A stretch of 64,000 bases of DNA, from NCBI RefSeq assembly GCF_025685605.1, contig NZ_JAGTUT010000001.1:1550001-1614000 (forward strand). Direction: 5' to 3'. The notes beneath the pieces were generated by a model that was given only the letters and a program-made list of their open reading frames with translations, searched no databases and was not told the DNA's origin. Both the position numbers and the translations under genes were made by a program. Shown piece by piece: positions 1 through 64,000 of this stretch (positions are counted from its first letter, which is position 1; the number at the start of each line of letters is the position of its first letter). Source of the DNA: Granulicella arctica (GTDB lineage Bacteria > Acidobacteriota > Terriglobia > Terriglobales > Acidobacteriaceae).

Positions 1-651
1 ATCGTGTTGCTCCTAATGAATGGGCGCCCTCTGGACATCACATGGGCTTCATCTCACGTTGCGGCCATCCTTGATGACTGGTACCCAGGAACAGATGGCG
101 GGAATGCAATCGCCAACCTCCTCTTCGGGGAAGCTGTTCCCGGCGGGAAGCTGCCGGTAAGCTGGCCCCGTACTGTCGGCCAGGAGCCACTCTACTACGG
201 AGAGAATCTAACGCAGATTCCTGACGCTCCGAACACCCGATACTGGGATGGCTCGAGCGCTCCTTTGTATCCCTTCGGATTCGGGCTGAGCTACAGCACA
301 TTTACTCTTGGCAACCTGAAGAGCAGCGCATCCACCATGCATACTACTGGCAGCATCACCATGTCCTGCGACGTCACCAACATCGGAAAGATCGCGGCGG
401 ACGAAGTCGTTCAGATCTACACCCATCAGCGTGCAGGCAGCGCATCGCGCCCTGTTCGCGAGTTGAAAGGATTCAAACGTGTGACTCTCAAAGCGGGCGA
501 ACACCAAACCGTCTCAATCAAAGTCGATGCCCAGGAGCTCGCTTTCTGGAGCCCGCAGACACACAAGCGGTCGGTCGAACCAGGAGTTTTCGATCTCTGG
601 GTAGGGAACAGTTCACAAGCCACGACTCACACAACCTTTGCAGTCAAGTAG
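1..651 (+). CDS. Glycoside hydrolase family 3, C-terminal part (truncated by window edge)
   Basis: This is the 3' end of a GH3 beta-glucosidase/beta-xylosidase-like gene; the frame is open from base 1, so the true start lies upstream. The visible part covers the end of the GH3 C-terminal alpha/beta sandwich (WYPGTDGGNAIANLLFGE and PGGKLPVSWP, then YPFGFGLSYSTF) followed by a fibronectin type III-like domain of about 110 residues, the usual end of bacterial GH3 enzymes. The catalytic nucleophile domain is outside the window, so substrate cannot be judged. It is followed after 48 nt by an MFS transporter and then a LacI regulator, which suggests uptake and hydrolysis of the same oligosaccharide. 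Confidence 0.93.
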   Translation: MVLLLMNGRPLDITWASSHVAAILDDWYPGTDGGNAIANLLFGEAVPGGKLPVSWPRTVGQEPLYYGENLTQIPDAPNTRYWDGSSAPLYPFGFGLSYSTFTLGNLKSSASTMHTTGSITMSCDVTNIGKIAADEVVQIYTHQRAGSASRPVRELKGFKRVTLKAGEHQTVSIKVDAQELAFWSPQTHKRSVEPGVFDLWVGNSSQATTHTTFAVK

Positions 652-699
652 TTGTAGAGCAAAGAATCTCTCAATACACTCTTCGACTCGTCGCATGTA

Positions 700-1908
700 A
701 TGTTGCTCGTTAGGGGTACCTTCTCAGTGCAGGATTCGAAGAGTTCCGACGCAGGAGAGTTTTCATCTGAGAAGAACCGCCTTGCGCAGGCAGTTTCTCT
801 CTACCTTGGCTTCACAGGAACAGGAATCTGCTGCGCGCTGATGGGTGTTTTACTGCCGACGCTGCTCTCGGAGTGGCACCTCGACGATCACGCAGGCGGG
901 CTCATCTTCCTTCTCATCTGGGTCGGAAGCTCGATAGGTGCCTTGATGGTGCTCAATGCTCTGCGGCTCTCGGTGGCTCTGGGCTGCGCCGCAATTGCCG
1001 TGGCGACGGGCGCGCTAGCTTTCTTCGGTCGAAGTCTCTCGTCTCCATTAATGCTGCTCTACGGTGTCGGGCTCGGATTGACGATGACTTCGATCAGCCT
1101 CTTGCGTCAGAAGAAAGAGTCACATGCCCGCAGTGTAGAGCTTGTGCGACTCAACTTGACTTGGGCTATCGGGGCATGTGTCTGTCCTGTGCTTATGAGT
1201 CAAGCCCTTCGCTCTGGAAACCCACGGCAAGCTCTGCTTGCCGTAACTGGCCTCTTTGCGGCGATTGCGGGAGTGACGCTGTTGGTAGTTTCGCGTGATA
1301 AACATCTTTCCAGTAAGGCCAGCATCGTCCTCCCGACGTGGACGATCTTCCGCCAAGTTCCCATCACACTCATTTTGATGACAGTTCTAGCGACGGGAAT
1401 AGAAGCCTCAGGTGGTTCATGGCTCGCCACCTACGCACATCGGTCTCAGCCAGGAGTCCTCTTCACGATTGCCGCACCTACCTGTCTTTGGGCAGGTCTG
1501 CTCTCCAGCCGCTTTCTTGGATCGTTCGCTGACATGGAAAGACAGATGCGTCGCTATTTAAACATCTTTCTCGCCATGGTGGTCCTGAGCACCATGGCCC
1601 TTGTGTCGGCTGTCCACGGAGGAGGGCTCCTGATAGCGTCCCTGATACTTGGTTTTGGGCTGGGGCCGCTCTACCCGATCTTTCTAGCTAAGGTTCTCAC
1701 CTACCAGCAGGGTGGCGCGATCTTTTTTCTAGCAGGTGTAAGCTCGGCCATAATGCCGTGGATGACAGGAGTGGTGTCGACTCACTTTTCCTCTCTAAGT
1801 CTCGGCTTAATTGTTCCGGCGGCAGGGGCCGTCGTCCTGCTGCTGCTCGGAGTAACATCATGGTCTTCAGCAGCGACGCGGCTTATGCCTCGAGGTGAAC
1901 TACACTGA
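700..1908 (+). CDS. MFS transporter, probably sugar carrier
   Basis: A 402-residue, strongly hydrophobic protein with about twelve predicted membrane segments and a non-hydrophobic N-terminal stretch of roughly 30 residues. It looks like a major facilitator superfamily permease of the inner membrane. No single motif fixes the substrate; placement between a GH3 gene and a LacI regulator argues for a mono- or disaccharide. The chosen ATG has no clear Shine-Dalgarno sequence, so the real start may lie some codons downstream. It ends 14 nt before the regulator and is probably co-transcribed with it. Confidence 0.85.
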   Translation: MLLVRGTFSVQDSKSSDAGEFSSEKNRLAQAVSLYLGFTGTGICCALMGVLLPTLLSEWHLDDHAGGLIFLLIWVGSSIGALMVLNALRLSVALGCAAIAVATGALAFFGRSLSSPLMLLYGVGLGLTMTSISLLRQKKESHARSVELVRLNLTWAIGACVCPVLMSQALRSGNPRQALLAVTGLFAAIAGVTLLVVSRDKHLSSKASIVLPTWTIFRQVPITLILMTVLATGIEASGGSWLATYAHRSQPGVLFTIAAPTCLWAGLLSSRFLGSFADMERQMRRYLNIFLAMVVLSTMALVSAVHGGGLLIASLILGFGLGPLYPIFLAKVLTYQQGGAIFFLAGVSSAIMPWMTGVVSTHFSSLSLGLIVPAAGAVVLLLLGVTSWSSAATRLMPRGELH

Positions 1909-1922
1909 CAGCATTACCAGCC

Positions 1923-2960
1923 ATGTCTAAGCAAACAAAGAAAGAACCGGTGACAGGTCGCCCTGCGAGCCTGAAGATCATCGCGGAGCATCTCGGTCTA
2001 AGTCCCGCGACAGTCTCCTTTGTCTTGAACGATGCACCCAATCGCTCTATTCCCGAGAAGACGCGGGAGCGTGTCCGTGAGGCCGCTAAGCTTTTTGGCT
2101 ATCGCCCAAGCCACATCGCCCGATCCCTGCAGGGCAAACGGACCCAGACTGTCGGCATCATGCTTCCCGAGCTGGGCGATGGGTACCACTCTCAGGTCCT
2201 AAGCGGAGCCGCCGATGTGCTGATGCGGGAGGGCTATTTCTTCTTCACGGTCCATCATCGTCATCGCAAGGATCTTGTCGCAGACTATCCGGGCCTCCTG
2301 CAATCCCGCGGGGCCGAGGGGCTGCTGATGATCGATACACACCTGGAGTGCGAACCGCCTCTTCCCTCTGTCGCAGTCGCTGGGCACCGGTCGGTGCCTA
2401 ATGTTACGAACGTGATTCTCGACCACGAACGAGCAGCCGAGCTTGCCCTGCAGCACCTATACGATCTCGGCCACCGCAAGATTGCTTACATGCGAGGCCA
2501 ACTTTTCAGTTCGGACTCGCGGAGCCGATGGCGTTCTACCCTGCATGTGGCGCGAGCGCTCGGGCTCCAGGTGTCTCCAGATCTGACAATCCTGCTCGAC
2601 AAAGACACGCATTCGCCCGAACTTGGCTATCCGGGAATCCAGGAATTGCTGCACCGGCATCGTGACTTCACCGCCGTGCTCTGCTTTAACGACGTCTCGG
2701 CAACCGGCACCGTACGTTCCCTGCATGACGCCGGATTGCGCGTGCCCGAGGACGTCTCCGTTATGGGTTTTGACGATATTCCCGCAGCTGAGTTCTACAC
2801 GCCAAGTCTCACGACAATTCGACAACCACTTCGCGAAATGGGCAATGTAGCAGCCACACTTCTGCTCAGGAAGATAGCCGGAGAGAAGGCCCCTGGAGTC
2901 TCCCGGGTTAATCCTGAGTTGGTCGTCCGGGAATCCACTGCACCAGTTCGACGACCGTAA
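1923..2960 (+). CDS. LacI family transcriptional regulator
   Basis: A 345-residue LacI/GalR-type repressor. An N-terminal helix-turn-helix (LKIIAEHLGLSPATVSFVLN, about residues 17-36) and hinge region (YRPSHIARSL) precede a periplasmic-binding-protein-like sensor domain with the family patterns HLYDLGHRKIAYM and DVSVMGFDDIPAAEFYTPSL and the closing LTTIRQP. Length is normal for the family (330-350). It lies directly downstream of the MFS gene and upstream of a TonB-dependent receptor, so it is likely the local sugar-responsive repressor. The ligand cannot be read from the sequence. Confidence 0.95.
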   Translation: MSKQTKKEPVTGRPASLKIIAEHLGLSPATVSFVLNDAPNRSIPEKTRERVREAAKLFGYRPSHIARSLQGKRTQTVGIMLPELGDGYHSQVLSGAADVLMREGYFFFTVHHRHRKDLVADYPGLLQSRGAEGLLMIDTHLECEPPLPSVAVAGHRSVPNVTNVILDHERAAELALQHLYDLGHRKIAYMRGQLFSSDSRSRWRSTLHVARALGLQVSPDLTILLDKDTHSPELGYPGIQELLHRHRDFTAVLCFNDVSATGTVRSLHDAGLRVPEDVSVMGFDDIPAAEFYTPSLTTIRQPLREMGNVAATLLLRKIAGEKAPGVSRVNPELVVRESTAPVRRP

Positions 2961-3337
2961 GGCGGAGCGCGGGTTGCGACCGATCAGTGCCTGCTGATCC
3001 CGCTTCGAGGCGAAAGCGTTCGTTAAACCTTTTTCTCTAATTTAAGGATGAGGGTGACACGGTCGCCACTTAGGCTACGAAGTCTCTTGACACTTCTGTA
3101 AGTCCATCACTAAGATTCACGATCGAGCATATACCAGCTACTAAATCGTTTTGGGGACCTGAGACTCAATCCATCGAACGATAAAGAAGTCAGCCGTATA
3201 CGTTGCTTGCCTTCCGAAGGGACTGTGATGGGATAACGCTTTCTCAGCCAAATAAGAAGATCAGCAGCAGGTGCTTTAGGTGGTCCCTTCTCGGAGGGAT
3301 CTCGGCAACCGTACTAGTTTGACCTTTAGGAGACCAA
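2961..3337 (+). promoter_or_regulatory. Intergenic leader upstream of the TonB-dependent receptor
   Basis: A 377-nt stretch without a convincing gene between the LacI regulator and the receptor. It contains one good promoter (listed separately), leaving a 5' leader of about 215 nt, and a strong ribosome-binding site (AGGAGAC, 3328-3334) just before the ATG at 3338. The AT-rich site AAATCGTTTT near 3146 has the CG-centred layout of LacI-family operators but is not a perfect palindrome. No riboswitch was recognised. Confidence 0.5.
3087..3116 (+). promoter_or_regulatory. Sigma-70-type promoter for the TonB receptor
   Basis: A perfect -35 box TTGACA (3087-3092) is followed after 18 nt by TAAGAT (3111-3116), which matches four of six bases of the consensus -10 box. 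It lies about 220 nt upstream of the receptor start and points toward it. Confidence 0.5.
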
Positions 3338-6300
3338 ATGCGTTACACACGTTCGATAGTTACAGGCCTCACCCTTATGGCGTCCATGTTCTTCATTTCT
3401 ATGGCTCACGCCCAGGAGAACGCTACCATCAATGGGCTCGCGACTGACCCCACCGGCGCCGTCGTTCCAAATGCCGCAATTAAACTGCAGCAAACCGAGA
3501 CGGGCGAGACCCGGACAGGTACCTCGAACGGCTCCGGTCTGTTCAGTTTTACCGGGCTGCACATCGGCCATTACAGCCTGTCGGTCATTGCTCCAGGCTT
3601 CAAAGCTTCAGCTATCAACAACATTGTGTTGAATACGGCCCAAACCCTGGAAGAGAACGTAACGCTTCAGGTCGGCGACCAGGGCCAGACGGTCTCGGTC
3701 GAAGCCAACGCGCTGCAGGTTCAGTCCGAGACAAGTCAGGTCGACAGTCTTATCTCAGGCGCCCAGGTATCCGAACTCGCAACGAACGGCCGTAACATCA
3801 CGTCATTGGCGATTCTCGCCCCCGGCGTTTCGAACAATCTACCGGATTACAACGGAGTCATGGCTCTCACCGCCGGCAACGGCATCAGCTTCAATGGAAC
3901 ACGTCCAAGCCATAACATCTACCTGGTAGACGGTGGCGAAATTTACGACCGTGGTTGCGGCGGCTGCTTCAGTATCCTCGTCTCGCAGGATTCCATCTCG
4001 CAGTTCCAAACGCTGACCAGCAACTACAGCCCTGACTACGGTATCGGTTCGGGTGGTCAGGTCCTCATGGTGCTGAAGTCCGGAACGAAGAGCTTTCATG
4101 GTGGCCTCTGGGAGTTCAACCGTAACGAAGCGGTTGACGCCAACAACTACATCACCAAGGGCGCTGGCGTGGCAAAGCCTGAACTGCGAGTTAACATCTT
4201 CGGTGGCAACATCGGCGGTCCACTCGTCATCCCACACCTCTATAACAATAATCGCAACCGCACCTTCTTCTTCGTGAACGAAGAGGATCGCCGCGCGATT
4301 CAGGGCAGTTTGCCGAGTAAGATTAATACCATCCCGGCTGGCGATTTCCCGACACTTGGCCAGCCGTTAGCTTATACCCCGGCTACCGGCGCTGGAACAC
4401 CCATTGTGCCCATGACGACCGATGCGGCCAAGCTTGCAATCTATTCAAGCAATGGTCTTGTAGGCGGGCAGCCTTTCAACAAGAACGCATCAGGACAGTA
4501 CATCATTCCTGCAGCCTTGATCGATCAGAATGTCGTCCGCATGATCAGTACCGGCATCTTCCCTACACCGAACGTTGCCGGGGCCAACCAGTTCGTCGCC
4601 TCCGTCGCCGCACCAACCATCGTTCGTGAGGACCTCGTTCGTATCGACCACACCATCACGGACAAGCTTCAATTGATGGGCAACTACATCCACGACGCCA
4701 ACTCGCAGGGAGCCTATCCTCCACTCTGGAGCGATGACAGCTATCCCACAGTCGGCAGCACACTCTCGAACCCTGCATGGGCAGCCGTCGTCAAGCTGAC
4801 CCAGACCATTTCGCCGAATCTCCTTAACGAGACCGCCTTCAACTTCGACGGAAATAAGCTGGTTATTACTCCGATTGGGACCTATGCTCAACCCGCCGGG
4901 TATAACGCAACGACCTTCTTCACCGGTAATAATCCCGGCAACCGTATGCCCGAAGTTGATCTTGGGGCACCCTACGGCACGAACTGGAGTTCGTCATACT
5001 ATCCATGGCATAACGCCGCTATGGACTATCAGACACGCGACGATCTCTCCTGGACCAAGGGTCGCCACGGCCTGAAGTTCGGTGGATCTTGGATGCACTT
5101 TATCAAGAACCAACAGCTGCAAGCCAATACCCAGGGTACCTTCAACTTCAACAACACATCATTCTCGAACGACTCTTACTTAAACTATGTGCTTGGGGAT
5201 GCGGCCTCGTTCACACAACTCCAGGCGCTCAACGGCCTGCACTGGGTCAACAACACCTACTCGGGCTATGCCCAGGATAACTGGAAGGTCACCCGCAAGC
5301 TGACCCTCAATCTAGGTATCCGTTACGATGGACTTCCTCACAACTATGAACGCTTCAACGAGTTCGCCAACTTCCTGCCAAGCGACTTCAACGTAGCAAA
5401 CCAGCAGACACCGCGTGCAGACGGTACGTTGAACCCCGCAGGCCCCGGATTCAGCACTCCCGCTGGTAGCACGACGCCCTTCTACCTCAACGGCATTCAG
5501 CTCGCTGGCGTCAACGGTTTCCCGCGCGGTGGTGTCCAGAACGATTGGAAGTCAACCCAGCCCCGCGTAGGTTTCGCGTTCGATCCTTACGGCGACGGCA
5601 AGACAGTCGTTCGTGGAGGTGTCGGTCTTTTCTACGAACGCATTCAGGGTAATGACTCCTACGATGCAGGCAACAATCCACCGTTCTCCTACCAGCCATC
5701 CGCAAATAACGTCTATTTCTCTAACACGAACCAGAGTGCCCTCAATGGTCAGACGGCTTCAACTGCGCCCCACCCGGCCAGCATCACCAACCTTGCATAC
5801 CACTACCCGCTCCCCGGTCTCGCCATGTTCAGCTTCGGCGTTCAGCAGGAGCTCGCTCCGGCAGTCGTAGCGGTTATGCAGTATGTCGGAACAGCAGGGT
5901 GGAATCAGAATGACGACCGTGCCATCAACACACTCCCTCTAAACAGCCCAATGCGTCAAAGCGTCGCTGCCGGTACGGTCGACGCAAACGTCTACCGCCA
6001 GTATCCTGGCTACGCTGGTATCAACCAGGAAGAGCAGACCACCAACTCGAGCTATCACTCGCTGCAGGCAGGTCTTCGCTTGGAGAACAAGCACGGTGTA
6101 ACGCTCCAAGCCTCCTACACCTGGTCGCATCAGATCGATCTCTCCAGCAACGCAGGCGATCTCGCAACCCTCTCGAACCCTTTTGATACCCATTACGACA
6201 AGGGGTCGGGAGCACTGGATCGCCGGCACATCTTCAGCACCAACTATATCTACGATCTGCCCTTCTTCAAGCGCTCCAGCAACTTCGCTGAGCATGAGTT

Positions 6301-6781
6301 CTTGAGCGGCTGGCAGGTCTCCGGCATTACCATCGCGAACTCCGGCGTTCCGCTCTCTGTTACCTACGGTACGGATACAGTTGGACTCGGCGGCGGCTTC
6401 ACAAACCGGGCGAACTTGGTTGCGGGCGCTTCCTCACACGGGTCAAAGACCTTCAACCAATTCTTCAACACGGCTGCTTTCACCGCCCCACTCGCCCCAT
6501 GGAAAGGTGGAGTAACAACCGGTGTCGATCAGGGCTTCGGTAACTCCGGCAAAGATTCAGTCGTCGGTCCGGGACGCTTCAACACAAATCTGTCACTCTT
6601 CAAGACTTTTCCAATCCATGGAGAAGGGTTGAGATTCCAGTTCCGTGCGGAGTCCTTCAACACCTTCAACCACACTCAATTCCAAAACCTCCAAACCAGC
6701 TTTACCGCCAGCAACTTCGGTCAGGTTACGTCAACCTGGGATGCACGTAAATTCCAGTTCGGCGGTAAGCTGCTGTTCTAA
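3338..6781 (+). CDS. TonB-dependent receptor, Oar-like, with carboxypeptidase-regulatory domain
   Basis: A 1147-residue outer-membrane protein. It starts with a signal peptide ending in MAHAQ, then a carboxypeptidase-regulatory-like beta-sandwich of about 80 residues (INGLATDPTGAVVPNAAI through SLSVIAPGFK). A plug region (NGRNITSLAILAPGV, FNGTRPSHNIYLVDG) and a long beta-barrel ending in phenylalanine follow. This architecture is typical of the large receptor families in Acidobacteriota, used for import of oligosaccharides or other large nutrients. The start is supported by AGGAGAC four nt upstream. The neighbouring glycosidases and LacI regulator suggest a carbohydrate ligand; this is inference. 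Confidence 0.95.
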   Translation: MRYTRSIVTGLTLMASMFFISMAHAQENATINGLATDPTGAVVPNAAIKLQQTETGETRTGTSNGSGLFSFTGLHIGHYSLSVIAPGFKASAINNIVLNTAQTLEENVTLQVGDQGQTVSVEANALQVQSETSQVDSLISGAQVSELATNGRNITSLAILAPGVSNNLPDYNGVMALTAGNGISFNGTRPSHNIYLVDGGEIYDRGCGGCFSILVSQDSISQFQTLTSNYSPDYGIGSGGQVLMVLKSGTKSFHGGLWEFNRNEAVDANNYITKGAGVAKPELRVNIFGGNIGGPLVIPHLYNNNRNRTFFFVNEEDRRAIQGSLPSKINTIPAGDFPTLGQPLAYTPATGAGTPIVPMTTDAAKLAIYSSNGLVGGQPFNKNASGQYIIPAALIDQNVVRMISTGIFPTPNVAGANQFVASVAAPTIVREDLVRIDHTITDKLQLMGNYIHDANSQGAYPPLWSDDSYPTVGSTLSNPAWAAVVKLTQTISPNLLNETAFNFDGNKLVITPIGTYAQPAGYNATTFFTGNNPGNRMPEVDLGAPYGTNWSSSYYPWHNAAMDYQTRDDLSWTKGRHGLKFGGSWMHFIKNQQLQANTQGTFNFNNTSFSNDSYLNYVLGDAASFTQLQALNGLHWVNNTYSGYAQDNWKVTRKLTLNLGIRYDGLPHNYERFNEFANFLPSDFNVANQQTPRADGTLNPAGPGFSTPAGSTTPFYLNGIQLAGVNGFPRGGVQNDWKSTQPRVGFAFDPYGDGKTVVRGGVGLFYERIQGNDSYDAGNNPPFSYQPSANNVYFSNTNQSALNGQTASTAPHPASITNLAYHYPLPGLAMFSFGVQQELAPAVVAVMQYVGTAGWNQNDDRAINTLPLNSPMRQSVAAGTVDANVYRQYPGYAGINQEEQTTNSSYHSLQAGLRLENKHGVTLQASYTWSHQIDLSSNAGDLATLSNPFDTHYDKGSGALDRRHIFSTNYIYDLPFFKRSSNFAEHEFLSGWQVSGITIANSGVPLSVTYGTDTVGLGGGFTNRANLVAGASSHGSKTFNQFFNTAAFTAPLAPWKGGVTTGVDQGFGNSGKDSVVGPGRFNTNLSLFKTFPIHGEGLRFQFRAESFNTFNHTQFQNLQTSFTASNFGQVTSTWDARKFQFGGKLLF

Positions 6782-6811
6782 CTACTAACTACTAACTACT
6801 AACTGCTAACC
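6779..6811 (+). repeat. Heptanucleotide repeat TAACTAC carrying stop codons in all frames
   Basis: Starting at the receptor's own stop codon, the 7-nt unit TAACTAC occurs three times, then TAACTGC, then TAACC. Because the period is 7, the TAA triplets fall in all three frames. It lies immediately before the terminator hairpin. Confidence 0.85.
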
Positions 6812-6812
6812 G

Positions 6813-6848
6813 AAAACCGCCGCGAGCTTGTTAGCTCGCAGCGGTTTT
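6813..6848. terminator. Bidirectional terminator hairpin between convergent genes
   Basis: AAAACCGC-c-GCGAGC, loop TTGTTA, then GCTCGC-a-GCGGTTTT: a 14-bp stem with one internal mismatch, with A-rich and T-rich outer ends. It can terminate transcription of both the receptor (plus strand) and the ASPIC protein (minus strand). Confidence 0.85.
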
Positions 6849-6874
6849 CGCTCTCAGTCTGTAGCTGACGCAGA

Positions 6875-8641
6875 CTATTTCTTAGCGCCACCAAAGCCTT
6901 CCATCTTCACCACACCGCTTTTCTCCTTGATCGTGACGAGCTTATTAGCGGGTACACCCTTGATCTGTTCCACATAACCGTTCGTCCAATAAACTTCAAG
7001 ATCGACTTGCTTACTCGCGCCGAGTCCAAAGTGGATCCGCCGGTCGTTCACCGAGTAGAAACTTGATTGCGCCATCACTGCTTGCGCCTGCGTCTTACCT
7101 CCATACCGCGCTATGATCTTCGAGCCGATCGCACTCCGATTGGACACGGTCCCGACAAGTAGCACCTTGAGCCAATTCCCGTCGCCCTTCACATCATTTC
7201 TGAGGAGCGACGGGGGCTCATTCAAATTCACTACGACCATGTCGACATCGCCGTCATTGTCGAAATCACCGAACGCACATCCCCGACTGCAATGGACCGC
7301 CGAGATTCCCGGTCCTGCCTCATCGATCAATTCTTCAAACTTACCATTGCCAAGATTGCGAAAGATCATCCGTGGTGTACGGAGTGGGTACTCCGGAAAC
7401 TTGGCCTCAACCTCCGGGTAAACCGATCCTGTAACAACTGCAAGATCCGGCCAGCCATCGTTATCGAAATCAGCAAACCCAGTGCCCCAGCTAATGTAGC
7501 GCGTCTCCACAGCTACACCAGCCTCGATCGTGACATCCGTAAAGTCTCCTTTGCCGTCGTTCTGATAGAGTACGGCCGTATCATCCGAGAAGTGAGTCTT
7601 GAAGATGTCAAGATGTCCATCAAGGTTATAGTCGCCGACTGCAACCCCCATACCCGCCTGCTCGGTCCCTTCATTACTCAGGCCAACTCCTCGCTCGACG
7701 CCGTCCTCAACGAAGGTCCCATTATGTTGATTCCGAAACAGCAGGCTCGGGGTTGAGTCGGAAGCGACGTACAGATCTGTCCAGCCATCTCCGTCAAAAT
7801 CTGCAGCCACAGTCGTCATTGCGTAGGTGCGTTGTGCCTTGGATATTCCGGAAGCCGCAGTTACTTCGCGAAAGGTACCATCTCCCTGATTCTTGTAGAG
7901 ATAGTTCTGCCCCATCGGCAGACCACGCGGCCCGCAATTAACCGGCACGCCTTTGAAGTTGCAGTAAGGGTTGTCGCCAGGCTTCGGCAACTTACCATTG
8001 ATGTCAACATAGGTAGCCACAAATAGATCAAGATGACCATCACGGTCATAGTCGAGAAAGCTACACCCCGAGCCCCAACGAGTAGGCCCTGTATAGAGAA
8101 GACCAGCCTCCTTAGTCACGTCGCGAAACGTGCCATCACCATTGTTCTTATAAAGAACATTCTGACCGTAGTAGGTGATGAAAATATCTTCAAAGCCATC
8201 ATTGTTATAGTCAGCAATCGTAACGCTGCTTGCCCAACCGGAGCGGAGGAGGCCCGCCTTTTCGGTGACATCGGAGAACGTGCCGTCACGATTGTTCTTA
8301 TAAAGGCGATTCGTAGCATCAGAAGGAGCATCTTCCATGCGCGTCCCTGAGAGAACAAGAATGTCCAGCCAGCCATCGTTGTCGTAGTCAAAGAATGCAA
8401 TTCCACACCCAACAGTTTCTACGATGTAGTCTTTACGGTGAAGACCACCGTAGACGATCGGATGAGTCAGCCCGGCAGCAGCGGCAACATCACTAAATCG
8501 AGCTACGAACGGAAGTCCTGACGGCTTACCGCGCGGTTGCGGCTTTACGCTTCTCGGAATAACACCTTGCCCCAAAGCTGCAGTGCTTGCAGCCATCCAG
8601 AGAAACTCCCGGCGTGAACTTAGCCGATTGCGCATCGTCAT
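6875..8641 (-). CDS. Tat-exported VCBS/FG-GAP repeat protein with ASPIC/UnbV C-terminus
   Basis: A protein of about 588 residues. The chosen start places a twin-arginine motif (SRREFLWMA) and hydrophobic segment at the N-terminus, so export by the Tat system is likely. The body holds a series of VCBS/FG-GAP repeats with calcium-binding patterns (FFDYDNDGWLDI, DYNNDGFEDIF, DYDRDGHLDLF, DFDGDGWTDLY, DYNLDGHLDI, DFDNDGWPDLA, DFDNDGDVDM), predicted to fold as a beta-propeller. An ASPIC/UnbV domain (NRSAIGSKI, FGLGASKQVDLEVYWTNG) closes it. It follows the TPR gene by about 40 nt and is probably co-transcribed with it. The function of such pairs in Acidobacteriota is not established. An upstream ATG at 8668 is possible but would lengthen the signal region. 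Confidence 0.9.
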   Translation of the reverse strand: MTMRNRLSSRREFLWMAASTAALGQGVIPRSVKPQPRGKPSGLPFVARFSDVAAAAGLTHPIVYGGLHRKDYIVETVGCGIAFFDYDNDGWLDILVLSGTRMEDAPSDATNRLYKNNRDGTFSDVTEKAGLLRSGWASSVTIADYNNDGFEDIFITYYGQNVLYKNNGDGTFRDVTKEAGLLYTGPTRWGSGCSFLDYDRDGHLDLFVATYVDINGKLPKPGDNPYCNFKGVPVNCGPRGLPMGQNYLYKNQGDGTFREVTAASGISKAQRTYAMTTVAADFDGDGWTDLYVASDSTPSLLFRNQHNGTFVEDGVERGVGLSNEGTEQAGMGVAVGDYNLDGHLDIFKTHFSDDTAVLYQNDGKGDFTDVTIEAGVAVETRYISWGTGFADFDNDGWPDLAVVTGSVYPEVEAKFPEYPLRTPRMIFRNLGNGKFEELIDEAGPGISAVHCSRGCAFGDFDNDGDVDMVVVNLNEPPSLLRNDVKGDGNWLKVLLVGTVSNRSAIGSKIIARYGGKTQAQAVMAQSSFYSVNDRRIHFGLGASKQVDLEVYWTNGYVEQIKGVPANKLVTIKEKSGVVKMEGFGGAKK

Positions 8642-8682
8642 CTCAGCAGTAGAACATCTATACAACATTGAAGGCCAGCAGC

Positions 8683-9834
8683 CTAGTGTGGCATCGCGCC
8701 TCCGCCGCCGGAGACCTTCTGGATCAACGTATCGGTCGCCTTACTATGTAGGTCTTTTGTCTTCGTGAATTCAGTTTGTGCTTTTTGCTTGTCGCCCAGC
8801 GCCATGTAAATTCGAGCTAGCCGGTAGTGCGCATCAGCGTCGTTGGGATCGAGTTTCTCCGCCTGCAGAAAAGCCTGTAGTGCTTCTGGATTACGTTTTT
8901 GCTTCGCGTATATCTGCCCAAGATCAAAGTAGGCGATTCGAATTCCGGCCTGTAATTTGACAGCCTTTGTCAGCAATGTTTCTGCTGCTGCGTCATCGTC
9001 TGTTCGCAGTTTTACATCTCCAAGATAAGCCGCTGCCTGTGCATTCTCAGGATTGTTCTTCAACTCTGCTTCGAACTGGAACGCAGCCTTTTCATAGTCA
9101 TGGCCTGTGAAGTAGAGATAGCCGAGTTCAAAGTGAACGTTCGGCTCCGTCGGTGCGATCCTTGCTGCAGTCTCTAACTCTGCAATTGCATCGGCCGGCC
9201 TGTTCATCGTGTCCAAAGCCTGGCCAAGCAACATATGCGCCTGTACGGAATTGGGATCAGCAGTCAAAATGCTCTTGTACTGGGTCATTGCACAGGGATA
9301 ATTCGCACTCCAAAAACAACTCTGCGCAAGCACCTGATGCAGTTCCATATTGGTTTGATCCGCATCGACAGCAGCCTGAAGGTAGGGTACTGCCTTCACA
9401 TAGCTTCGCGTGCCGTAGTAGCTCATTCCCAGCAACAACCCGCTTCGGGTGTCCTGCGGCTTTGAGTTCCTTGCCACAAGAAGAGGCTCAATCGCTTCTG
9501 CGAAACGACCGGCCTTGAACTCTGCGAGTCCAAGATTCATCGAGACGTCAGGCTCGCGAGGATTCAGTGCGAGTGCCCTTCGATACTCTGCTATCGCATT
9601 ATCGAATTTCCCTTCCTGGGCTAGCACGATGCCAAGAGCGGCATGAACAGCAGCACTCTTCGGATGAGACTTAGCAAGTTCGTTCCATGCCAACTCCGCT
9701 TCAGGAAGTTTCCCACTCTGTGTCAGTTCGATCGCATGCCGAAATTCATCTCCTTGAGCAAGGACCGATAGATGCAGCACAATCGCTATGCCGACACATA
9801 GAGAAGCACACCATCGACCTCGCAACTTGAACAT
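8683..9834 (-). CDS. Secreted tetratricopeptide repeat protein
   Basis: A 383-residue protein with an N-terminal signal peptide (hydrophobic core CVGIAIVLHLSVLAQ). About nine tandem tetratricopeptide repeats follow, for example AAVHAALGIVLAQEGKFDNA and ADAHYRLARIYMALGDKQKA. TPR arrays act as protein-binding scaffolds, here probably in the periplasm. AGGA about 8 nt upstream supports the start. It lies between a GH3 gene upstream and an ASPIC/VCBS gene downstream on the same strand, so the three may form one transcription unit serving polysaccharide use. No catalytic motif is visible. Confidence 0.9.
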   Translation of the reverse strand: MFKLRGRWCASLCVGIAIVLHLSVLAQGDEFRHAIELTQSGKLPEAELAWNELAKSHPKSAAVHAALGIVLAQEGKFDNAIAEYRRALALNPREPDVSMNLGLAEFKAGRFAEAIEPLLVARNSKPQDTRSGLLLGMSYYGTRSYVKAVPYLQAAVDADQTNMELHQVLAQSCFWSANYPCAMTQYKSILTADPNSVQAHMLLGQALDTMNRPADAIAELETAARIAPTEPNVHFELGYLYFTGHDYEKAAFQFEAELKNNPENAQAAAYLGDVKLRTDDDAAAETLLTKAVKLQAGIRIAYFDLGQIYAKQKRNPEALQAFLQAEKLDPNDADAHYRLARIYMALGDKQKAQTEFTKTKDLHSKATDTLIQKVSGGGGAMPH

Positions 9835-9947
9835 GACCGTCTTCCTGGCTTAATCGTACAGGCTAACTTTGCGATTCCCAAACAAGGAGGTCGGGCACGC
9901 TGACGTGCGACAGACGCACCGACAGAGCATTCGATCCGCCTTACTGG

Positions 9948-12632
9948 CTACATCGGAAGAGGTACCGAGCCCTTGATTGTGAAATCAGCTTCGGACTTGG
10001 CCTTCGTCTCTTCAGGTTGTGCCGCGCCGATGCTCAGGTGGTAAGACCCTGCCAGAATCGACCGCTTGCCTTGATCGTCAACGCTCGATAGCGACCGGGC
10101 ATTTAGGACCAACTCAACATCTCGGCTCTCGCCTGCATCCAGGTGCACGCGCTGGAAACCAACCAGCGAGTGCGCCGGACCACCTTCCTGCGGCGTCTTC
10201 AAATAGGCTTCAATTACCTCGTCACCAGGCCGACCACTCGTATTCTTCACGGTAACTATAGCGGTTACAGGCTTACCAGCTGCAATTAACGGCGCAATCT
10301 TCACTGCGCTATACGTAAAGCTCGAATAGCTCAGCCCATAGCCAAAGCCCCAAAGCGGCTTGCCGGTGTAATAGCGGTACGTCCGATTTTTCAAAGAGTA
10401 ATTCGTGAAGTCCGGCAGGTCCGTCGTGCTTGCATAAAACGTAATCGGCAGACGACCAGCAGGGTTGTTCACACCGGCCAACGTCTCCGCGACGGCTGTT
10501 CCGCCCTGTCCGCCTGGATACCACGCCTGCAGCACAGCTGCCGCATGTTCCCTGGCCCATGTCAGAGCGAGAGCACTTCCCGACATCGAGATCACTACCA
10601 CGGGTTTTCCAGTTGCAGCAACTGCCTCGAGCATCTCGCGCTGCGATGCTGGCAGATCAATGCTCGTCCGATCACCACCGTTAAAACCCTCAATCTTGAT
10701 CGGCATCTCTTCGCCCTCAAGCTGCGGCGAAAGTCCAACGAATGCCAGCACGACGTCCGAGGCCTTAGCGGCTGCGACAGCTTCGGCGATCTGCGCCTGC
10801 GCAGGAGCCTCCCAGCGAAGCGTCATACCCCCGCCAGCGCGGTCGCCAGCATGGCTGTATTCCAGCTGGAAGTCATGCGCCTTGGTATCGGCCATGCTTA
10901 TTTCAATCTTTGCCGGCGTCGATCCCGTCATGACCGGAGGAGCCGTCGGCGATGCGCCGGAACCCACGGCGAAGGCGCCCATCTCAAGCTTGCCCTTCGT
11001 CAGCAGACCCTCCGAAAGCACCTTGCCATCCAGTACAAACTTGTAGCTCTCTACCGGCGAGTACGGAAACGCCGATCCGCCCTCCACGATAAACGTGTAT
11101 TTACCAGCCGCAGGTACTTTCAGTTTGCCCGACCACCGAACCGAGTAGTCATGCGTATGGATCTCGGGCACCGGCGTCACGTCGCGCCAATCGTGCTGAA
11201 TGCCCGGCTCACTGCCAACCGCGACCGGCTTACCAGTCCAATTCGGCGTTGCGAACGACTCCATCTTCAAGCCTCCCGGAAACACTGTTCGTGGCACCGG
11301 CACGCTGAAACCAGTCGCAAGTGTTGCGCCTTGCGCGTAATGAATGGTCGCTCCTGAAAACTGCTTCGTTATTCCATCCAGCGGTGATACCGCACCCAAA
11401 GCTTGACCGTTATAGTTCCCCTCCAGCGAGGTCAGCAAATCAGCCGTTGGACCAACGACGGCGATCCGTTTTGCCTTTACAAGCGGAAGTGAGCCGTCGT
11501 TCTTGAGCAGTACGATTGACTCCTCCGCGGCCTTGAGAGAGATCGCCCCATGCGCAGCCGAGGCGTCCTCTGAAAATGGAATCTTGTCATATGGGGTCGA
11601 ATCGAACATTCCCAACTCAAACCGCGCCGTATACAGGCGCTCCGCCGAACGCGTAAGCAAATCCTCTGAAACGACCCCCTGTTTTACAGCGTCACCTAGC
11701 GTGTTAAATCCCGGTGCCCAGATGCTGCAGGAGAGATCCGTTCCTGCCTTGATTGAGATCGCAGCCGCATGCATGATGTCCGGTGCGTTGTGGTGTCCGT
11801 TGGTGACGTCCATGATCGCCGCACAGTCCGATACGACAAAGCCTTTGAAGCCCCAGGCGTCGCGCAGATGCTCTTTCAGTAGCATCGTGTTCGCGCACGC
11901 CGACATGCCATCGACGGCGTTGTAGGAGCACATCACCGACTTTACGTGCCCGTCGATCACCGTCGACCGGAACGCAGGCATATATGTCTCTTCCAAATCG
12001 CGCTTGCTTACATCCACATTTGCCGTGTGGCGGGTTGACTCTGGTCCACTGTGTACAGCGAAGTGTTTGCTCGTCGCTACCGCCTTCGGGTGCTCTGGAT
12101 CGTCGCCTTGGACGCCGTGAATGAAGGCCACGCCCATCTTGCCGGTCAGGAACGGGTCTTCGCCATAAGTCTCCTGCCCACGGCCCCAACGCGGATCGCG
12201 AAAAATGTTGATGTTTGGTGACCAGAAGGTCAGTCCATAGAAGATCCGATGATTCCCTTCCCGCTGCGCCTGGTTGTACTTTGCCCGTCCCTCGGTCGAG
12301 ATCACGTCGCCCATCTGCTGCACGATCGACGGGTCCCAAGTCGCCGCCATCCCAATCGCCTGCGGAAACACGGTCGCATAGCCAGAGTTCGCCACGCCGT
12401 GCAGAGCCTCACTCCACGTCTGGTAGTCCGGAATGCCCAGTCGCGGAATCGCCGTAGCCCAATCCTCAAGCTGCTGCGCCTTCTCCTCCACCGTCATACG
12501 CGACACCACATCATGTGCCCGCACGGCGGCAGGCAGCGAGGAATCCATGTAAGCAGGCGGCTTCGTCTGAGCAGATGCGGATACAGCGAGCAGTCCAAGG
12601 GCGGCGATTGTAAGGCAATTCATGCGCGACAC
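9948..12632 (-). CDS. GH3 beta-glucosidase/beta-xylosidase with PA14 insert
   Basis: An 894-residue exported enzyme: signal peptide (AALGLLAVSASAQ), GH3 N-terminal barrel with GVANSGYATVFPQ, RDPRWGRGQETYGEDP and the nucleophile region GFKGFVVSDCAAI (aspartate of SDC). The C-terminal sandwich (ESIVLLKNDGSLPL) is interrupted by a PA14-like domain (YSVRWSGKLKVPAAGKYTF). The remainder of the sandwich (WYPGGQGGTAVAETLAG) and a fibronectin III-like end follow. PA14-containing GH3 enzymes act on beta-glucosides or beta-xylosides from plant polysaccharides; exact specificity is not visible. A small inverted repeat lies about 75 nt upstream of the start. It heads the minus-strand set GH3, TPR, ASPIC. 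Confidence 0.95.
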   Translation of the reverse strand: MSRMNCLTIAALGLLAVSASAQTKPPAYMDSSLPAAVRAHDVVSRMTVEEKAQQLEDWATAIPRLGIPDYQTWSEALHGVANSGYATVFPQAIGMAATWDPSIVQQMGDVISTEGRAKYNQAQREGNHRIFYGLTFWSPNINIFRDPRWGRGQETYGEDPFLTGKMGVAFIHGVQGDDPEHPKAVATSKHFAVHSGPESTRHTANVDVSKRDLEETYMPAFRSTVIDGHVKSVMCSYNAVDGMSACANTMLLKEHLRDAWGFKGFVVSDCAAIMDVTNGHHNAPDIMHAAAISIKAGTDLSCSIWAPGFNTLGDAVKQGVVSEDLLTRSAERLYTARFELGMFDSTPYDKIPFSEDASAAHGAISLKAAEESIVLLKNDGSLPLVKAKRIAVVGPTADLLTSLEGNYNGQALGAVSPLDGITKQFSGATIHYAQGATLATGFSVPVPRTVFPGGLKMESFATPNWTGKPVAVGSEPGIQHDWRDVTPVPEIHTHDYSVRWSGKLKVPAAGKYTFIVEGGSAFPYSPVESYKFVLDGKVLSEGLLTKGKLEMGAFAVGSGASPTAPPVMTGSTPAKIEISMADTKAHDFQLEYSHAGDRAGGGMTLRWEAPAQAQIAEAVAAAKASDVVLAFVGLSPQLEGEEMPIKIEGFNGGDRTSIDLPASQREMLEAVAATGKPVVVISMSGSALALTWAREHAAAVLQAWYPGGQGGTAVAETLAGVNNPAGRLPITFYASTTDLPDFTNYSLKNRTYRYYTGKPLWGFGYGLSYSSFTYSAVKIAPLIAAGKPVTAIVTVKNTSGRPGDEVIEAYLKTPQEGGPAHSLVGFQRVHLDAGESRDVELVLNARSLSSVDDQGKRSILAGSYHLSIGAAQPEETKAKSEADFTIKGSVPLPM

Positions 12633-12706
12633 TCCAAATTGAAGAAGCTAAGCAGGCGATAAGTGCAACCAGGATCGTTCAGCATGTCCAAGCGGCTAAA
12701 ACCCAG

Positions 12707-12724
12707 TACTAAAAGCCGTTAGTA
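12707..12724. promoter_or_regulatory. Inverted repeat upstream of the GH3 gene (candidate operator)
   Basis: TACTAA - AAGCCG - TTAGTA: perfect 6-bp arms around a 6-nt spacer in the divergent region between the GH3 gene and htpG. Size and position fit a dimeric repressor site, but no regulator can be assigned. Confidence 0.35.
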
Positions 12725-12889
12725 AACCAGGAGGACCGAGAAAAACTGGGACGGCCAATAGTACACTTTCCGAACATTCAACGGCCAGCAGCAGCAAATC
12801 TCGCCCTCGGCAGACAATCGCAGGCAGATAGAATGGCCGCTCATTTTGCAATTCACGCGATGCTTACTTTTTGTTGATAATCAATAGTT

Positions 12890-14755
12890 ATGGCGAAACA
12901 AGAGTTCCAAACAGAAGTCAGTCAACTGCTCCAACTGATCATCCACTCGCTTTACTCGCACCCGGAGATCTTCCTCCGCGAACTCATCTCGAATTCTTCC
13001 GACGCACTCGACAAACTCCGTCACCTCACCCTGACTGACGAGACATTCAAGTCACTCCCCTTCGATCCCCGCATCTCGCTTGAGTTGGACGAAGAGAACA
13101 AGACCCTTACCCTCAGCGACACCGGCATCGGCATGAACGAGGAGGACCTCATTGCCAATCTGGGCACGATCGCTCGTTCGGGCACCAAGAACTTCCTCGC
13201 GCAACTCACCGCCGACGCAAAGAAAGATTCCAACCTTATTGGCCAGTTCGGTGTCGGCTTCTACAGTGCCTTCATGGTCGCCGATCGCGTAGAGGTCGTC
13301 TCCCGTAAAGCTGGCGAGGAGCAGGCCTTCCGCTGGATCTCCGACGGCAAATCCGGCTTCGACATAGAGCCAGCCTCCCGAGATGTAGCCGGCACCACGA
13401 TACTCCTCCACTTCAACGAAGAGGGTGCGCAGTACGCCAATAGCTGGCGATTGCAGGAGATTGTCAAAAAGTACTCCAACCATATCGCCTTCCCCATCTT
13501 CCTCACCTACGACAAGAGCGAGTGGAACGAGGAGGAGAAGAAGTCCGACAAGATCCGCACCACCGAGCAGGTCAACGCAGCCAGCGCCTTGTGGCGTCGC
13601 TCCAAGAACGAGCTCAAAGATGAGGACTACAAAGAGCTCTACAAATCCATCACCGGCGACTACGCCGATCCGCTCTTCTGGTTTCATACCCGTGCAGAGG
13701 GCAGCCTCGACTACACCACCCTCTTCTACATCCCCTCAAAAGCGCCGCTCGACCTCTACCAGTCTGACTACAAGGTAGGCGTCAAGCTCTACGTCAAACG
13801 TGTCTTCATCCTCGACGACGCAAAGGAGCTTCTCCCTCAATACCTCCGCTTCGTGCGCGGCATCATCGACAGCGAAGACCTGCCCCTCAACGTAAGCCGC
13901 GAACTTCTCCAGCAAAATCGCGTCCTCACCAGCATCCGCAACGCCAGCGTCAAGAAGATCCTCTCCGAGCTGAAGAACATCGCCACCAACAAGCCCGAGG
14001 AGTACCTGAAGTTCATCACCGAGTTCAACCGCCCTCTCAAGGAAGGTGTCCACGGCGATTACGCCAATCGCGAGACGTTGCTCGATCTAGTCCGCGTCAA
14101 GTCCACCAAGGTCGACGGTCTCACCAGCTTCGCCGATGTAAAGTCGCGCATGAAGGAAGATCAGAAGAGCCTCTACTACATCACCGGCGGCGCAGAGGCG
14201 CTTCTGCGCACCTCCCCCCTGCTTGAGATCTATAAGAAGAAGGGTATCGAGGTCATCATCCTCGACGACGACATCGACGAGATCGTCTTCTCGGGCGTCG
14301 ACAAGTACGGCGACCTCGACCTCAAGGCCGTCAGCAAGGCCTCGACCAGTGACGACCTGAAGGATGAGACCGAGCCTGATCAGGCCGAAGCGTTGAAGCC
14401 GCTGCTCGACAAGCTGAAAGCCACCCTCGGCGACCGTGTGAAAGATGTACGCGCCTCCGTTCGCCTCGCCGACAGCCCGTCCTGCATCGTCTCGGACGAA
14501 GAGGAACCATCACTCCAGATGCAGCAGATGCTGCGCGCCATGGGTCAGACGGAGATGCCTGCATCGAAGCCAACGCTCGAGATCAACCCCGATCACGAGA
14601 TCGTCAAGAAGCTCCTCGCCCGCATCGACGATGTGACGACGGAAGATGCTGCGTGGCTCCTCCTCGATCAGGCTCTCCTGATGGAAGGCGTGCCGCTCCT
14701 TGACCCCGCATCGTTCGTGCAGCGTCTCAACCGCATCCTCAACCTGTCCATCTAA
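12890..14755 (+). CDS. htpG: Molecular chaperone HtpG (Hsp90)
   Basis: A 621-residue bacterial Hsp90, the normal length. The N-terminal GHKL ATPase domain is clear: HSLYSHPEIFLRELISNSSD with the catalytic Glu and ATP-binding Asn, DTGIGM, and the lid/phosphate-binding GQFGVGFYSAFMVAD. The middle domain includes LPLNVSRELLQ with the conserved Arg, and the C-terminal dimerisation domain is complete. It is a cytosolic ATP-dependent folding chaperone. No CIRCE element or clear heat-shock promoter was seen upstream. It ends against a terminator shared with the convergent peptidase gene. Confidence 0.98.
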   Translation: MAKQEFQTEVSQLLQLIIHSLYSHPEIFLRELISNSSDALDKLRHLTLTDETFKSLPFDPRISLELDEENKTLTLSDTGIGMNEEDLIANLGTIARSGTKNFLAQLTADAKKDSNLIGQFGVGFYSAFMVADRVEVVSRKAGEEQAFRWISDGKSGFDIEPASRDVAGTTILLHFNEEGAQYANSWRLQEIVKKYSNHIAFPIFLTYDKSEWNEEEKKSDKIRTTEQVNAASALWRRSKNELKDEDYKELYKSITGDYADPLFWFHTRAEGSLDYTTLFYIPSKAPLDLYQSDYKVGVKLYVKRVFILDDAKELLPQYLRFVRGIIDSEDLPLNVSRELLQQNRVLTSIRNASVKKILSELKNIATNKPEEYLKFITEFNRPLKEGVHGDYANRETLLDLVRVKSTKVDGLTSFADVKSRMKEDQKSLYYITGGAEALLRTSPLLEIYKKKGIEVIILDDDIDEIVFSGVDKYGDLDLKAVSKASTSDDLKDETEPDQAEALKPLLDKLKATLGDRVKDVRASVRLADSPSCIVSDEEEPSLQMQQMLRAMGQTEMPASKPTLEINPDHEIVKKLLARIDDVTTEDAAWLLLDQALLMEGVPLLDPASFVQRLNRILNLSI

Positions 14756-14761
14756 ACGCCC

Positions 14762-14798
14762 GAGAGTGGCGGCTGTGAACCACACAGTCGCCACTCTC
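14762..14798. terminator. Long terminator hairpin between htpG and the M2 peptidase
   Basis: GAGAGTGGCG-g-CTGTG, loop AACCA, CACAG-t-CGCCACTCTC: a 15-bp stem with a single G/T mismatch. It begins 6 nt after the htpG stop and serves both convergent genes. There is no strong U-tract. Confidence 0.75.
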
Positions 14799-14822
14799 AA
14801 CAAGCAGGATTGGTTCAGCGCA

Positions 14823-16694
14823 CTACTTTGCTGCGCTCCAACCCGGCTTGGCCTGATTCATCGCGTTCTGCTGCTTGAGCCACTGGTAGAGCGGTGCAAA
14901 GTATTCGAGCATCGGCGCAGCATCCAGGTGATCCTCTCCCGTCATCGTCTTGAGCGTCTTCTGCCATGGCTGCGACTGTCCCGCCTCAAGCATTGTATTG
15001 AGCTTGTCACCAGCCGCCTTCGAACCATAGAACGTGCAACGGTTCAGAGGCCCCTTGTAGCCTGACGCATCACACATGGCCTTGTAGAACTGAAACTGGT
15101 AGATCCGCGCAAGGAAGTACCGCGCATACGGGACGTTGCCGGGAATATGGTACTTCGCGCCCGGATCAAAGTTAGCTTCGGTCCGCTCCGTCGGCGGCGC
15201 AATGCCCTGGTACTGCTCGCGAAGCGCCCACCATGCCTTGTTGTAGTCCGCAGGCTTTGTCTCGCCTGAAAAAACCTGCCATCGCCACTTGTCGATCAGC
15301 AACCCAAACGGCAGGAACGCCACCTTGTCGAGCGCTGTCCGAAGCTGCAGCGGAATGTCTGCCTCAGGCGGAGGAATTTGGTCGATCAGCCCAATCTCTT
15401 TTAGGTACGCAGGCGTGATGGCCAGCGCCACCGAATCGCCAATCGCCTCGTGAAATCCATCATTCGCACCGTTCCGAAACGAGAGCGGCTGGTGCCGATA
15501 CGCTCGCTGGTACATCAGGTGTCCTTCTTCATGATGAACCGTCGTGAAATCGTCAGCATCTACCTTGATACACATCTTAATCCTGAGATCCTGTTCGTTA
15601 TCTACATCCCAGGCGCTCGCGTGACACACTACATCGCGATCACGCGGCTTGATGAACTGCGACCGTTGCCAAAACGTATCGGGCAACGGTGCGAAGCCAA
15701 TCGAGGTGTAGAAGCGTTCGCCGTAGCGAGCCATTGCCTTACCGGCATCCAGCTCACTCAACTTGCCCTTTGCGTTGATCTGCTGATTCAGCGCACCTTC
15801 CAGGTCGTACATTTTGAAGCCGGACGTCGGTGCCGGGGCAACAATGTCATAGATGTTGCCCCACTCCTGCGACCACATGTTGCCGAGCAGATGCGCTGGA
15901 ATCAAGCCGTCCGACCGCTCTGCCGCAGCACCGTACTTCTGAATCAACTTGAACCGCACATAGGCATGCAGCTCCTTGTAGAGCGGCTGAAGCTGCTGCC
16001 ATGTTCGCTCTAATTCCGCAGAGAACTCTGCCGGCGTCATATCGTATCCGGAGCGCCACAGGTCACCCGTATCCTTGAAGCCAAACTCATGCGCTCCCTG
16101 ATTCGAGAGTTCCACCAGGCGCGCATACTTCTCCCTCATTGGAGGCGAGATCGTGTGCCACCCCTGCCAAAACTCCAGCAACTCCCTCGGGTCGCGCGAC
16201 TTCGCCATCAGCACATCCAGCTCTTCAATCCCCATACATACTGGAGCCTGACCCGCGACCGCTGGCCGGCAATACTTTCCCTTGCCGTACATCCCGTCCA
16301 ACGCTGCGGCAGTCTGCGTCAACTCAGCCACCAGCTTTGGATCGGTTGGCGCACCATTCAGCCGGAGCAGCATGAATTTGCGAGCGAGATCTGGCGGAAG
16401 CTGCAACTTGTCGAAGCGCCTCGACGCCACCACAAGCTCATTTGTTCGATTCAGTGCGCGCTCCCCTGCCTTCGCTGCGATTGCCTCCGTGTCATCGGTG
16501 ATGTAGGTCTCCTGCACCCAGGCGGCACGCTGCGCCTCATTGCCGACCGTCAGCATGTCGGCCTCAGCCTTATCCATGAAGGCTTGAGCCTCCGCAACAG
16601 TTGGGGGACCACTCTGCGCGGGAGAGTTTTGGGCGCTCAGGCAAAAAAATACAGCGAAAATACACGCAGCAAGGGAAAGACACTTGAAAGACAT
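14823..16694 (-). CDS. M2 family peptidyl-dipeptidase (ACE-like), exported
   Basis: A 623-residue zinc metallopeptidase of family M2 (angiotensin-converting-enzyme fold). It has a signal peptide (CIFAVFFCLSAQNSPAQ). The zinc site is HHEEGH, giving HExxH at residues 388-392, and the third ligand glutamate is in GFHEAIGDSVALA. Other M2 landmarks are FWQGWHTISPPMREKY and SAWDVDNEQDLRIKMC. The enzyme releases C-terminal dipeptides from peptides, probably in the periplasm. Length matches a single-domain bacterial M2 enzyme. The gene follows rimO by 42 nt on the same strand. Confidence 0.95.
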   Translation of the reverse strand: MSFKCLSLAACIFAVFFCLSAQNSPAQSGPPTVAEAQAFMDKAEADMLTVGNEAQRAAWVQETYITDDTEAIAAKAGERALNRTNELVVASRRFDKLQLPPDLARKFMLLRLNGAPTDPKLVAELTQTAAALDGMYGKGKYCRPAVAGQAPVCMGIEELDVLMAKSRDPRELLEFWQGWHTISPPMREKYARLVELSNQGAHEFGFKDTGDLWRSGYDMTPAEFSAELERTWQQLQPLYKELHAYVRFKLIQKYGAAAERSDGLIPAHLLGNMWSQEWGNIYDIVAPAPTSGFKMYDLEGALNQQINAKGKLSELDAGKAMARYGERFYTSIGFAPLPDTFWQRSQFIKPRDRDVVCHASAWDVDNEQDLRIKMCIKVDADDFTTVHHEEGHLMYQRAYRHQPLSFRNGANDGFHEAIGDSVALAITPAYLKEIGLIDQIPPPEADIPLQLRTALDKVAFLPFGLLIDKWRWQVFSGETKPADYNKAWWALREQYQGIAPPTERTEANFDPGAKYHIPGNVPYARYFLARIYQFQFYKAMCDASGYKGPLNRCTFYGSKAAGDKLNTMLEAGQSQPWQKTLKTMTGEDHLDAAPMLEYFAPLYQWLKQQNAMNQAKPGWSAAK

Positions 16695-16736
16695 GGTGGG
16701 AGTGTACCCGACCCAGGCCCTGCGCTCAATGACCGA

Positions 16737-18509
16737 CTAGTCGAGGATGCGGGCGACCACGTCGTAGTCATGCGACTCGGTGATCTCGGCGCGATAGAAG
16801 GTGCCGGGAACCAGCGTCTCATGCGGTCCAAAATCATTAATGAAGACCTTGCCGTCGATCTCGGGGGCATGCAACGGTGTGCGGCCCTCCCAGAGAAGCT
16901 CCGTCTCTTCGGATTCGCCTTCGACGAGCAGGTCGATCTCGCGACCTACCCAGTCAGCCTTAGCTGCCGTGCTGATCTTTTGCTGAAGCTTCATCAGCTT
17001 GCGGCGACGAGCCTGGATAGTGCGGCTTGGAACCTTCATCTCGTCAGCCAGTTCGAAAGCCTTGGCGCCCTCTTCATCCGAGTAGGTAAAGACGCCGAGC
17101 CAGTCAATCTTTGCAGCACTAACGAAAGCCTCGAGTTCCTTGTAGTCCGCCTCAGTCTCGCCGGGAAAGCCAACAATAAAGCTGGTCCGGATGACAATCC
17201 CCGGAACGATGCGGCGAGCCTTCTCAATCAGTTCGAGAAAGAGCTGCGCATTGCCGCCGCGTTTCATCGTCTTGAGGACGCTGGCGCTGGCATGTTGAAG
17301 CGGAACGTCGAGGTATTTGGCGACAGTCGCATGCCTGGCCATCGTCTCGAGCAAACGAGTCGTGACCTTGTTTGGATAGGTGTAGAGGAAGCGGAGCCAT
17401 CGCAGACCAGGTAGAACTGCCAGCGCATCGAGAAGCTGTGCAAGCCCCTCCTTCAGTCCAAGGTCCTCGCCGTAACAAGTCGTATCCTGCCCGATGAGGG
17501 TGATCTCACGGACACCCTGCGCGATGAGATTTTGCGCCTCGGCGATGATCGAGCCCATGCGGCGTGAACGGAACTTGCCGCGAAGCTGCGGAATGATGCA
17601 GAAGCTGCAAGGGTGATCGCAGCCCTCGGCAATCTTGATGTAGGCTGACGCGCGCGGCGTAGTCAGGATACGCGGCGTCGCATCGTTGTAAAGATACTCT
17701 GGGAGTGCTGCTGTCGCGCCATCCCAGGACTCGCGGGAGAAGCGACCTTGCTGCTGGCGAAGATCGCCTTCGGGGCGGCTTGTGTTCCCTGCATCGATCC
17801 CTGCCGGCAAGTGCGCGATGTGGTCGCCGGAATGATTGAGCGGCTCGTCACCGTGTGTTGTGCCGGTTTCAGCGAGCGACTGAACGATGCGGAGCTGCGG
17901 AGCGACCTCGCGGCCATGTTCCGGGTCAGCCAGGGGACGAGAGTGCTGACTGACCGCACTGGCAGCGCGAGAGACAAGCGTCTCGTTGACGAGCGGATCT
18001 TCCTGGACAGCGAGATCATGCTGCAGATGTGCGTCAATGGAGGGCTGGTTGAAGTCTCGCGGGAGAATCTGGAACGGTGAGTTGGTCGCGTGACCTGTGG
18101 GCGTGAGACCGGCGGCGAAGAGGATCTGCTCAAGCTCACCCGTGCCGACTACAGCATCAACCTCCGGGATGTTCTTGCGGATCTCGTCGCGGTAGCGCTC
18201 GACGAGACAGCCGGCAACGATGATGCGCTGGGCCTTGCCGCCGTTCTGCTGCTTATGCTGCACCATCTCGAGGATGGTGTTGACCGACTCCTGCTTGGCG
18301 GAGTCGATGAAGCTGCAGGTATTGATGACGATGATCTCGGCGTCTTCTGCGCGCGGCGTAAGCTCGGCTCCGTTGTGGTGGAGCATGCCCATCATCACTT
18401 CAGAGTCGACAAGATTCTTCGGGCAGCCGAGCGAGACGAAACCGACCTTTGGACGCGCAGGTGCTGGCTGCGTCAGGTTAGGAGCGTCGAGGATGGCCGG
18501 AGGAGTCAC
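16737..18509 (-). CDS. rimO: Ribosomal protein S12 methylthiotransferase RimO with large insertion
   Basis: A 590-residue radical-SAM enzyme; ordinary RimO is about 440. The N-terminal UPF0004 domain has its three cluster cysteines (C29 in SLGCPKNLVD, C65 in NTCSFID, C101 in AGCLVER). The radical-SAM cluster is C297/C301/C304 (EGCDHPCSFC), followed by GQDTTCYGEDLG and a C-terminal TRAM domain (VGREIDLLVEGE). SLGCPKNLVDSE identifies RimO rather than MiaB. It methylthiolates an aspartate of ribosomal protein S12. Between the two domains, about residues 137-275, lies an extra polar, His/Gln-rich segment of roughly 130 residues. Translation starts at GTG (18507-18509). Confidence 0.93.
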   Translation of the reverse strand: MTPPAILDAPNLTQPAPARPKVGFVSLGCPKNLVDSEVMMGMLHHNGAELTPRAEDAEIIVINTCSFIDSAKQESVNTILEMVQHKQQNGGKAQRIIVAGCLVERYRDEIRKNIPEVDAVVGTGELEQILFAAGLTPTGHATNSPFQILPRDFNQPSIDAHLQHDLAVQEDPLVNETLVSRAASAVSQHSRPLADPEHGREVAPQLRIVQSLAETGTTHGDEPLNHSGDHIAHLPAGIDAGNTSRPEGDLRQQQGRFSRESWDGATAALPEYLYNDATPRILTTPRASAYIKIAEGCDHPCSFCIIPQLRGKFRSRRMGSIIAEAQNLIAQGVREITLIGQDTTCYGEDLGLKEGLAQLLDALAVLPGLRWLRFLYTYPNKVTTRLLETMARHATVAKYLDVPLQHASASVLKTMKRGGNAQLFLELIEKARRIVPGIVIRTSFIVGFPGETEADYKELEAFVSAAKIDWLGVFTYSDEEGAKAFELADEMKVPSRTIQARRRKLMKLQQKISTAAKADWVGREIDLLVEGESEETELLWEGRTPLHAPEIDGKVFINDFGPHETLVPGTFYRAEITESHDYDVVARILD

Positions 18510-18559
18510 AGTCTTCTAGTTTAGCAAGTTCCAGCCGTTTTCCGGTTAGAAGGCTCGAA

Positions 18560-19375
18560 TCAGGCCCCGCCGCGATCCAGTTCCCTTGTCTTGAGGACGA
18601 TCAGGTACTCGTAGAAGGCCTGGAGTGTTGCATAGGTCAGCCCCGCGTATCCGTCGAGAATCGCTCGGCGAAGCACCATCATGTAGAGCCACTTGAGGAT
18701 GGGACGTCCCGGCAGGCGGTAGAAAAGCGCCTTCTGATGGAGGCGGCGCGTGTTGAAGTCCGGATCGCGGAGAGCGGTCTTGATCGATGGATTGCGAAGA
18801 CCCTGCTGGAGATGGATTAACTCCGCTTCCATGGTGCTGTAGACGTTGTGCTTGCTCACCCAATGGGCGATTCCCTTGGAGAATGGGAAGTGGTCGAGCG
18901 GGTAGGACAGTTCGGCGATCTGCCCCTCAACCTCGATCACCTCGTTGACGGCACGGGTGTAGCGGCTGCGCTCCGGGCGGACGAGGCGAATGTAGAAGGG
19001 CGAGATCTGGGCATGTTTGAGCCAGGTGCCGAAGAGGAAGTCACGGCGACGGAAGCGGAAGCCGCTGGTTTCGGGGGTCGCCGAAAGGACGACCTGCTGC
19101 ATCTCGCGGGAGAGTTCGGGCGTTGGACGTTCGTCGGCATCGAGCAGGAGAACCCAAGGATGCCGGAACTGGAGTTGAAGGCCGGCATTGCGATGGGCGG
19201 CGTAGTTGTCGAAGACTCGTTGAGTGATCTGCGCTCCGGCGGCCTGCGCGATCGCGACGGTCGCATCGGTCGAGAAGGAGTCGAGAACGTGAATGTCGTC
19301 TGACCAGGCAACTGAATCGAGGCAGCCGGGTAGATCGATCTGCTCATTCTTCGCCAGGATCAGGATCGAGATCAT
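18560..19375 (-). CDS. Family 2 glycosyltransferase (WaaE/KdtX-like)
   Basis: A 271-residue GT-A glycosyltransferase of family 2. It starts with the family pattern ISILILAKNEQIDLPGCLDS, has DSFSTDATV and the metal-binding acidic motif LLLDADERPTPEL. A basic, partly hydrophobic C-terminus may associate with the membrane. The small size and the LDADER motif resemble WaaE/KdtX-type enzymes that decorate lipopolysaccharide core. Its ATG overlaps the stop of the ketosynthase gene by 4 nt (ATGA), so the two are translationally linked and may act in the same lipid or glycolipid pathway. Confidence 0.9.
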   Translation of the reverse strand: MISILILAKNEQIDLPGCLDSVAWSDDIHVLDSFSTDATVAIAQAAGAQITQRVFDNYAAHRNAGLQLQFRHPWVLLLDADERPTPELSREMQQVVLSATPETSGFRFRRRDFLFGTWLKHAQISPFYIRLVRPERSRYTRAVNEVIEVEGQIAELSYPLDHFPFSKGIAHWVSKHNVYSTMEAELIHLQQGLRNPSIKTALRDPDFNTRRLHQKALFYRLPGRPILKWLYMMVLRRAILDGYAGLTYATLQAFYEYLIVLKTRELDRGGA

Positions 19376-20604
19376 GCGATGAAGGGACGGATCGCAAGGA
19401 CGGCGTTGAGGCCACCGAAGGCCAGCGAATTCGTGAGGGCCAGCTTGGGGGTGGAGACGCGGTAGCTGTCGAGGATGACATCGAGATCGAGAGCCGGATC
19501 GACTGCGGTTACGCCAGCGTTTGCGGGCAGCTTGCCTTCGGAGAGCGCGAGGATGGTGGCCAGAGCCTCGATTGCGCCGGTCGCTCCGATCGAGTGGCCG
19601 TGGAGCGCCTTGGTCGAGGTGACCGGAATGTGGGCGGCGCGTTCGCCGAAGACCTGGTGAATCGCAGCAGCTTCGACTGTGTCGTTGACCTGGGTTCCTG
19701 TGCCGTGCGCATTGATGTAGTCGACTTCGTCGAGCGAGGCTCCGGCATCCTTGACGGCGCGACGCATGGCTTCGGCTGCGCCCTCGGCCTTGGGCTGGGT
19801 GATGTGGTGGGCGTCCGCGGACATGCCGAAGCCGACGATCTCAGCGTAGATGGTGGCGTTGCGGGCCCGGGCGCTCTCGAGGGTTTCGAGGATGAGGGTC
19901 GCTGAGCCTTCGCCGAGGGTCATGCCGTCACGGTCGGCTGAGAAGGGTCGGCATTGGGTGGGGGAGACGACGCGCATCGAGTCCCAGGCGCGGAGGAAGC
20001 CCAGTGTCAGCGGGGCTTCGTGTCCTCCCGCGATGGCTGATGTGACCATTCCGGAGCGAACCATCTGGAAGGCCAGGCCGATGGCGTGGGTGCCGGAGGA
20101 ACAGGCTGTCGAGATGTTGAGCGTTGGGCCGGTGATGTTGTTCTCGGTCGCGATGTAGCTTGCGCCTGCGCTCGACATGGTGCGGATGACGGTGAGGGGG
20201 TGGACGCGGGCGTTCTGGTTATAGAGGCGACCGGTTTCGTGCTCCTCGGAGTTGCGGCCGCCGGTGGAACAGCCGGTAATGATGGCGATGGCCTCGGGGG
20301 TATGCGACTGAAGGAAGCCGCTGTGTTCGACGGCCTGGCGGGCGGCGAGGATGGCGAACTGGGCGCTGCGGTCGGTGGCGACGATCTGGCCTGAGGAGAG
20401 GAAGGGTGCCGGGTCGAAGTCCTTGACCTCTGCGTAGCGGCTGAAACGGAGGTTCGGGTTGAGGGGGTCGCCTGAGGGAGCTTCGGGGAAGGCGCGGAGC
20501 GGGCCGATTCCGGTGGCTCCGGCGAAGAGAGCGGTGCTGAACTCGTCCACCGTCTTGCCGATGGGGGTGATGCAGCCTAGACCAGTGACGACGACGCGGT
20601 TCAC
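19372..20604 (-). CDS. FabF-like beta-ketoacyl-ACP synthase
   Basis: A 410-residue thiolase-fold condensing enzyme. The catalytic cysteine is C168 in NISTACSSGTHA, and the two histidines are in NAHGTGTQVNDTVE and KALHGHSIGATG, the KAS I/II pattern. It extends acyl chains with malonyl-ACP. It starts at GTG (20602-20604), overlapping the ACP stop by 4 nt, and its own stop overlaps the glycosyltransferase start. The tight ACP-KAS-glycosyltransferase unit argues for a dedicated lipid pathway rather than the housekeeping fabF, but this is inference. Confidence 0.93.
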   Translation of the reverse strand: MNRVVVTGLGCITPIGKTVDEFSTALFAGATGIGPLRAFPEAPSGDPLNPNLRFSRYAEVKDFDPAPFLSSGQIVATDRSAQFAILAARQAVEHSGFLQSHTPEAIAIITGCSTGGRNSEEHETGRLYNQNARVHPLTVIRTMSSAGASYIATENNITGPTLNISTACSSGTHAIGLAFQMVRSGMVTSAIAGGHEAPLTLGFLRAWDSMRVVSPTQCRPFSADRDGMTLGEGSATLILETLESARARNATIYAEIVGFGMSADAHHITQPKAEGAAEAMRRAVKDAGASLDEVDYINAHGTGTQVNDTVEAAAIHQVFGERAAHIPVTSTKALHGHSIGATGAIEALATILALSEGKLPANAGVTAVDPALDLDVILDSYRVSTPKLALTNSLAFGGLNAVLAIRPFIA

Positions 20605-20870
20605 TTGGTCTCCTCCGCTTCGGGAACGCTGACCGACTGCTCTACAAGCAGCGTGACGCCGTTGACCATGTCGCGAACCGTACGGAGGGAGTTAATGGAT
20701 TCGTCGGGAATCTGGATGTGGAAGACGTCTTCTACCTCGAAGGATATGTTGATCTTGTCGAGCGAATCGAGGCCGAGCGTGTCGAAGTTGTCGTCCAGTG
20801 TGACGTTCGTCAGGGGCGGCGTCTTGGCCTTCGAGATGATGGCGATACAGCGTTCGGCGATCTCATCCAT
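20601..20870 (-). CDS. Acyl carrier protein
   Basis: An 89-residue acidic ACP. The phosphopantetheine attachment serine is S36 in TLGLDSLDKINI, followed by FEVEDVFHIQIPDE as in FabF-partnered ACPs. It carries acyl intermediates for the ketosynthase encoded immediately downstream, whose GTG overlaps this gene's stop. Divergence from typical housekeeping ACP and the dedicated neighbour suggest a specialised carrier. Confidence 0.93.
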   Translation of the reverse strand: MDEIAERCIAIISKAKTPPLTNVTLDDNFDTLGLDSLDKINISFEVEDVFHIQIPDESINSLRTVRDMVNGVTLLVEQSVSVPEAEETK

Positions 20871-21070
20871 GCTTTTCCAACTGTACCCTGTTTTAACAAA
20901 CTCCTGCTTCGAGGTTGGACTTTTATTTTTTTCTCCTAAGTCCTAAAGTCTAGTAAACAGGCGGGTTAAGTCTGGACCTGGTCGGGGGTCCTGGCGATGG
21001 TTCTGGTGGGTCATGGGGTCTCTGGAGGCTTGTTTGTCAAGTTTCCCGGGTATGTTTTGAGTCGAAGAGA

Positions 21071-21133
21071 CGCGGGTTTTCGCCGGGAATGACAGAAAAA
21101 ATGCAAGTCCTTCGACTTCGCTCAGGATGACAG
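21071..21133. repeat. REP-like dispersed element pair
   Basis: Non-coding stretch holding CGCCGGGAATGACAG and, after a short gap, a 25-nt element that begins TCCTTCGACTTCGCT (from 21108) and ends CAGGATGACA. A related copy is at 30331-30355. Such sequences are commonly dispersed between genes in bacterial genomes. Confidence 0.45.
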
Positions 21134-21154
21134 TTGGAACTGGTCCTCAGTGAG

Positions 21155-22216
21155 TTACCACTGCAGGAGGACCAGTTCGGAGCAGAAGCCGGGACCCATG
21201 GCGGCGAGGATGCTGTAGCTGCCGGGTTCGCCGGGAGTGTCTTTGAGGTAGCCCTCGAGGACGGCGAGTACGGAGGCGGCGGAGAGGTTGCCGACTTGGC
21301 TGAGGCTCTTCCAAGAGGGAGCGAGGGCGTCCTTTGGGAGGTCGAGCGAGGTTTCCATGGCTTCCAGGACCTTGGGTCCACCACTGTGGAAGATATAGGT
21401 AGAGATATCACCGAGCGAAAGTTTGTTCTCGGTGAGGAAGCCTTCGACGTTGCTTCGGAGATTCTCGTTGACGACCTTAGGGACGTCGGGGGAGAGGACG
21501 ATGGTGAAGCCGTTATCGCCGATATCCCAGCCCATGACGTGCTCGGTGTTGCGGTAGAAGGTGGAACGGGTGGCGAGGACGCGTGGGCCGGTTCCCTTTT
21601 TGCCGTGTGGGGTGTCGGCTCCAGCGATGACGACGGCGGCGGCGCCATCGCCAAAGAGGCCGCAGGAGATGAGGTTGGCGATGGACTGGTCGTCATCCTG
21701 CCAGGTGAGGGAGCAGAGTTCAACCGAGAGCAGGAGGGCGTACTGGTCGGGGAAGGCCTTGACGTAGTCGGAGGCGCGGGAGATGCCGGCGGCTCCAGCA
21801 ACGCAGCCGAGGCCGAAGATCGGGGTGCGCTTGACGCTATCCGGAAAGGGCATCAGGTTGATGAGGCGCGCATCGAGCGTGGGGCTGGCGATACCGGTGA
21901 CGGAGGCTGAGAAGATGGCCGAGATGTCGGCGGCGGTGAGGCCGAGCGGATCGAGCGCGCTCTTGATGCATTGCTGGGCGAGGTCGACGGCGGCGGCGAT
22001 CCAGGCGTCGTTGGTCTGCTGGAAGCCCTTGAGGGTGGGGTAGGTTTCGAGCGGGAAGACGGTGTGGCGGAAGTCGACGCCGCAGTTGGCATGAAGGCGG
22101 CCGAGAAGACGGGGTTCTTCCAGTTTGCTGCCCCAGCGCTCTTTGAGAGCTTCCGTGATGACCGATTGTGAGTAGCGATAGGAGGGGTAAGCGGTGCCGA
22201 CTGACGCGATTTGCAT
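21155..22216 (-). CDS. Type III polyketide synthase (chalcone synthase-like)
   Basis: A 353-residue homodimer-type condensing enzyme. The catalytic triad of type III polyketide synthases is visible: C138 in GLGCVAGAAG, H277 in IFHSGGPKVLEAM and N310 in SQVGNLSAASVL. The family ending GPGFCSELVLLQW is also present. These enzymes condense an acyl starter with malonyl-CoA to make alkylresorcinols, alkylpyrones or phloroglucinols. The His-Asn pair and the GPGF ending favour type III PKS over FabH. No methyltransferase or oxidase tailoring gene is adjacent. The nearest neighbours, an ACP and ketosynthase 285 nt downstream, could supply the starter chain. Confidence 0.9.
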   Translation of the reverse strand: MQIASVGTAYPSYRYSQSVITEALKERWGSKLEEPRLLGRLHANCGVDFRHTVFPLETYPTLKGFQQTNDAWIAAAVDLAQQCIKSALDPLGLTAADISAIFSASVTGIASPTLDARLINLMPFPDSVKRTPIFGLGCVAGAAGISRASDYVKAFPDQYALLLSVELCSLTWQDDDQSIANLISCGLFGDGAAAVVIAGADTPHGKKGTGPRVLATRSTFYRNTEHVMGWDIGDNGFTIVLSPDVPKVVNENLRSNVEGFLTENKLSLGDISTYIFHSGGPKVLEAMETSLDLPKDALAPSWKSLSQVGNLSAASVLAVLEGYLKDTPGEPGSYSILAAMGPGFCSELVLLQW

Positions 22217-22322
22217 TCCGTGGTAATTCCCTTGTGTGATGCATTGAGTAAAGCGGTAAGTGTCAGGCTGGGCTGACAGAGAGGAGGGGAGGAGAGAAAA
22301 CGTTCCCCAGAGACATCATAAG

Positions 22323-23147
22323 TTACTGGGGGATGCGGGCGATCTCCCTTTGATAGAGACTATTGCGGGGAAACTGTTTCGAGAGAGCGACCAGAATGTT
22401 TTTTGCCTCCTGCGGGCGGTTGTCACGGAGGGCGGCGACGGCGAGCATCATGCGGGCAAACGGGGCGAGGTAATGACCCTGCTGGGCGGTGATGCGGAGC
22501 AGGCGGATACCCTCTTCCTTGTTGGTGGCGGAGCCGGTGATGCCAAGGAAGAAGCGGATTGGGGCCGGCTTGAGGCTAAGCATGTAGTTTTCGACACCGG
22601 AGGCAAGGTAGGCATCGTACATGGTGGGATCGACGGCGAGGACCTGCTTCGAGAGCGCGCTGGACTGTTTGCTGAGGTTGAGAGCGGCGAGATCGCGCTT
22701 CTCGATAAGGAGGGCGTAGTCGGACTGCATGCCGCTGATGCAGGTTTTGACGTAGAGGGCGTTGGCATCCTTCGGGTTACGGCTGAGAGCGGTATCGGCG
22801 AGGCGGCCTGCCTGGGTGGTGCGGTCGTCAAAAGCCCTGCGGACTGCTGGGTCGGGCGTGAGCTTCGAGCGGTGATCGAAGCGGTCCTGATCGGCGAAGA
22901 GTTGAACGTCGATGATGTGGAGGCGGTCAAACTCTCCGAAGAGATAGGCGGCAGCGTCGGAGGCGACGGGCATGGGATCTTCGGGGTGGCTGGCCGCGTA
23001 TTGCTGAAAGGTGGTGTGGGCGCTGGCGAAGTCGAGGTTGTAAAGGTCGCGGTAGCCACGGTCGAGGGCAGCTGGATAGCTTGCGGCGGCAAAGGCTGCT
23101 GGAGTCGCGAGGAGAAGACAACAAAAGACTAGCTGCAGGATGCGCAT
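22323..23147 (-). CDS. Secreted TPR-like protein of unknown function
   Basis: About 274 residues from the ATG chosen because it gives a clean signal peptide (LQLVFCCLLLATPAAFAA); an ATG at 23192 would add 15 residues. Helical repeats resembling tetratricopeptide units follow (GYRDLYNLDFASAHTTFQQY, PKDANALYVKTCISGM, MMLAVAALRDNRPQEA). No catalytic residues are recognisable. It is probably a periplasmic or secreted scaffold. It is divergent from the downstream-coordinate channel gene and transcribed toward the type III PKS. Confidence 0.8.
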   Translation of the reverse strand: MRILQLVFCCLLLATPAAFAAASYPAALDRGYRDLYNLDFASAHTTFQQYAASHPEDPMPVASDAAAYLFGEFDRLHIIDVQLFADQDRFDHRSKLTPDPAVRRAFDDRTTQAGRLADTALSRNPKDANALYVKTCISGMQSDYALLIEKRDLAALNLSKQSSALSKQVLAVDPTMYDAYLASGVENYMLSLKPAPIRFFLGITGSATNKEEGIRLLRITAQQGHYLAPFARMMLAVAALRDNRPQEAKNILVALSKQFPRNSLYQREIARIPQ

Positions 23148-23350
23148 GATGATGATCGAGGCAGGAGCCGGGGTGTAACAGGTGGATCTCATCGCTTCTT
23201 TGGACGCCTTCCTGAATTCTTCCTACCTACACTCTGACGGCTGAATGCAGGGAAAAGACTGTCTGGTGTTTGTCTTCGAAGTGTCTGTGGCTTGTTGGAG
23301 ACGCAATTACGGCTGGGCGGCTATCCTGAAGGTGACGTTCTGGAGTTTGA

Positions 23351-25234
23351 ATGACCGATAAACGACGCCTGATTCTGGTGATCCCGGCGGTGGTGCTGGT
23401 GCTTTGCCTGGTGGGAAGCTTTCTGACGCAGGGCGCGATGGCGAACCTGCAGTTTTTGAAGAACGGCAAGGGACCGGGCTCTCGGAGCAGCGAGATCGTC
23501 GACCAGCTGCCGCTGCAGACAGCGCAGGCGCTGACGCCACTGGCGGTTTCGGCGGAGGAGCAGGCGTTTGCGCATGAGTCGCTGCGGGTGGCGGACCATG
23601 AGGTCGATCAGGCGTTCGCGATGGCGCTGCGGCAGGCTAATGCTGAGAACAGGACACTTACGGGCAAGGCGTTGGAGGTGTCGCAGAAGGTGACAGCGCT
23701 GCAGCAGACGGTGAAGGACGACCAGGCGGGCGTCGATGCGCTGGTGGCGAGCGCCAAGGCGCGCAATCCGGGCGTGGACGACGATGAGCTTGATGTGGCG
23801 AAGGCCCAGCTTTCGCTTGATACCGATGAGCTGACGGATACGCAGAACAACCTGGCGGTGGTAAGCGGGGATCAGCGCGGCAAGATCCAGGAAGAGCTGG
23901 CGGCGCATGACGCCGGGATGAAGAAGTACGACGAGCACACGGATGGTGGGCAGACGGCGGTGATCTCGTCGCGGCGGTACGGCACGCTGGCGGGACGGCT
24001 GAAGGGCTACTTTGACCAGTTAAGCCGGGAGAGCCTGATCGAGCAGGCGAAGACGCAGGCGGACGCTGATGCCAAGACGCTTACGGCTCAATATGCGACG
24101 CTGCAGCAGAAGGCTGCCACGCTGACTACGAGGATGAATGCGGACCGGGCGCAGGCGAACGCTCCGGCGGCCGCCCCGGTGCCGGCGACTATCGCGGGTA
24201 CTCCGACCGCAGCTCCTACGGTTGTGGCAGCTCGGCCTTCACGGCTGATTTCGCTCCGCCGGCTGGAGGCGCAGAAGAACATTCTCGGTATTCTGGACGA
24301 TCGCATCGAGGGCCAGAAGGAACTTTCCACCAACTATGCGAAATGGCTGGCGCAGGTGCAATTGCAGCACCGGATCGTGGTTCACCTGATTCTGCAGTCT
24401 TTTGCGTGGATCGCCTTTATCGTGCTGTGCGCCGGGTTAACGGGGATGCTGGTACAGATCCTGGTGGAGCGCCGGATGAAGAACCGCACGCAATCCGAGC
24501 TGCGCAGCATGCACACGCTGCTGACGGTGCTGCGGCTGGTCGTGCAGTTGGCGGCGCTGATGCTGATTCTGCTGGTGGTCTTTGGACCACCGAGCCAGGT
24601 GCCGACGATCCTCGGACTGGCTACGGCTGGGCTGACGGTGGTGTTCCAGGATCACATTCTGGCGTTCTTCGGCTGGTTTGTGCTGATGGGGCGGAACGGG
24701 ATTCGGATTGGGGACTGGGTCGAAATCTCGGGCGTGGGCGGCGAGGTGGTGGAGGTCGGGCTGTTCCGAACGACGTTGCTCGAGATGGGCAACTGGACGG
24801 AGAAGGGACACCCGACGGGGCGGCGGATCTCGTTTGTAAACAAGTTTGCGATGTCGGGGCAATATTTCAACTTCTCGACAAATGGGCAGTGGATGTGGGA
24901 CGAGCTTACGGTCAACAGCCCGGCGAGTGAGGACAGCTTTGCGGTGATGGAGCGGATTCGGGCGATGCTGGTGGAGAAGACGGCGGAGGATACGGCGCTG
25001 GCCGAAGCGGAGTGGAAACGCTCGACGCAGCAGAATGTGTTTACGCAGTTCAGCGCGACGCCGTCGGTCGAGATGCGGCCTGCGGCGGCGGGGATCGACC
25101 TGGTGATCCGGTATGTGACGCGGGCGGGTGATCGGCTGGATATGCGAAACAAGCTGGCACAGGCGGTGATCGGGCTGATGCGTGGGGGCGCGGTTGTGGC
25201 GCCTCCGGCAGCGATTGAGGCGCAGACGGGTTAG
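23351..25234 (+). CDS. MscS-type mechanosensitive channel with long N-terminal domain
   Basis: A 627-residue protein. An N-terminal signal or anchor segment (VIPAVVLVLCLVGSFLTQ) precedes a periplasmic, coiled-coil-rich region of about 300 residues rich in Ala, Gln and Asp. Membrane helices follow at roughly 340-430, including the pore-lining helix ILGLATAGLTVVFQDHILAF, then the MscS beta domain (GIRIGDWVEISGVGGEVVEV). This is the layout of large MscS/MscM-like channels that open on membrane tension. It ends 8 nt before the convergent E2 gene. Confidence 0.9.
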   Translation: MTDKRRLILVIPAVVLVLCLVGSFLTQGAMANLQFLKNGKGPGSRSSEIVDQLPLQTAQALTPLAVSAEEQAFAHESLRVADHEVDQAFAMALRQANAENRTLTGKALEVSQKVTALQQTVKDDQAGVDALVASAKARNPGVDDDELDVAKAQLSLDTDELTDTQNNLAVVSGDQRGKIQEELAAHDAGMKKYDEHTDGGQTAVISSRRYGTLAGRLKGYFDQLSRESLIEQAKTQADADAKTLTAQYATLQQKAATLTTRMNADRAQANAPAAAPVPATIAGTPTAAPTVVAARPSRLISLRRLEAQKNILGILDDRIEGQKELSTNYAKWLAQVQLQHRIVVHLILQSFAWIAFIVLCAGLTGMLVQILVERRMKNRTQSELRSMHTLLTVLRLVVQLAALMLILLVVFGPPSQVPTILGLATAGLTVVFQDHILAFFGWFVLMGRNGIRIGDWVEISGVGGEVVEVGLFRTTLLEMGNWTEKGHPTGRRISFVNKFAMSGQYFNFSTNGQWMWDELTVNSPASEDSFAVMERIRAMLVEKTAEDTALAEAEWKRSTQQNVFTQFSATPSVEMRPAAAGIDLVIRYVTRAGDRLDMRNKLAQAVIGLMRGGAVVAPPAAIEAQTG

Positions 25235-25242
25235 CGCCCGCG

Positions 25243-25764
25243 CTACTCGGCGATGCTGATAGGGGCGGACCAGGGGGCGGGAGTTTCTACGGCCGCGGCG
25301 GTGGGCGGAGCTATGGGGCGAGGGTCGAGCGGAAGGAGCTGCGGGTGCTCGGCGGCCCAGCGTGCTGCGAGGCCATTGAGGGGGCTGCGGGTGTTGTACT
25401 CCTGGTAGGCGATCATGCGGCCAATGCGGATGATGAGGTCATCGAGGCCTTCGGAGGCGGCCCAGAAGTCGCCGATGCAGACACTGGCGTCGTCGAAGTT
25501 GGGGTGGAAGACGGGGGTGTGCATGCGACACTGCGGGGCACGGCGAGGATAGTCGAGGGAGAGATTGATCTCCATAAGGTGAGAGCTGCGCTCGTGGATT
25601 TCACCCTGCGGGTTAACGTAGAGGCCCTTGATGGCATAGGTGATCCGGTAGACCTCGGGCGGCATGCCAGCGGTGCCGGTGATCTGGATGAGCGGCCAGT
25701 CGGCGAAGCGGTGCTTGAGGGCGTCGTGGTCGAGCTTGAGACGGCGGATGCGGGGTGAGGCCAT
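25243..25764 (-). CDS. Bacterial E2 ubiquitin-conjugating-enzyme-like protein
   Basis: A 173-residue protein with the UBC fold signature. The HPN tripeptide at residues 87-89 (VFHPNF) is followed by the candidate catalytic cysteine C96 (DASVCIGDFW), preceded by the E2-typical strand and proline pair (LSLDYPRRAPQCRM). The helix after the cysteine (LDDLIIRIGRMIAYQEYN, then SPLN) matches the E2 C-terminal part. It would accept the ubiquitin-like protein from the E1 as a thioester. About 35 proline/alanine-rich residues end the protein. It is the last gene of the eight-gene operon, 9 nt after the GYF_2 gene. Confidence 0.85.
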   Translation of the reverse strand: MASPRIRRLKLDHDALKHRFADWPLIQITGTAGMPPEVYRITYAIKGLYVNPQGEIHERSSHLMEINLSLDYPRRAPQCRMHTPVFHPNFDDASVCIGDFWAASEGLDDLIIRIGRMIAYQEYNTRSPLNGLAARWAAEHPQLLPLDPRPIAPPTAAAVETPAPWSAPISIAE

Positions 25765-25773
25765 GACTGAATC

Positions 25774-26448
25774 TTAGTAGGGATTGGAGATGCGGTAGGC
25801 GCGCTTGATCTCGTTGATGCGGTTGAAGTGGTATTGGAAGTAGAGACAGCCGAAGAAGAAGGTCATGACGCCGGAGAGGGTGAGGCCGATCGGTTCGACG
25901 GTGGTGAAGTGCTTTTCCATTGAACTGCGCATGGCGAACCGGTAGACGATGAGCAGGACGATGTAGCCGAGCGTGATCAACAGGGAGATGCTGGACATCA
26001 GCGGGGAGCCGATTGCGCCCGCTCTGTTCGAGGCGGTAATCGCGACGTTGCCGATGGAGAATGCGATGTTCAGTCCCCAGAGGGCTACGTAGGCGATGTT
26101 GTAGAGGAGTGCCTTGGTGTCGGGCTGGACGCGCTTCATCCAGGAGGTCTGGATGAACTCCCACACGATGATGAAGATGCCGCAGCTCAGAAAGCCGAAG
26201 AGCAAGACTAGAGCCCAGTGGAGGTTTGGGGCGTCGGGATACTGCGGCATGGCGGCGTATGGGACGGCGGCCTGCGGCTGTGCGACGGCGATAGTGCCAA
26301 TAACTTGAGAGACGGGGAGCCAGTCGGTGGAGCCTTCGGCGCGGGCGAGGTCGGTGAGGAGGATGTTGCCGGTGCCGACATAGCGCTGTACATCGGAGAG
26401 GGAGTAGGGGCCAAACTCCTGGCCGTCACGCGAGATTTGATAGGTCAC
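25774..26448 (-). CDS. GYF_2 domain membrane protein of the ubiquitin-like operon
   Basis: A 224-residue protein. The N-terminal 50 residues form a GYF_2 (DUF4339) domain: YQISRDGQEFGPYSLSDVQR with the conserved G-P-Y/F-S and GSTDWLPVSQV. Several hydrophobic segments (HWALVLLFGFLSCGIFIIVW, LMSSISLLITLGYIVLLIVY) follow, as in DUF4234-type membrane proteins. GYF-like domains bind proline-rich peptides, so a proline-rich operon partner such as the RING protein is a natural ligand; this is inference. The start is GTG, set by AGGAG six nt upstream. It lies 25 nt after the RING gene. Confidence 0.82.
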   Translation of the reverse strand: MTYQISRDGQEFGPYSLSDVQRYVGTGNILLTDLARAEGSTDWLPVSQVIGTIAVAQPQAAVPYAAMPQYPDAPNLHWALVLLFGFLSCGIFIIVWEFIQTSWMKRVQPDTKALLYNIAYVALWGLNIAFSIGNVAITASNRAGAIGSPLMSSISLLITLGYIVLLIVYRFAMRSSMEKHFTTVEPIGLTLSGVMTFFFGCLYFQYHFNRINEIKRAYRISNPY

Positions 26449-26473
26449 ATTCTTCTCCTAGCTGGTGTGTGAA

Positions 26474-27088
26474 TCAGCTTAGCAGCACCCCGTCGTCGTC
26501 AACATTTATTGTGCAGGCTTCGATGATTGCCCAGATCCAGGGGATGGCGGAGGCCCAGAAGCAGGTGCAGAGGGTGATGCAGAGTTGGATGACCGCCTTC
26601 TTGGTGTAGCCAGCGTAAAAGTTATGGGCACCGAAGCTGCCGAGGAAGACGGCGAGGAGGACGAAGGCTACGCGGCTCTTCGGCTTGACGTAACTGCCGT
26701 AGGCGTAGGCCGGGAAGGGCTGCGGCTGATAGTAGGGCACGATGGCCGGGGGTGGAGATGGAAAGCTGCCGTCGGGCATGGGTGGTGGTGGCGGAGCGGA
26801 TTGCAAAGGCGGTGGAACGGGAGCGTTGAGGTTGTAGTAGGAGTTTCCTTGCGGGGCGAGGTGGGGTGGGTGGAAGTCGGTGGGAGTGATGCTGATCTTG
26901 GCTTCGTCGGCTGGGGCGGCGGTGCAGCCAAAGATGGTGCAGCCACCATTCTCGGCGAAGCAGTCGGCGTGGTGCGGGGTGTTGCAGGCGGAGCAGAGCT
27001 TTACTTCGTCCGCAGGTTCTCCGTTGGCTCCGGCGGTTTCGAAGCCGGCGCGGCAGTAGGGGCAGACGGCAGCGGCGGTCTCGGTCAT
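26474..27088 (-). CDS. RING-like zinc protein fused to TM2 domain (candidate E3 ligase)
   Basis: A 204-residue protein in three parts. Residues 9-55 form a binuclear treble-clef/RING-like motif with ligands C9, C12, C32, C35, H40, C43, C50 and C55 (CPYC, LCSACNTPHHADCF, GGCTIFGC). Residues about 70-125 are a proline-rich linker. Residues about 135-204 are a TM2 domain (VAFVLLAVFLGSFGAHNFYA, then IPWIWAIIEACTINVDDDGV) with two membrane helices. In this operon a membrane-tethered RING next to E1, E2 and ubiquitin-like genes is the obvious E3 candidate. The cysteine spacing is not the classical C3HC4 spacing. Its ATG overlaps the FHA gene stop by 4 nt. Confidence 0.82.
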   Translation of the reverse strand: MTETAAAVCPYCRAGFETAGANGEPADEVKLCSACNTPHHADCFAENGGCTIFGCTAAPADEAKISITPTDFHPPHLAPQGNSYYNLNAPVPPPLQSAPPPPPMPDGSFPSPPPAIVPYYQPQPFPAYAYGSYVKPKSRVAFVLLAVFLGSFGAHNFYAGYTKKAVIQLCITLCTCFWASAIPWIWAIIEACTINVDDDGVLLS

Positions 27089-28176
27089 CGCTGCTTCTCC
27101 TGGTAGCGGAAGCCGTAGCGGCCGATGCGGAGGATAGATCCTGACTGGAGGACGTGGGTTCCGCGGATGGGGCTGCCACCGACGTAGACCGTTCCGGTAG
27201 GGACGACGTGGATGCGGGAGCCCTTAAGGAGCAGGGTGGCGTGCGCAGGGAGGATCTCGGCGTCTTTGAAGAGGTAGATGTCGGCCTGCTGGTTCGAGCC
27301 GAGGGTGGTGACGGGCTTATAGAGGATGAATTGTTTTCCGGCCAGCGGGCCTGCGGTGACGTAGAGCCAACGATCTTTAAGGGCGGACTCGACAAGGCCC
27401 ATGGCGATGCCGGTTGCCATGCCGAGAAGGGCGAAGCCGATGGCTCGGCTGGGGGCAGCGCTGTGGGCGGCTCCATGGGCGCTATGACGTTCCATGAGGA
27501 AGGCGATGGGATCGAAGATGGCTCCGCCGAGGAGGGCTCCAAGTGCGCCGCCGAGGGCGCCGTAGCCTGCTTTGCGCCCGGACTTGCCGATGATGCCGTA
27601 GACGAGGCCACCGGCTGCTCCGAAGGCCATCCACGCGATGCCGCGCACGAGCCAAACGGCGGGGTTGTGGAAGGACTGCACTCCTGCGGCTCCGAGAATG
27701 CCGAGGCCGATGTTGTAGATAAGGTTGGCAATGAAATCGAAGATGAAGCCGAAGACGATGCCGAGCGGAAGGGCGATCGCAACGCGGATGAGGCCCTTGC
27801 GAGCGGAGCGTTCGACTAAGCTTTCGGCGATGCCGAAGGCGACACACATGAGGGCGACGATCAGCGGGAGGAGCCAGATGTTGCCCCATGTTTTGGCACC
27901 GGTGCCGTTGTCTACGAACGCATGCTCGCAGATGCCCCAGCCGGCGAGTGCTCCAAGGAGGCCTGCGCTGCCGAGATAGAGCCAGCCCTGGAGCCAGATG
28001 CTGGGCTTCTCTGCGGGCAGCGTTGGGTCGTCCGGCATGTCGTTGATGGTGCCGTAGATGCTTGTGCCGGAGGTGGAGGTCGTCGCGATTGCGGCCGGGC
28101 TTGGGAGAGTGATGGCCTCAAGATCGTCGAGGGTGATCTTGATCGTGTTGGGATCGGGCTGTGGAGATTCGCTCAT
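27085..28176 (-). CDS. Multi-span membrane protein with C-terminal FHA domain
   Basis: A 363-residue protein. An acidic, Thr/Ser-rich N-terminal stretch of about 60 residues may carry phosphothreonines. Then come several glycine-rich membrane helices (LYLGSAGLLGALAGWGI, AGYGALGGALGALLGGAIF, RAIGFALLGMATGIAMGLV). A C-terminal forkhead-associated-like domain spans residues about 275-363, with TTLGSNQQADIYLFKD, PAHATLLLKGSRIHVVP and GSILRIGRYGFRY. FHA domains bind phosphothreonine, so the protein may dock a Ser/Thr-kinase signal to the conjugation machinery; no kinase gene is nearby. It overlaps both neighbours by ATGA, which implies coupled translation. Confidence 0.85.
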   Translation of the reverse strand: MSESPQPDPNTIKITLDDLEAITLPSPAAIATTSTSGTSIYGTINDMPDDPTLPAEKPSIWLQGWLYLGSAGLLGALAGWGICEHAFVDNGTGAKTWGNIWLLPLIVALMCVAFGIAESLVERSARKGLIRVAIALPLGIVFGFIFDFIANLIYNIGLGILGAAGVQSFHNPAVWLVRGIAWMAFGAAGGLVYGIIGKSGRKAGYGALGGALGALLGGAIFDPIAFLMERHSAHGAAHSAAPSRAIGFALLGMATGIAMGLVESALKDRWLYVTAGPLAGKQFILYKPVTTLGSNQQADIYLFKDAEILPAHATLLLKGSRIHVVPTGTVYVGGSPIRGTHVLQSGSILRIGRYGFRYQEKQR

Positions 28177-29096
28177 TTCTTCTCCCTGGGAGTGTCTTGA
28201 GGCGATGGCGCGGGTGTCATAGGGGCAGGCTGAGGCTGCTGCGGGAATGGGTTATCGGTTGGCGCGGGCTGCGCGGCCTTGAGCGCCTCGGGATCAATCG
28301 GCGTGAGCTTGCCGGAGTGAAGGTCGAGTGTAAGGTAGCGCTGCGTCCGAGGGTCGATGTAGACGGCGTCGCCTGTCTTCGGGTCGTGGATCAAGGGCTG
28401 TCCCGTCATAGGATTCATGGGCAGGATAAGTGGATAGATCGCCGGAAAGAGGATATGCGAGACCGTGAAGCCGACGAGCAGGGCGGCGGCGAGCGCGGAG
28501 ATCGAGGCAGTCCAGCGGAGCCAGCGCGGCGGATGGCCGATGCGCATTCTGCTCTTCTTTGTGGGAGTCTCGTCGGGGTCGGCGTCCTGCAGGTCGGGGT
28601 CGCTGGACGAGGTCAGTTCGCGGCTTTCGGAGACGTTGGCGGGCGGTTGGCTGTCAGTGATGGTGAGCGCGGTGAGGCGGGCGATACTGCCGTTGATCCA
28701 GCCGAAGCAGCCCTCCTCGTCGGTGTGCGGATCGAAGACCCAGGCGACCTGATTGGGTGCGGAGAAGAAGTTTTCCTGGATGAAGGTGTCGTGCTCGGAG
28801 AGGAAGACGCCAAAGCCCGGGTGCGAGTGGTACCAACCGACGATGCGGGCTTCGGGGTAGTCGGCATCCTTGACCTTGTAGATGTGCTCCCAGGCATCCT
28901 GCGTAAACGTGACGTGGGTGCCAGCTTGCGTGGCGTTGACAGCGGCTATGGCAGCGAAGATGGTGGTGTCGGTTTCCGAGCCGGGCAGGAGGTCGCCGAT
29001 GAGGACGCCGCAGACCTCGGTGGTCATGCTGGAGCGGGCGTGCTGACGGATCTGGCGGGTGACTTCGGCGCTGATCTGGACGGCTGGGGTGGTCAT
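28173..29096 (-). CDS. JAMM/MPN+ isopeptidase with single membrane span
   Basis: A 307-residue protein with an N-terminal JAB1/MPN+ metallopeptidase domain. All JAMM residues are present: E27 (TEVCGVLIG) and the H-x-H-x7-S-x2-D set H90, H92, S100, D103 (GWYHSHPGFGVFLSEHD). A basic stretch precedes one hydrophobic helix (about residues 200-225), then a polar tail. By the positive-inside rule the protease domain faces the cytoplasm. It should remove or recycle the ubiquitin-like protein from targets. It overlaps both the E1 gene and the FHA gene by 4 nt. Confidence 0.9.
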   Translation of the reverse strand: MTTPAVQISAEVTRQIRQHARSSMTTEVCGVLIGDLLPGSETDTTIFAAIAAVNATQAGTHVTFTQDAWEHIYKVKDADYPEARIVGWYHSHPGFGVFLSEHDTFIQENFFSAPNQVAWVFDPHTDEEGCFGWINGSIARLTALTITDSQPPANVSESRELTSSSDPDLQDADPDETPTKKSRMRIGHPPRWLRWTASISALAAALLVGFTVSHILFPAIYPLILPMNPMTGQPLIHDPKTGDAVYIDPRTQRYLTLDLHSGKLTPIDPEALKAAQPAPTDNPFPQQPQPAPMTPAPSPQDTPREKK

Positions 29097-30298
29097 GCGG
29101 CCTCCGCGTTCTGGCCGAGAACTGATGAGGCGTCTCCGGCGATGAGGTAGGCGATCTCGTCGTCTCGACCTTCTTCGGTGGAGCGGGCGGTGAAGATGTC
29201 GTAGAGGGGCAGGCCCAGCTGGTTGAGGGTCAGGTCGGCGAGTTCGGACTGGCCTTGGAAGCCGGAGAGAGTCTGGACGATGCGAGGCGTGTTGTCGATG
29301 GGGCAGCGACCCTGCTGGTAGGTGAGCGAGCCTACGGGTTTGAAGACGGACTCTTCGGCGTGGCAGTGCGGGCAGACGAGCTTGTGGATGATCTCGCGGC
29401 TGAAGTCGATGGCGGCTTCGGTAGTGTTGAGGTCGTGCTGGGCGATGCTAAGGAGTTGACTCAGCGTTAGCTCTGAGGACTCTTGCTTGAGCTTGATGAG
29501 GCGGTCGAAGGTGTAGTGGCTCTGACAGTCGGGGCTCTCGGTGTAGTCGACCTTGTAGGAGCTGTGGTTGAGGCCTTCGAAGACGAATCCCTGCCCGGCT
29601 AGTGTCGGTAGGGCATGGACGAGTTTGAGGGCTTCCTGGGTCTGGATGCCCGCGATGATGGAGGAAATAGTAGGGGTGGTTGGGACTTTACCTGCGGTGT
29701 CGGCCTCGTGAAGGAGCAGGTTGCAGGACATGCGCTTTTCGAGGAGTGCCCAATCGGTGGCGCCGAGGGTGCACTCGTAGCACGGAGGCTGGCCGGGAAG
29801 GAAGACGCGGGCTACGCCGTTGATGCCTTCGATGGCGCCATCGATCCACGGGCGATTGACCTTCCAGGCGGCGCGGTTGATGAAGAGGCGGGCTTCGCGG
29901 TTGTCGAGGCCGGCGAGGATGAGGTCGCTCCAGAGGAAGACGCCGAGGCCGAGGGTGTGGAGGATGTTCGCGACGATGGGGGTGACAGCGGCTTCGGGGA
30001 GGAGCTTCTCGTAGGCTGCGGCTACGACGTCGGCTTTGAAGTGGCCGATAGACTCGTTTGAGAAGAGGATGGCGCGGGAGAGGTTGGTGACTTCGATCCT
30101 GTCAAGGTCGGTGACTACGATGTGCTGGAAGCCGAGGAGTGCCAGATTTTTCAGGATCTCGTTGCCGAGGGCTCCTGCACCGATGACGAGGATGCGGGCG
30201 GTGCGAATTTTCTCCTGATCCCACCAGGGGATGAGGCGGAAGCGGCTATAGCGGTCTTCTTCGAGGTCTGCGCCGATGTGGATGGTCTCGGTGGTCAT
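29093..30298 (-). CDS. E1-like activating enzyme (ThiF/MoeB family)
   Basis: A 401-residue ThiF-fold enzyme. The nucleotide-binding loop GAGALGNEILKNLALLGF begins at residue 40, followed by the acidic strand TDLDRIEVTNLSR typical of E1s. Two CxxC pairs, C173/C176 (PPCYECTL) and C309/C312 (VCPHC), probably bind zinc. C192 (KRMSCNLL) sits where E1s carry the catalytic cysteine. The enzyme would adenylate the C-terminal glycine of the ubiquitin-like protein and load it for the E2. The length exceeds plain ThiF by about 150 residues because of a C-terminal extension. Confidence 0.9.
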   Translation of the reverse strand: MTTETIHIGADLEEDRYSRFRLIPWWDQEKIRTARILVIGAGALGNEILKNLALLGFQHIVVTDLDRIEVTNLSRAILFSNESIGHFKADVVAAAYEKLLPEAAVTPIVANILHTLGLGVFLWSDLILAGLDNREARLFINRAAWKVNRPWIDGAIEGINGVARVFLPGQPPCYECTLGATDWALLEKRMSCNLLLHEADTAGKVPTTPTISSIIAGIQTQEALKLVHALPTLAGQGFVFEGLNHSSYKVDYTESPDCQSHYTFDRLIKLKQESSELTLSQLLSIAQHDLNTTEAAIDFSREIIHKLVCPHCHAEESVFKPVGSLTYQQGRCPIDNTPRIVQTLSGFQGQSELADLTLNQLGLPLYDIFTARSTEEGRDDEIAYLIAGDASSVLGQNAEAA

Positions 30299-30330
30299 GC
30301 GTCCTCTGTAGTGGCGGTGGAGAAGCAGAT

Positions 30331-30355
30331 TCCTCCGCTTCGCTGCGGAATGACA
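30331..30355. repeat. REP-like element inside the ubiquitin-like operon
   Basis: A 25-nt element (TCCTCCGCTTCGCT... ending GGAATGACA) in the 73-nt gap between the ubiquitin-like gene and the E1 gene. It contains a small stem TCCGC/GCGGA and resembles the copy at 21108-21132. Confidence 0.45.
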
Positions 30356-30371
30356 ACAAGAAGGCAGGATG

Positions 30372-30641
30372 CTAGCCGGCAGTGATCTCGGGCTGGAGGC
30401 GGAGGATGTCGCCGTCTTTGACGCCTGCGTCAGCGAGGGTCTGGGTGTCCTGAATCTGACGGCCGGAGTTCTTGTGGTGGAACTTGTAGCTGAGGGGTGC
30501 GCCGTCGGGACCGTTCATGGGCAGGGCGAGCTTCTGGACGAGGACAGCGACGATCTTGTTGCAGGGAGCGTCGTCGGGTAGCTCGGCGGGGACGCGCTTG
30601 TTTTCAGTGGAGTCGTAGACGGTGACGTTGAGGGTGGCCAT
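30372..30641 (-). CDS. Ubiquitin-like protein, YukD/EsaB type
   Basis: An 89-residue single-domain protein with a predicted beta-grasp fold (LNVTVYDS at the first strand, YKFHHKNSGRQIQDTQTLAD in the middle, GVKDGDILRLQPE near the end, the YukD/EsaB-like signature). It ends in a single exposed glycine (EITAG), as needed for E1 adenylation, with no residues beyond it. It is therefore the probable modifier conjugated by the neighbouring E1 and E2. The start was placed at this ATG because the upstream extension is out of character and overlaps the protease gene. It sits 13 nt after the protease gene. Confidence 0.88.
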   Translation of the reverse strand: MATLNVTVYDSTENKRVPAELPDDAPCNKIVAVLVQKLALPMNGPDGAPLSYKFHHKNSGRQIQDTQTLADAGVKDGDILRLQPEITAG

Positions 30642-30654
30642 GGTTTCTCTCTGA

Positions 30655-31731
30655 CTACTTCGTGGAGTGAAGGGCGTTGATGTAGCTCTGGAGGCGGTCG
30701 CGACCGCCCGCGGCGAAGTGCCAGACGTCGGGTGTGAGGAGTGCGGCGGGCTTGACGGCAAAGCTGAGATTTTCGGCGTTGGCGTCCTGGTTGCGGTCGA
30801 ACTTGGAGCTGACGATACCGGCGAGGTTGCCGTGATCGTCGTAGACCGGGCCGCCGCTGTTGCCGGGGCTGACGGCGGCGGAGATCTGAATCGCCTGATC
30901 GCGGAAGCCGGAGACGATGCCGGTGCTCAGGGTGTATTTCAGGCCTTCGGGATGGCCGATGACGAAGACGGCGGCTCCGTCGCTGATGGCGGTGAGGGGT
31001 TGGGTAAAGGCGAGGGTGCCGGTATGGCGGGGCAGCCAGAGGAGCGCTAGGTCGAGCTGGTCGGCGGTGGCGATGATGTCGGCGGTGCCCCAGGTGCCTT
31101 CCTGGGTGGAGAGGAGGACGTGCGAGGCCTTAGCGCCGAAGCGGCCTAGTGGAAGCTGCGCTACGTGCTTGGCGGTGACGAAGAGGTAGCCATCCTTATC
31201 GGCGTGGAGGAGCTCGCCCGCGCCGAAGGTGTTGGAGGGGGCGTCGGTCTGGGCGTGGCTCCAAAGGCGGGTGGCAGACGGTGAGACGACGATGACGAGG
31301 GGCTTGAGCTTAGCGGAGGCTTCGACGCTAGTGAGGGCGGTGGGCGTGGGGAGCGTGGGGAAGCTGGCGCGCTCGTCGAGGTCGGCGAGACCGGAGCCGG
31401 TGATGATGGGGGCGGGCGCGATGTAGAAGGCGATGGTTCCGACGAGCAGCATGAACAGGCCGCTGACGATCAGGAGGGTGGCAAGAAAGCCGGTCCAAGC
31501 GAACTTGATGCGCGGGGTCTCCGCACGGAAGGCGATGCGGAGAATGACGGTGACGATGCAGAGCAGAGGGAAGCAGAGCGCGACGAGGGACAGGCCGATG
31601 CGGGCCCACCACGGTATGGCCGGGGTGAGCTTTGCGGGCGGCGGCGTGTTGCTGGGCGAGGTGCTGGTGAGTAAGGCTTCGGGTATCTGGCTGACCTCGT
31701 ACCCGCTGACGATCACCTTCTGGGTCGACAT
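30655..31731 (-). CDS. Membrane-anchored trypsin-like serine protease
   Basis: A protein of 358 residues, first gene of the operon. Two membrane helices (about 43-64 and 81-104) are followed by a trypsin/DegP-fold protease domain with triad H189 (FVTAKHVAQ), D228 (DQLDLALLWL) and S292 (SPGNSGGPVYDD). No PDZ domain follows. The loop between the helices carries four basic residues, so the positive-inside rule places the protease domain in the periplasm. The start is the ATG giving MSTQK; an upstream ATG at 31854 is unlikely. Its link with ubiquitin-like genes is positional: 13 nt separate it from the modifier gene. Confidence 0.88.
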   Translation of the reverse strand: MSTQKVIVSGYEVSQIPEALLTSTSPSNTPPPAKLTPAIPWWARIGLSLVALCFPLLCIVTVILRIAFRAETPRIKFAWTGFLATLLIVSGLFMLLVGTIAFYIAPAPIITGSGLADLDERASFPTLPTPTALTSVEASAKLKPLVIVVSPSATRLWSHAQTDAPSNTFGAGELLHADKDGYLFVTAKHVAQLPLGRFGAKASHVLLSTQEGTWGTADIIATADQLDLALLWLPRHTGTLAFTQPLTAISDGAAVFVIGHPEGLKYTLSTGIVSGFRDQAIQISAAVSPGNSGGPVYDDHGNLAGIVSSKFDRNQDANAENLSFAVKPAALLTPDVWHFAAGGRDRLQSYINALHSTK

Positions 31732-31867
31732 GCTTCCGTGGTCCCTCACACCGGAAAGGTGAATACAGGTGGTTATAGTGGAATGACGGTTGGGGTGCAA
31801 GGTTGCGCGGCGCGGCTTCGTTGTAGTTCCGTGACAATCTCGATCACCGTGCAACCGGAGGAGACGA

Positions 31868-31888
31868 ATGGCTTCTCAAACAGGCTAA
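31868..31888 (+). other. Leader micro-ORF (6 codons) overlapping the ackA start
   Basis: An ATG at 31868, five nt after a strong GGAGGAG ribosome site, opens a frame encoding MASQTG. Its stop TAA shares the A of the ackA start (TAATG at 31886-31890). ackA itself has little Shine-Dalgarno sequence, so it may be translated by coupling to this leader. Confidence 0.45.
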
Positions 31889-33081
31889 TGCAGATACTTG
31901 TTCTTAATAGCGGATCGACTTCGATCAAGTTTTCCTTCTTCGATGCTGAAGAGGGGTCTACGCCTGTGTCCGTTTTTGAGGGCGAGGTGAGTGGGATTGG
32001 CGGCTCAGAGGCTAAGTTTTCGTTTCGTGACGCGGATGGCCACGACCTTGCGCCGCCGGGAGCGAAGGCGCGGATCGGGTCGCTTGAGGAGGCGGTTGAG
32101 TTTGTGGGGCGCGCCGTGATGGGGCCCGAGGTGCCGAAGATTGAGGCGATCGGGTACCGAGTGGTGCATCCGGGGGCTCGGCTGAAGGGTCATCAGCGGA
32201 TCACGGATGAGGTTTTGAAGGAGCTGCGGGCGGCTGCGGAGTTTGCGCCGCTCCATGATCCGGCAGTGGTAAAGCTGATCGAGACGATGCAGGCGAAGTT
32301 TCCGGCTATTGCGCACTACGCGTGTTTTGATACGGTCTTCCACGAGACGATGCCTGCGGAGGCGAGCACCTATCCGCTGCCTGCTGAGTATGCGGGCAAG
32401 GGTGTGCGGCGGTATGGATTTCATGGGCTGTCGTGCGAGTCGATTGTGGTGCAGCTTCGCGAGGCGGGAGGAGACTTTCCCAAGCGGCTGGTAATCGCTC
32501 ACCTTGGGGGCGGTTGCAGTGTGACAGCGGTGCTCGAGGGCAAATCGATTGACACGTCGATGGGGCTGACGCCGACGGGCGGGATTGTGATGGCGACGCG
32601 GCCGGGAGACCTTGACCCGGGGCTGATGATGTACCTCCTGCGGCACCATGATGGCGATGTCGACGCTGTTGAGAAGATGTTGAACCACTCGTCGGGGTTG
32701 GCGGCGTTTACGCCTGCTGGCAGCGGCGATATGCGGGCGTTACGGGCTGCGGCGGATCGCGGGGCGGAGCGGGCCGGGCTGGCGGTAAAGGTATTTACCC
32801 GCAGTGTAACCAAGGCGATCGGGAGCTACCTGGCGCTGATGGGCGGGCTGGATGCAGTGGTGTTCGCTGGCGGCATTGGGGAGCATGATGCGGCGTCGCG
32901 GCAGGAGATTCTTGATGGGCTGCAGACTCTTGGCATCCAACTGGATACATCCCGTAATCAGGAAAAGAAGTCGGGCCTGCGCAGCATCAGCGCAGAGGGA
33001 TCGCCGGTCGCGATTAGCGTCGTTCCGGCTGAGGAAGATCGGATGATTGCAACCCACGTGGCGGCGATGTCCAGGGTGTAA
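31888..33081 (+). CDS. ackA: Acetate kinase
   Basis: A 397-residue acetate kinase of the ASKHA fold, the usual length. Family signatures are the N-terminal ILVLNSGSTSIKFSFF, ARYGFHGLS-type RRYGFHGLSCES, the phosphate loop HLGGGCSVTAV, DTSMGLTPTGGI and FAGGIGEHDAASR. It makes ATP and acetate from acetyl phosphate and ADP. The ATG at 31888 is chosen because it starts the conserved first strand; the open frame extends upstream without homology. It lies 69 nt before phosphoketolase, whose product acetyl phosphate is its substrate, so the two genes form a phosphoketolase-acetate kinase unit. Confidence 0.96.
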   Translation: MQILVLNSGSTSIKFSFFDAEEGSTPVSVFEGEVSGIGGSEAKFSFRDADGHDLAPPGAKARIGSLEEAVEFVGRAVMGPEVPKIEAIGYRVVHPGARLKGHQRITDEVLKELRAAAEFAPLHDPAVVKLIETMQAKFPAIAHYACFDTVFHETMPAEASTYPLPAEYAGKGVRRYGFHGLSCESIVVQLREAGGDFPKRLVIAHLGGGCSVTAVLEGKSIDTSMGLTPTGGIVMATRPGDLDPGLMMYLLRHHDGDVDAVEKMLNHSSGLAAFTPAGSGDMRALRAAADRGAERAGLAVKVFTRSVTKAIGSYLALMGGLDAVVFAGGIGEHDAASRQEILDGLQTLGIQLDTSRNQEKKSGLRSISAEGSPVAISVVPAEEDRMIATHVAAMSRV

Positions 33082-33150
33082 GTGACGGGCGTCACGCTGC
33101 ATTTTCATGCGCACGGACTAGAGTCTTTTGTACAAAGGAGTTTCATCCCT

Positions 33151-35562
33151 ATGAGCACGACCGAGCTGACTGCACCTGAGACGACGAAGTCACCGACCCT
33201 TGCGAGCGATGAGCTACGGCGCATCAATGCCTACTGGCGCGCCTGCAATTACTTATGCGCGGGAATGCTTTATCTGCGGGCGAACCCGCTGCTGCGCGAG
33301 CCACTGAAGGTCGAACATATCAAGAATCGGCTGCTGGGGCATTGGGGCTCCGATCCAGGCCAGAGCTTTACGTGGGTTCATCTGAACCGGCTGATCAAGA
33401 AGTACGACCTCGACCTGATCTATCTTTCGGGACCAGGGCATGGAGCCCCGGCTACGCTCTCGAACAGCTATCTTGAGGGCGTGTATTCGGAGGTCTATCC
33501 CGATAAAAGCAGGGACGAGGCGGGGATGCTGAAGTTCTTCAAGCAGTTCTCGTTCCCGGGTGGGATTGGGAGCCACTGCACGCCGGAGACACCGGGATCG
33601 ATCCACGAGGGCGGCGAGTTGGGCTACAGCATCTCGCATGGATTTGGCGCGGCGTTCGATAACCCTGACCTGATCGTGACGGTGGTTGTCGGGGATGGTG
33701 AGGCGGAGACGGGTCCGCTGGCGACGAGCTGGCACTCGAATAAATTTCTTAATCCAATTCGCGATGGCGCGGTGCTGCCGGTGCTGCACCTGAACGGGTA
33801 CAAGATCGCCAATCCGACGATCCTGGCGCGCATCTCGGCGGAGGAATTGGACGACCTTTTCAAGGGCTACGGCTGGAAGCCGTACGTGGTCGAAGGCGAC
33901 GACCCGATGCTGATGCACGAGAAGATGGCAACGGTAATGGAGCAGTGCGTGCTCGAGATCAAGGCGATCCAGAAGCATGCGCGAGAGACGGGCGACTGCA
34001 CACGACCACGTTGGCCGATGATCATTCTGCGCAGCCCGAAGGGGTGGACGGGACCGAAAGAGGTCGATGGGCACAAGGTGGAAGGGTTCTGGCGCGCGCA
34101 CCAAATTCCGATTCTTGACCCGAAGACGAAGGCGAGCGACTTTGCGGCGCTGGAAACGTGGTTGCGTAGCTATAAGGTCGAGGAGTTGTTCGACGAGGCG
34201 GGTACACTACGACCGGAGTTGCAGGAGATGGCCCCGAAGGGGCATCGGCGCATTACAGCTAATCCGCATGCGAATGGCGGGTTGTTGCGCAAGCCGCTTG
34301 ATATGCCGATCTTTCAGGACTATGCAGTTGATGTGAAAGAGCCGGGACAGCTTGAGTTGTCGCCGACCGACGTGCTGGCGCATTTTCTGCGCGATGTGAT
34401 GCGAAAGAATATGACGAGCTTCCGGGTCTTCGGGCCGGATGAGACGGCGTCGAACAAGCTGCAGGAGATCTACAAGGCAAGCAAGAAGACGTGGATGGCG
34501 AAGGAACTGCCGGAGGATCTGGATGGCGGCGAACTCTCTGTCGACGGGCGCGTGATGGAGATGTTGAGCGAGCATACGCTTGAGGGCTGGTTCGAGGGCT
34601 ATGTGCTGACGGGTCGGCACGGATTCTTCTCGTCATACGAGGCATTCGTTCACATCATCGACTCCATGTTCAACCAGCATGCGAAGTGGCTGGAGAAGAG
34701 CAAGCTGGAGCTGCGCTGGCGTGCGCCGATCTCCTCCATCAACCTGCTGATTACATCGCTGGTGTGGCGGCAGGATCATAACGGCTTTACGCACCAGGAC
34801 CCAGGCTTCCTCGACGTGGTGACGAACAAGAGCCCCGAGGTAACGCGCATCTATCTTCCGCCGGATGCGAACTGTCTTCTGAGTGTCGGAGACCATTGCC
34901 TGAAGAGTGAGAACTACGTCAACGTGATCGTGGCAGACAAGGCGGCGCATCTGCAGTACCTCAATATGGAGGACGCTGTCGCGCATTGCACGAAGGGCAT
35001 CGGTATCTGGGACTTCGCAAGCAATGACGATGGGGTTGAGCCGGATGTTGTGATGGCGTGTGCGGGGGATATTCCTACGTCGGAATCACTGGCGGCTACG
35101 GCGATCCTGCGGGAGCATTTCCCGGAGTTGAAGATTCGCTTCGTCAACGTGGTCGATCTCTTTCGGTTGATGCAGGAGCGGGAGCATCCACATGGGCTTT
35201 CGGAGAAGGACTTCGACAGTCTCTTCACCGTTGATAAGCCGGTGATCTTCAACTTTCACGCGTATGCTTCGCTCATCCACAAGCTGACCTATAAGCGGAA
35301 GAATCATGACAACTTCCATGTGCGCGGCTACAAGGAGAAGGGCAATATCAACACGCCGCTGGAGTTGGCGATTCTGAACCAGGTAGATCGGTTTAATCTG
35401 GCGATCGACGTGATTGATCGCGTGCCATGGCTGCAGAAGAAGGGTGCTCATACGAAGGAATGGCTGAAGGACGAGATCAATGCGAGCATTGCGTATGCGC
35501 ATGAGAACGGGATCGATCGGCCGGAGATTCGTGAGTGGAAGTGGCCGGTCGCTAAGGTTTAG
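33151..35562 (+). CDS. xfp: Xylulose-5-phosphate/fructose-6-phosphate phosphoketolase
   Basis: An 803-residue thiamine-diphosphate enzyme of normal length. Signatures: [20 protein letters not shown], the phosphoketolase pattern [20 protein letters not shown], the ThDP/Mg motif [20 protein letters not shown], and [12 protein letters not shown]. It cleaves xylulose-5-P (and often fructose-6-P) with phosphate to acetyl phosphate plus glyceraldehyde-3-P (or erythrose-4-P). The start at 33151 is fixed by AAAGGAG ten nt upstream. Coupled to ackA, it provides a route from pentose phosphates to acetate and ATP. Confidence 0.97.
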
Positions 35563-35576
35563 GTGCTGAGCAACAT

Positions 35577-35607
35577 AAATGGGAGCCGATAGAAGTGGCT
35601 CCCATTT
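35577..35607. terminator. Bidirectional terminator hairpin after xfp
   Basis: AAATGGGAGCC, loop GATAGAAGT, GGCTCCCATTT: a perfect 11-bp stem 14 nt after the xfp stop and 23 nt from the end of the convergent S53 peptidase gene. Confidence 0.9.
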
Positions 35608-35630
35608 ACTTTGTTCCCTGCGGTTGATCG

Positions 35631-37805
35631 TCACTTTGGCCAATTGTTGACGAGGTTCGTTGCGTTGATGGTGCCGATGCCGGTTGAGAAGTCCCAGCCG
35701 GTGCCGGTGCCATAGGCCTTAACGTAAGCGGTGTTTGAGGTGGAGAGAACACCGTTCGTTCCCGAGGGTTTGTAACAGTTATGGGTGCCAGTGCAGTTGA
35801 CGTCCATGTCGCCCTGCGTGACGTCGCGGAAGGTGCAGGTGCTTGCAATGCCGTTGCCGTTGGTGGAGTTGCAGTTGGCGTTGCCGGTTGAGCCGTACTC
35901 CGTCGCTGCCAGCTTGTAGTAGGTGTAGTTGGGATTTCCCTGCGCACTGCCCGTCTTCTGATTGATGAGAGACTGGACGGCGGCAAGGATAGGCGATGCG
36001 AAGGACGTACCTCCAGCGCCTGACCAGGTGCTGGGTGCGCCTGCACAGGAGACGCCTCCGTTGCGGGTATCCGTATAGCAGTAAACGTAATAGTGGCCCC
36101 ATACGCCATTGGCTGCGAAGAGCGAGACGTCGGGAATGTCGCGCACGCTATCCGCTGGATTGCCAAGCAGCGTCTGATATGACGGTTTGGCATAGCCCTT
36201 GCATGTTCCGCTGACAACGCCGGAGGTTGAAGCTGATCCGGTGGCACAACCTGACGGACCGCCACTGCCGCTTGCCGTGGTCAGGTAGTCCGCCTTGCCT
36301 GTGGACGAGTTGCAGAAGCCGCTGGTGCCGTAGGGTGTGCTGTAGCCGTTGTAGGTTGAGAGAAGCGAACTGGCGCAGGAGTCATTCCATGGAATTTCGG
36401 GGATGTAGGACTTAGCCGAGGCGAAGGTCGCCGTGTTGGTGGCGTTCCAGTAGGTGCTGTTGGTGCCCGCGTAGCTATCGCCAAAGTCGGTTCCGCCAAC
36501 CGCTACGTTGTAGGGTGTTGAGGCGAAGCCGCTGACAGCGATGCCGTGCGTGGACTTCGCAAGGTCTGCATCGCAGCTGGCCGCGCCCTCGTCGCCCGAG
36601 GAGACAAAGACCGAGATGCCTGCCGCCACAGCCGCCTGGTAGGTCGAGTTATACGAAGCGTTGGCTGCCACGCCGTTCTCGGCTTCACACTCGCCATAGC
36701 TGATGCTGACGATCTTCGGTGGGTTGGTGGCGTTGACGATGTTCTGAAGCGCGATCAAGCCGCCGAAGGTGGTTGCTGTGTCGGCGCATGAAGCGAGTTC
36801 GATGGCGGCGCTTGGGGCGGCGGCACTGGCCCATTCGGCATCGAGGATGGCTTCGCCATCGGCTGCGTTGACACCGGGATTCTTACAGTTGCTGCCGGGA
36901 TGCACCTGCGTGAAGCTTCCGCCGGTGTAGGAGGACAGGCCGAACTTGCTGCGGAAGGTGGACCAGTCGGTGGTCGAGTAGACGTTGGTGTCTTCGATGA
37001 CGACGATGGTCTGGCCCTGCCCGGAGATGCCTGCGGTGAAGAGCGGGTTGAGGTTATAGATGGTGGCGAGATCACCGGGAACAACGGCTTGGTAGGTGCT
37101 GCCGCTCGAGGTGAAGGTGTAGCCCGGCGTGACGCCATTCGCGGCGATCACTCCACCACTGTGCGCGTCGACGTGGGCAGCGGCGATGTTCTTATGCAGG
37201 ACGTGCGGCAGGAAGTCATGCAACGAAACGACGCCTTTGACGACACCGGCGAGGGCCGCGGGGATCTGCGGGTCCTGCATGTTGGCGATGTGGTCTACGC
37301 CGCGCACGTTGAGGCGATGGATCTCCGTGTGGAAGGCTTTCTTGACCGTTGCGGCATCGCCGGAGAAGTCGACTACCGTGCCGTTAACCGAGACGCTGTT
37401 GACGGTGAAGCCGCTGGTGGAGAGCCACGCGGTGACGGCGGCGATGTCGCTCTGCACGGGACCATATTGCTGGTTCAACTGCTGCGGTGTTAGCCACTTG
37501 TGATAGTTCGGCGAACCGGCGGTGTGAAGTTCGTCGATATAGGCGACGAGCTCCTGTTCTTTATCGGGAGAGCGCTGAAGTTGGAGCAGCATGTGGTCGA
37601 GCGGGAGGCCGGCGTCGACGGGGCCCAAGTCATTCTCGGCGGTGGCGGCTGAGCGGACATTTCCGGTGAGGGTGATGAGCTTTGTTGCGTCGATGCGTTC
37701 GGTGACCATGGAACGAGGGGTGGTTGCACTCTGCGCGAGGAGACCAGCGCAGGGCAGAGCAGTTGTGAGGAATAACGCCAGGGGAAAATAACCGCTCAAT
37801 TTCAT
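35631..37805 (-). CDS. Secreted S53 (sedolisin-type) serine-carboxyl peptidase
   Basis: A 724-residue preproenzyme: signal peptide (FPLALFLTTALPCAGLLAQ), a prodomain of about 190 residues (PLDHMLLQLQRSPDKEQELV, SPNYHKWLTPQQLNQQYGP) and the S53 catalytic domain. Catalytic Glu and Asp are in DGEAILDAEWASA, the oxyanion Asp in SSGDEGAAS and the Ser in GGTSFASPIL. In the last motif Gly replaces the first Ser of the common SGTS, while the nucleophile is kept. C-terminal calcium-site residues are present (FRDVTQGD, GTGWDFSTGIG). Such peptidases act at acid pH, fitting an acidophilic soil bacterium. AAGGAG precedes the chosen ATG. Confidence 0.94.
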   Translation of the reverse strand: MKLSGYFPLALFLTTALPCAGLLAQSATTPRSMVTERIDATKLITLTGNVRSAATAENDLGPVDAGLPLDHMLLQLQRSPDKEQELVAYIDELHTAGSPNYHKWLTPQQLNQQYGPVQSDIAAVTAWLSTSGFTVNSVSVNGTVVDFSGDAATVKKAFHTEIHRLNVRGVDHIANMQDPQIPAALAGVVKGVVSLHDFLPHVLHKNIAAAHVDAHSGGVIAANGVTPGYTFTSSGSTYQAVVPGDLATIYNLNPLFTAGISGQGQTIVVIEDTNVYSTTDWSTFRSKFGLSSYTGGSFTQVHPGSNCKNPGVNAADGEAILDAEWASAAAPSAAIELASCADTATTFGGLIALQNIVNATNPPKIVSISYGECEAENGVAANASYNSTYQAAVAAGISVFVSSGDEGAASCDADLAKSTHGIAVSGFASTPYNVAVGGTDFGDSYAGTNSTYWNATNTATFASAKSYIPEIPWNDSCASSLLSTYNGYSTPYGTSGFCNSSTGKADYLTTASGSGGPSGCATGSASTSGVVSGTCKGYAKPSYQTLLGNPADSVRDIPDVSLFAANGVWGHYYVYCYTDTRNGGVSCAGAPSTWSGAGGTSFASPILAAVQSLINQKTGSAQGNPNYTYYKLAATEYGSTGNANCNSTNGNGIASTCTFRDVTQGDMDVNCTGTHNCYKPSGTNGVLSTSNTAYVKAYGTGTGWDFSTGIGTINATNLVNNWPK

Positions 37806-38027
37806 GAAGTCTCCTTGAAGTCTGACACCGGTACCGGTGAAACACACTTTGAGAACAACAGCTTTGGTTTGAGGAAGTAGCTCGAACGGCAGGCAGATGA
37901 GGTTCCTGCGTTAGAGTGAAACGATAGTAACCCACACAGTAACGAAACGTAAATGCTGCTTTCATTTGGTCAAAGCGCGAAGGCCGCCGACGCCGATGGT
38001 GTAGCTTAGGCAGACCAGGAGACATGC

Positions 38028-39286
38028 GTGAAGATCACCGACCAGATTCGCAGGCTTACGGCTTCACAGCGCAACGCGTTTATCGCGTGCTTTCTAGGTT
38101 GGTCGCTCGATGCGTTCGACTATTTCATCCTGGTCTTCTGTGTCAGCGCCATCGCGAAGGACTTCCATGCGCAGGTGACACAGGTGACCGAGGCGCTGTT
38201 CTGACGCTGGCTATGCGGCCGGTCGGGGCATTTCTTTTTGGTCGGATGGCGGATAAGTACGGGCGGCGACCGACGCTGATGATCAACATCATCTGCTACT
38301 CCGTATTTGAGCTTGCGTCGGCGTTTGCGCCATCGCTGCGGATGCTGCTGCTCTTTCGCGCGCTCTTCGGAATTGCGATGGGTGGTGAATGGGGTGTGGG
38401 GGCAGCGCTCGCGTTTGAGACGCTGCCGGCTGAGGGACGCGGCTTCTTCTCTGGACTGCTGCAGGAAGGCTACGTGGTTGGCAACCTGATGGCGGGGATC
38501 GTCTATGCGCTGGTGTTCCAGTATGTCGGTTGGCGCGGGATGTTTGTGATCGGGACGATACCGGCGTTCCTGGTGCTGTATATCCGGTCGAAGGTCGATG
38601 AGTCACCGGCGTGGCTGGAGACGCAGCGGATTGGCAAGATCTCTGTGGCAGCATCGGCAGAGCCGGGACCTTCGCTCTGGAAGAGTCTGCTGAGCTATGC
38701 ACCGACCTTTCTTTTCCTTGTGGTGCTGATGACGGCGTTTACCTCGTTCAGCCATGGAACGCAGGATCTTTATCCGACCTTCCTTGAGAAGAATCACGCG
38801 TTCGGGCCGAGGGCTACGGGGTTCATTACGAGTGTGGGCAACGTGGGCGCGCTGCTGGGCGGCATCTGCTTCGGTGCGTGGTCGGAGAAGCTGGGACGGC
38901 GGAAGGCAATCCTGCTGGCATCGCTGCTGGCTATCCCGATGATTCCGATCTGGGCGTGGTCACACACGGTGGTGCTGATCTCGCTCGGCGCGTTTCTGAT
39001 GCAGTTTATGGTCCAGGGCGCGTGGGGCGTGGTGCCGGCGCATTTGAATGAGCTATCGCCTGCTCCCGTACGTGGGACGTTTCCTGGGCTGGCATATCAG
39101 CTTGGCAACCTGCTCTCATCGCGTAACAGTGTGCTGCAGGCGAGACTGGCGGCATCGCGTTTTGGTGGAAACTTCCGCGTGGTTCTCTCGGTGACAGTCT
39201 TCGTTGTGGCGCTGCTGGTGGCAGGGATTGCCTTCCTCGGCAAAGAGGCCAAGGGCGCGGACATGAAGGCGCAGCAGCCGATCTGA
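38028..39286 (+). pseudogene. MFS carboxylate/sugar-acid carrier, interrupted by a 1-nt frameshift
   Basis: The GTG at 38028, preceded by AGGAG, begins a typical MFS N-terminus (RNAFIACFLGWSLDAFDYFI) that stops at TGA 38202-38204 after 58 codons. The frame one base back continues at once with LTLAMRPVGAFLFGRMADKY and runs to 39286 with the remaining membrane helices. Adding one C near 38201 would restore TTC-CTG-ACG and a full protein of about 420 residues of the metabolite:H+ symporter type. Either the gene is broken or the base is a sequencing error. No slippery heptamer is present, so programmed shifting is unlikely. A frame starting at ATG 38024 reads through but has an unrelated N-terminus. 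Confidence 0.8.
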
Positions 39287-39315
39287 TGCGCTGCGCTGGT
39301 AGTCTAGCGAGACAC

Positions 39316-40416
39316 ATGAACCGACTTTCCAGTCTTCTCTGCTCGCTGCTTTGCTGTGCGACCGTGGCGCTTGCTGCCGAACCGAAGCGGCTCGTGGTGA
39401 TCGATCAGGATGGCTCCGGGCCTGCGGGCTCGAACCAGATGGCGATGATGCTGCTGCTCCAGGCGCCGCAGGTGCAGGTGCTGGGCATCACGATGGTGAG
39501 CGGCAATGCGTGGGAGCCTGAAGAGGTGCAGCACACGCTGCGGATGCTGGAGTTGATCCATAGGGCTGGAATGCCTGAGGTGCCGGTGGTGCCGGGTGCG
39601 GTCTTCCCACTTGTGCGCACAGAAGAGGAAGCGAAGATCGAGCAGAAGCTCTACGGCACACTGCCTTGGTATGGGGCGTGGGGCGACCTTGCGGCGCACA
39701 CGAGCCAGCAGGCCTATCATCCGCCGTTTGAGCTGCCGCGGCTTGTTGAGGGCGAACCTACGCTCAAGCCTTCGAGTGAGGACGCAGCTCACTTTCTTAT
39801 TCGGCAGGTCCACGCTCATCCGCACGAGGTGACGATCTACGCGGCTGGACCGCTGACGAATATTGCGCTCGCTGTCTCGATCGATCCGCAGTTCGCGGCG
39901 CTGACGCAGGGGATTGTGATCATGGGCGGGAGTCTCAGCCCGCAGACGAGTGATCCGGAGTTTGCGAATAGTCCGCGCCATGAGTTCAACTTCTGGTTCG
40001 ATCCGGAGGCGGCGCACATTACGCTGCGCGCGCACTGGCCGCGCATCGATCTGACGACGGTCGATATCTCGATCAAGACGATGTTCACGAAGGAGATGCT
40101 GGCTGAGATCGGCACGTCGCCGAGCCCTGCTGCGCGCTACCTCGTGCAGTACACGCACGAGTTCTACTACCTTTGGGATGAGCTTGCCGCAGCGGCCTGG
40201 CTCGATCCGGCGATTATCACCAAAGAGCAGAAGCTGTATATCGATGTGGACTGCACGCGTGGGCCAACCTATGGCGATACGCTCAGTTGGGCAGCGGCGG
40301 GTAAGCCCCCGCTCGATCTGCAACTAGTGCATGTCCAGACCGATCTGGATGCACTTCGCTTCAACGCCATGTTTGTCGGGCTGATGAAGAGTGCTTCGCA
40401 TGTGACCGATCAGTAA
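39316..40416 (+). CDS. Secreted nucleoside hydrolase-like protein
   Basis: A 366-residue protein with a signal peptide (LCSLLCCATVALAAEP). The fold pattern of inosine/uridine-preferring nucleoside hydrolases is visible: first strand RLVVIDQDGSG, LGITMVSGNAW, IYAAGPLTNIALAV, GIVIMGGS and the C-terminal LWDELAAAAWLDPAII. The usual calcium-binding DxDxGxDD is altered: the DD pair is replaced by a GSNQ segment, so the substrate may differ. The short N-terminal extension in the same frame was not included, since the ATG at 39316 begins the signal peptide. Confidence 0.87.
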   Translation: MNRLSSLLCSLLCCATVALAAEPKRLVVIDQDGSGPAGSNQMAMMLLLQAPQVQVLGITMVSGNAWEPEEVQHTLRMLELIHRAGMPEVPVVPGAVFPLVRTEEEAKIEQKLYGTLPWYGAWGDLAAHTSQQAYHPPFELPRLVEGEPTLKPSSEDAAHFLIRQVHAHPHEVTIYAAGPLTNIALAVSIDPQFAALTQGIVIMGGSLSPQTSDPEFANSPRHEFNFWFDPEAAHITLRAHWPRIDLTTVDISIKTMFTKEMLAEIGTSPSPAARYLVQYTHEFYYLWDELAAAAWLDPAIITKEQKLYIDVDCTRGPTYGDTLSWAAAGKPPLDLQLVHVQTDLDALRFNAMFVGLMKSASHVTDQ

Positions 40417-40467
40417 CCGTTTGCATCCGACGCTGACGGGATGGACAATGGAGTCCACGTTCTTCGT

Positions 40468-40506
40468 ATGAAAAAGGATTGCATGTCAGATTGGATCGAA
40501 GCATGA
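40468..40506 (+). other. Possible leader micro-ORF overlapping the acyltransferase start
   Basis: ATG codons at 40468 and 40483 (the second after AAAAAGGA) share a frame ending at TGA 40504-40506, encoding at most MKKDCMSDWIEA. The stop overlaps the acyltransferase ATG as ATGA. The main gene has no clear ribosome site of its own. Confidence 0.3.
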
Positions 40507-41774
40507 AACGCAGGATGCTCTTCTTTGAGCGCTTCATGTACATCGATGGCGTGACGCCGATCAATTGTGTCATTACGGCTCGGCTGCGTGGCTCGCTCAA
40601 CCCTGAGAAGCTGCGGGCGGCGCTCTCGAAGGTGCAGGCGAAGCATCCGTTGCTGCGAGCGCGCGTCACAGAAGAAGAGGGTGAGCCGTGGTTTGTCTTT
40701 GACGCGGAGATCCCGGAGATTCCGCTGCGCATTATGGAGCGGCACGCGGCAGATGACTGGCAGGCAATCACGGAAGCGGAGTGGAAGAGTCCCTTCGACA
40801 TGAAGGCAGGCCCCTTGCTGCGGCTTGTCTGGATCAGGTCGGATGAGGTCTCCGAGTTGATGTTTGTCGCGCATCATTGCGTATGTGATGGTGGCTCGTT
40901 GATCACGCTGATGCGGGAGGTCCTGCAGGTCGCTGATCAACCGGCGACGGAGTTGACGCCGTACGACTCCTATAGGTCGTTCGAAGATCTAGTGCCAGCA
41001 GAGACCCTGGCGAATCCTGCAATCGTACGGGGCGTCAAGCGCAAGGTGGCGCTCTACAAACTATTCCTGACTCTTGTTGCGCGCAGGAAAGCAGTTCTGC
41101 CGGAGAGCAAGCCGTACGTCCTTTACTGGTTTGGTGATGCGGAGAGATCGGCTGTCATCAGCGGTCGATGCAAGGCCGAGAAGACGACTCCCTATGCGGC
41201 ACTATGTGTGGCCTATCTCCAGGCGTTCCGTGAGGTTCAAGGTAAGGCCGCTCGCAACAAGATCATGTGCCCGGTCGATATTCGCAGGCTTACTCCTGCC
41301 GTCAAGGACGACATGATGTTTTCCTTTGCGCCGACTATTGCTCTCTCGCTCGAGAAGAAGCAGGATGCGGATCTTTGGACGCGTGGCCGCCGTATGAAGC
41401 AATCAATCACAGAAAAGATCAAGCAGATGAATGTCTATGAAGACCTCATGGTCGGCGACCGGATGCGGTCGTATGTTTCGAAGATCGTCAGTTTTCTTCA
41501 GTCGAGCAAAGGGGGCCACGATGTAGCGTTCTCGAATGTTGGACGTATCGCTATTCCTACGACGTATGAGGCCTTTCAACTGGAAGCAATACTCGGGACC
41601 TCGGTAGCCGTGCCGTGGAGGAACGCGAACACGCTGGTGATGTCTTCGTTTGATGGGGCGATGGAGCTTGCGTTTATCTCGAATGAGCGCTTTCTGGCGC
41701 AGCATGATGCGAAGGCTATCCAGGAACGGGCGCTGCAAATTCTAGAAGAGGCGTTGCAGCTATCGACGGTCTAG
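40503..41774 (+). CDS. HHxxxDG acyltransferase (condensation-domain/PapA-like)
   Basis: A 423-residue protein of the condensation-domain superfamily. The catalytic motif HHCVCDG lies at residues 124-130, after a first half typical of alcohol O-acyltransferases (LRAALSKVQAKHPLLRARV, then SPFDMKAGPLLRLVWI). PapA5- and atf-type relatives move acyl chains to hydroxyls of lipids or sugars. No carrier or adenylation domain is attached. It is convergent with the rhl-type operon, its TAG sharing a CTAG palindrome with the exporter's stop. It may acylate the glycolipid made there; this is inference. The ATG at 40503 is preferred to a TTG at 40479. Confidence 0.85.
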   Translation: MKRRMLFFERFMYIDGVTPINCVITARLRGSLNPEKLRAALSKVQAKHPLLRARVTEEEGEPWFVFDAEIPEIPLRIMERHAADDWQAITEAEWKSPFDMKAGPLLRLVWIRSDEVSELMFVAHHCVCDGGSLITLMREVLQVADQPATELTPYDSYRSFEDLVPAETLANPAIVRGVKRKVALYKLFLTLVARRKAVLPESKPYVLYWFGDAERSAVISGRCKAEKTTPYAALCVAYLQAFREVQGKAARNKIMCPVDIRRLTPAVKDDMMFSFAPTIALSLEKKQDADLWTRGRRMKQSITEKIKQMNVYEDLMVGDRMRSYVSKIVSFLQSSKGGHDVAFSNVGRIAIPTTYEAFQLEAILGTSVAVPWRNANTLVMSSFDGAMELAFISNERFLAQHDAKAIQERALQILEEALQLSTV

Positions 41775-43036
41775 ACAGTAGCAACCCTGCGGCTTAGCTG
41801 ACGGCGTAGCGAGAGATGACCGACAAAGACAAGCCCCATGAGGAAGATGGCACTCAGCAGGAAGACTTCACGCACTCCGAGGAAACGCGTCAGCAGGCCT
41901 GAGAGAAAGAGTCCGACGACCTGGGCTCCGAAGACGATCGACATGCCGGTGCTTGAGACGCGGCCGACCAGTTCCTCTGGCGTCTCCTGCTGAATCAGGG
42001 TCTGTGCCGGCAGCAGAATGCCTGCGACTGAGAAGCCTATCAAGAACGCCGCTGCGATCGTGCAGGCGATCTGCGAGATGCTGGCGAGAACTAGGAGGCC
42101 TCCGGCCATGCCCATCAAGCCGCCGAAGACGAGTTCCTGGTTGGCATACTTTTTGGCAAGGTGCTGCACCGCAAAGAAGCCGAAGAGAATGCCAACACCA
42201 ATCATGGAACTGATGATGCCGAAGCTGCGCGTTGTGCCATGCAGGCATTCTCGAACATAGATGGCGATCAGCGGAGCAAAGCAGCCCAGTGTGAAGACGG
42301 CGGCCGCGAGCGCGAGAATGACGAACAGGATTGCACGACGATGCACGATGAAGTCGAAGCCGACACGCATGTCGAGCCATACCTTACGGACGCCTCGAGC
42401 GGTGTCCTCGGACGTTTCGTTCGGCATCGGAGCGCGGCGCATGATGGTCGTTGAAGCGATGAGCAGGGCGGAGCCAAGGAAGCTGACTGTATCGATGAGA
42501 TAGCAGGAGACTGCTCCGAACGATGCAACCAAGAGACCAGCAATAGCTGGCGCGATGACGCGCACGAGGAAGATCGCCTGCTGCATCACGGCGCTCGTCG
42601 CCATCATGCCCTCGGCCGGAACTGAGGTGCGGATGGTGCATTGCTGCGCGGGCCCGAAGAAGCCGGAGACGATGCTGATGAGCGCGAGGATCAGGTAGAA
42701 GTGCCACAGATGGGTTGCGAAGAGCAGGAGCATCGTGAGTCCGGCACGCGCGACGTCGCTGGTTACGAGCGTCGGCTTTAGTGGCCAGCGATCGACAAAC
42801 ACACCCGCAAGTGGCCCCATGATGACGATGGGAAGGAGTGCGGCGATTTGCACCCAGGTGACCTGTTCCGCAGCTGCGTGCATCTTGAAGGAGACGATGC
42901 CGAGGACGGCAAAGAGCGCGAGGAAGTCGCCAAAGGTGCTGATGATGAGGGCGTACCACATGCGGCGCACCACGCGAATGCTGAGCACTTCGCGGGTGGT
43001 GAGGGGCGTAACGATTGCGGCTACAGCAGCTGCCAT
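41771..43036 (-). CDS. MFS exporter of the rhamnolipid-type cluster
   Basis: A 421-residue, twelve-span MFS protein of the MFS_3/EntS type (RRMWYALIISTFGDFLALFA, GPLAGVFVDRWPLKPTLVTS, SGFFGPAQQCTIRTSVP). It lies 21 nt downstream of the rhlC-like gene on the same strand. In Pseudomonas and Burkholderia rhlC is likewise accompanied by an MFS gene, so glycolipid export is the best guess. Its last codon overlaps the convergent acyltransferase by 4 nt. Confidence 0.88.
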   Translation of the reverse strand: MAAAVAAIVTPLTTREVLSIRVVRRMWYALIISTFGDFLALFAVLGIVSFKMHAAAEQVTWVQIAALLPIVIMGPLAGVFVDRWPLKPTLVTSDVARAGLTMLLLFATHLWHFYLILALISIVSGFFGPAQQCTIRTSVPAEGMMATSAVMQQAIFLVRVIAPAIAGLLVASFGAVSCYLIDTVSFLGSALLIASTTIMRRAPMPNETSEDTARGVRKVWLDMRVGFDFIVHRRAILFVILALAAAVFTLGCFAPLIAIYVRECLHGTTRSFGIISSMIGVGILFGFFAVQHLAKKYANQELVFGGLMGMAGGLLVLASISQIACTIAAAFLIGFSVAGILLPAQTLIQQETPEELVGRVSSTGMSIVFGAQVVGLFLSGLLTRFLGVREVFLLSAIFLMGLVFVGHLSLRRQLSRRVATV

Positions 43037-43057
43037 TGGCGATCTCCTCCCATCACT

Positions 43058-44023
43058 TCAGGCCTGCTTCAAGCGTGGACGTCCTGTGCAGAGCGCCGAG
43101 ACGAGGGGCTGACATGCCTCAATCGATCCATAGCGGCCAAGGAGTCCGTCAATTACGCCTGCGCTCATCGCACCGAGCTTGCGAAGCTTGTTGTTCTCGT
43201 ACACGATCACTGAGATGAACTGCCCGAGCGTGATCAGGTTGATGAGGAGCGCGGATGGCAGGCTGCGGCCATACAGGCGCGAGACATGAATGCAGTTCCG
43301 TGCGGAGTAGTACTGGCGCAACGGGATGTAGTTCCACTGGATGAAGTTGAAGAATCCGATCTTGCGATCGACTCGCTTGCCGATCTCGTGCTTCATGACA
43401 AGAGCGGTGTTGATGTATACGGGCACATCCTTACGAAATGCTCGAAAGCAGTACTCGGTGTCCACCTGGTCGATAAAGTAGTCTTCGCGGAAGGCACCCA
43501 CTACACGGTAGGTCTCTGCAGACATCACCGAGCCGGACGAGATCATTGAGGAGCATGGAACCAAACCTCGATCTTCATCCGTCATCTGCGTCAGCGTTAC
43601 ACCAAAGCGGTTCATCACCAGGAGCGGGATGTAACGATCGACGTTGATGTCGAAGATCTTTGGTCCGAGCAGGAAAGTCGGCGTGCCGAGCTTGCGGCTC
43701 GCCTCGATCATTTTCAGGAAGTAGTCTTCCGGAACAACCGAATCCTGGTCAAACGTAAACAGCAGCGTGCACTGTTTTTCGATCAGCCGCTCCATGCCCT
43801 TGTTGAAGGCACCGGCAATGCCGCCTCGATTTGAGTTGACGACGACATCGATACCTAGCGATTCGAGCAGCACATGAAGCTTCAGGTCGGGCAGGGGCGA
43901 GTTGTCGACGGCGACGACATCGTTGCAGAGACGTTTTAGAAGAAGGAGATTGTCGACGTGCTCCTCCGTCGGATTAAAAAGCACAGCCAGAGTGCCCGGT
44001 GTCTGCCTGGCGTCTTGCGTCAT
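43058..44023 (-). CDS. rhlC: Rhamnosyltransferase, RhlC-like (family 2)
   Basis: A 321-residue GT2 enzyme. Its sequence follows Pseudomonas RhlC as I recall it: LAVLFNPTEEHVDNL, VDNSPLPDLKL, NRGGIAGAFNKGMERL, the metal/nucleotide-binding FTFDQDSVVP, LLGPKIFD, SSGSVMSAETYRVVGAF, FIDQVDTEYCFRA and the C-terminal LRQYYSARNCIHVSR. RhlC adds a second rhamnose from dTDP-rhamnose to mono-rhamnolipid. The start is the ATG overlapping the upstream glycosyltransferase stop (ATGA); a longer open frame upstream is not used. Related O-antigen rhamnosyltransferases share these motifs, so the symbol rests partly on the neighbourhood. Confidence 0.85.
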   Translation of the reverse strand: MTQDARQTPGTLAVLFNPTEEHVDNLLLLKRLCNDVVAVDNSPLPDLKLHVLLESLGIDVVVNSNRGGIAGAFNKGMERLIEKQCTLLFTFDQDSVVPEDYFLKMIEASRKLGTPTFLLGPKIFDINVDRYIPLLVMNRFGVTLTQMTDEDRGLVPCSSMISSGSVMSAETYRVVGAFREDYFIDQVDTEYCFRAFRKDVPVYINTALVMKHEIGKRVDRKIGFFNFIQWNYIPLRQYYSARNCIHVSRLYGRSLPSALLINLITLGQFISVIVYENNKLRKLGAMSAGVIDGLLGRYGSIEACQPLVSALCTGRPRLKQA

Positions 44024-45309
44024 GCGAGCACCAGATGTGGTCCTGCTGCTGCCGCAACGACTTTTTGCGAGCTTCTTGCCGCTGTCTCGATGACGACCAG
44101 GGCCTTTCGGCAGGAGACCTCGCCCGTTGCGACAAAGCGTTGGATGATGGTGCATTTCTTCTGGAAACTCTTCTCATTCAAGAGTCGCGTAAGCGCCGCG
44201 AGAAGCTGCGGTGCAGCTACGGGCGCATCCAGTCGCAGCCCACAGCCGAGTCGCACCAAGCGAGCAGCGTTGTCGAACTGGTCGTGAGCAAACGGTATGG
44301 CTAACTGCGGAATTCCTGCTGCCATTGCCTGCGACATCGTTCCGATTCCGCCATGGTGCACAAGCATCTTCGCTCGGGGCAGCAGCTTGCTGAGCGGCAC
44401 GTAGGATCGAACAAGAATGCTCGGGGGGAGCGACGGCATCGGTTCACCAGCCTTCGCAAGGAAGACTCCGCGCTGCCCAAGCTTCTGGAGTGTGTTCGCA
44501 GCCGTTGTAAAGAATTTCATTGTGTCGACCATCGTTGAGCCGGGCGTGAAGACGATGGGTGCCGCTTTACCGACGAGAAACTCTTCGAGTTCCGGATCAA
44601 TTTCGCGGAACTCCCCTTCGTCAAAGAGGGGGAAGCCGGTAAGGGTGACATGTTGCGGCCAATCCGTCTGGGGTGGCGCAAACCACTCGGGAAAGAGCCC
44701 GATCACCTCCTGCGGGGAATGCACCCACCGGCTGAGGATGTGTTTGACGGGGGGCAAGCCTACCGCGGCACGCTCGCGATTGAGTGCGGGGGCGCAGATG
44801 CGATCCAGTACGCCGCGCTCAATTGCCCAGAGGAGACCAGCACGGGCGCCATACGGCCAGCTTGCCGGAATGGAGAAGCGCTTGTGGACCGGCGGCAGCT
44901 TTGCGGAGAGAAATGTCGATGGCGAAACCTGCACTGAGACGTACGGTACACCGTACTTCTCCTGCATCATGCGCGCGGCAAACGCCCAAAGCGATCCCAC
45001 CAAGACGGTTTCACTGTCGACCTCTGCCTGGAGCAGATTGTAGAGCGGGCGAATGTACCCCGCCATGATCTTCCACAGCACCTTGAATGAGGTGCGCGGA
45101 TTCCAGAGTGCGGGATTGCTCATTGCCGCGTGGTACTCTTCGGCTGTTCCGAGGGGCAGAAACCGAAGGCCGGAGCGTTCCACAACTGCCTCAAACGCTG
45201 GGCTGGCGCAGATTGACACCCGATGACCCTGATTCGCGAAGGAGCGCCCCAAGCCTAGAAAGGGGTGAACATCCCCAGCCGATCCCATGGCAATGATGAG
45301 GATGTGCAT
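44020..45309 (-). CDS. rhlB: Glycosyltransferase family 1, RhlB-like
   Basis: A 429-residue GT-B enzyme of the UGT type. The N-terminus (ILIIAMGSAGDVHPFLGLGR) and the sugar-nucleotide site in the C-terminal half (VFTPGSTMVDT, KMLVHHGGIGTMSQAMAAGI, PFAHDQFDNAARL) are those of sterol glucosyltransferase/RhlB relatives. RhlB transfers rhamnose from dTDP-rhamnose to the hydroxyalkanoyloxy-alkanoate dimer made by RhlA. It starts 2 nt after the rhlA-like gene and overlaps the rhlC-like gene by 4 nt, so the three are one operon. Without the neighbours it would be called only a glycosyltransferase. Confidence 0.87.
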   Translation of the reverse strand: MHILIIAMGSAGDVHPFLGLGRSFANQGHRVSICASPAFEAVVERSGLRFLPLGTAEEYHAAMSNPALWNPRTSFKVLWKIMAGYIRPLYNLLQAEVDSETVLVGSLWAFAARMMQEKYGVPYVSVQVSPSTFLSAKLPPVHKRFSIPASWPYGARAGLLWAIERGVLDRICAPALNRERAAVGLPPVKHILSRWVHSPQEVIGLFPEWFAPPQTDWPQHVTLTGFPLFDEGEFREIDPELEEFLVGKAAPIVFTPGSTMVDTMKFFTTAANTLQKLGQRGVFLAKAGEPMPSLPPSILVRSYVPLSKLLPRAKMLVHHGGIGTMSQAMAAGIPQLAIPFAHDQFDNAARLVRLGCGLRLDAPVAAPQLLAALTRLLNEKSFQKKCTIIQRFVATGEVSCRKALVVIETAARSSQKVVAAAAGPHLVLA

Positions 45310-45311
45310 CG

Positions 45312-46232
45312 TCAGTCAGCAGCCTCGGCAAACACCAACTCCTGCCCCATACCCGCAGCGAAAGGAGACGGAACGCTGAAGACCGGCTTCCGCATGAGCG
45401 CTATTGGGGACTCGTTGAAGAGGTACTCCCGGATGACTTCACTGACCGTCTTCCAGAGATGACGGCTCTCAAGATCAAGGAAGTGGCCCGCATTTTTCAC
45501 CACGGCAAACTCACTCTGCGGGATGAACTGCGATAGCTGCCGAACATCCGTCGCCGTCGTATATTCGTCGAGTTCTCCGTTCAGGAACATGACCGGCACA
45601 TCAATAGAGGCAAACTGCTGCATATACTGCCTCTGATCAAAGTCGAAGATCTGATTAATGTGAAAAATGATCTGCTCTTTGCTGGTCTGAACGCTCATCA
45701 GGTAATCGAAGTTGCGAGACTTGACCAGGCCGGACAGATAACGGCCGACAGTATTGTTGAGCAGCTGTGCCGCGCTCATCATGTTATTTTTCTCGAGCAT
45801 CTCACGAGCGCCAGCCATGTAGTCATGCATTGCCTTGTTAATTACTGGCGAGAACGACCCAATGATCGCTCTCTCAATGGTAGGCGGTCGTCTAGCCAGC
45901 GCAAGCAGAGATGAGACTCCGCCCCAGGACACTGACATTAAGTAATTAACTTTATAGTGACTAATGAGATATTCGAGAATATCCACCTCGTCTTCTTTGG
46001 TCAGAATATCGGCATCCAGATTGAATTCTTTCGATTTGCCCGCGTAGGGTAGATCGAAGAGCAGAACATTGACCTTATCCCTGAGGTACCGGACAGTCTG
46101 GCCGAACGAGGCTGTTGTTGCGAACGCACCATTTACAAGGATGACCGTCTTTGTGCTCTCGTCATTCTTGTGGTATTCGCAATGAATATTGTGTTTTCCT
46201 AAGACATTAATGACAGCAGTATCAGGCTTCAT
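45312..46232 (-). CDS. rhlA: RhlA-like 3-(3-hydroxyalkanoyloxy)alkanoate synthase
   Basis: A 306-residue alpha/beta hydrolase-fold protein strikingly like Pseudomonas RhlA along its length: ILVNGAFATTASFGQT, VLLFDLPYAGKS, TKEDEVDILEYLI, MSVSWGGVSSLLALARRP, LNGELDEYTTATDVRQL and GHFLDLES. The triad is S102, D222 and H250. RhlA joins two 3-hydroxyacyl units drawn from beta-hydroxyacyl-ACP/CoA pools to make the lipid part of rhamnolipids. The gene is visibly richer in A+T than its neighbours, especially 45900-46100, which hints at recent transfer. It is the first gene of the minus-strand rhl-type operon. Confidence 0.9.
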   Translation of the reverse strand: MKPDTAVINVLGKHNIHCEYHKNDESTKTVILVNGAFATTASFGQTVRYLRDKVNVLLFDLPYAGKSKEFNLDADILTKEDEVDILEYLISHYKVNYLMSVSWGGVSSLLALARRPPTIERAIIGSFSPVINKAMHDYMAGAREMLEKNNMMSAAQLLNNTVGRYLSGLVKSRNFDYLMSVQTSKEQIIFHINQIFDFDQRQYMQQFASIDVPVMFLNGELDEYTTATDVRQLSQFIPQSEFAVVKNAGHFLDLESRHLWKTVSEVIREYLFNESPIALMRKPVFSVPSPFAAGMGQELVFAEAAD

Positions 46233-46673
46233 GGGCTGCTCCTCGGGTACTGAACATCTGCTTGGCTGTATCTAAGAAGGGTGCACTGCGGTCAAATCCG
46301 TTAAGGATGGCTATGACCTCGACGCCGGCACGTGGTCCACGGCATTGAGATATAAGAACCGCACCTGGTAAGGATTTCTTACTTCCGCTTCGCTAGATGC
46401 AACTAAAGTATTTATGGTGATGGTTACTTTTGTAAGCTGAGAGTGACTATAGTGGTTTCTCGCGAAAAGGGAAGCTTTTTCGTCACCAGCTTCAAAATTT
46501 CATCTTGCTATGACATCTGGCCATACGAAAAGCGAATCACGACACCCTTTTTCGAGCGCTCCCCATCTCAGCGCAAGACCGTCCTACCTCAGAACTGAGC
46601 TTCAAACTGGACTTGAGCTTCAAATATCCCGTTACCGGTGTAAACTCAGCCCACCGGGGGACGAGGCAGGCAA
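46233..46673. promoter_or_regulatory. Divergent AT-rich intergenic region, rhlA / sigma factor
   Basis: A 441-nt gene-free region that must hold promoters for both the rhl-type operon and the sigma-factor operon. Two small inverted repeats are visible: GTAAG-gattt-CTTAC (46368-46382) and CGAAAA/TTTTCG around 46463-46482. No canonical -35/-10 pair and no lux-box-like 20-bp palindrome was found. Confidence 0.45.
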
Positions 46674-47240
46674 GTGAATTTTGATACTTTTGATGCTTCG
46701 TACATCGAAAAGCTGCGACTTGGGGATGAAGCGACTGCGGAGCACTTTGTTCGCTACTTCAGTGAATTGATCCTGCTTAAGCTTCGTTCTCGCCTGCGAA
46801 GTCAGCAGGCGATCGAAGACGTGCGGCAGGAGACCTTCACGCGGGTTTTCGCCCTTGTTCGCAGCGAGCGCGGCATCCGCCAGGCAGACCGCCTCGGGCC
46901 GCTGGTCAATTCCGTCTGCAACAACGTCCTTTTTGAGCAGTATCGGTCCGATGGCCGCGCCGATCCGCTCGAAGAAGAGACCGCCGCGCACTTGGTGGAG
47001 CGGGCGCCTGATGCGCTGAGCAGCATGATCTCGTCAGAGACCCGGCACCGGATCAGGAATGTTCTGGACACGCTGAGCGAACGCGATCGCGGCTTGCTGC
47101 GTGCCGTTTTCCTCGAAGAAAAGGATAAAGATGAGGTTTGTAAGGAGATGGGCGTCAATCGTGAGTACATTCGGGTGTTGCTGCACCGTGCCAAACATTC
47201 GTTTCGAAAGGCCTACGGTGAGGAGGCTGGCAAAGGCTGA
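46674..47240 (+). CDS. ECF-type RNA polymerase sigma factor
   Basis: A 188-residue sigma-70 family protein with region 2 (AEHFVRYFSELILLKLRSRL, AIEDVRQETFTRVFALVR) and region 4 (LDTLSERDRGLLRAVFLEE, KEMGVNREYIRVLLHRAKHS), and no region 3, as in ECF sigma factors. The start is GTG at 46674 after an AGG-containing site. It is followed by a zinc-finger anti-sigma gene, an unknown gene and a CHAT-TPR gene on the same strand, so it probably drives its own operon in response to an envelope or stress signal. Confidence 0.92.
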   Translation: MNFDTFDASYIEKLRLGDEATAEHFVRYFSELILLKLRSRLRSQQAIEDVRQETFTRVFALVRSERGIRQADRLGPLVNSVCNNVLFEQYRSDGRADPLEEETAAHLVERAPDALSSMISSETRHRIRNVLDTLSERDRGLLRAVFLEEKDKDEVCKEMGVNREYIRVLLHRAKHSFRKAYGEEAGKG

Positions 47241-47275
47241 ATAATTTGCTTGCGCCAGATGATGAAACATGAAAC

Positions 47276-47285
47276 GAAACGTTTC
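47276..47285. promoter_or_regulatory. Short palindrome between sigma and anti-sigma genes
   Basis: GAAACGTTTC is a perfect 10-bp palindrome preceded by another GAAAC, in the 83-nt gap. It may be a regulator site; the evidence is weak. Confidence 0.2.
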
Positions 47286-47323
47286 TGCCCGATGCAACAC
47301 GATAGTGTAGTCGAGGTTTGTGC

Positions 47324-48016
47324 ATGACCCATCATGAAGCAGTAGAACAAATGGCCGTCGAGCGCTATCTCCTGGGAGAGCTATCCGGCGAACCCCGCGA
47401 TCGGTTCGAGGAGCACCTCTTTGATTGTCAGGAGTGTGCAGCCGATTTGAAGCAGAGTGTCCTCTTTCTGGAGGGTGCCAAGGCGGAGTTGAAGTCGGAA
47501 GGAATGCGCGTGGTCCGTCCCATGCCGCAGAAGACGACGTCCCGCATAGCGTGGCTCTGGCGGCCGCAGTTGCTGGCCCCGGCGCTGGCCGCCTGTCTCG
47601 CCGTTATTGTCTATCAGTCGGCCATCCTGCTTCCGCACCTGAGGACCGAGGTTGCGGCGTCGCAGACCCCTGCTCTTCTGGAGCCGTTCGTTCTGGCCAA
47701 CGCTGGTGCTCGCGGCGATACGGTTCCCGAGATCCATGTTCCGAAGCAGGGCGTGTATGCGCTGTCGGTCGATATCCCTCCTGCGCCCAACGCGGCAGGC
47801 TATCGTTGCTCCCTGTACTCCGCTGCAGGAGCGCTCGTATGGCATGTGGATGTTTCGCAGCAGCAGGCCCGCGACGCGGTCATGATTCAAGTTCCTGTGA
47901 TGACAGCACAGGAGGGAATGAACGAGCTTCGTGTGCAGAGCATTACTTCTTCGGGTCCCGAAAATACACTGGCAGTCCTCGCCAGCTACAGGTACAAATT
48001 GGTATTCCAAAAATAG
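47324..48016 (+). CDS. Zinc-finger anti-sigma factor
   Basis: About 230 residues. The N-terminal zf-HC2/ZAS-type motif (RYLLGELSGEPRDRFEEHLF followed by DCQECAADL) gives H-x3-C-x2-C. A single membrane helix (LAPALAACLAVIVYQSAILL) comes next, then a periplasmic beta-rich domain of about 130 residues (AGYRCSLYSAAGALVWHVDV). It should hold the neighbouring sigma factor at the inner membrane until a signal releases it. The ATG at 47324 is preferred to an in-frame TTG two codons earlier. Confidence 0.9.
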   Translation: MTHHEAVEQMAVERYLLGELSGEPRDRFEEHLFDCQECAADLKQSVLFLEGAKAELKSEGMRVVRPMPQKTTSRIAWLWRPQLLAPALAACLAVIVYQSAILLPHLRTEVAASQTPALLEPFVLANAGARGDTVPEIHVPKQGVYALSVDIPPAPNAAGYRCSLYSAAGALVWHVDVSQQQARDAVMIQVPVMTAQEGMNELRVQSITSSGPENTLAVLASYRYKLVFQK

Positions 48017-48041
48017 CTCACCTCGATGAGCCGGAGTCTGC

Positions 48042-48929
48042 ATGAACGCCAGCAACGAACGAGTTCTCTACTACCAGGCCGACGCCAATCCCATTGGCGG
48101 CTATCTTACGCATCCGTTTTCATCAGTGCTGCATACCGATGCATCCGTCTCGCTCGGCCAGGCCGGGGGCCATGTGGCCGGAAGGAGTGAAGCCTTCAAA
48201 CTGGACGATCTGATTCGCACCGGCTCGCATTACTCCCAGGTCACCGGCTCCACCCTGAAAACAAATGGAAACTGGACCATTCTGATCACTTCGGTCGTTG
48301 AAGACCTCAACGTTCTTGAGGTTGTAACCGCAGACCGCATCGTGTCGCGTGTGGCCCTCGAGTATGAGCGTGCTGAGGGCAAGTACTATCCGAAGATCTC
48401 GTTCGTTGGTGCACAGTATGAAAATCTCCGGATCTCCGGAACGGACGTCACACCGACACTCGATCTCGATATTCTTTCGGCACCAGCGGCAAATCAGGCA
48501 CCCCGGTCTGCGGCGGAAGGCGATATTCTGCCTGCAGCCTCTCCAGCGATCATTGAATTTCCAGATACACCATGGCCGGACGTGCAGAGCTTTGTTCGCC
48601 GGGCAGTTGATCAGAGTGAGCGAATTGTAAGTGCCAAGGGAGTTCCCGAGTGGTTGAAGCGTCGTTACGAATGGATGGCGGACCCGGCTGCCCGCGCCCG
48701 CAAAGGCTACATCGCCTGCTCCCTCGTGAACGAAGTGCCGGGCGCCGCTCCTGGAAGCTCCTTTGGTCATGTCGTTCAGGTTCCCGACTTTGGCAACGTC
48801 TTCCTGGGCGAGTTGATGATCGATCCCATCTCCTACCGTCTCACGATGCTTCGGGTCGAGATGGGGTGCTTCGCGGAAGGAAATGTGAGCTTCGCATCGA
48901 CCGGCGGTGGCAGCAGCCCTATGCCATAG
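48042..48929 (+). CDS. Conserved-looking protein of unknown function in the CHAT operon
   Basis: A 295-residue soluble-looking protein with no signal peptide or membrane helix that I could see, and no family that I recognise. The first half is predicted beta-rich (YYPKISFVGAQYENLRISG); the middle is proline/alanine-rich; the second half holds a helical segment (WPDVQSFVRRAVDQSERI, VPEWLKRRYEWMA) and ends beta-rich (FGNVFLGELMIDPISYRLTM). It sits 25 nt after the anti-sigma gene and its 3' end overlaps the CHAT gene, so it could be a partner or substrate of the CHAT protease. Confidence 0.75.
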   Translation: MNASNERVLYYQADANPIGGYLTHPFSSVLHTDASVSLGQAGGHVAGRSEAFKLDDLIRTGSHYSQVTGSTLKTNGNWTILITSVVEDLNVLEVVTADRIVSRVALEYERAEGKYYPKISFVGAQYENLRISGTDVTPTLDLDILSAPAANQAPRSAAEGDILPAASPAIIEFPDTPWPDVQSFVRRAVDQSERIVSAKGVPEWLKRRYEWMADPAARARKGYIACSLVNEVPGAAPGSSFGHVVQVPDFGNVFLGELMIDPISYRLTMLRVEMGCFAEGNVSFASTGGGSSPMP

Positions 48930-51412
48930 CGATTGTTGCAGCCTTATGTTTGACCGCGGTAGGTTGCAGACAAAGAGGCAGTAGCACTGGCAAGACTCCT
49001 GAGGCTGCTTATCAGGAGGTTCGAAGCCTTTTCATCTCCGGTGATCTGCCAGCAGCACGGCTGAGATCGCAGGAGTACCTGGAGCACTATCGATCGAATA
49101 GTCCTCTTTGGGCGGCGAGGTTCAGGGCGGAGCTTGCTCGTGTGTACCTTTATCAGGGCCACAGCGAAGATGCGGCTGCCTTATTAAGGCAGCCGCCTCC
49201 TGTACATGCCGAAAGTTCGCTGGTTGTCAGGCAGAACCTTCTGCTGACCATGGCGGAGGCACGGTCCGAACATCGGGAAGCCGCCGCCCGCGCCATCACA
49301 GTTGCGGAGACTGCCGATACACAAGGTGTGCTACGCGCCGAGATTCTCGCAATCAAGGGAAGTCTGGCACTCGAACAAGGACAGCGCACGGAAGCCGAGA
49401 GGCTCTTCAACGCCGCACTGGCACTTGGCACGCCGCAGGATACAAAGTTCTTCGAGATGCAGATGTGGATGAATCTCGGTGCGGTCGCACTGGATCTGGA
49501 GCACTACGAAGATGCGCTTGAACGATTCAATCGCGCTTCCATCCTTGCTCAATCGCTCAACGCCCGACTCGCCCTCGAAAAGGTGCTCGGCAACCTTGGC
49601 TGGACGTACTACAACACCGGCGACTTTGTGCGTGCCCTGCAGAGTTCGAAGATAGCCGAGACCCAGGCAGCAGCGATTGGCGTCACTCTCGACCAGGTGC
49701 GATGGCTGAGAAATGCTGGCATGAGCCAGTTCGAGCAGAATGATCCTGCAGCTGCCCGTGTCTCCTTTGAAAACTCACTCCGACTTGCCGAAGGACTCCA
49801 CAACTCGCAGGAGATGCTGTACGCCCACTTGGCACTCTCCTATCTCCTGCTGCACACGCAACCGGACCTAGCAGCAAGCCACATCCATGAGGCCGCCCGG
49901 CTGGCCCAACTTCGCCAGAACCCTACGGAGGAGTTGGAGCCAATGCTGCTGCAGTCGTTGCTGCTTCTGCAACAGGGCCAGACTGGTGCGGCGGAGACAG
50001 GCTTACTCGCCTTCGTGAAGCAGACGACAGCCTTTCCATCGCTCCAATGGGAGGCGGAAAATACCCTGGCGAGGATTTATGCAGTATCGGGCAGGCAGCA
50101 AGAGGCCGATCACTGGTACCAGCGCGCTATCACGACCTTCCACCAGCAACGCCTCTCTCTGAAAAGCGTCGAGTTGGAGCTGCCCTTTCTCGAAAACGGT
50201 AGCGACCTCTATCTCGGCTATATGGAGCACCTGATCCATGAGGGCAGGACCGACGACGCCTTGAAGATCCTCGATGACAGCCGTGCCGAGACGCTCGCAG
50301 AGGGCCTGAAGACCTCCGCCGCCGCGACGGATAAGACGTCGCCGGTCACTGCAGCTTCCATAAGAACGCTCGCCGGTCGGCTGCACGCGACGATCCTTGT
50401 GTACTGCCTTCGCCCGGACACATCGTATCTCTGGGCGATCAATGCGGGTAAGGTAGAGTTCCGCACGCTGGCGGCAAGTACAGCGATTTTGCCTCTTGTC
50501 GACCGACAAACGCAGGCCATCCTTGCCTCGAAGGATTTGCTCACTCAGAAGGATCAGACCGGCCAGCAGCTCTACGAGCTCCTGATCAAGCCTGCTGCGG
50601 ACGCGATCGGCAGCAACCGGCGTGTTTTTCTGATCGCCGATAAAGGTCTGGGTGCGCTCAACTTCGAGACGCTGATCCCGACAGACTCGCAGGCGCATTA
50701 CTGGATTGAAGACGTGGCACTGACGAACGCACGATCACTTCGTCTGCTTGCCGCCTCACCAGATACTGCGGCACCAGCGGCTTCGAACAAGCTCCTCCTG
50801 ATCGGTGATCCGCTCTACAGGACTGGTGAGTTTCCGCCGCTCCCGAATGCAGCCGCTGAGATGGAGGGCGTCGCCTCTCACTTCGAGGCTGCCGCACGAA
50901 CGATGTCCACTGGCGGCAACGCACTACCCGCAAGCTACGCTTCAAGCAATCCGGCGAACTTCACTTATATTCACTTCGTAGCCCACGCTACTGCGAACGA
51001 GACGAATCCGCTGGACTCGGCGATCATTCTCTCGACCCCGCCAAACACTCCGCAGGATCGACCAGCCGCCAATCGCCTCTACGCCCGCGATATCCTGCAA
51101 AGTCCCGTGCATGCCGAGTTGGTCACCATCTCCTCGTGCTTCGGCTCGGGCACGCGCAACTACTCCGGCGAGGGCGTTGTGGGGTTGGTCTGGGCGTTCC
51201 TTCGAGCAGGAGCGCACTCGGTGATCGGGGCAAGCTGGGAGGTCAGCGACGTCTCAACCCCACAACTGATGGACGCGCTCTACACGCACCTGCTCAGTGG
51301 CGACAAACCTGACGAGGCTCTCCGCTCCGGAAAGCTCGCCATGATCCATGGCGAGGGCGTCTTTCGCAAGCCACTCTACTGGGCGTCCTTCCAGCTTTAC
51401 GCTGGAAGGTAG
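48866..51412 (+). CDS. TPR-CHAT protease-like lipoprotein
   Basis: About 848 residues from the GTG at 48866, which overlaps the upstream gene by 64 nt. It is chosen because it gives a basic N-region, a hydrophobic core and lipobox (AIVAALCLTAVGC). About ten TPR-like repeats follow, then a C-terminal CHAT domain, a caspase-fold protease. The catalytic dyad is H707 (IHFVAHA, codon 50984-50986) and C758 (ISSCFGSG, codon 51137-51139). The domain closes with GVVGLVWAFLRAGAHSVI and KPLYWASFQLYAG. CHAT-TPR proteins cleave or activate partner proteins. An alternative start further upstream cannot be excluded. Confidence 0.87.
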   Translation: MLRGRKCELRIDRRWQQPYAIAIVAALCLTAVGCRQRGSSTGKTPEAAYQEVRSLFISGDLPAARLRSQEYLEHYRSNSPLWAARFRAELARVYLYQGHSEDAAALLRQPPPVHAESSLVVRQNLLLTMAEARSEHREAAARAITVAETADTQGVLRAEILAIKGSLALEQGQRTEAERLFNAALALGTPQDTKFFEMQMWMNLGAVALDLEHYEDALERFNRASILAQSLNARLALEKVLGNLGWTYYNTGDFVRALQSSKIAETQAAAIGVTLDQVRWLRNAGMSQFEQNDPAAARVSFENSLRLAEGLHNSQEMLYAHLALSYLLLHTQPDLAASHIHEAARLAQLRQNPTEELEPMLLQSLLLLQQGQTGAAETGLLAFVKQTTAFPSLQWEAENTLARIYAVSGRQQEADHWYQRAITTFHQQRLSLKSVELELPFLENGSDLYLGYMEHLIHEGRTDDALKILDDSRAETLAEGLKTSAAATDKTSPVTAASIRTLAGRLHATILVYCLRPDTSYLWAINAGKVEFRTLAASTAILPLVDRQTQAILASKDLLTQKDQTGQQLYELLIKPAADAIGSNRRVFLIADKGLGALNFETLIPTDSQAHYWIEDVALTNARSLRLLAASPDTAAPAASNKLLLIGDPLYRTGEFPPLPNAAAEMEGVASHFEAAARTMSTGGNALPASYASSNPANFTYIHFVAHATANETNPLDSAIILSTPPNTPQDRPAANRLYARDILQSPVHAELVTISSCFGSGTRNYSGEGVVGLVWAFLRAGAHSVIGASWEVSDVSTPQLMDALYTHLLSGDKPDEALRSGKLAMIHGEGVFRKPLYWASFQLYAGR

Positions 51413-51413
51413 G

Positions 51414-54400
51414 CTACGTCACCTTTTTCTTTGGTGCGGCTCTCTTCTTTGCCACCTTAGCTGATGCCTTTGCGACCGATGCTTTCACCTTCGACACTTC
51501 GACGACGGGAGGTGTCAGCGGAGCAGTTGCGACAATTGGCTGCAATTGGGCGACCAGCTTCTGCACCTCAAAGCCGGACTTCTCAGCCGTCGCAGCGATG
51601 GAGGTTAGAAAGCTGTTCTTAGCGATCTTTGGCCTGGCCGACTTCTCTTTAGCGGCGAGGAGGACAGGGATCAGCAACCACCCAACCATCTCCTCAAACT
51701 GCTCCTTATTGAAGTAGGTCTTGCCCTGATACTCTCCAGCTCCTGTAAGCCACCGAACGTCAGGATCGCTCCAGAACTCGCCCGAGCCAAGTAGATCTTC
51801 GAGCGAAGGACTTGTTCCATAGGCCAACAAGATCCGCACCCGTGCCGCCGCACGCCATGCACCCTCACCCTCCAGACCGAGCGATGAGAACGTTTCGGCA
51901 AGCGCGGCGCGAAGCTGAAGCTGATCAAACAACACGACGTTTTCACGGCTCTTCACCTTGAGGGCGCTGAGAACGCTCCAGGCCAAGATGGGAGCCCAGG
52001 TGCCCAGCGACTCCTTCAGTGAACCGATCGGAAGAAACGCGCCTGACACTCCTGGCCAAGTCGCCGCGTAGCTCGCCGCCTTCTCTGGCAGGCGCGTCAC
52101 CGCCTTTACGGAATCTTCGATCGCCTTCTGGAACCGCGTTCCTTCGGCCTCGTCCGATCGCCCCTCAAGATGCTCCACGCTCTCAAAGAATGGCTTCGCC
52201 TTGTCAAATAGCGGGACCAGCCGCGTCTCATGTAGCTTCACCTCGACAAGCTTCGGCAGCGGAGCCTCAGCCTGCTCAGACCCTAGCAAGGAAGAGAGCG
52301 CAGTGTCGATGACGTGCGCTACCTTGTCGGCGATCGTCTCCGCAACCGGCTCTGCCTGCGGCGTTTTCTTCTGCGGAGAGCTGGCACTTACCTCGATCAC
52401 GGCCTCGATCGAGCCAGCACAGAGCATCTGCCGCAATGCCTCGTGCAGAGGCCGCAGCCGCAGCTTCGATAGCGCCTCGTCGAGGTTGTAGACGCCAGCG
52501 CCGTTCAGCGCGTCACACAGCCTGTCCCATGGCTGCTCCGCCGTCGAACGCAACTGTCGCCAATGCTGCAGCACAACATACTGGTACGCTCGCAGTTCAA
52601 TGGTGATCCCGTGGTGTGCCAGGTCGTTCGACCGGCGCAGGTACTCGAGCCCGGTCGCCACATCCTTGTAGGCCACCACCAACGAGTCTTCCGCTCCGAG
52701 CTGCAGCGCATCGTCGAGCCGACGGCTCCGCAGCGTTCCACTTCCCTTGTCCATCGACTCAGCCGACGTGTGGATCGTTCCGCGCGTGCCGCCATAGCGA
52801 TTGTTGAAGAAGATAATGGCGCGCTCTGCCCCTGAGAGATTCGAGTAGGCGTAGACGCTTTCATCTACTGAGCCATCCTCGTTCCAGAAGTCATAGAGAA
52901 AGAAGTCGCTGCTTCCGGCAAACAACTGCCGGTTCTTCAGCAAAGGCGCAATCTCGCGCTGATGCCGCGCGACGAGATCTTCGTTCGGAGACTCGTCGAA
53001 GCGCGCCTTCTTATATTCCATACCGTACTTCTCGGTGAAGGCCTCGATCTGCCCGTGTCCGAACATCGGCAGCCCGGGCAATGTTGCCAATAGCGTGCAC
53101 ACGCCGAAGTAGCGGTCGCCGGATCCGAACTGATCGATCGCAGTTCGCTCGTCCGGATTACTCATGAAATTCACGTATCGCTTCAGGATGTCTGGATCGA
53201 ACTCTATCGTCTTCTTCAAGTAGGACCGATACTTCGCATTCTCCTCATCACGCAGCATGTTCATGAAGGCGCTGTTGTAGACGCGGTGCATCCCCAGCGT
53301 GCGAACGAAGTAGCCTTCCAGCAGCCAGAAGGCCTCGGCCAGAAGAAGCGTGCCCGGCACCTCGACTGCGACACGATCCACCACCTCGCGCCAGAATTCG
53401 TTCGGCATCAGCGCGTCGAACTCCGCGTTCGTCATGCTGTCCTCAGCGCGCGAAGGGATCGAACCGCCAACGCCGGGAATTGGAAACCAAAGCCGCTGCA
53501 CATGCTTCTTAGCCAGCGTCATGGCCGCGTCGAAGCGGATGATCGGAAACAACCGTGCGACCTGCAGAATGGTCTGCATCACTTGCTCACGCACCACAGC
53601 CTTGGAATAGTCCAACTGCGCCGTATCGTTCCAGGCAAAGGTGGTTCCGTCGTTGCCGTGGTACATGAAGTCCGTATGGCCGCTCATCCGGTCGCGCCGT
53701 CGGAAGACCACCGCAGCATCCGTCTGGTCGAAGTAGTGGTCTTCAATCTTGATCTCGACACGGCTGTCATTCGACAGGTCCGGGCCCTCGAAGCTATATA
53801 CCGGAAATGGACTCTCGGCACGGGATAGGAACCACTCCGGATGCTCCATCACCCACGTCGAATCGATGCCCATGTGGTTTGGCACCATGTCGCTTGCGAG
53901 CCGGATGCCAACCACCGCGCAGCGATCCCGAAGATGCCGATAGGCTGGCTCGCCGCCAAGGTCCTCCGCGATCCGGTAGTCCGCCACAGAGTACGCCGAC
54001 GCCACCGCGTCCGCCTGGCCACGCAGTCGCTTGATCGTCTGTGACGCGCTGCTTCGTTCCCAGAGACCGATCAGCCAAAGGCCGTTCAAGCCGCGGTCGG
54101 CAATCAGCGCAAGTTCCTCATCCGGGATCTGGTCGAGCCGCTGGATGTGCCGCTGAAACTTCTTCGAGAGCTGTTCGAGCCACACATACGTGCTCTTCGC
54201 CAGTAGAACAACCGTTGGCATCCACGCCTGGTCCGGGCTAAAAGCCTCGTACTCGTTGACGACTGGCTGCTCCTGCGACTGCGCCTCGCGCCACCGCCTC
54301 GCCCGCTCCTCCGCCGCTCCTTCGAAGCCGACGAACTCATCACCAATAAAACCTTCGCTTCCCCAGCCCTGCTGGCCTTGCCGATGCGACGCCATGCCAG

Positions 54401-55181
54401 AGGCTGGATGGAACTGCATCCAGATGGCGATGTCCTCTTCCTTCAGGGTGTCGATCGCCAGCAGGACCTGCCTCAGTTCATCGCCCAGGTACTCGACCCA
54501 CTTCTCGCGAATGAAGGCCAGTTGGCCCGTCAGCGAATCCGGTGATGCCAGCATCGGCGCAAGCAGCGCATCGAGCAGCGTTCCGACCTCGAGATCAAAC
54601 ACAGGCCGCGTCGCAAAATATTCGTCCAGCGTCGACGTGACAGCCTTGTAGACCGTCTTCTTCTCGAGATCCGTATCGTCGAAAAACTCTTTGAACGGGG
54701 CAAACGCTGGATTGATATTAGCCAGCCAGAGCATGAGCAACTCTTCGACCGCTGCCTCACGGTTCGACATGCCCTCGGTGGAGCCATCAAGCCACTCCTG
54801 CACCGTCTGCTCGCCGCGATAGATCCCGACATTTGGAAACTGTTGCGTAAAGGTCGTCAGCAGCTTCTCGACGCCGATCTCGTTCGCCTGCGACTGAAAC
54901 CACTGCAGCGCCGCTGACAGCACCTCGGGATCGAGCGTCTCGCGAAACTGAGCGATCAGCGCATGATTCAACTCATCGATCAGCCCCATCGCAAACAGGC
55001 TGCCGGCATGCATCACTTCCGCGGGAGCCAGGGTCTTTCCCGCCCCGCGAACCTCGTTCACGCGCTTCGCAAGCTCTCTGCTGGCCGCGATATTGCCAAA
55101 CACTACATTGCCCGCATAGTTAAAGAGCAGATCACTAATGCCATATCGATCGCGAACGTTACGCGAAATGTGGAATTCCAT
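51414..55181 (-). CDS. Very large GH13 (alpha-amylase family) enzyme with lysine-rich tail
   Basis: A 1255-residue protein without signal peptide. Residues 1-310 are helical and unassigned. The GH13 barrel follows: DMVPNHMG at 431-438, nucleophile D551 (IIRFDAAM), acid/base E616 (LLLAEAFW), and a third acid probably D677 in NFMSNPDE, where the usual NHD has Pro instead of His. GLPMFGHGQIEAF closes the barrel. About 450 more residues are mostly helical and of unknown role. The last 30 residues are rich in Lys, Ala and Val, histone H1-like. It acts on alpha-glucans or related glycosides in the cytoplasm; specificity is unknown. It is convergent with the CHAT gene. Confidence 0.87.
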   Translation of the reverse strand: MEFHISRNVRDRYGISDLLFNYAGNVVFGNIAASRELAKRVNEVRGAGKTLAPAEVMHAGSLFAMGLIDELNHALIAQFRETLDPEVLSAALQWFQSQANEIGVEKLLTTFTQQFPNVGIYRGEQTVQEWLDGSTEGMSNREAAVEELLMLWLANINPAFAPFKEFFDDTDLEKKTVYKAVTSTLDEYFATRPVFDLEVGTLLDALLAPMLASPDSLTGQLAFIREKWVEYLGDELRQVLLAIDTLKEEDIAIWMQFHPASGMASHRQGQQGWGSEGFIGDEFVGFEGAAEERARRWREAQSQEQPVVNEYEAFSPDQAWMPTVVLLAKSTYVWLEQLSKKFQRHIQRLDQIPDEELALIADRGLNGLWLIGLWERSSASQTIKRLRGQADAVASAYSVADYRIAEDLGGEPAYRHLRDRCAVVGIRLASDMVPNHMGIDSTWVMEHPEWFLSRAESPFPVYSFEGPDLSNDSRVEIKIEDHYFDQTDAAVVFRRRDRMSGHTDFMYHGNDGTTFAWNDTAQLDYSKAVVREQVMQTILQVARLFPIIRFDAAMTLAKKHVQRLWFPIPGVGGSIPSRAEDSMTNAEFDALMPNEFWREVVDRVAVEVPGTLLLAEAFWLLEGYFVRTLGMHRVYNSAFMNMLRDEENAKYRSYLKKTIEFDPDILKRYVNFMSNPDERTAIDQFGSGDRYFGVCTLLATLPGLPMFGHGQIEAFTEKYGMEYKKARFDESPNEDLVARHQREIAPLLKNRQLFAGSSDFFLYDFWNEDGSVDESVYAYSNLSGAERAIIFFNNRYGGTRGTIHTSAESMDKGSGTLRSRRLDDALQLGAEDSLVVAYKDVATGLEYLRRSNDLAHHGITIELRAYQYVVLQHWRQLRSTAEQPWDRLCDALNGAGVYNLDEALSKLRLRPLHEALRQMLCAGSIEAVIEVSASSPQKKTPQAEPVAETIADKVAHVIDTALSSLLGSEQAEAPLPKLVEVKLHETRLVPLFDKAKPFFESVEHLEGRSDEAEGTRFQKAIEDSVKAVTRLPEKAASYAATWPGVSGAFLPIGSLKESLGTWAPILAWSVLSALKVKSRENVVLFDQLQLRAALAETFSSLGLEGEGAWRAAARVRILLAYGTSPSLEDLLGSGEFWSDPDVRWLTGAGEYQGKTYFNKEQFEEMVGWLLIPVLLAAKEKSARPKIAKNSFLTSIAATAEKSGFEVQKLVAQLQPIVATAPLTPPVVEVSKVKASVAKASAKVAKKRAAPKKKVT

Positions 55182-55407
55182 GCCTGAACGCCTCTATCTC
55201 AGTTGCTGCCGCCATGGCGGTATAGTTTCGATGCCTTATTTCCGGATGCGGTACACCGGCGGACCTGCTTTCAAGGTCACACGTTTAGAAGGAGTTTTTG
55301 CGGTCCCTGCAACAGGTATACCTTGTTTGCGGCAAGGCATATTGGCAAAGATGCACTAGTTGCCATCGGCGATCCATAATCAGCTGGGGTTGCCTGCAAG
55401 GCGCAAG

Positions 55408-55444
55408 AAAATCCAAACAGAGATTGGGCACTTTTCTGTTTGGA
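55408..55444 (-). terminator. Intrinsic terminator of the spermidine-synthase-like gene
   Basis: On the minus strand TCCAAACAGA, a 13-nt loop, TCTGTTTGGA and a TTTT run: a perfect 10-bp stem with U-tract beginning 1 nt after the stop codon. Confidence 0.88.
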
Positions 55445-55445
55445 A

Positions 55446-57485
55446 TCAGTGACTTCCCCATCGCAGGATGGGCAGGAGACTCGAATAGTCGTCCGTCCAC
55501 ACGCGCAGCCCGGCAACAGGATCTATCGCCACCGTCTGCTCGCGAACCGTCTCCGAACCCTCGAAGAATCCGAGTGGCGCGACCAGTACCCAGGTCGCCT
55601 GAAACTCTCCGCGCCCCTCGTTGAGCGGGCTTTCGATTAGCCGTGCCGCCATTCCCGAAGCTACAGCCAGGAGGGCGACTTCGGGCGCGAGGTCAAGGTA
55701 CTGATTGGAGACATGAAATGCCAGGATACCCCCCGGCGCAAGCTGTCTGCGGTAGACCTGCATCGCCTCCGTAGTGAGCAGGTGCAGCGGAATGGCATCG
55801 CCTGAAAATGCATCCACCACCAGCACCTGAAAGCCGTGCGGCGCCTCACGAGTCAGCGACGCGCGCGCATCTCCCTCCGCAACACTGACCTTCGCGCCCG
55901 ATTCGCGCAGGTAGGTAAACAGGTTCTCCGCGATCGGCTGCACCAGCGGATTGATCTCATAGAAGCGGAACTCATCGCCCGCCCGACCATATGCCGCCAG
56001 TGTTCCGGCTCCCAGCCCTACAATCCCGACCCGCCTGCCGGCCGTCCGGCAGCACTCCGCAAGGGCCAGTCCCACACCGGAATCCCGCGCATAGTAGGTG
56101 GTCGGCAGCCGGCTCATGCCGGGTGCGAAGGACTGCGTCCCATGCTGAATGGTTCCGTTTAAGAGCAGGCGTACCGGCTGCAGCTCCGGCGGCGAATTCG
56201 ATTGGCGTACCCGCAGCGTGCCGTAAAAGTTCCGCACCTCCACCAGCGTCTCGCGGCCATAGACGATGTGCATCATGATGGCGAGCCCCAGCAGCAGCAC
56301 ACTCCCGGTCGACCAAAGCAGACGCTGCGGCCACCCATCAGCCCATGTCACCACCAGCGCCAGCGCCGCCGTTACGAGGAACGAGATCGCCAGGTCATAG
56401 TTTCCGGAGAAGAGTAGCGGGCTCAGGATCGCCACGAAAAAGGTTCCCGCCACACCGCCACCCGCGATCAGGAGGTAGAACTCCGTCGCCTCGGACGCTC
56501 GCCGTGGTCGCAGCGCGAAGACCTCTGCATGTAAGAAGAGACAAGCGACAAAGACCTCAACGAGGAAAAAGAAGATCCCGATGCCTATTGGCAGCGAGGC
56601 GTCCGTCTTCGAGAGCGCGTAGCCGAGGCTCGCCAGCATCAGTACCAGAAAGCGCACCACGATGCCACGTCGATACAGCCCGGGAAACTCGAATGCCATG
56701 ATCAACGTCAGCAGGTACACCGCGAGCGGCATCATCCAGAGCAGCGGGATCGCTGCGATATTCGAAGTCAGATGGCTGGTTACCGCGCTCAACTGCAGCG
56801 CCGCAGCCATCGGCAGCAGAAACCAGAGGACCTTACTCTGAAGCGAGGCTGCCGCAGGTTCTGCCGAGGCTTCTATGTCCTCGAGTGGCGCACCTCCATC
56901 CTTCAAGCTGAGAGACAATATGGCGCTCAAGACCGCATACAGGAGAAACGCTACCGACCAGGCCAGTCGCTGGTGGCGCAGCGAAAGGTGCGGCTCGACC
57001 ACTGTTGGATACAACACCAGCGCCAGTAACGATCCCGCATTCGACAGGGCGAAGAGCCTGTACGGTACGCCGCCACTGCCTCGCGCGATCCATACCTGCA
57101 GCAACGGACTTGTCGAGCCTAGCAGCAGAAAGGGCAGCCCAATTCCCAGGGTCAGGCCAGCGAAGATGGTTCTCACTGGATGCGCCGCGCCATTGCTCAG
57201 GTCAAGCCGGAAGTGCGTCGCCACGCCAACAACGATCACCGCCGCAGCCAGCACCAACAAATGGATGCGACGTTGGCGAAGCACCGTCAGTCTGCGCGAA
57301 AGCCAGTGCGCATACAGATAACCGAACAGCAGGACAAGCTGAAAGAAGACGAGGCACGTGATCCACACCGCAGACGACCCGCCCAGTGCAGGCAGTAGCT
57401 CCTTCGCTGCCATCGGCTCAACCAGGAACAAAAGGAATGCGGAAAGAAAGATCGTGATGCCGTAGAGCGCGCGGGAAGAGGTCAT
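55446..57485 (-). CDS. Membrane spermidine-synthase-like fusion protein
   Basis: About 679 residues from the ATG at 57485; the open frame continues 39 codons upstream without a membrane segment. The first 430 residues form about 12 membrane helices (YGITIFLSAFLLFLVEPMAA, HLTSNIAAIPLLWMMPLAVY). The C-terminal domain is a spermidine-synthase/methyltransferase Rossmann fold (GIVGLGAGTLAAYG, EINPLVQPIAENLF, VLVVDAFSGDAIPLHLLT). Such fusions are frequent in bacteria and their reaction is not settled; an aminopropyl or methyl transfer near the membrane is possible. A perfect intrinsic terminator follows the stop. Confidence 0.88.
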   Translation of the reverse strand: MTSSRALYGITIFLSAFLLFLVEPMAAKELLPALGGSSAVWITCLVFFQLVLLFGYLYAHWLSRRLTVLRQRRIHLLVLAAAVIVVGVATHFRLDLSNGAAHPVRTIFAGLTLGIGLPFLLLGSTSPLLQVWIARGSGGVPYRLFALSNAGSLLALVLYPTVVEPHLSLRHQRLAWSVAFLLYAVLSAILSLSLKDGGAPLEDIEASAEPAAASLQSKVLWFLLPMAAALQLSAVTSHLTSNIAAIPLLWMMPLAVYLLTLIMAFEFPGLYRRGIVVRFLVLMLASLGYALSKTDASLPIGIGIFFFLVEVFVACLFLHAEVFALRPRRASEATEFYLLIAGGGVAGTFFVAILSPLLFSGNYDLAISFLVTAALALVVTWADGWPQRLLWSTGSVLLLGLAIMMHIVYGRETLVEVRNFYGTLRVRQSNSPPELQPVRLLLNGTIQHGTQSFAPGMSRLPTTYYARDSGVGLALAECCRTAGRRVGIVGLGAGTLAAYGRAGDEFRFYEINPLVQPIAENLFTYLRESGAKVSVAEGDARASLTREAPHGFQVLVVDAFSGDAIPLHLLTTEAMQVYRRQLAPGGILAFHVSNQYLDLAPEVALLAVASGMAARLIESPLNEGRGEFQATWVLVAPLGFFEGSETVREQTVAIDPVAGLRVWTDDYSSLLPILRWGSH

Positions 57486-57608
57486 AGGGCCAGATGGAAG
57501 CGGTTTTGAACGCGCTCCCATCTTGCCACACGCAGCCTGACTTTGCCCTGAACTACAGCAGGTCGTTGCCCTTATACCTCTGCTCGTCGCCGACCGCTTC
57601 ACTGCACC

Positions 57609-60600
57609 TTAGTTGGAATGCACCGTGAAGTTGTAGCTCCCCGAGCCAAGCTCGGCGACGACCGAGCCGTCCACGGCGCGCGTTGAGAGCTTTACACCGT
57701 CCTGCTCGACAACGCTTGAAGCCGTAGCCGGAAGCGAGACAGTAGCCGTAGTGTTCGGCGGAACACGCACGCTCAGCCGGAAGTTCGAACCCTCCTGCGT
57801 CCAGTCCGACGTCACGAGGCCATACGCTGAGTCATACTCCGCGTGAACATGGGGCAGCCGCGAGTCGACGTGCGGACTGAGCACGATGTGATGGAAACCC
57901 GCGCCCGCACCATTGGTGTCGATGCCCGCAGCCCGCCGGTACACCCACGCCATCACCGACCCGAACGCATAGTGGTTGTACGAGTTCATCGACGGGTCAC
58001 CGGTGTCGCCGTTCCAACGCTCCCACCACGTCGTCGCGCCCTTCTCCACCATGTAACCCCAGGACGGATAGGTCGTGTTCAGCAGCAGGCTGTACGCCAC
58101 ATCCACACGGCCATGCAGATCGAGCACCGACAACAGAAACGGTGTTCCCAGGAAGCCTGTCGTCAGATGATTTTGGTGCGCCTCGATATCCTTGACGAGG
58201 CGATCGGTCATCGCCGCTTCAAGCGCCTTTGGAGCCATGCCGGTATACAGAGTCAGCACGTAAGCCGTCTGCGTGTTGCCTTTGACCGAACCATCCGCCT
58301 GCACATAGTTCTTCCGATAGGCCGTCTGGATCTTCCCGTAAAGGTCCTCGTATTTCTGCGCGTCTGCCGTCTTCCCGAGAGCTGTAGCCATCTCCTGCAT
58401 TTGTTTTGCCAGCAGTGCCCAATAGGCAGTACCGACTAGGTCTGACGGCGTGTTTGGATCAGGAGCGAGCCAGTCGGCGTAGTTCGGGCCAAGCTCCTTT
58501 TGGCGAAGATAGTTTGGGTTGGTCCGGAGCATGAAGTCCATCCACTTCTCCATCGCCGTCCAGTTCCGCTCGAGGATCGCCCGGTCGCCATACTGCAGCC
58601 ACGTCGCATACGGCACCAGCACGCCCGCATCGCCCCATCCTGGCGCCCCCGGATGACCCTCTACTCCCTCCAGCAGGTTGGGGGAGATGTTCGAAAACGC
58701 GCCCTCATCACTCTGCGCGTCGACCACATCCTGCATGAACTTGTGCGAGAACGAATCGATGTCGAAGTTGTAGCTGCCCGTCCGCCAAAAGACTCCAGCA
58801 TCGCCCATCCAGCCCATACGCTCGTCGCGCTGCGGGCAGTCCGTCGGAATTGAAACAAAGTTGCCGCGCTGGCCCCACAGGCCCAGTTCGTTCATATGGT
58901 TTAGCAACTCGCTTGAGGTCGAGAGTCGCATGGAAGGCGCGGCCGGCAGGCTGTTCCATACGATTCCTTCGAGCGAAGCGGGTGTAGCCTTTCCGGGATA
59001 CCCGGAGACCTCCACATACCGGAAGCCGTGGAAGGTAAACGCAGGTTCCCATACCTCTTCCCCATTGCCGCTCAGGGTATAGAGATCGGTCGCATCGGCA
59101 TCACGAAGATTTTCCGTATAGACCGTACCGTCTGGTTTGAGCCGCTCTGCGAAACGCAGCCGCACCGTCGTTCCGCGCGCACCCTTCACACGAAGCCGCA
59201 CCACGCCGACCATGTTCTGTCCCATGTCGAAGAGCGCGTCCTGCCCTTTGCCCGCTGCCACCATCGTCACCTTCACCGGCGTCACATTCTGCGCAGGATG
59301 AACCGGCGTGTCCGGCTCAGCTGTCACCGCGACCTTGGGGTTGCCTTCTGATACCGTAGCGGCACTCCAAGCTCCGGCTTTGTCGCCGTGTACCTTGTTC
59401 CAGCCGGGAAGCTCGCGGCGCGCGTCATACGCCTCGCCGGCATAGATCTCCGAGGCGATAATTGGCGAGGCAGCCGTCTGCCACGTTTCGTCCGTCGCTA
59501 CTGTCTGGCTCGTTCCATCCGCGAACCGCAACTCAAGCTGTGCTCGCAGCAGGTCCGGCCCCGAGAACATACGCGTCCCCGACCAGAGCAGCGGGCTTCC
59601 ATGCCACCCTGCTCCCAACATTGCCGCCAACGTGTTCTCGCCTTTGCCGACCAGCGCGGTCACATCGTAGGCCTGATACAGCACTCGCTTCCGATAGTCC
59701 GTAAACCCCGGCGTTAGCTCGTCCGCTCCAACCTTCTTCCCGTTTAAGAACGCCTGGTAGCCACCGAGCGCCGTCACATACAGGCGGGCTGAAACTACCT
59801 TGCCCTTTGGCGTAAAGTCTTTCCGAAACAGAGCAGTCGTCGACTCGATGCGGTCGGGGCTGTCCGCAGGGGTCACGCGATCCGGTGCAACCCCAAAGTG
59901 CTGACTCGCCAGCACGCCAAGATCATCCGCCCCCCGCAGTTCTGCCGCTCCAGCTACCCGCGCCTTCCAGGCCCCATCGCTTACGATCGTGCTCTCCGTA
60001 CCATCGGCGCTGGTCAGCCGAAGGAGGGCCGCAAGAGCCGCCGGATAGGTCTCCTCCGCCTTTTTGGACTTCCTCACATCTACAGACACGGTAATCAGGT
60101 TGTCCCCGGCTGCACCCGCTCCATATACAAGCTGATCGCGAATATCCTCCCGATCGAAGGCGCCCCACTCCTGCTTATGCCCGGTCTCCGTACCATTGAC
60201 CCGGGTCGTAAACGTGCCGCCGGAGAAGATGTGCAGCACCGCTGCCGAAGGCTTCGCCGCCAAGTGCAGCGAGTACGTAAACTCCGAGCTTGTTCCCTGG
60301 GGCACATGGTGCGCATCGATGCCCGGCACCCAGATCCAGTGGATCGCCGCCAGCTCCTTTTCGGCCGATATATCGCGCCGCCGAATCCACTTGCCCTGCC
60401 AGTCCGCCTGCTCGGGCAGACCCGTCTCCCACCACGATCCAGCGGGCGCCACTTCGCTCTTGCCCGCCTTGTCCCACACCCGAACGGTCCAGAAGTATCG
60501 TGTGTGCGCCTTCAACGCAGGCCCGCTGTACGCAATCCCGACTGATTCGCCCGATGTCACGCGTCCGCTATCCCAGACATCCGCCTTGCTTGCATCAGCT

Positions 60601-60887
60601 GTGCTGGACACGGTCACCTGGTACGCCGACTGCATCCAGTCCCGCCCAGCGGCGTCACTTTGCCACGAGAAGACCGGGCGGGCGATGTCCATCCCAAGCG
60701 GGTTTACCTGTCCCTCGGCCCTCAGATGTACCGGTGTCGCCTGCAGGCTTGCGCCGCCCATTGCTGCAACCAGCACGGCTCCAAGCAGCGCAGCGCGGCT
60801 ATAAAATCTTCCACGCGAAGAAAAACTCAATTGATCATGAAAACCCACGTTGGCCGCTCCGAGCTTAGACACCTTAGTCACGATCAT
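57609..60887 (-). CDS. Alpha-L-rhamnosidase, GH78
   Basis: A 1092-residue exported enzyme. A long basic N-region and a hydrophobic core (ALLGAVLVAAMGGASLQA) form the signal. The bacterial rhamnosidase N-domain follows (HLRAEGQVNPLGMDIARPVF). Next are beta-sandwich domains (LYVTALGGYQAFLNGKKVGA) and the (alpha/alpha)6 catalytic barrel with the GH78 hallmark DCPQRDERMGWMGDAGVF and WWERWNGDTGDPSMNSYNHY. A C-terminal beta domain ends the protein. It removes terminal alpha-L-rhamnose from plant glycosides or pectin side chains. It is divergent from a TonB receptor gene, with a LacI-type operator in the shared region. Confidence 0.95.
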   Translation of the reverse strand: MIVTKVSKLGAANVGFHDQLSFSSRGRFYSRAALLGAVLVAAMGGASLQATPVHLRAEGQVNPLGMDIARPVFSWQSDAAGRDWMQSAYQVTVSSTADASKADVWDSGRVTSGESVGIAYSGPALKAHTRYFWTVRVWDKAGKSEVAPAGSWWETGLPEQADWQGKWIRRRDISAEKELAAIHWIWVPGIDAHHVPQGTSSEFTYSLHLAAKPSAAVLHIFSGGTFTTRVNGTETGHKQEWGAFDREDIRDQLVYGAGAAGDNLITVSVDVRKSKKAEETYPAALAALLRLTSADGTESTIVSDGAWKARVAGAAELRGADDLGVLASQHFGVAPDRVTPADSPDRIESTTALFRKDFTPKGKVVSARLYVTALGGYQAFLNGKKVGADELTPGFTDYRKRVLYQAYDVTALVGKGENTLAAMLGAGWHGSPLLWSGTRMFSGPDLLRAQLELRFADGTSQTVATDETWQTAASPIIASEIYAGEAYDARRELPGWNKVHGDKAGAWSAATVSEGNPKVAVTAEPDTPVHPAQNVTPVKVTMVAAGKGQDALFDMGQNMVGVVRLRVKGARGTTVRLRFAERLKPDGTVYTENLRDADATDLYTLSGNGEEVWEPAFTFHGFRYVEVSGYPGKATPASLEGIVWNSLPAAPSMRLSTSSELLNHMNELGLWGQRGNFVSIPTDCPQRDERMGWMGDAGVFWRTGSYNFDIDSFSHKFMQDVVDAQSDEGAFSNISPNLLEGVEGHPGAPGWGDAGVLVPYATWLQYGDRAILERNWTAMEKWMDFMLRTNPNYLRQKELGPNYADWLAPDPNTPSDLVGTAYWALLAKQMQEMATALGKTADAQKYEDLYGKIQTAYRKNYVQADGSVKGNTQTAYVLTLYTGMAPKALEAAMTDRLVKDIEAHQNHLTTGFLGTPFLLSVLDLHGRVDVAYSLLLNTTYPSWGYMVEKGATTWWERWNGDTGDPSMNSYNHYAFGSVMAWVYRRAAGIDTNGAGAGFHHIVLSPHVDSRLPHVHAEYDSAYGLVTSDWTQEGSNFRLSVRVPPNTTATVSLPATASSVVEQDGVKLSTRAVDGSVVAELGSGSYNFTVHSN

Positions 60888-61047
60888 CTTACCCCGGTCC
60901 CGGCCGGTCCCTAGATCGTCAATAGTCGTGTCCCGCCCGACGCATCAAACCTGCATCCAACGGAGTGACACCGGAAGATCGCCTCATTTGTTTCTTTGCC
61001 GCACGGTTTATTGCTTTGAAGCCATCAATTCTGCGGTAAAGCGGCGA

Positions 61048-61077
61048 TTGACCATCGAACTTCCACGGTGATAGAAC
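61048..61077 (+). promoter_or_regulatory. Sigma-70-type promoter of the second TonB receptor
   Basis: TTGACC (61048-61053), 18-nt spacer, TAGAAC (61072-61077). The palindrome at 61090-61105 begins 12 nt after the -10 box, over the expected start point. Confidence 0.45.
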
Positions 61078-61089
61078 TGCGTTTGGTCA

Positions 61090-61105
61090 GCGCAATCGAT
61101 TGCGC
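61090..61105. promoter_or_regulatory. LacI-family operator palindrome
   Basis: GCGCAATCGATTGCGC is a perfect 16-bp palindrome with the AAnCGnTT core typical of LacI/GalR-family operators. It lies at or just after the predicted transcription start of the receptor, a repressing position. Confidence 0.7.
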
Positions 61106-61191
61106 AACCAGACACAAGAACCTCCCTGCCGCCATCGCGAGTCTCCCCCTCCAATGGCCGTGCAGGATTGATCCGCTTCAGGAGGCACTAT

Positions 61192-64000
61192 GCACGCACC
61201 GTCACGAAACACCCCCAGCCACTTCAGGTCTCCCTTTCGGCCCCTGAGAGCAGCCCTCTCCCTGGTCGTCCTCGCCTGCCTTGCGGTACCAGCGGCCATG
61301 GCCCAGTTCCGCGCCTCCATTCAGGGCACCGTTACCGACCCCCAGGGCGAAGTCGTCCCCGGCGCCATCGTCACCCTCACCGACACCGCCACGAACAAGG
61401 TGCTCACCAGTACAAGCAACGAGAGCGGCGTCTACAACTTCAACGCCCTCCCCGACAGCACCTTCACGATGGCGGCTGAACGTCCCGGCTTCAAGAAAAA
61501 GGTTCTCAGCGGCATTCACATCACGCCGGAGCAATCGAACGCCGTCAATCTTCAACTCGACCTGGGCGGCGCGACGGAGACGATCAACGTCAACGCCGAC
61601 ACCACGCCGCAGCTTGAAACGGCGAACGCGGCCATTAGCGGCGTCGTCAATGACAACCAGATTCAACATCTTCCCTCGTCAGGCCGCGACGTCTTCCAGC
61701 TCGTACAGCTTGCCCCGGGAGTCTTCGGTGACGGCTCGCGTGCGACCGGCGGCAATTCAAGCAGTCTCCCCGGCACCTCTGGCCCTGGTGGCAGCGGCAG
61801 TGGCATCTTCCAGACTGAAAACGGCCCGCAGGCGAACGCAAATGGCGGCCAGACCAACTCGAACGGCATCCAGATCGACGGCATCAGCACGGTCAGCGCC
61901 GTGTGGGGCGGAACCTCCGTGATCACTCCCACTGAAGATTCTGTCGGCAGCGTCAAGGTTCTTTCGAACGGCTATGACGCGGAGAATGGACGGTTCAGCG
62001 GCGCAAACGTCCAGATTACCTCGAAGACCGGAAGCAACCAGTACCATGGCAGTCTGTTCTTCCGGGCGAGCCGCCCCGGCCTTAACGCCTACCAACGGTA
62101 CAACGGTGCCGGCACCTTCAATTCAGGAACTCCTTCGGACCGTGGTCTACTCCGCGACACCACCTTTGCGAATCAGTATGGCGGCAGCGTCGGTGGCCCC
62201 ATCCTTCATGACAAGCTTTTCGCCTTCTTCGCTTACGAGACGCAGCGCGGAAATACCGTGGCGACTGCAACTGGCTGGTACGAGACTGCCGCCTTCCGTG
62301 GTCTTGCCCCCGCTGGCAGTATCGCTTCGACCTACCTGAACTTTCCCGGCGGAGCAGTCTCCGCCTCGTCACTCGTCAACCAGACCTGCAGCCAGGCTGG
62401 CTTTACCGAGGGACAGAACTGCCGCACCATCGCCGGACAGGGTCTCAACCTCGGCTCACCCATCAACGGAGGGCTTGGGCAGCAGGATCTCACCTGGCAG
62501 AGCACCACGAACCCAGGAATTGGGGGCGGCCTCACCAATACTCCCGACATCGCCCTTTACAGCACCCTGAACCCGACCAACCAGACCGCCGCTCAATACA
62601 ACGGTCGTATGGATGGTGATGTCACCAAGAGGGATCACATCGCCTTTGCCATCTACTGGGTTCCGCTCTCCAAGGTGAACTACAACGGAACCGCGCGCGC
62701 CTACAACCTCTTCAACCACAGCCAGATCAACGACGCTTATTCCGTTATTTACAACCATGTGTTCTCGCCGACGTTTCTGAACGAAGCTCGCGCAAATGAT
62801 GCTGGCTATCGCTGGAATGAAGTTGCAACGAATCCGCAGGCACCATTCGGTCTTCCCCAATCGCAGGTCGATGGGCTGGCGAACATCTCCGGCAGCAATC
62901 AACTTAGCTTTTTCGGTGCAGGCGGCCCCAGTAACCTGAATCAGCACACCTTCACCTACAAGGACGTTGCCACCAAGATCCTAAGCAATCACACTGTCAA
63001 ATTTGGCGGCGATGTGACCCGCCTCTATTACCTCAACAATCCGACCTACGCGGCCCGCCCAAGCTATAACTTCTATAACATCTGGGACTTTCTCAACGAC
63101 GCGCCGCACAGTGAGTCTGGCAGCTTCGATTCGGCCACCGGTACCCCTACCACCAACCGTCAGGACACCAGAGAAGACCTCTACGGCTTCTTTATTCAGG
63201 ACGACTGGAAGGTGCGACAGAATCTCACCATCAATGCTGGTATTCGCTACTCCTACTTTGGACCCTTCTCATCCAAGCAGAACAACCTTGGTGTTGTGCA
63301 ACTTGGATCTGGAGCAACAACTTACACGGGTCTCTCGATCCGTCGTGGCGGGAACCTGACCAACGCGCAGAAGGGTAACTTTGGACCGCAGATCGGCTTT
63401 GCTTACAGCCCGGACATGTTCCATGGCAAAGCAGTTGTTCGTGGAGGCTTTGGGCTGAACTATAACCAAAGCGAGATCGCAATCTCCGGCAACTCTGGCA
63501 ACAATCCACCGTACATCTTCAATGCGAACTTCAATAGCAGCAGCATCAATAACGGCGTAGCCACCATCGATCCGCGCATCCGCTACGGAATTGGCAGTTC
63601 CCCCACATCACTTTACGGCTATGCTTCGAACCCGAATGCCGTGACCGCCTTCAATGCCGCGAACCTGCCGCTGTCAGGAGGCGTTGCGGTTACAGCATTC
63701 CAGGCAAATCAGCCGACGATCTACACCGAACATTTCTCCCTCGATACGCAGTTTGACCTCGGTCACCAGATGGTCGCCACCGTTGGCTACCAGGGCAGTC
63801 TGGGTCATCACCAGATCGTGCAATCGCAACTTTACGTCAACGCCTTTGCCGCTGGACAGGCACAGAACCCCCTGGTCCAGAACGTCGACTACTACGCCAA
63901 CACGGGCGCCTCCAACAACAACTCACTCCTGCTCGGCCTGAAGCACAACATGGCGCATCACTTCATGTTCGACGCCGAGTTTGCATACGCCAAGACGATG
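61192..64000 (+). CDS. TonB-dependent receptor, Oar-like (3' end outside window)
   Basis: The frame is open from the ATG at 61192 to the window end, giving 936 residues of an unfinished protein. AGGAGG four nt upstream fixes the start. A signal peptide (LVVLACLAVPAAMAQ) is followed by a carboxypeptidase-regulatory domain (IQGTVTDPQGEVVPGAIVTL, FTMAAERPGFKKKVL). A plug (SSGRDVFQLVQLAPGVFGDG, NGIQIDGISTVSAVWGG) and the first barrel strands (YGGSVGGPILHDKLFAFFAY) come next. It is the second receptor of this class in the window. Divergence from a rhamnosidase under a LacI-type operator suggests import of rhamnose-containing glycans. Confidence 0.95.

Follow-up and report, generated by a model that had tools for sequence, protein, structure and literature searches.

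The window analyzed here is a 64,000-nt stretch of the soil bacterium Granulicella arctica (NZ_JAGTUT010000001.1), within which all positions are numbered. Positions 25243-31731 hold, on the minus strand, eight contiguous genes encoding a protease, a ubiquitin-like protein (Ubl), an E1, a JAMM isopeptidase, an FHA protein, a RING-TM2 protein, a GYF_2 protein, and an E2, in that order (Table 1). Genes overlap by 4 nt at the E1/JAMM, JAMM/FHA, and FHA/RING junctions, and the remaining gaps are 13, 73, 25, and 9 nt. An earlier note, made from the sequence alone, had described this operon and its three overlaps; the coordinates, strand, and order are correct, and profile searches returned a Pfam domain above cut-off for every one of the eight proteins, identifying all eight domain types and placing the Ubl, E1, E2, and JAMM roles in one operon with an E3 candidate. 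The description of the set as membrane-centered also stands, as hydropathy analysis predicts hydrophobic segments in five of the eight products (protease, JAMM, FHA, RING-TM2, and GYF_2). Seven neighbors of the operon in the window encode an MscS-type channel, acetate kinase, phosphoketolase, and ketoacyl-synthase-like, chalcone-synthase-like, TPR, and pro-kumamolisin proteins.

Table 1 Features of the operon, with the evidence for each (profile scores in bits / cut-off).
Feature	Position	Strand	Evidence
Trypsin-like (S1C/HtrA-type) membrane protease, 358 aa, protease domain C-terminal	30655..31731	-	Trypsin_2 69.1 / 27.6; hydropathy; alignment
Motif copy 1, VIVSGYEV, protease N-terminus	31693..31716	-	Held-out homologues
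Ubl, YukD-type, 89 aa, ends ITAG	30372..30641	-	YukD 56.5 / 27
Ubl C-terminal ITAG, predicted conjugation terminus	30375..30386	-	ExxAG in Ubl frames
E1-like enzyme, 401 aa, ThiF adenylation domain and C-terminal region with cysteine pairs	29093..30298	-	ThiF 162 / 28.1
E1 Cys192, candidate thioester cysteine	29723..29725	-	Invariant, 42 aligned sequences, many phyla
JAMM isopeptidase, 307 aa, hydrophobic segment aa 195-220	28173..29096	-	JAB 56.3 / 22.5; hydropathy
JAMM zinc and catalytic box, HSHPGFGVFLSEHD	28788..28829	-	Sequence
Membrane FHA protein, 363 aa, with a degenerate FHA domain preceded by several hydrophobic segments	27085..28176	-	FHA 27.3 / 20.7; hydropathy
Motif copy 2, IKITLDDL, FHA-protein N-terminus	28120..28143	-	Held-out homologues
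FHA domain; Arg of GarA alignment replaced by Ser, Ser by Leu	27121..27309	-	GarA alignment
RING-TM2 protein, 204 aa, E3 candidate; C4HC3 RING-like domain at the N-terminus, followed by a proline-rich linker and TM2	26474..27088	-	TM2 55.3 / 27.9; Prok-RING_1 29.3 / 29.1
RING-like domain, eight zinc-ligand positions	26924..27064	-	Pattern in homologous frames; alignment
Motif copy 3, ISITPTDF, directly after RING	26873..26896	-	Sequence pattern
GYF_2 membrane protein, 224 aa, GTG start	25774..26448	-	GYF_2 34.3 / 25.8; two hydrophobic segments
E2 ubiquitin-conjugating enzyme, 173 aa	25243..25764	-	UQ_con 35.5 / 27
E2 candidate catalytic Cys96, after HPN	25477..25479	-	Invariant, 29 aligned sequences, many phyla
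Motif copy 4 (short form), ISIAE, E2 C-terminus	25246..25260	-	Sequence pattern

The gene set is kept in related genomes: the eight genes occur in identical order in 22 of 32 acidobacterial loci, counting split or doubled neighbors as one, and in two further genomes. Because the order is maintained to this extent, the operon is not a chance assembly. The other 10 loci all start at a contig end; among these, the E1 frame of L047 runs on and JAMM was not called there as a gene of its own, and L066 is missing the GYF gene between RING and E2. The distribution is patchy, with a Ubl of this type in 5 of the 62 genomes of the genus. Records labeled Edaphobacter aggregans DSM 19364, Anoxynatronum buryatiense, Granulicella arctica, and Silvibacterium acidisoli also contain components.

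The C-terminus of the Ubl reads ...LRLQPEITAG, and mean column identity across 6 species is 87%. ExxAG was present in 51 of 52 Ubl frames, 31 of which terminate there and 20 of which continue for 1-10 residues; these variable tails can be likened to precursors requiring trimming, and in Caldiarchaeum a JAMM enzyme removes a nine-residue Ubl tail (PMC5654768, which, like the other papers cited here, was available as partial text). The terminal Gly is single rather than double, which counts against a conjugation reading, and YukD of Bacillus subtilis is reported as not conjugated (PMC1779556). The E1 contains GAGALG and the cysteine pairs C173/C176 and C309/C312. HPN...C was found in 86 of 86 E2 frames, from loci fetched partly by an HPN-bearing pattern that does not include the Cys. 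The JAMM ligands, as read from the sequence, are E27...H90-x-H92...S100-x-x-D103, and H[ST]HP-x6-S-x2-D recurs in 84 of 86 homologous JAMM frames. By sequence score, the top relatives of solved structure are eukaryotic for all three enzymes: UBA2/UBA3 for the E1, UBE2B/UBE2A (Rad6-type) and UBE2C for the E2 family profile, and Rpn11 for the JAMM protein.

The RING ligands (C9, C12, C32, C35, H40, C43, C50, and C55) are invariant among 44 aligned sequences that were chosen for the ligand pattern; when no such choice was made, all eight appeared in order in 68 of 73 RING frames, the other five being shortened or fragments. The window protein exceeds the Prok-RING_1 cut-off by 0.2 bits, and the homologues in loci L095 and L106 reach 43.2 and 41.7 bits. 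E3 activity is a guess, because this profile match is barely above cut-off and the proteins matched in the PDB, PHD fingers among them, score weakly (best E 0.0016). In the protease, an H/D/S triad was located by eye and two or three hydrophobic segments were predicted by hydropathy at aa 45-104. The loop between these segments is positively charged so that, by the positive-inside rule, the protease domain and its copy of the motif described below would face outside the cytoplasm.

At the contact positions taken from the GarA alignment, which we take to be the conserved phosphothreonine contacts, the Ser is present in 0 of 48 FHA sequences and the Arg in 7 of 48, the window sequence included. 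The phospho-binding role that had been suggested for this protein is unsupported, since the Ser is thus missing throughout and the Arg in 41 sequences. The FHA protein is found in most acidobacterial operons, and in two verrucomicrobial loci it is fused to the E2. Proline binding by the GYF_2 protein, which the earlier note had also suggested, would be a putative role.

Four operon proteins that are otherwise unrelated share a short motif, hydrophobic-x-hydrophobic-[ST]-x-x-[DE]-hydrophobic, which lies in the tips or linkers of the protease, FHA, and RING proteins and, in a shorter form, on the E2. Among acidobacterial proteins it occurs in 17 of 25 proteases (0.21 expected from shuffles), 22 of 25 FHA proteins (0.19 expected), and 21 of 25 RING proteins (0.07 expected), and a looser pattern occurs in 17 of 31 E2s (2.48 expected). 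Flanking genes served as a control, with the motif in 2 of 276 N-termini and the looser E2 pattern in 25 of 276 C-termini. Homologues that had not been used in wording the motif (the best 120 of larger match lists, and mutually close relatives) carry it in 76 of 77 FHA N-termini (0.88 expected), 107 of 111 protease N-termini (1.19 expected), 61 of 115 E2s (5.59 expected), and 3 of 3 RING linkers. In a mixed group of Armatimonadota-like loci, an acidic form, with Asp/Glu often replacing Ser/Thr, was present in 21 of 24 E2 and 11 of 11 protease C-termini. The strict motif was absent from the acidobacterial GYF (0/37), E1 C-terminal (0/23), and Ubl (0/22) regions tested, and its matches in 4 of 21 acidobacterial JAMM proteins are the active-site box itself. 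In the Verrucomicrobiota-plus group it was found in 0 of 6 RING linkers and weakly in the E2 (3 of 9, 1.13 expected).

SUMO-interacting motifs (SIMs) consist of a hydrophobic strand (phi-x-phi) with acidic neighbors, outside folded domains, and the shared motif fits this sequence pattern, disorder being judged from position and composition. Our best guess is that the Ubl is the receptor, in which case the motif would act like a SIM. We put forward, tentatively and at somewhat under even confidence, that bacteria of several phyla may have a membrane-bound Ubl system whose E2, E3, protease, and FHA partner (in certain lineages the JAMM as well) all carry one SIM-like peptide docking non-covalently on the Ubl. 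According to the available part of a 2025 SUMO review, no prokaryotic system among those discovered recently shares the SIM-binding groove (PMC12687455), and our literature search found neither the shared motif nor the degenerate FHA domain described.

The motif might instead dock on the FHA domain, through a phosphothreonine-type or a degenerate pocket, which would make the FHA membrane protein the scaffold and leave the Ubl without a receptor role. FHA sites of the form pThr-x-x-Asp are known, and the motif likewise places Asp/Glu at +3 from its Ser/Thr; the frequency of the FHA protein in acidobacterial operons and its fusions to E2 would also suit a scaffold. Such docking is rather unlikely in view of the lost contact residues, the frequent Asp/Glu in place of Ser/Thr in the acidic form, and the Bacillota loci L095, L096, and L106, where the acidic form is kept and the DNA examined yielded no member of this FHA family.

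Docking on the Ubl would be one part of a broader reading, for which we have fairly good confidence: that the operon is a working protein-tagging cascade at the inner face of the cytoplasmic membrane with motif-docked parts, likely serving the regulation or quality control of envelope proteins. From the gene set, the residues, their conservation, and the motif we infer its reactions, membrane site of action, receptor, and purpose. The JAMM enzyme would trim the Ubl where a tail exists, the ITAG end would be adenylated by the E1 and loaded via Cys192, and Cys96 of the E2 would take over the Ubl. The TM2-anchored RING protein would then deliver the charged E2 to substrates in or near the membrane, whose lysines would be tagged, and the JAMM enzyme would afterwards strip the Ubl from its targets. 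Scaffold, target-binding, or effector roles may fall to the remaining membrane proteins, namely FHA, GYF_2, and the protease. Copies of the motif would dock on a common receptor and keep the parts together; the motif could be the plug that holds the machine together.

The operon has the composition of Prok-RING Ubl-conjugation systems, with a Prok-RING_1 protein beside Ubl, E1, E2, and JAB and an E2 bearing HPN and Cys. This kind of operon is not new. Predicted operons (Burroughs, Iyer, and Aravind 2011, Mol Biosyst; known here through PMC4197634 and PMC12687455) likewise bring together Ubl, E1, E2, JAB, and RING, with Acidobacteria among the sporadically distributed carriers, as here. Citing that work, a 2014 review states that Actinobacteria, Planctomycetes, and Acidobacteria have relatives of the archaeal Ub/E1/E2/RING/DUB cluster among their operons (PMC4197634). 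The earlier note had suggested a possibly distinct type combining all roles with an E3, which is overstated because that review names related operons in Acidobacteria. To that first reading our sequence comparisons add the motif shared by four proteins and an FHA domain apparently devoid of its phosphothreonine-binding Ser. The Caldiarchaeum subterraneum ubiquitin operon is alike in its tail-bearing Ubl, E1, E2, small RING protein, and Rpn11-like JAMM; in contrast, the present operon is bacterial, its YukD-type Ubl ends in AG rather than GG, its RING and JAMM proteins are predicted to be membrane-anchored, and FHA, GYF_2, and protease genes are added (PMC5654768). Its RING is C4HC3, versus the C3H2C3 RING-H2 given for the Caldiarchaeum protein. 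In the same genus, Ubl cassettes are embedded among type VI secretion genes (E1/E2/Ubl among VipA/TssC or VipA/TssA/K/L/M genes). These also have a Ubl ending in Gly, E1, and E2, with JAMM in one type; their E2s group separately from the operon E2, the RING profile found no RING gene in them, and the FHA protein of the second type is without the N-terminal motif (0/6).

Bil (BilABCD) and Bub similarly place a bacterial Ubl, E1, E2, and protease in a single operon, and the operon could be a cousin of either that acts in anti-phage defense. Bacterial Ubl cascades with an E2 and a protease are said, in the available text of PMC12687455, to serve mainly phage defense, and the patchy distribution would accord with this. 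Here, however, there are eight genes, membrane anchors, and no recurrent defense genes alongside: among 127 flanking genes (of 181 collected), any one PADLOC family matches 2 at most, so the neighborhood lends no support to the phage-defense link drawn earlier. The E1 matches BilD weakly (32.9 bits), and the families listed (for the E1, the best 25 of 32) include no further Bil model; the E2 matches no PADLOC family; and the partial review text does not mention a RING for Bil. The window E2 had no match in 50,697 phage records, and the E2 profile had none in viral contigs; one distant match lay in a plasmid. A fixed gene set with a slowly changing Ubl would be unlike arms-race genes, and Bub itself is without demonstrated phage protection in the part of PMC13373217 available. 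We consider a defense role improbable. A sulfur-transfer or cofactor pathway (MoeB/ThiF-MoaD type) or a YukD-type secretion accessory, acting without protein conjugation, is very unlikely: the Ubl is of the YukD family and the E1 scores against ThiF/MoeB models, but those listed are all far under their cut-offs, the E2 with HPN and Cys shares the operon with JAMM and RING, and the seven scanned neighbors are channel, metabolic, TPR, and pro-kumamolisin genes, with no ESX/WXG100 export gene (the type VII context of YukD) among them and no WXG100 match in the organism's own genome.

As a tagging cascade, the operon provides, in compact form, a bacterial model for the whole E1-E2-RING-JAMM system, with named relatives for work. 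If the motif binds the Ubl, one could test directly how the enzymes of ubiquitin-family systems came to be held together by short motifs, and if the SIM-like reading is true, SIM-type Ubl recognition exists in bacteria. The sister cassettes among type VI secretion genes suggest that Ubl tagging in bacteria reaches beyond phage defense.

Each of the eight proteins carries the domain expected from the sequence, matching it above the curated Pfam cut-off, and the 4-nt overlaps described in the earlier note are present at three junctions of the operon. The Pfam matches and the conserved gene order rule out a chance association or mis-called genes. All eight genes lie on the minus strand. The operon is flanked by the gene for an MscS-type channel on one side and by acetate kinase and phosphoketolase genes on the other (assigned by Pfam), and a promoter and terminator scan gave nothing above shuffles. 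The window's own genome holds one UQ_con match and no WXG100 match; it also contains a second JAB gene and, on another contig than its only E2, a type VI VipA gene.

An E2-alignment scan of 84,980 species, with one genome per species, confirmed 82 loci, of which the best 80 were kept; recovered via two E2 patterns, these are a sample of this E2 family rather than of all bacterial systems. Their record titles name Acidobacteria, Verrucomicrobia, Planctomycetaceae, Phycisphaerales, Armatimonadetes/Zipacnadia/WS1, Bacillota, KSB1, Sumerlaeota, Bacteroidetes, Deltaproteobacteria and Acidimicrobiia, with Asgard archaea as the weakest matches. When gene order was mapped with purpose-built HMMs, the gene set proved to be conserved in relatives: all eight genes occur in order in 22 of the 32 acidobacterial loci, and the remaining 10 start at a contig end, with no separate JAMM call in L047 and no GYF gene in L066. 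Two genomes of a phylum-wide sample (G327 and G342) also have all eight in order. The system is patchy, since a Ubl of the window type is found in 5/62 genomes of the genus (E<=1e-20); in the phylum-wide sample, 7/396 genomes have some match (E<=1e-6), three of them strong. One genome, G050, carries all eight genes open, with the operon split between GYF and E2 at a distance of about 46 kb or more (L020, L134); the seven genes adjoin acetate kinase and phosphoketolase genes as in the window, and a rearrangement therefore split the operon at this point. With the other seven genes located at that distance, the lone E2 is ruled out as an operon remnant.

The E2 has HPN...C in 86/86 frames, with C96 invariant in 29 aligned rows; C192 of the E1 is invariant in 42 aligned rows, and the JAMM box is present in 84/86 frames. 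The RING C4HC3 pattern is found in 68/73 frames, the other five being truncated or fragments, and its ligands are invariant in 44 aligned rows that were themselves chosen with the ligand pattern. Among 52 Ubl frames, from which same-contig duplicates and type VI loci were removed, 51 contain ExxAG; 31 end there, and 20 continue with a variable tail of 1-10 residues. A tailed Ubl resembles a precursor that has yet to be cut by the JAMM, and the available passages of one study describe a Caldiarchaeum JAMM that trims a 9-residue tail off its Ubl (PMC5654768). The sole frame lacking ExxAG belongs to the tandem Ubl pair of L063; it ends LRLFAF without the AG end and therefore should not be conjugated in the same way. 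Some Armatimonadota-like operons contain three JAMM frames, and in two Verrucomicrobiota loci a C-terminal FHA domain is fused to the E2. By sequence, the E2 comes closest to the solved structures of UBE2B/UBE2A and UBE2C (best 60 of 98 matches), the E1 to those of UBA2/UBA3, with CBASS Cap2 far lower (best 60 of 75 matches), and the JAMM to that of Rpn11. The RING profile matched the RING domain of EL5 (E 0.0016) but PHD fingers too, and the Ubl matched ubiquitin chains only, at E of about 0.05.

Hydropathy places membrane-like segments in the protease, JAMM, FHA, RING-TM2 and GYF proteins, one weak stretch in the E1 and none in the E2 or Ubl; the protease loop between hydrophobic segments is positively charged, which bears on topology. 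The FHA domain is alignable to GarA/OdhI, with Arg replaced by Ser and Ser by Leu in the window. The phospho-binding role proposed for it earlier did not hold up, as the Ser is kept in 0/48 and the Arg in 7/48 sequences. A strongly conserved patch lies just before the domain (ALKDRWLYVTAGPLAGKQFILYK in the window). We read the FHA as a putative repurposed scaffold domain.

On reading the component tips, we found a motif, phi-x-phi-[ST]-x-x-[DE]-phi (phi, hydrophobic), common to four unrelated proteins. In the acidobacterial loci other than the window it occurs in 17/25 proteases, 22/25 FHA proteins and 21/25 RING linkers, and a looser C-terminal pattern in 17/31 E2s, counts that are not independent because the pattern was worded after the tips were read. 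Shuffling gave expectations of 0.21, 0.19, 0.07 and 2.48, respectively; in flanking-gene controls, the motif appeared in 2/276 N-termini and the looser E2 pattern in 25/276 C-termini. The strict motif was absent from the acidobacterial regions tested in E1 (0/23), GYF (0/37) and Ubl (0/22), and its 4/21 JAMM matches are the active-site box itself. The test is the held-out set, composed of the listed best matches of homologue searches after removal of near-copies (>=95% identical) and, for N-terminal sets, of entries lacking a Met start: the motif was found in 76/77 FHA N-termini (119 reduced to 112, then 77), 107/111 protease N-termini (119 to 114 to 111) and 61/115 E2 tails (120 to 115). Among the E2 tails listed without the strict pattern, many close with DPW, or a sequence like it, and then a run in which hydrophobic residues alternate. 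The motif is present in 3/3 new RING linkers from outside the first set. Homologues inside one family do not count as independent observations; what carries weight is that four unrelated families have the motif in common.

Outside the acidobacteria, counts refer to mixed groups that we defined ourselves. The Verrucomicrobiota-plus group, which includes KSB1 and one 'Deltaproteobacteria', has the motif in 5/6 proteases, 7/8 FHA proteins, 0/6 RING proteins and 3/9 E2s. The Armatimonadota-like group, which includes two Bacillota-labelled and several unlabelled loci, has an acidic form, [DE]-phi-x-phi-x-phi, in 21/24 E2 C-termini, 11/11 protease C-termini and 16/42 JAMM N-termini; flanking genes have it in 1/103 C-termini and 7/103 N-termini. 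A loosened pattern also occurs in some E1 N-termini (9/16 and 4/7), and its matches within the Ubl fold (VPVELPDD) were disregarded as core structure.

A SUMO-interacting motif is a hydrophobic strand with acidic residues in a flexible tip, and the shared motif, as read from sequence, has this form. Its receptor could be the FHA domain or the Ubl; we favour the Ubl, because Bacillota loci without a detected FHA gene of the operon family retain a motif of the acidic form. According to passages of a 2025 review (PMC12687455), the prokaryotic systems discovered in recent years all lack the SIM-binding groove.

A UQ_con survey of 100 genomes, the window's own among them, found 16 loci in 14 genomes: the window, six window-type loci (one being the split operon), three type VI loci and six of a second, type VI-like kind. 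For the type VI genes, the evidence is a Pfam match in L026, L028 (one protein) and L030 and a tblastn match in the remaining loci. The first cassette lies inside loci with VipA, TssA, TssM, TssL and TssK, and its Ubl ends GG, followed in L024 by a tail. In the second, the Ubl-like protein has 86 residues, no Pfam match and an NG end; the FHA homologue lacks the shared motif (0/6), Val replaces the Pro of HPN in three E2s (L029, L030, L031), and the sequence examined includes a VgrG-like gene in 5/6 loci and a S/T kinase in 2/6. The E2s of the two kinds form separate groups in a tree of few columns and long branches, used only for this separateness. A distant E1, Ubl-like, E2 and JAMM set lies on a cyanobacterial plasmid; it has two small Ubl-like genes, and the product of one terminates in EGGY.

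A defence island was looked for in view of a possible role in anti-phage defence, as a cousin of Bil or Bub: no defence family recurs among the 127 of 181 flanking genes scanned with PADLOC, and isolated matches are to models such as those for Argonaute, a type II methylase and reverse transcriptase (first 25 of 162 families in both cases). In the same 127 genes, PADLOC and Pfam gave no recurrent partner except Phi_1 (7/127), which we take to be a seven-member cluster from four loci. The other recurrent extra gene is a DUF2752 cluster from nine loci on seven distinct contigs, identified by Pfam on one member and on L125. No sign of phage carriage was found, as neither the phage records nor the viral contigs searched contained a relative of the E2.

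Coordinates and composition of features in the window and in compared loci
Feature	Locus or record	Positions	Strand	Detail
MscS-type channel	Window	23351-25234	plus	
Acetate kinase, phosphoketolase	Window	31888-35562	plus	
Shared motif copies	Window			Protease VIVSGYEV; FHA IKITLDDL; RING linker ISITPTDF; E2 end ISIAE (short form)
VipA gene	G000:C2 (own genome)	534300-534764		Type VI
Second JAB gene	G000:C1 (own genome)	2757419-2757667		
Tandem Ubl genes	L063	5102-5707		First lacks AG end
E2-FHA fusion	L056	10001-10831		
E2-FHA fusion	L062	10028-11011		
DUF2752	L025	9316-9702		Optional ninth gene between GYF and E2
DUF2752	L125	13671-14063		Optional ninth gene between GYF and E2
Three JAMM frames per operon	L084, L086, L087, L090, L091, L093, L097, L099, L102, L104, L105			All with H-x-H box
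First type VI cassette	L026, L024, L028 (G005, G044, G055)			DnaJ, E1, YukD-type Ubl, E2, JAMM
Second type VI-like locus	L019, L021, L027, L029, L030, L031			VipA, TssC, VWA, FHA, E1, E2, Ubl-like
Plasmid set, Crinalium epipsammum	L119, NC_019754.1	38825-42302		E1, Ubl-like, E2, JAMM

Passages of a 2014 review (PMC4197634) mention related uncharacterised operons in Actinobacteria, Planctomycetes and Acidobacteria, and this kind of operon had therefore already been predicted in print. Neither the shared motif nor the degenerate FHA nor the type VI cassettes were described in the available passages of the open-licence literature searched. The operon is a real, conserved and probably active membrane-tethered Ubl cascade. 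It is a variant of a kind already predicted, and the docking-motif hypothesis is new and testable.
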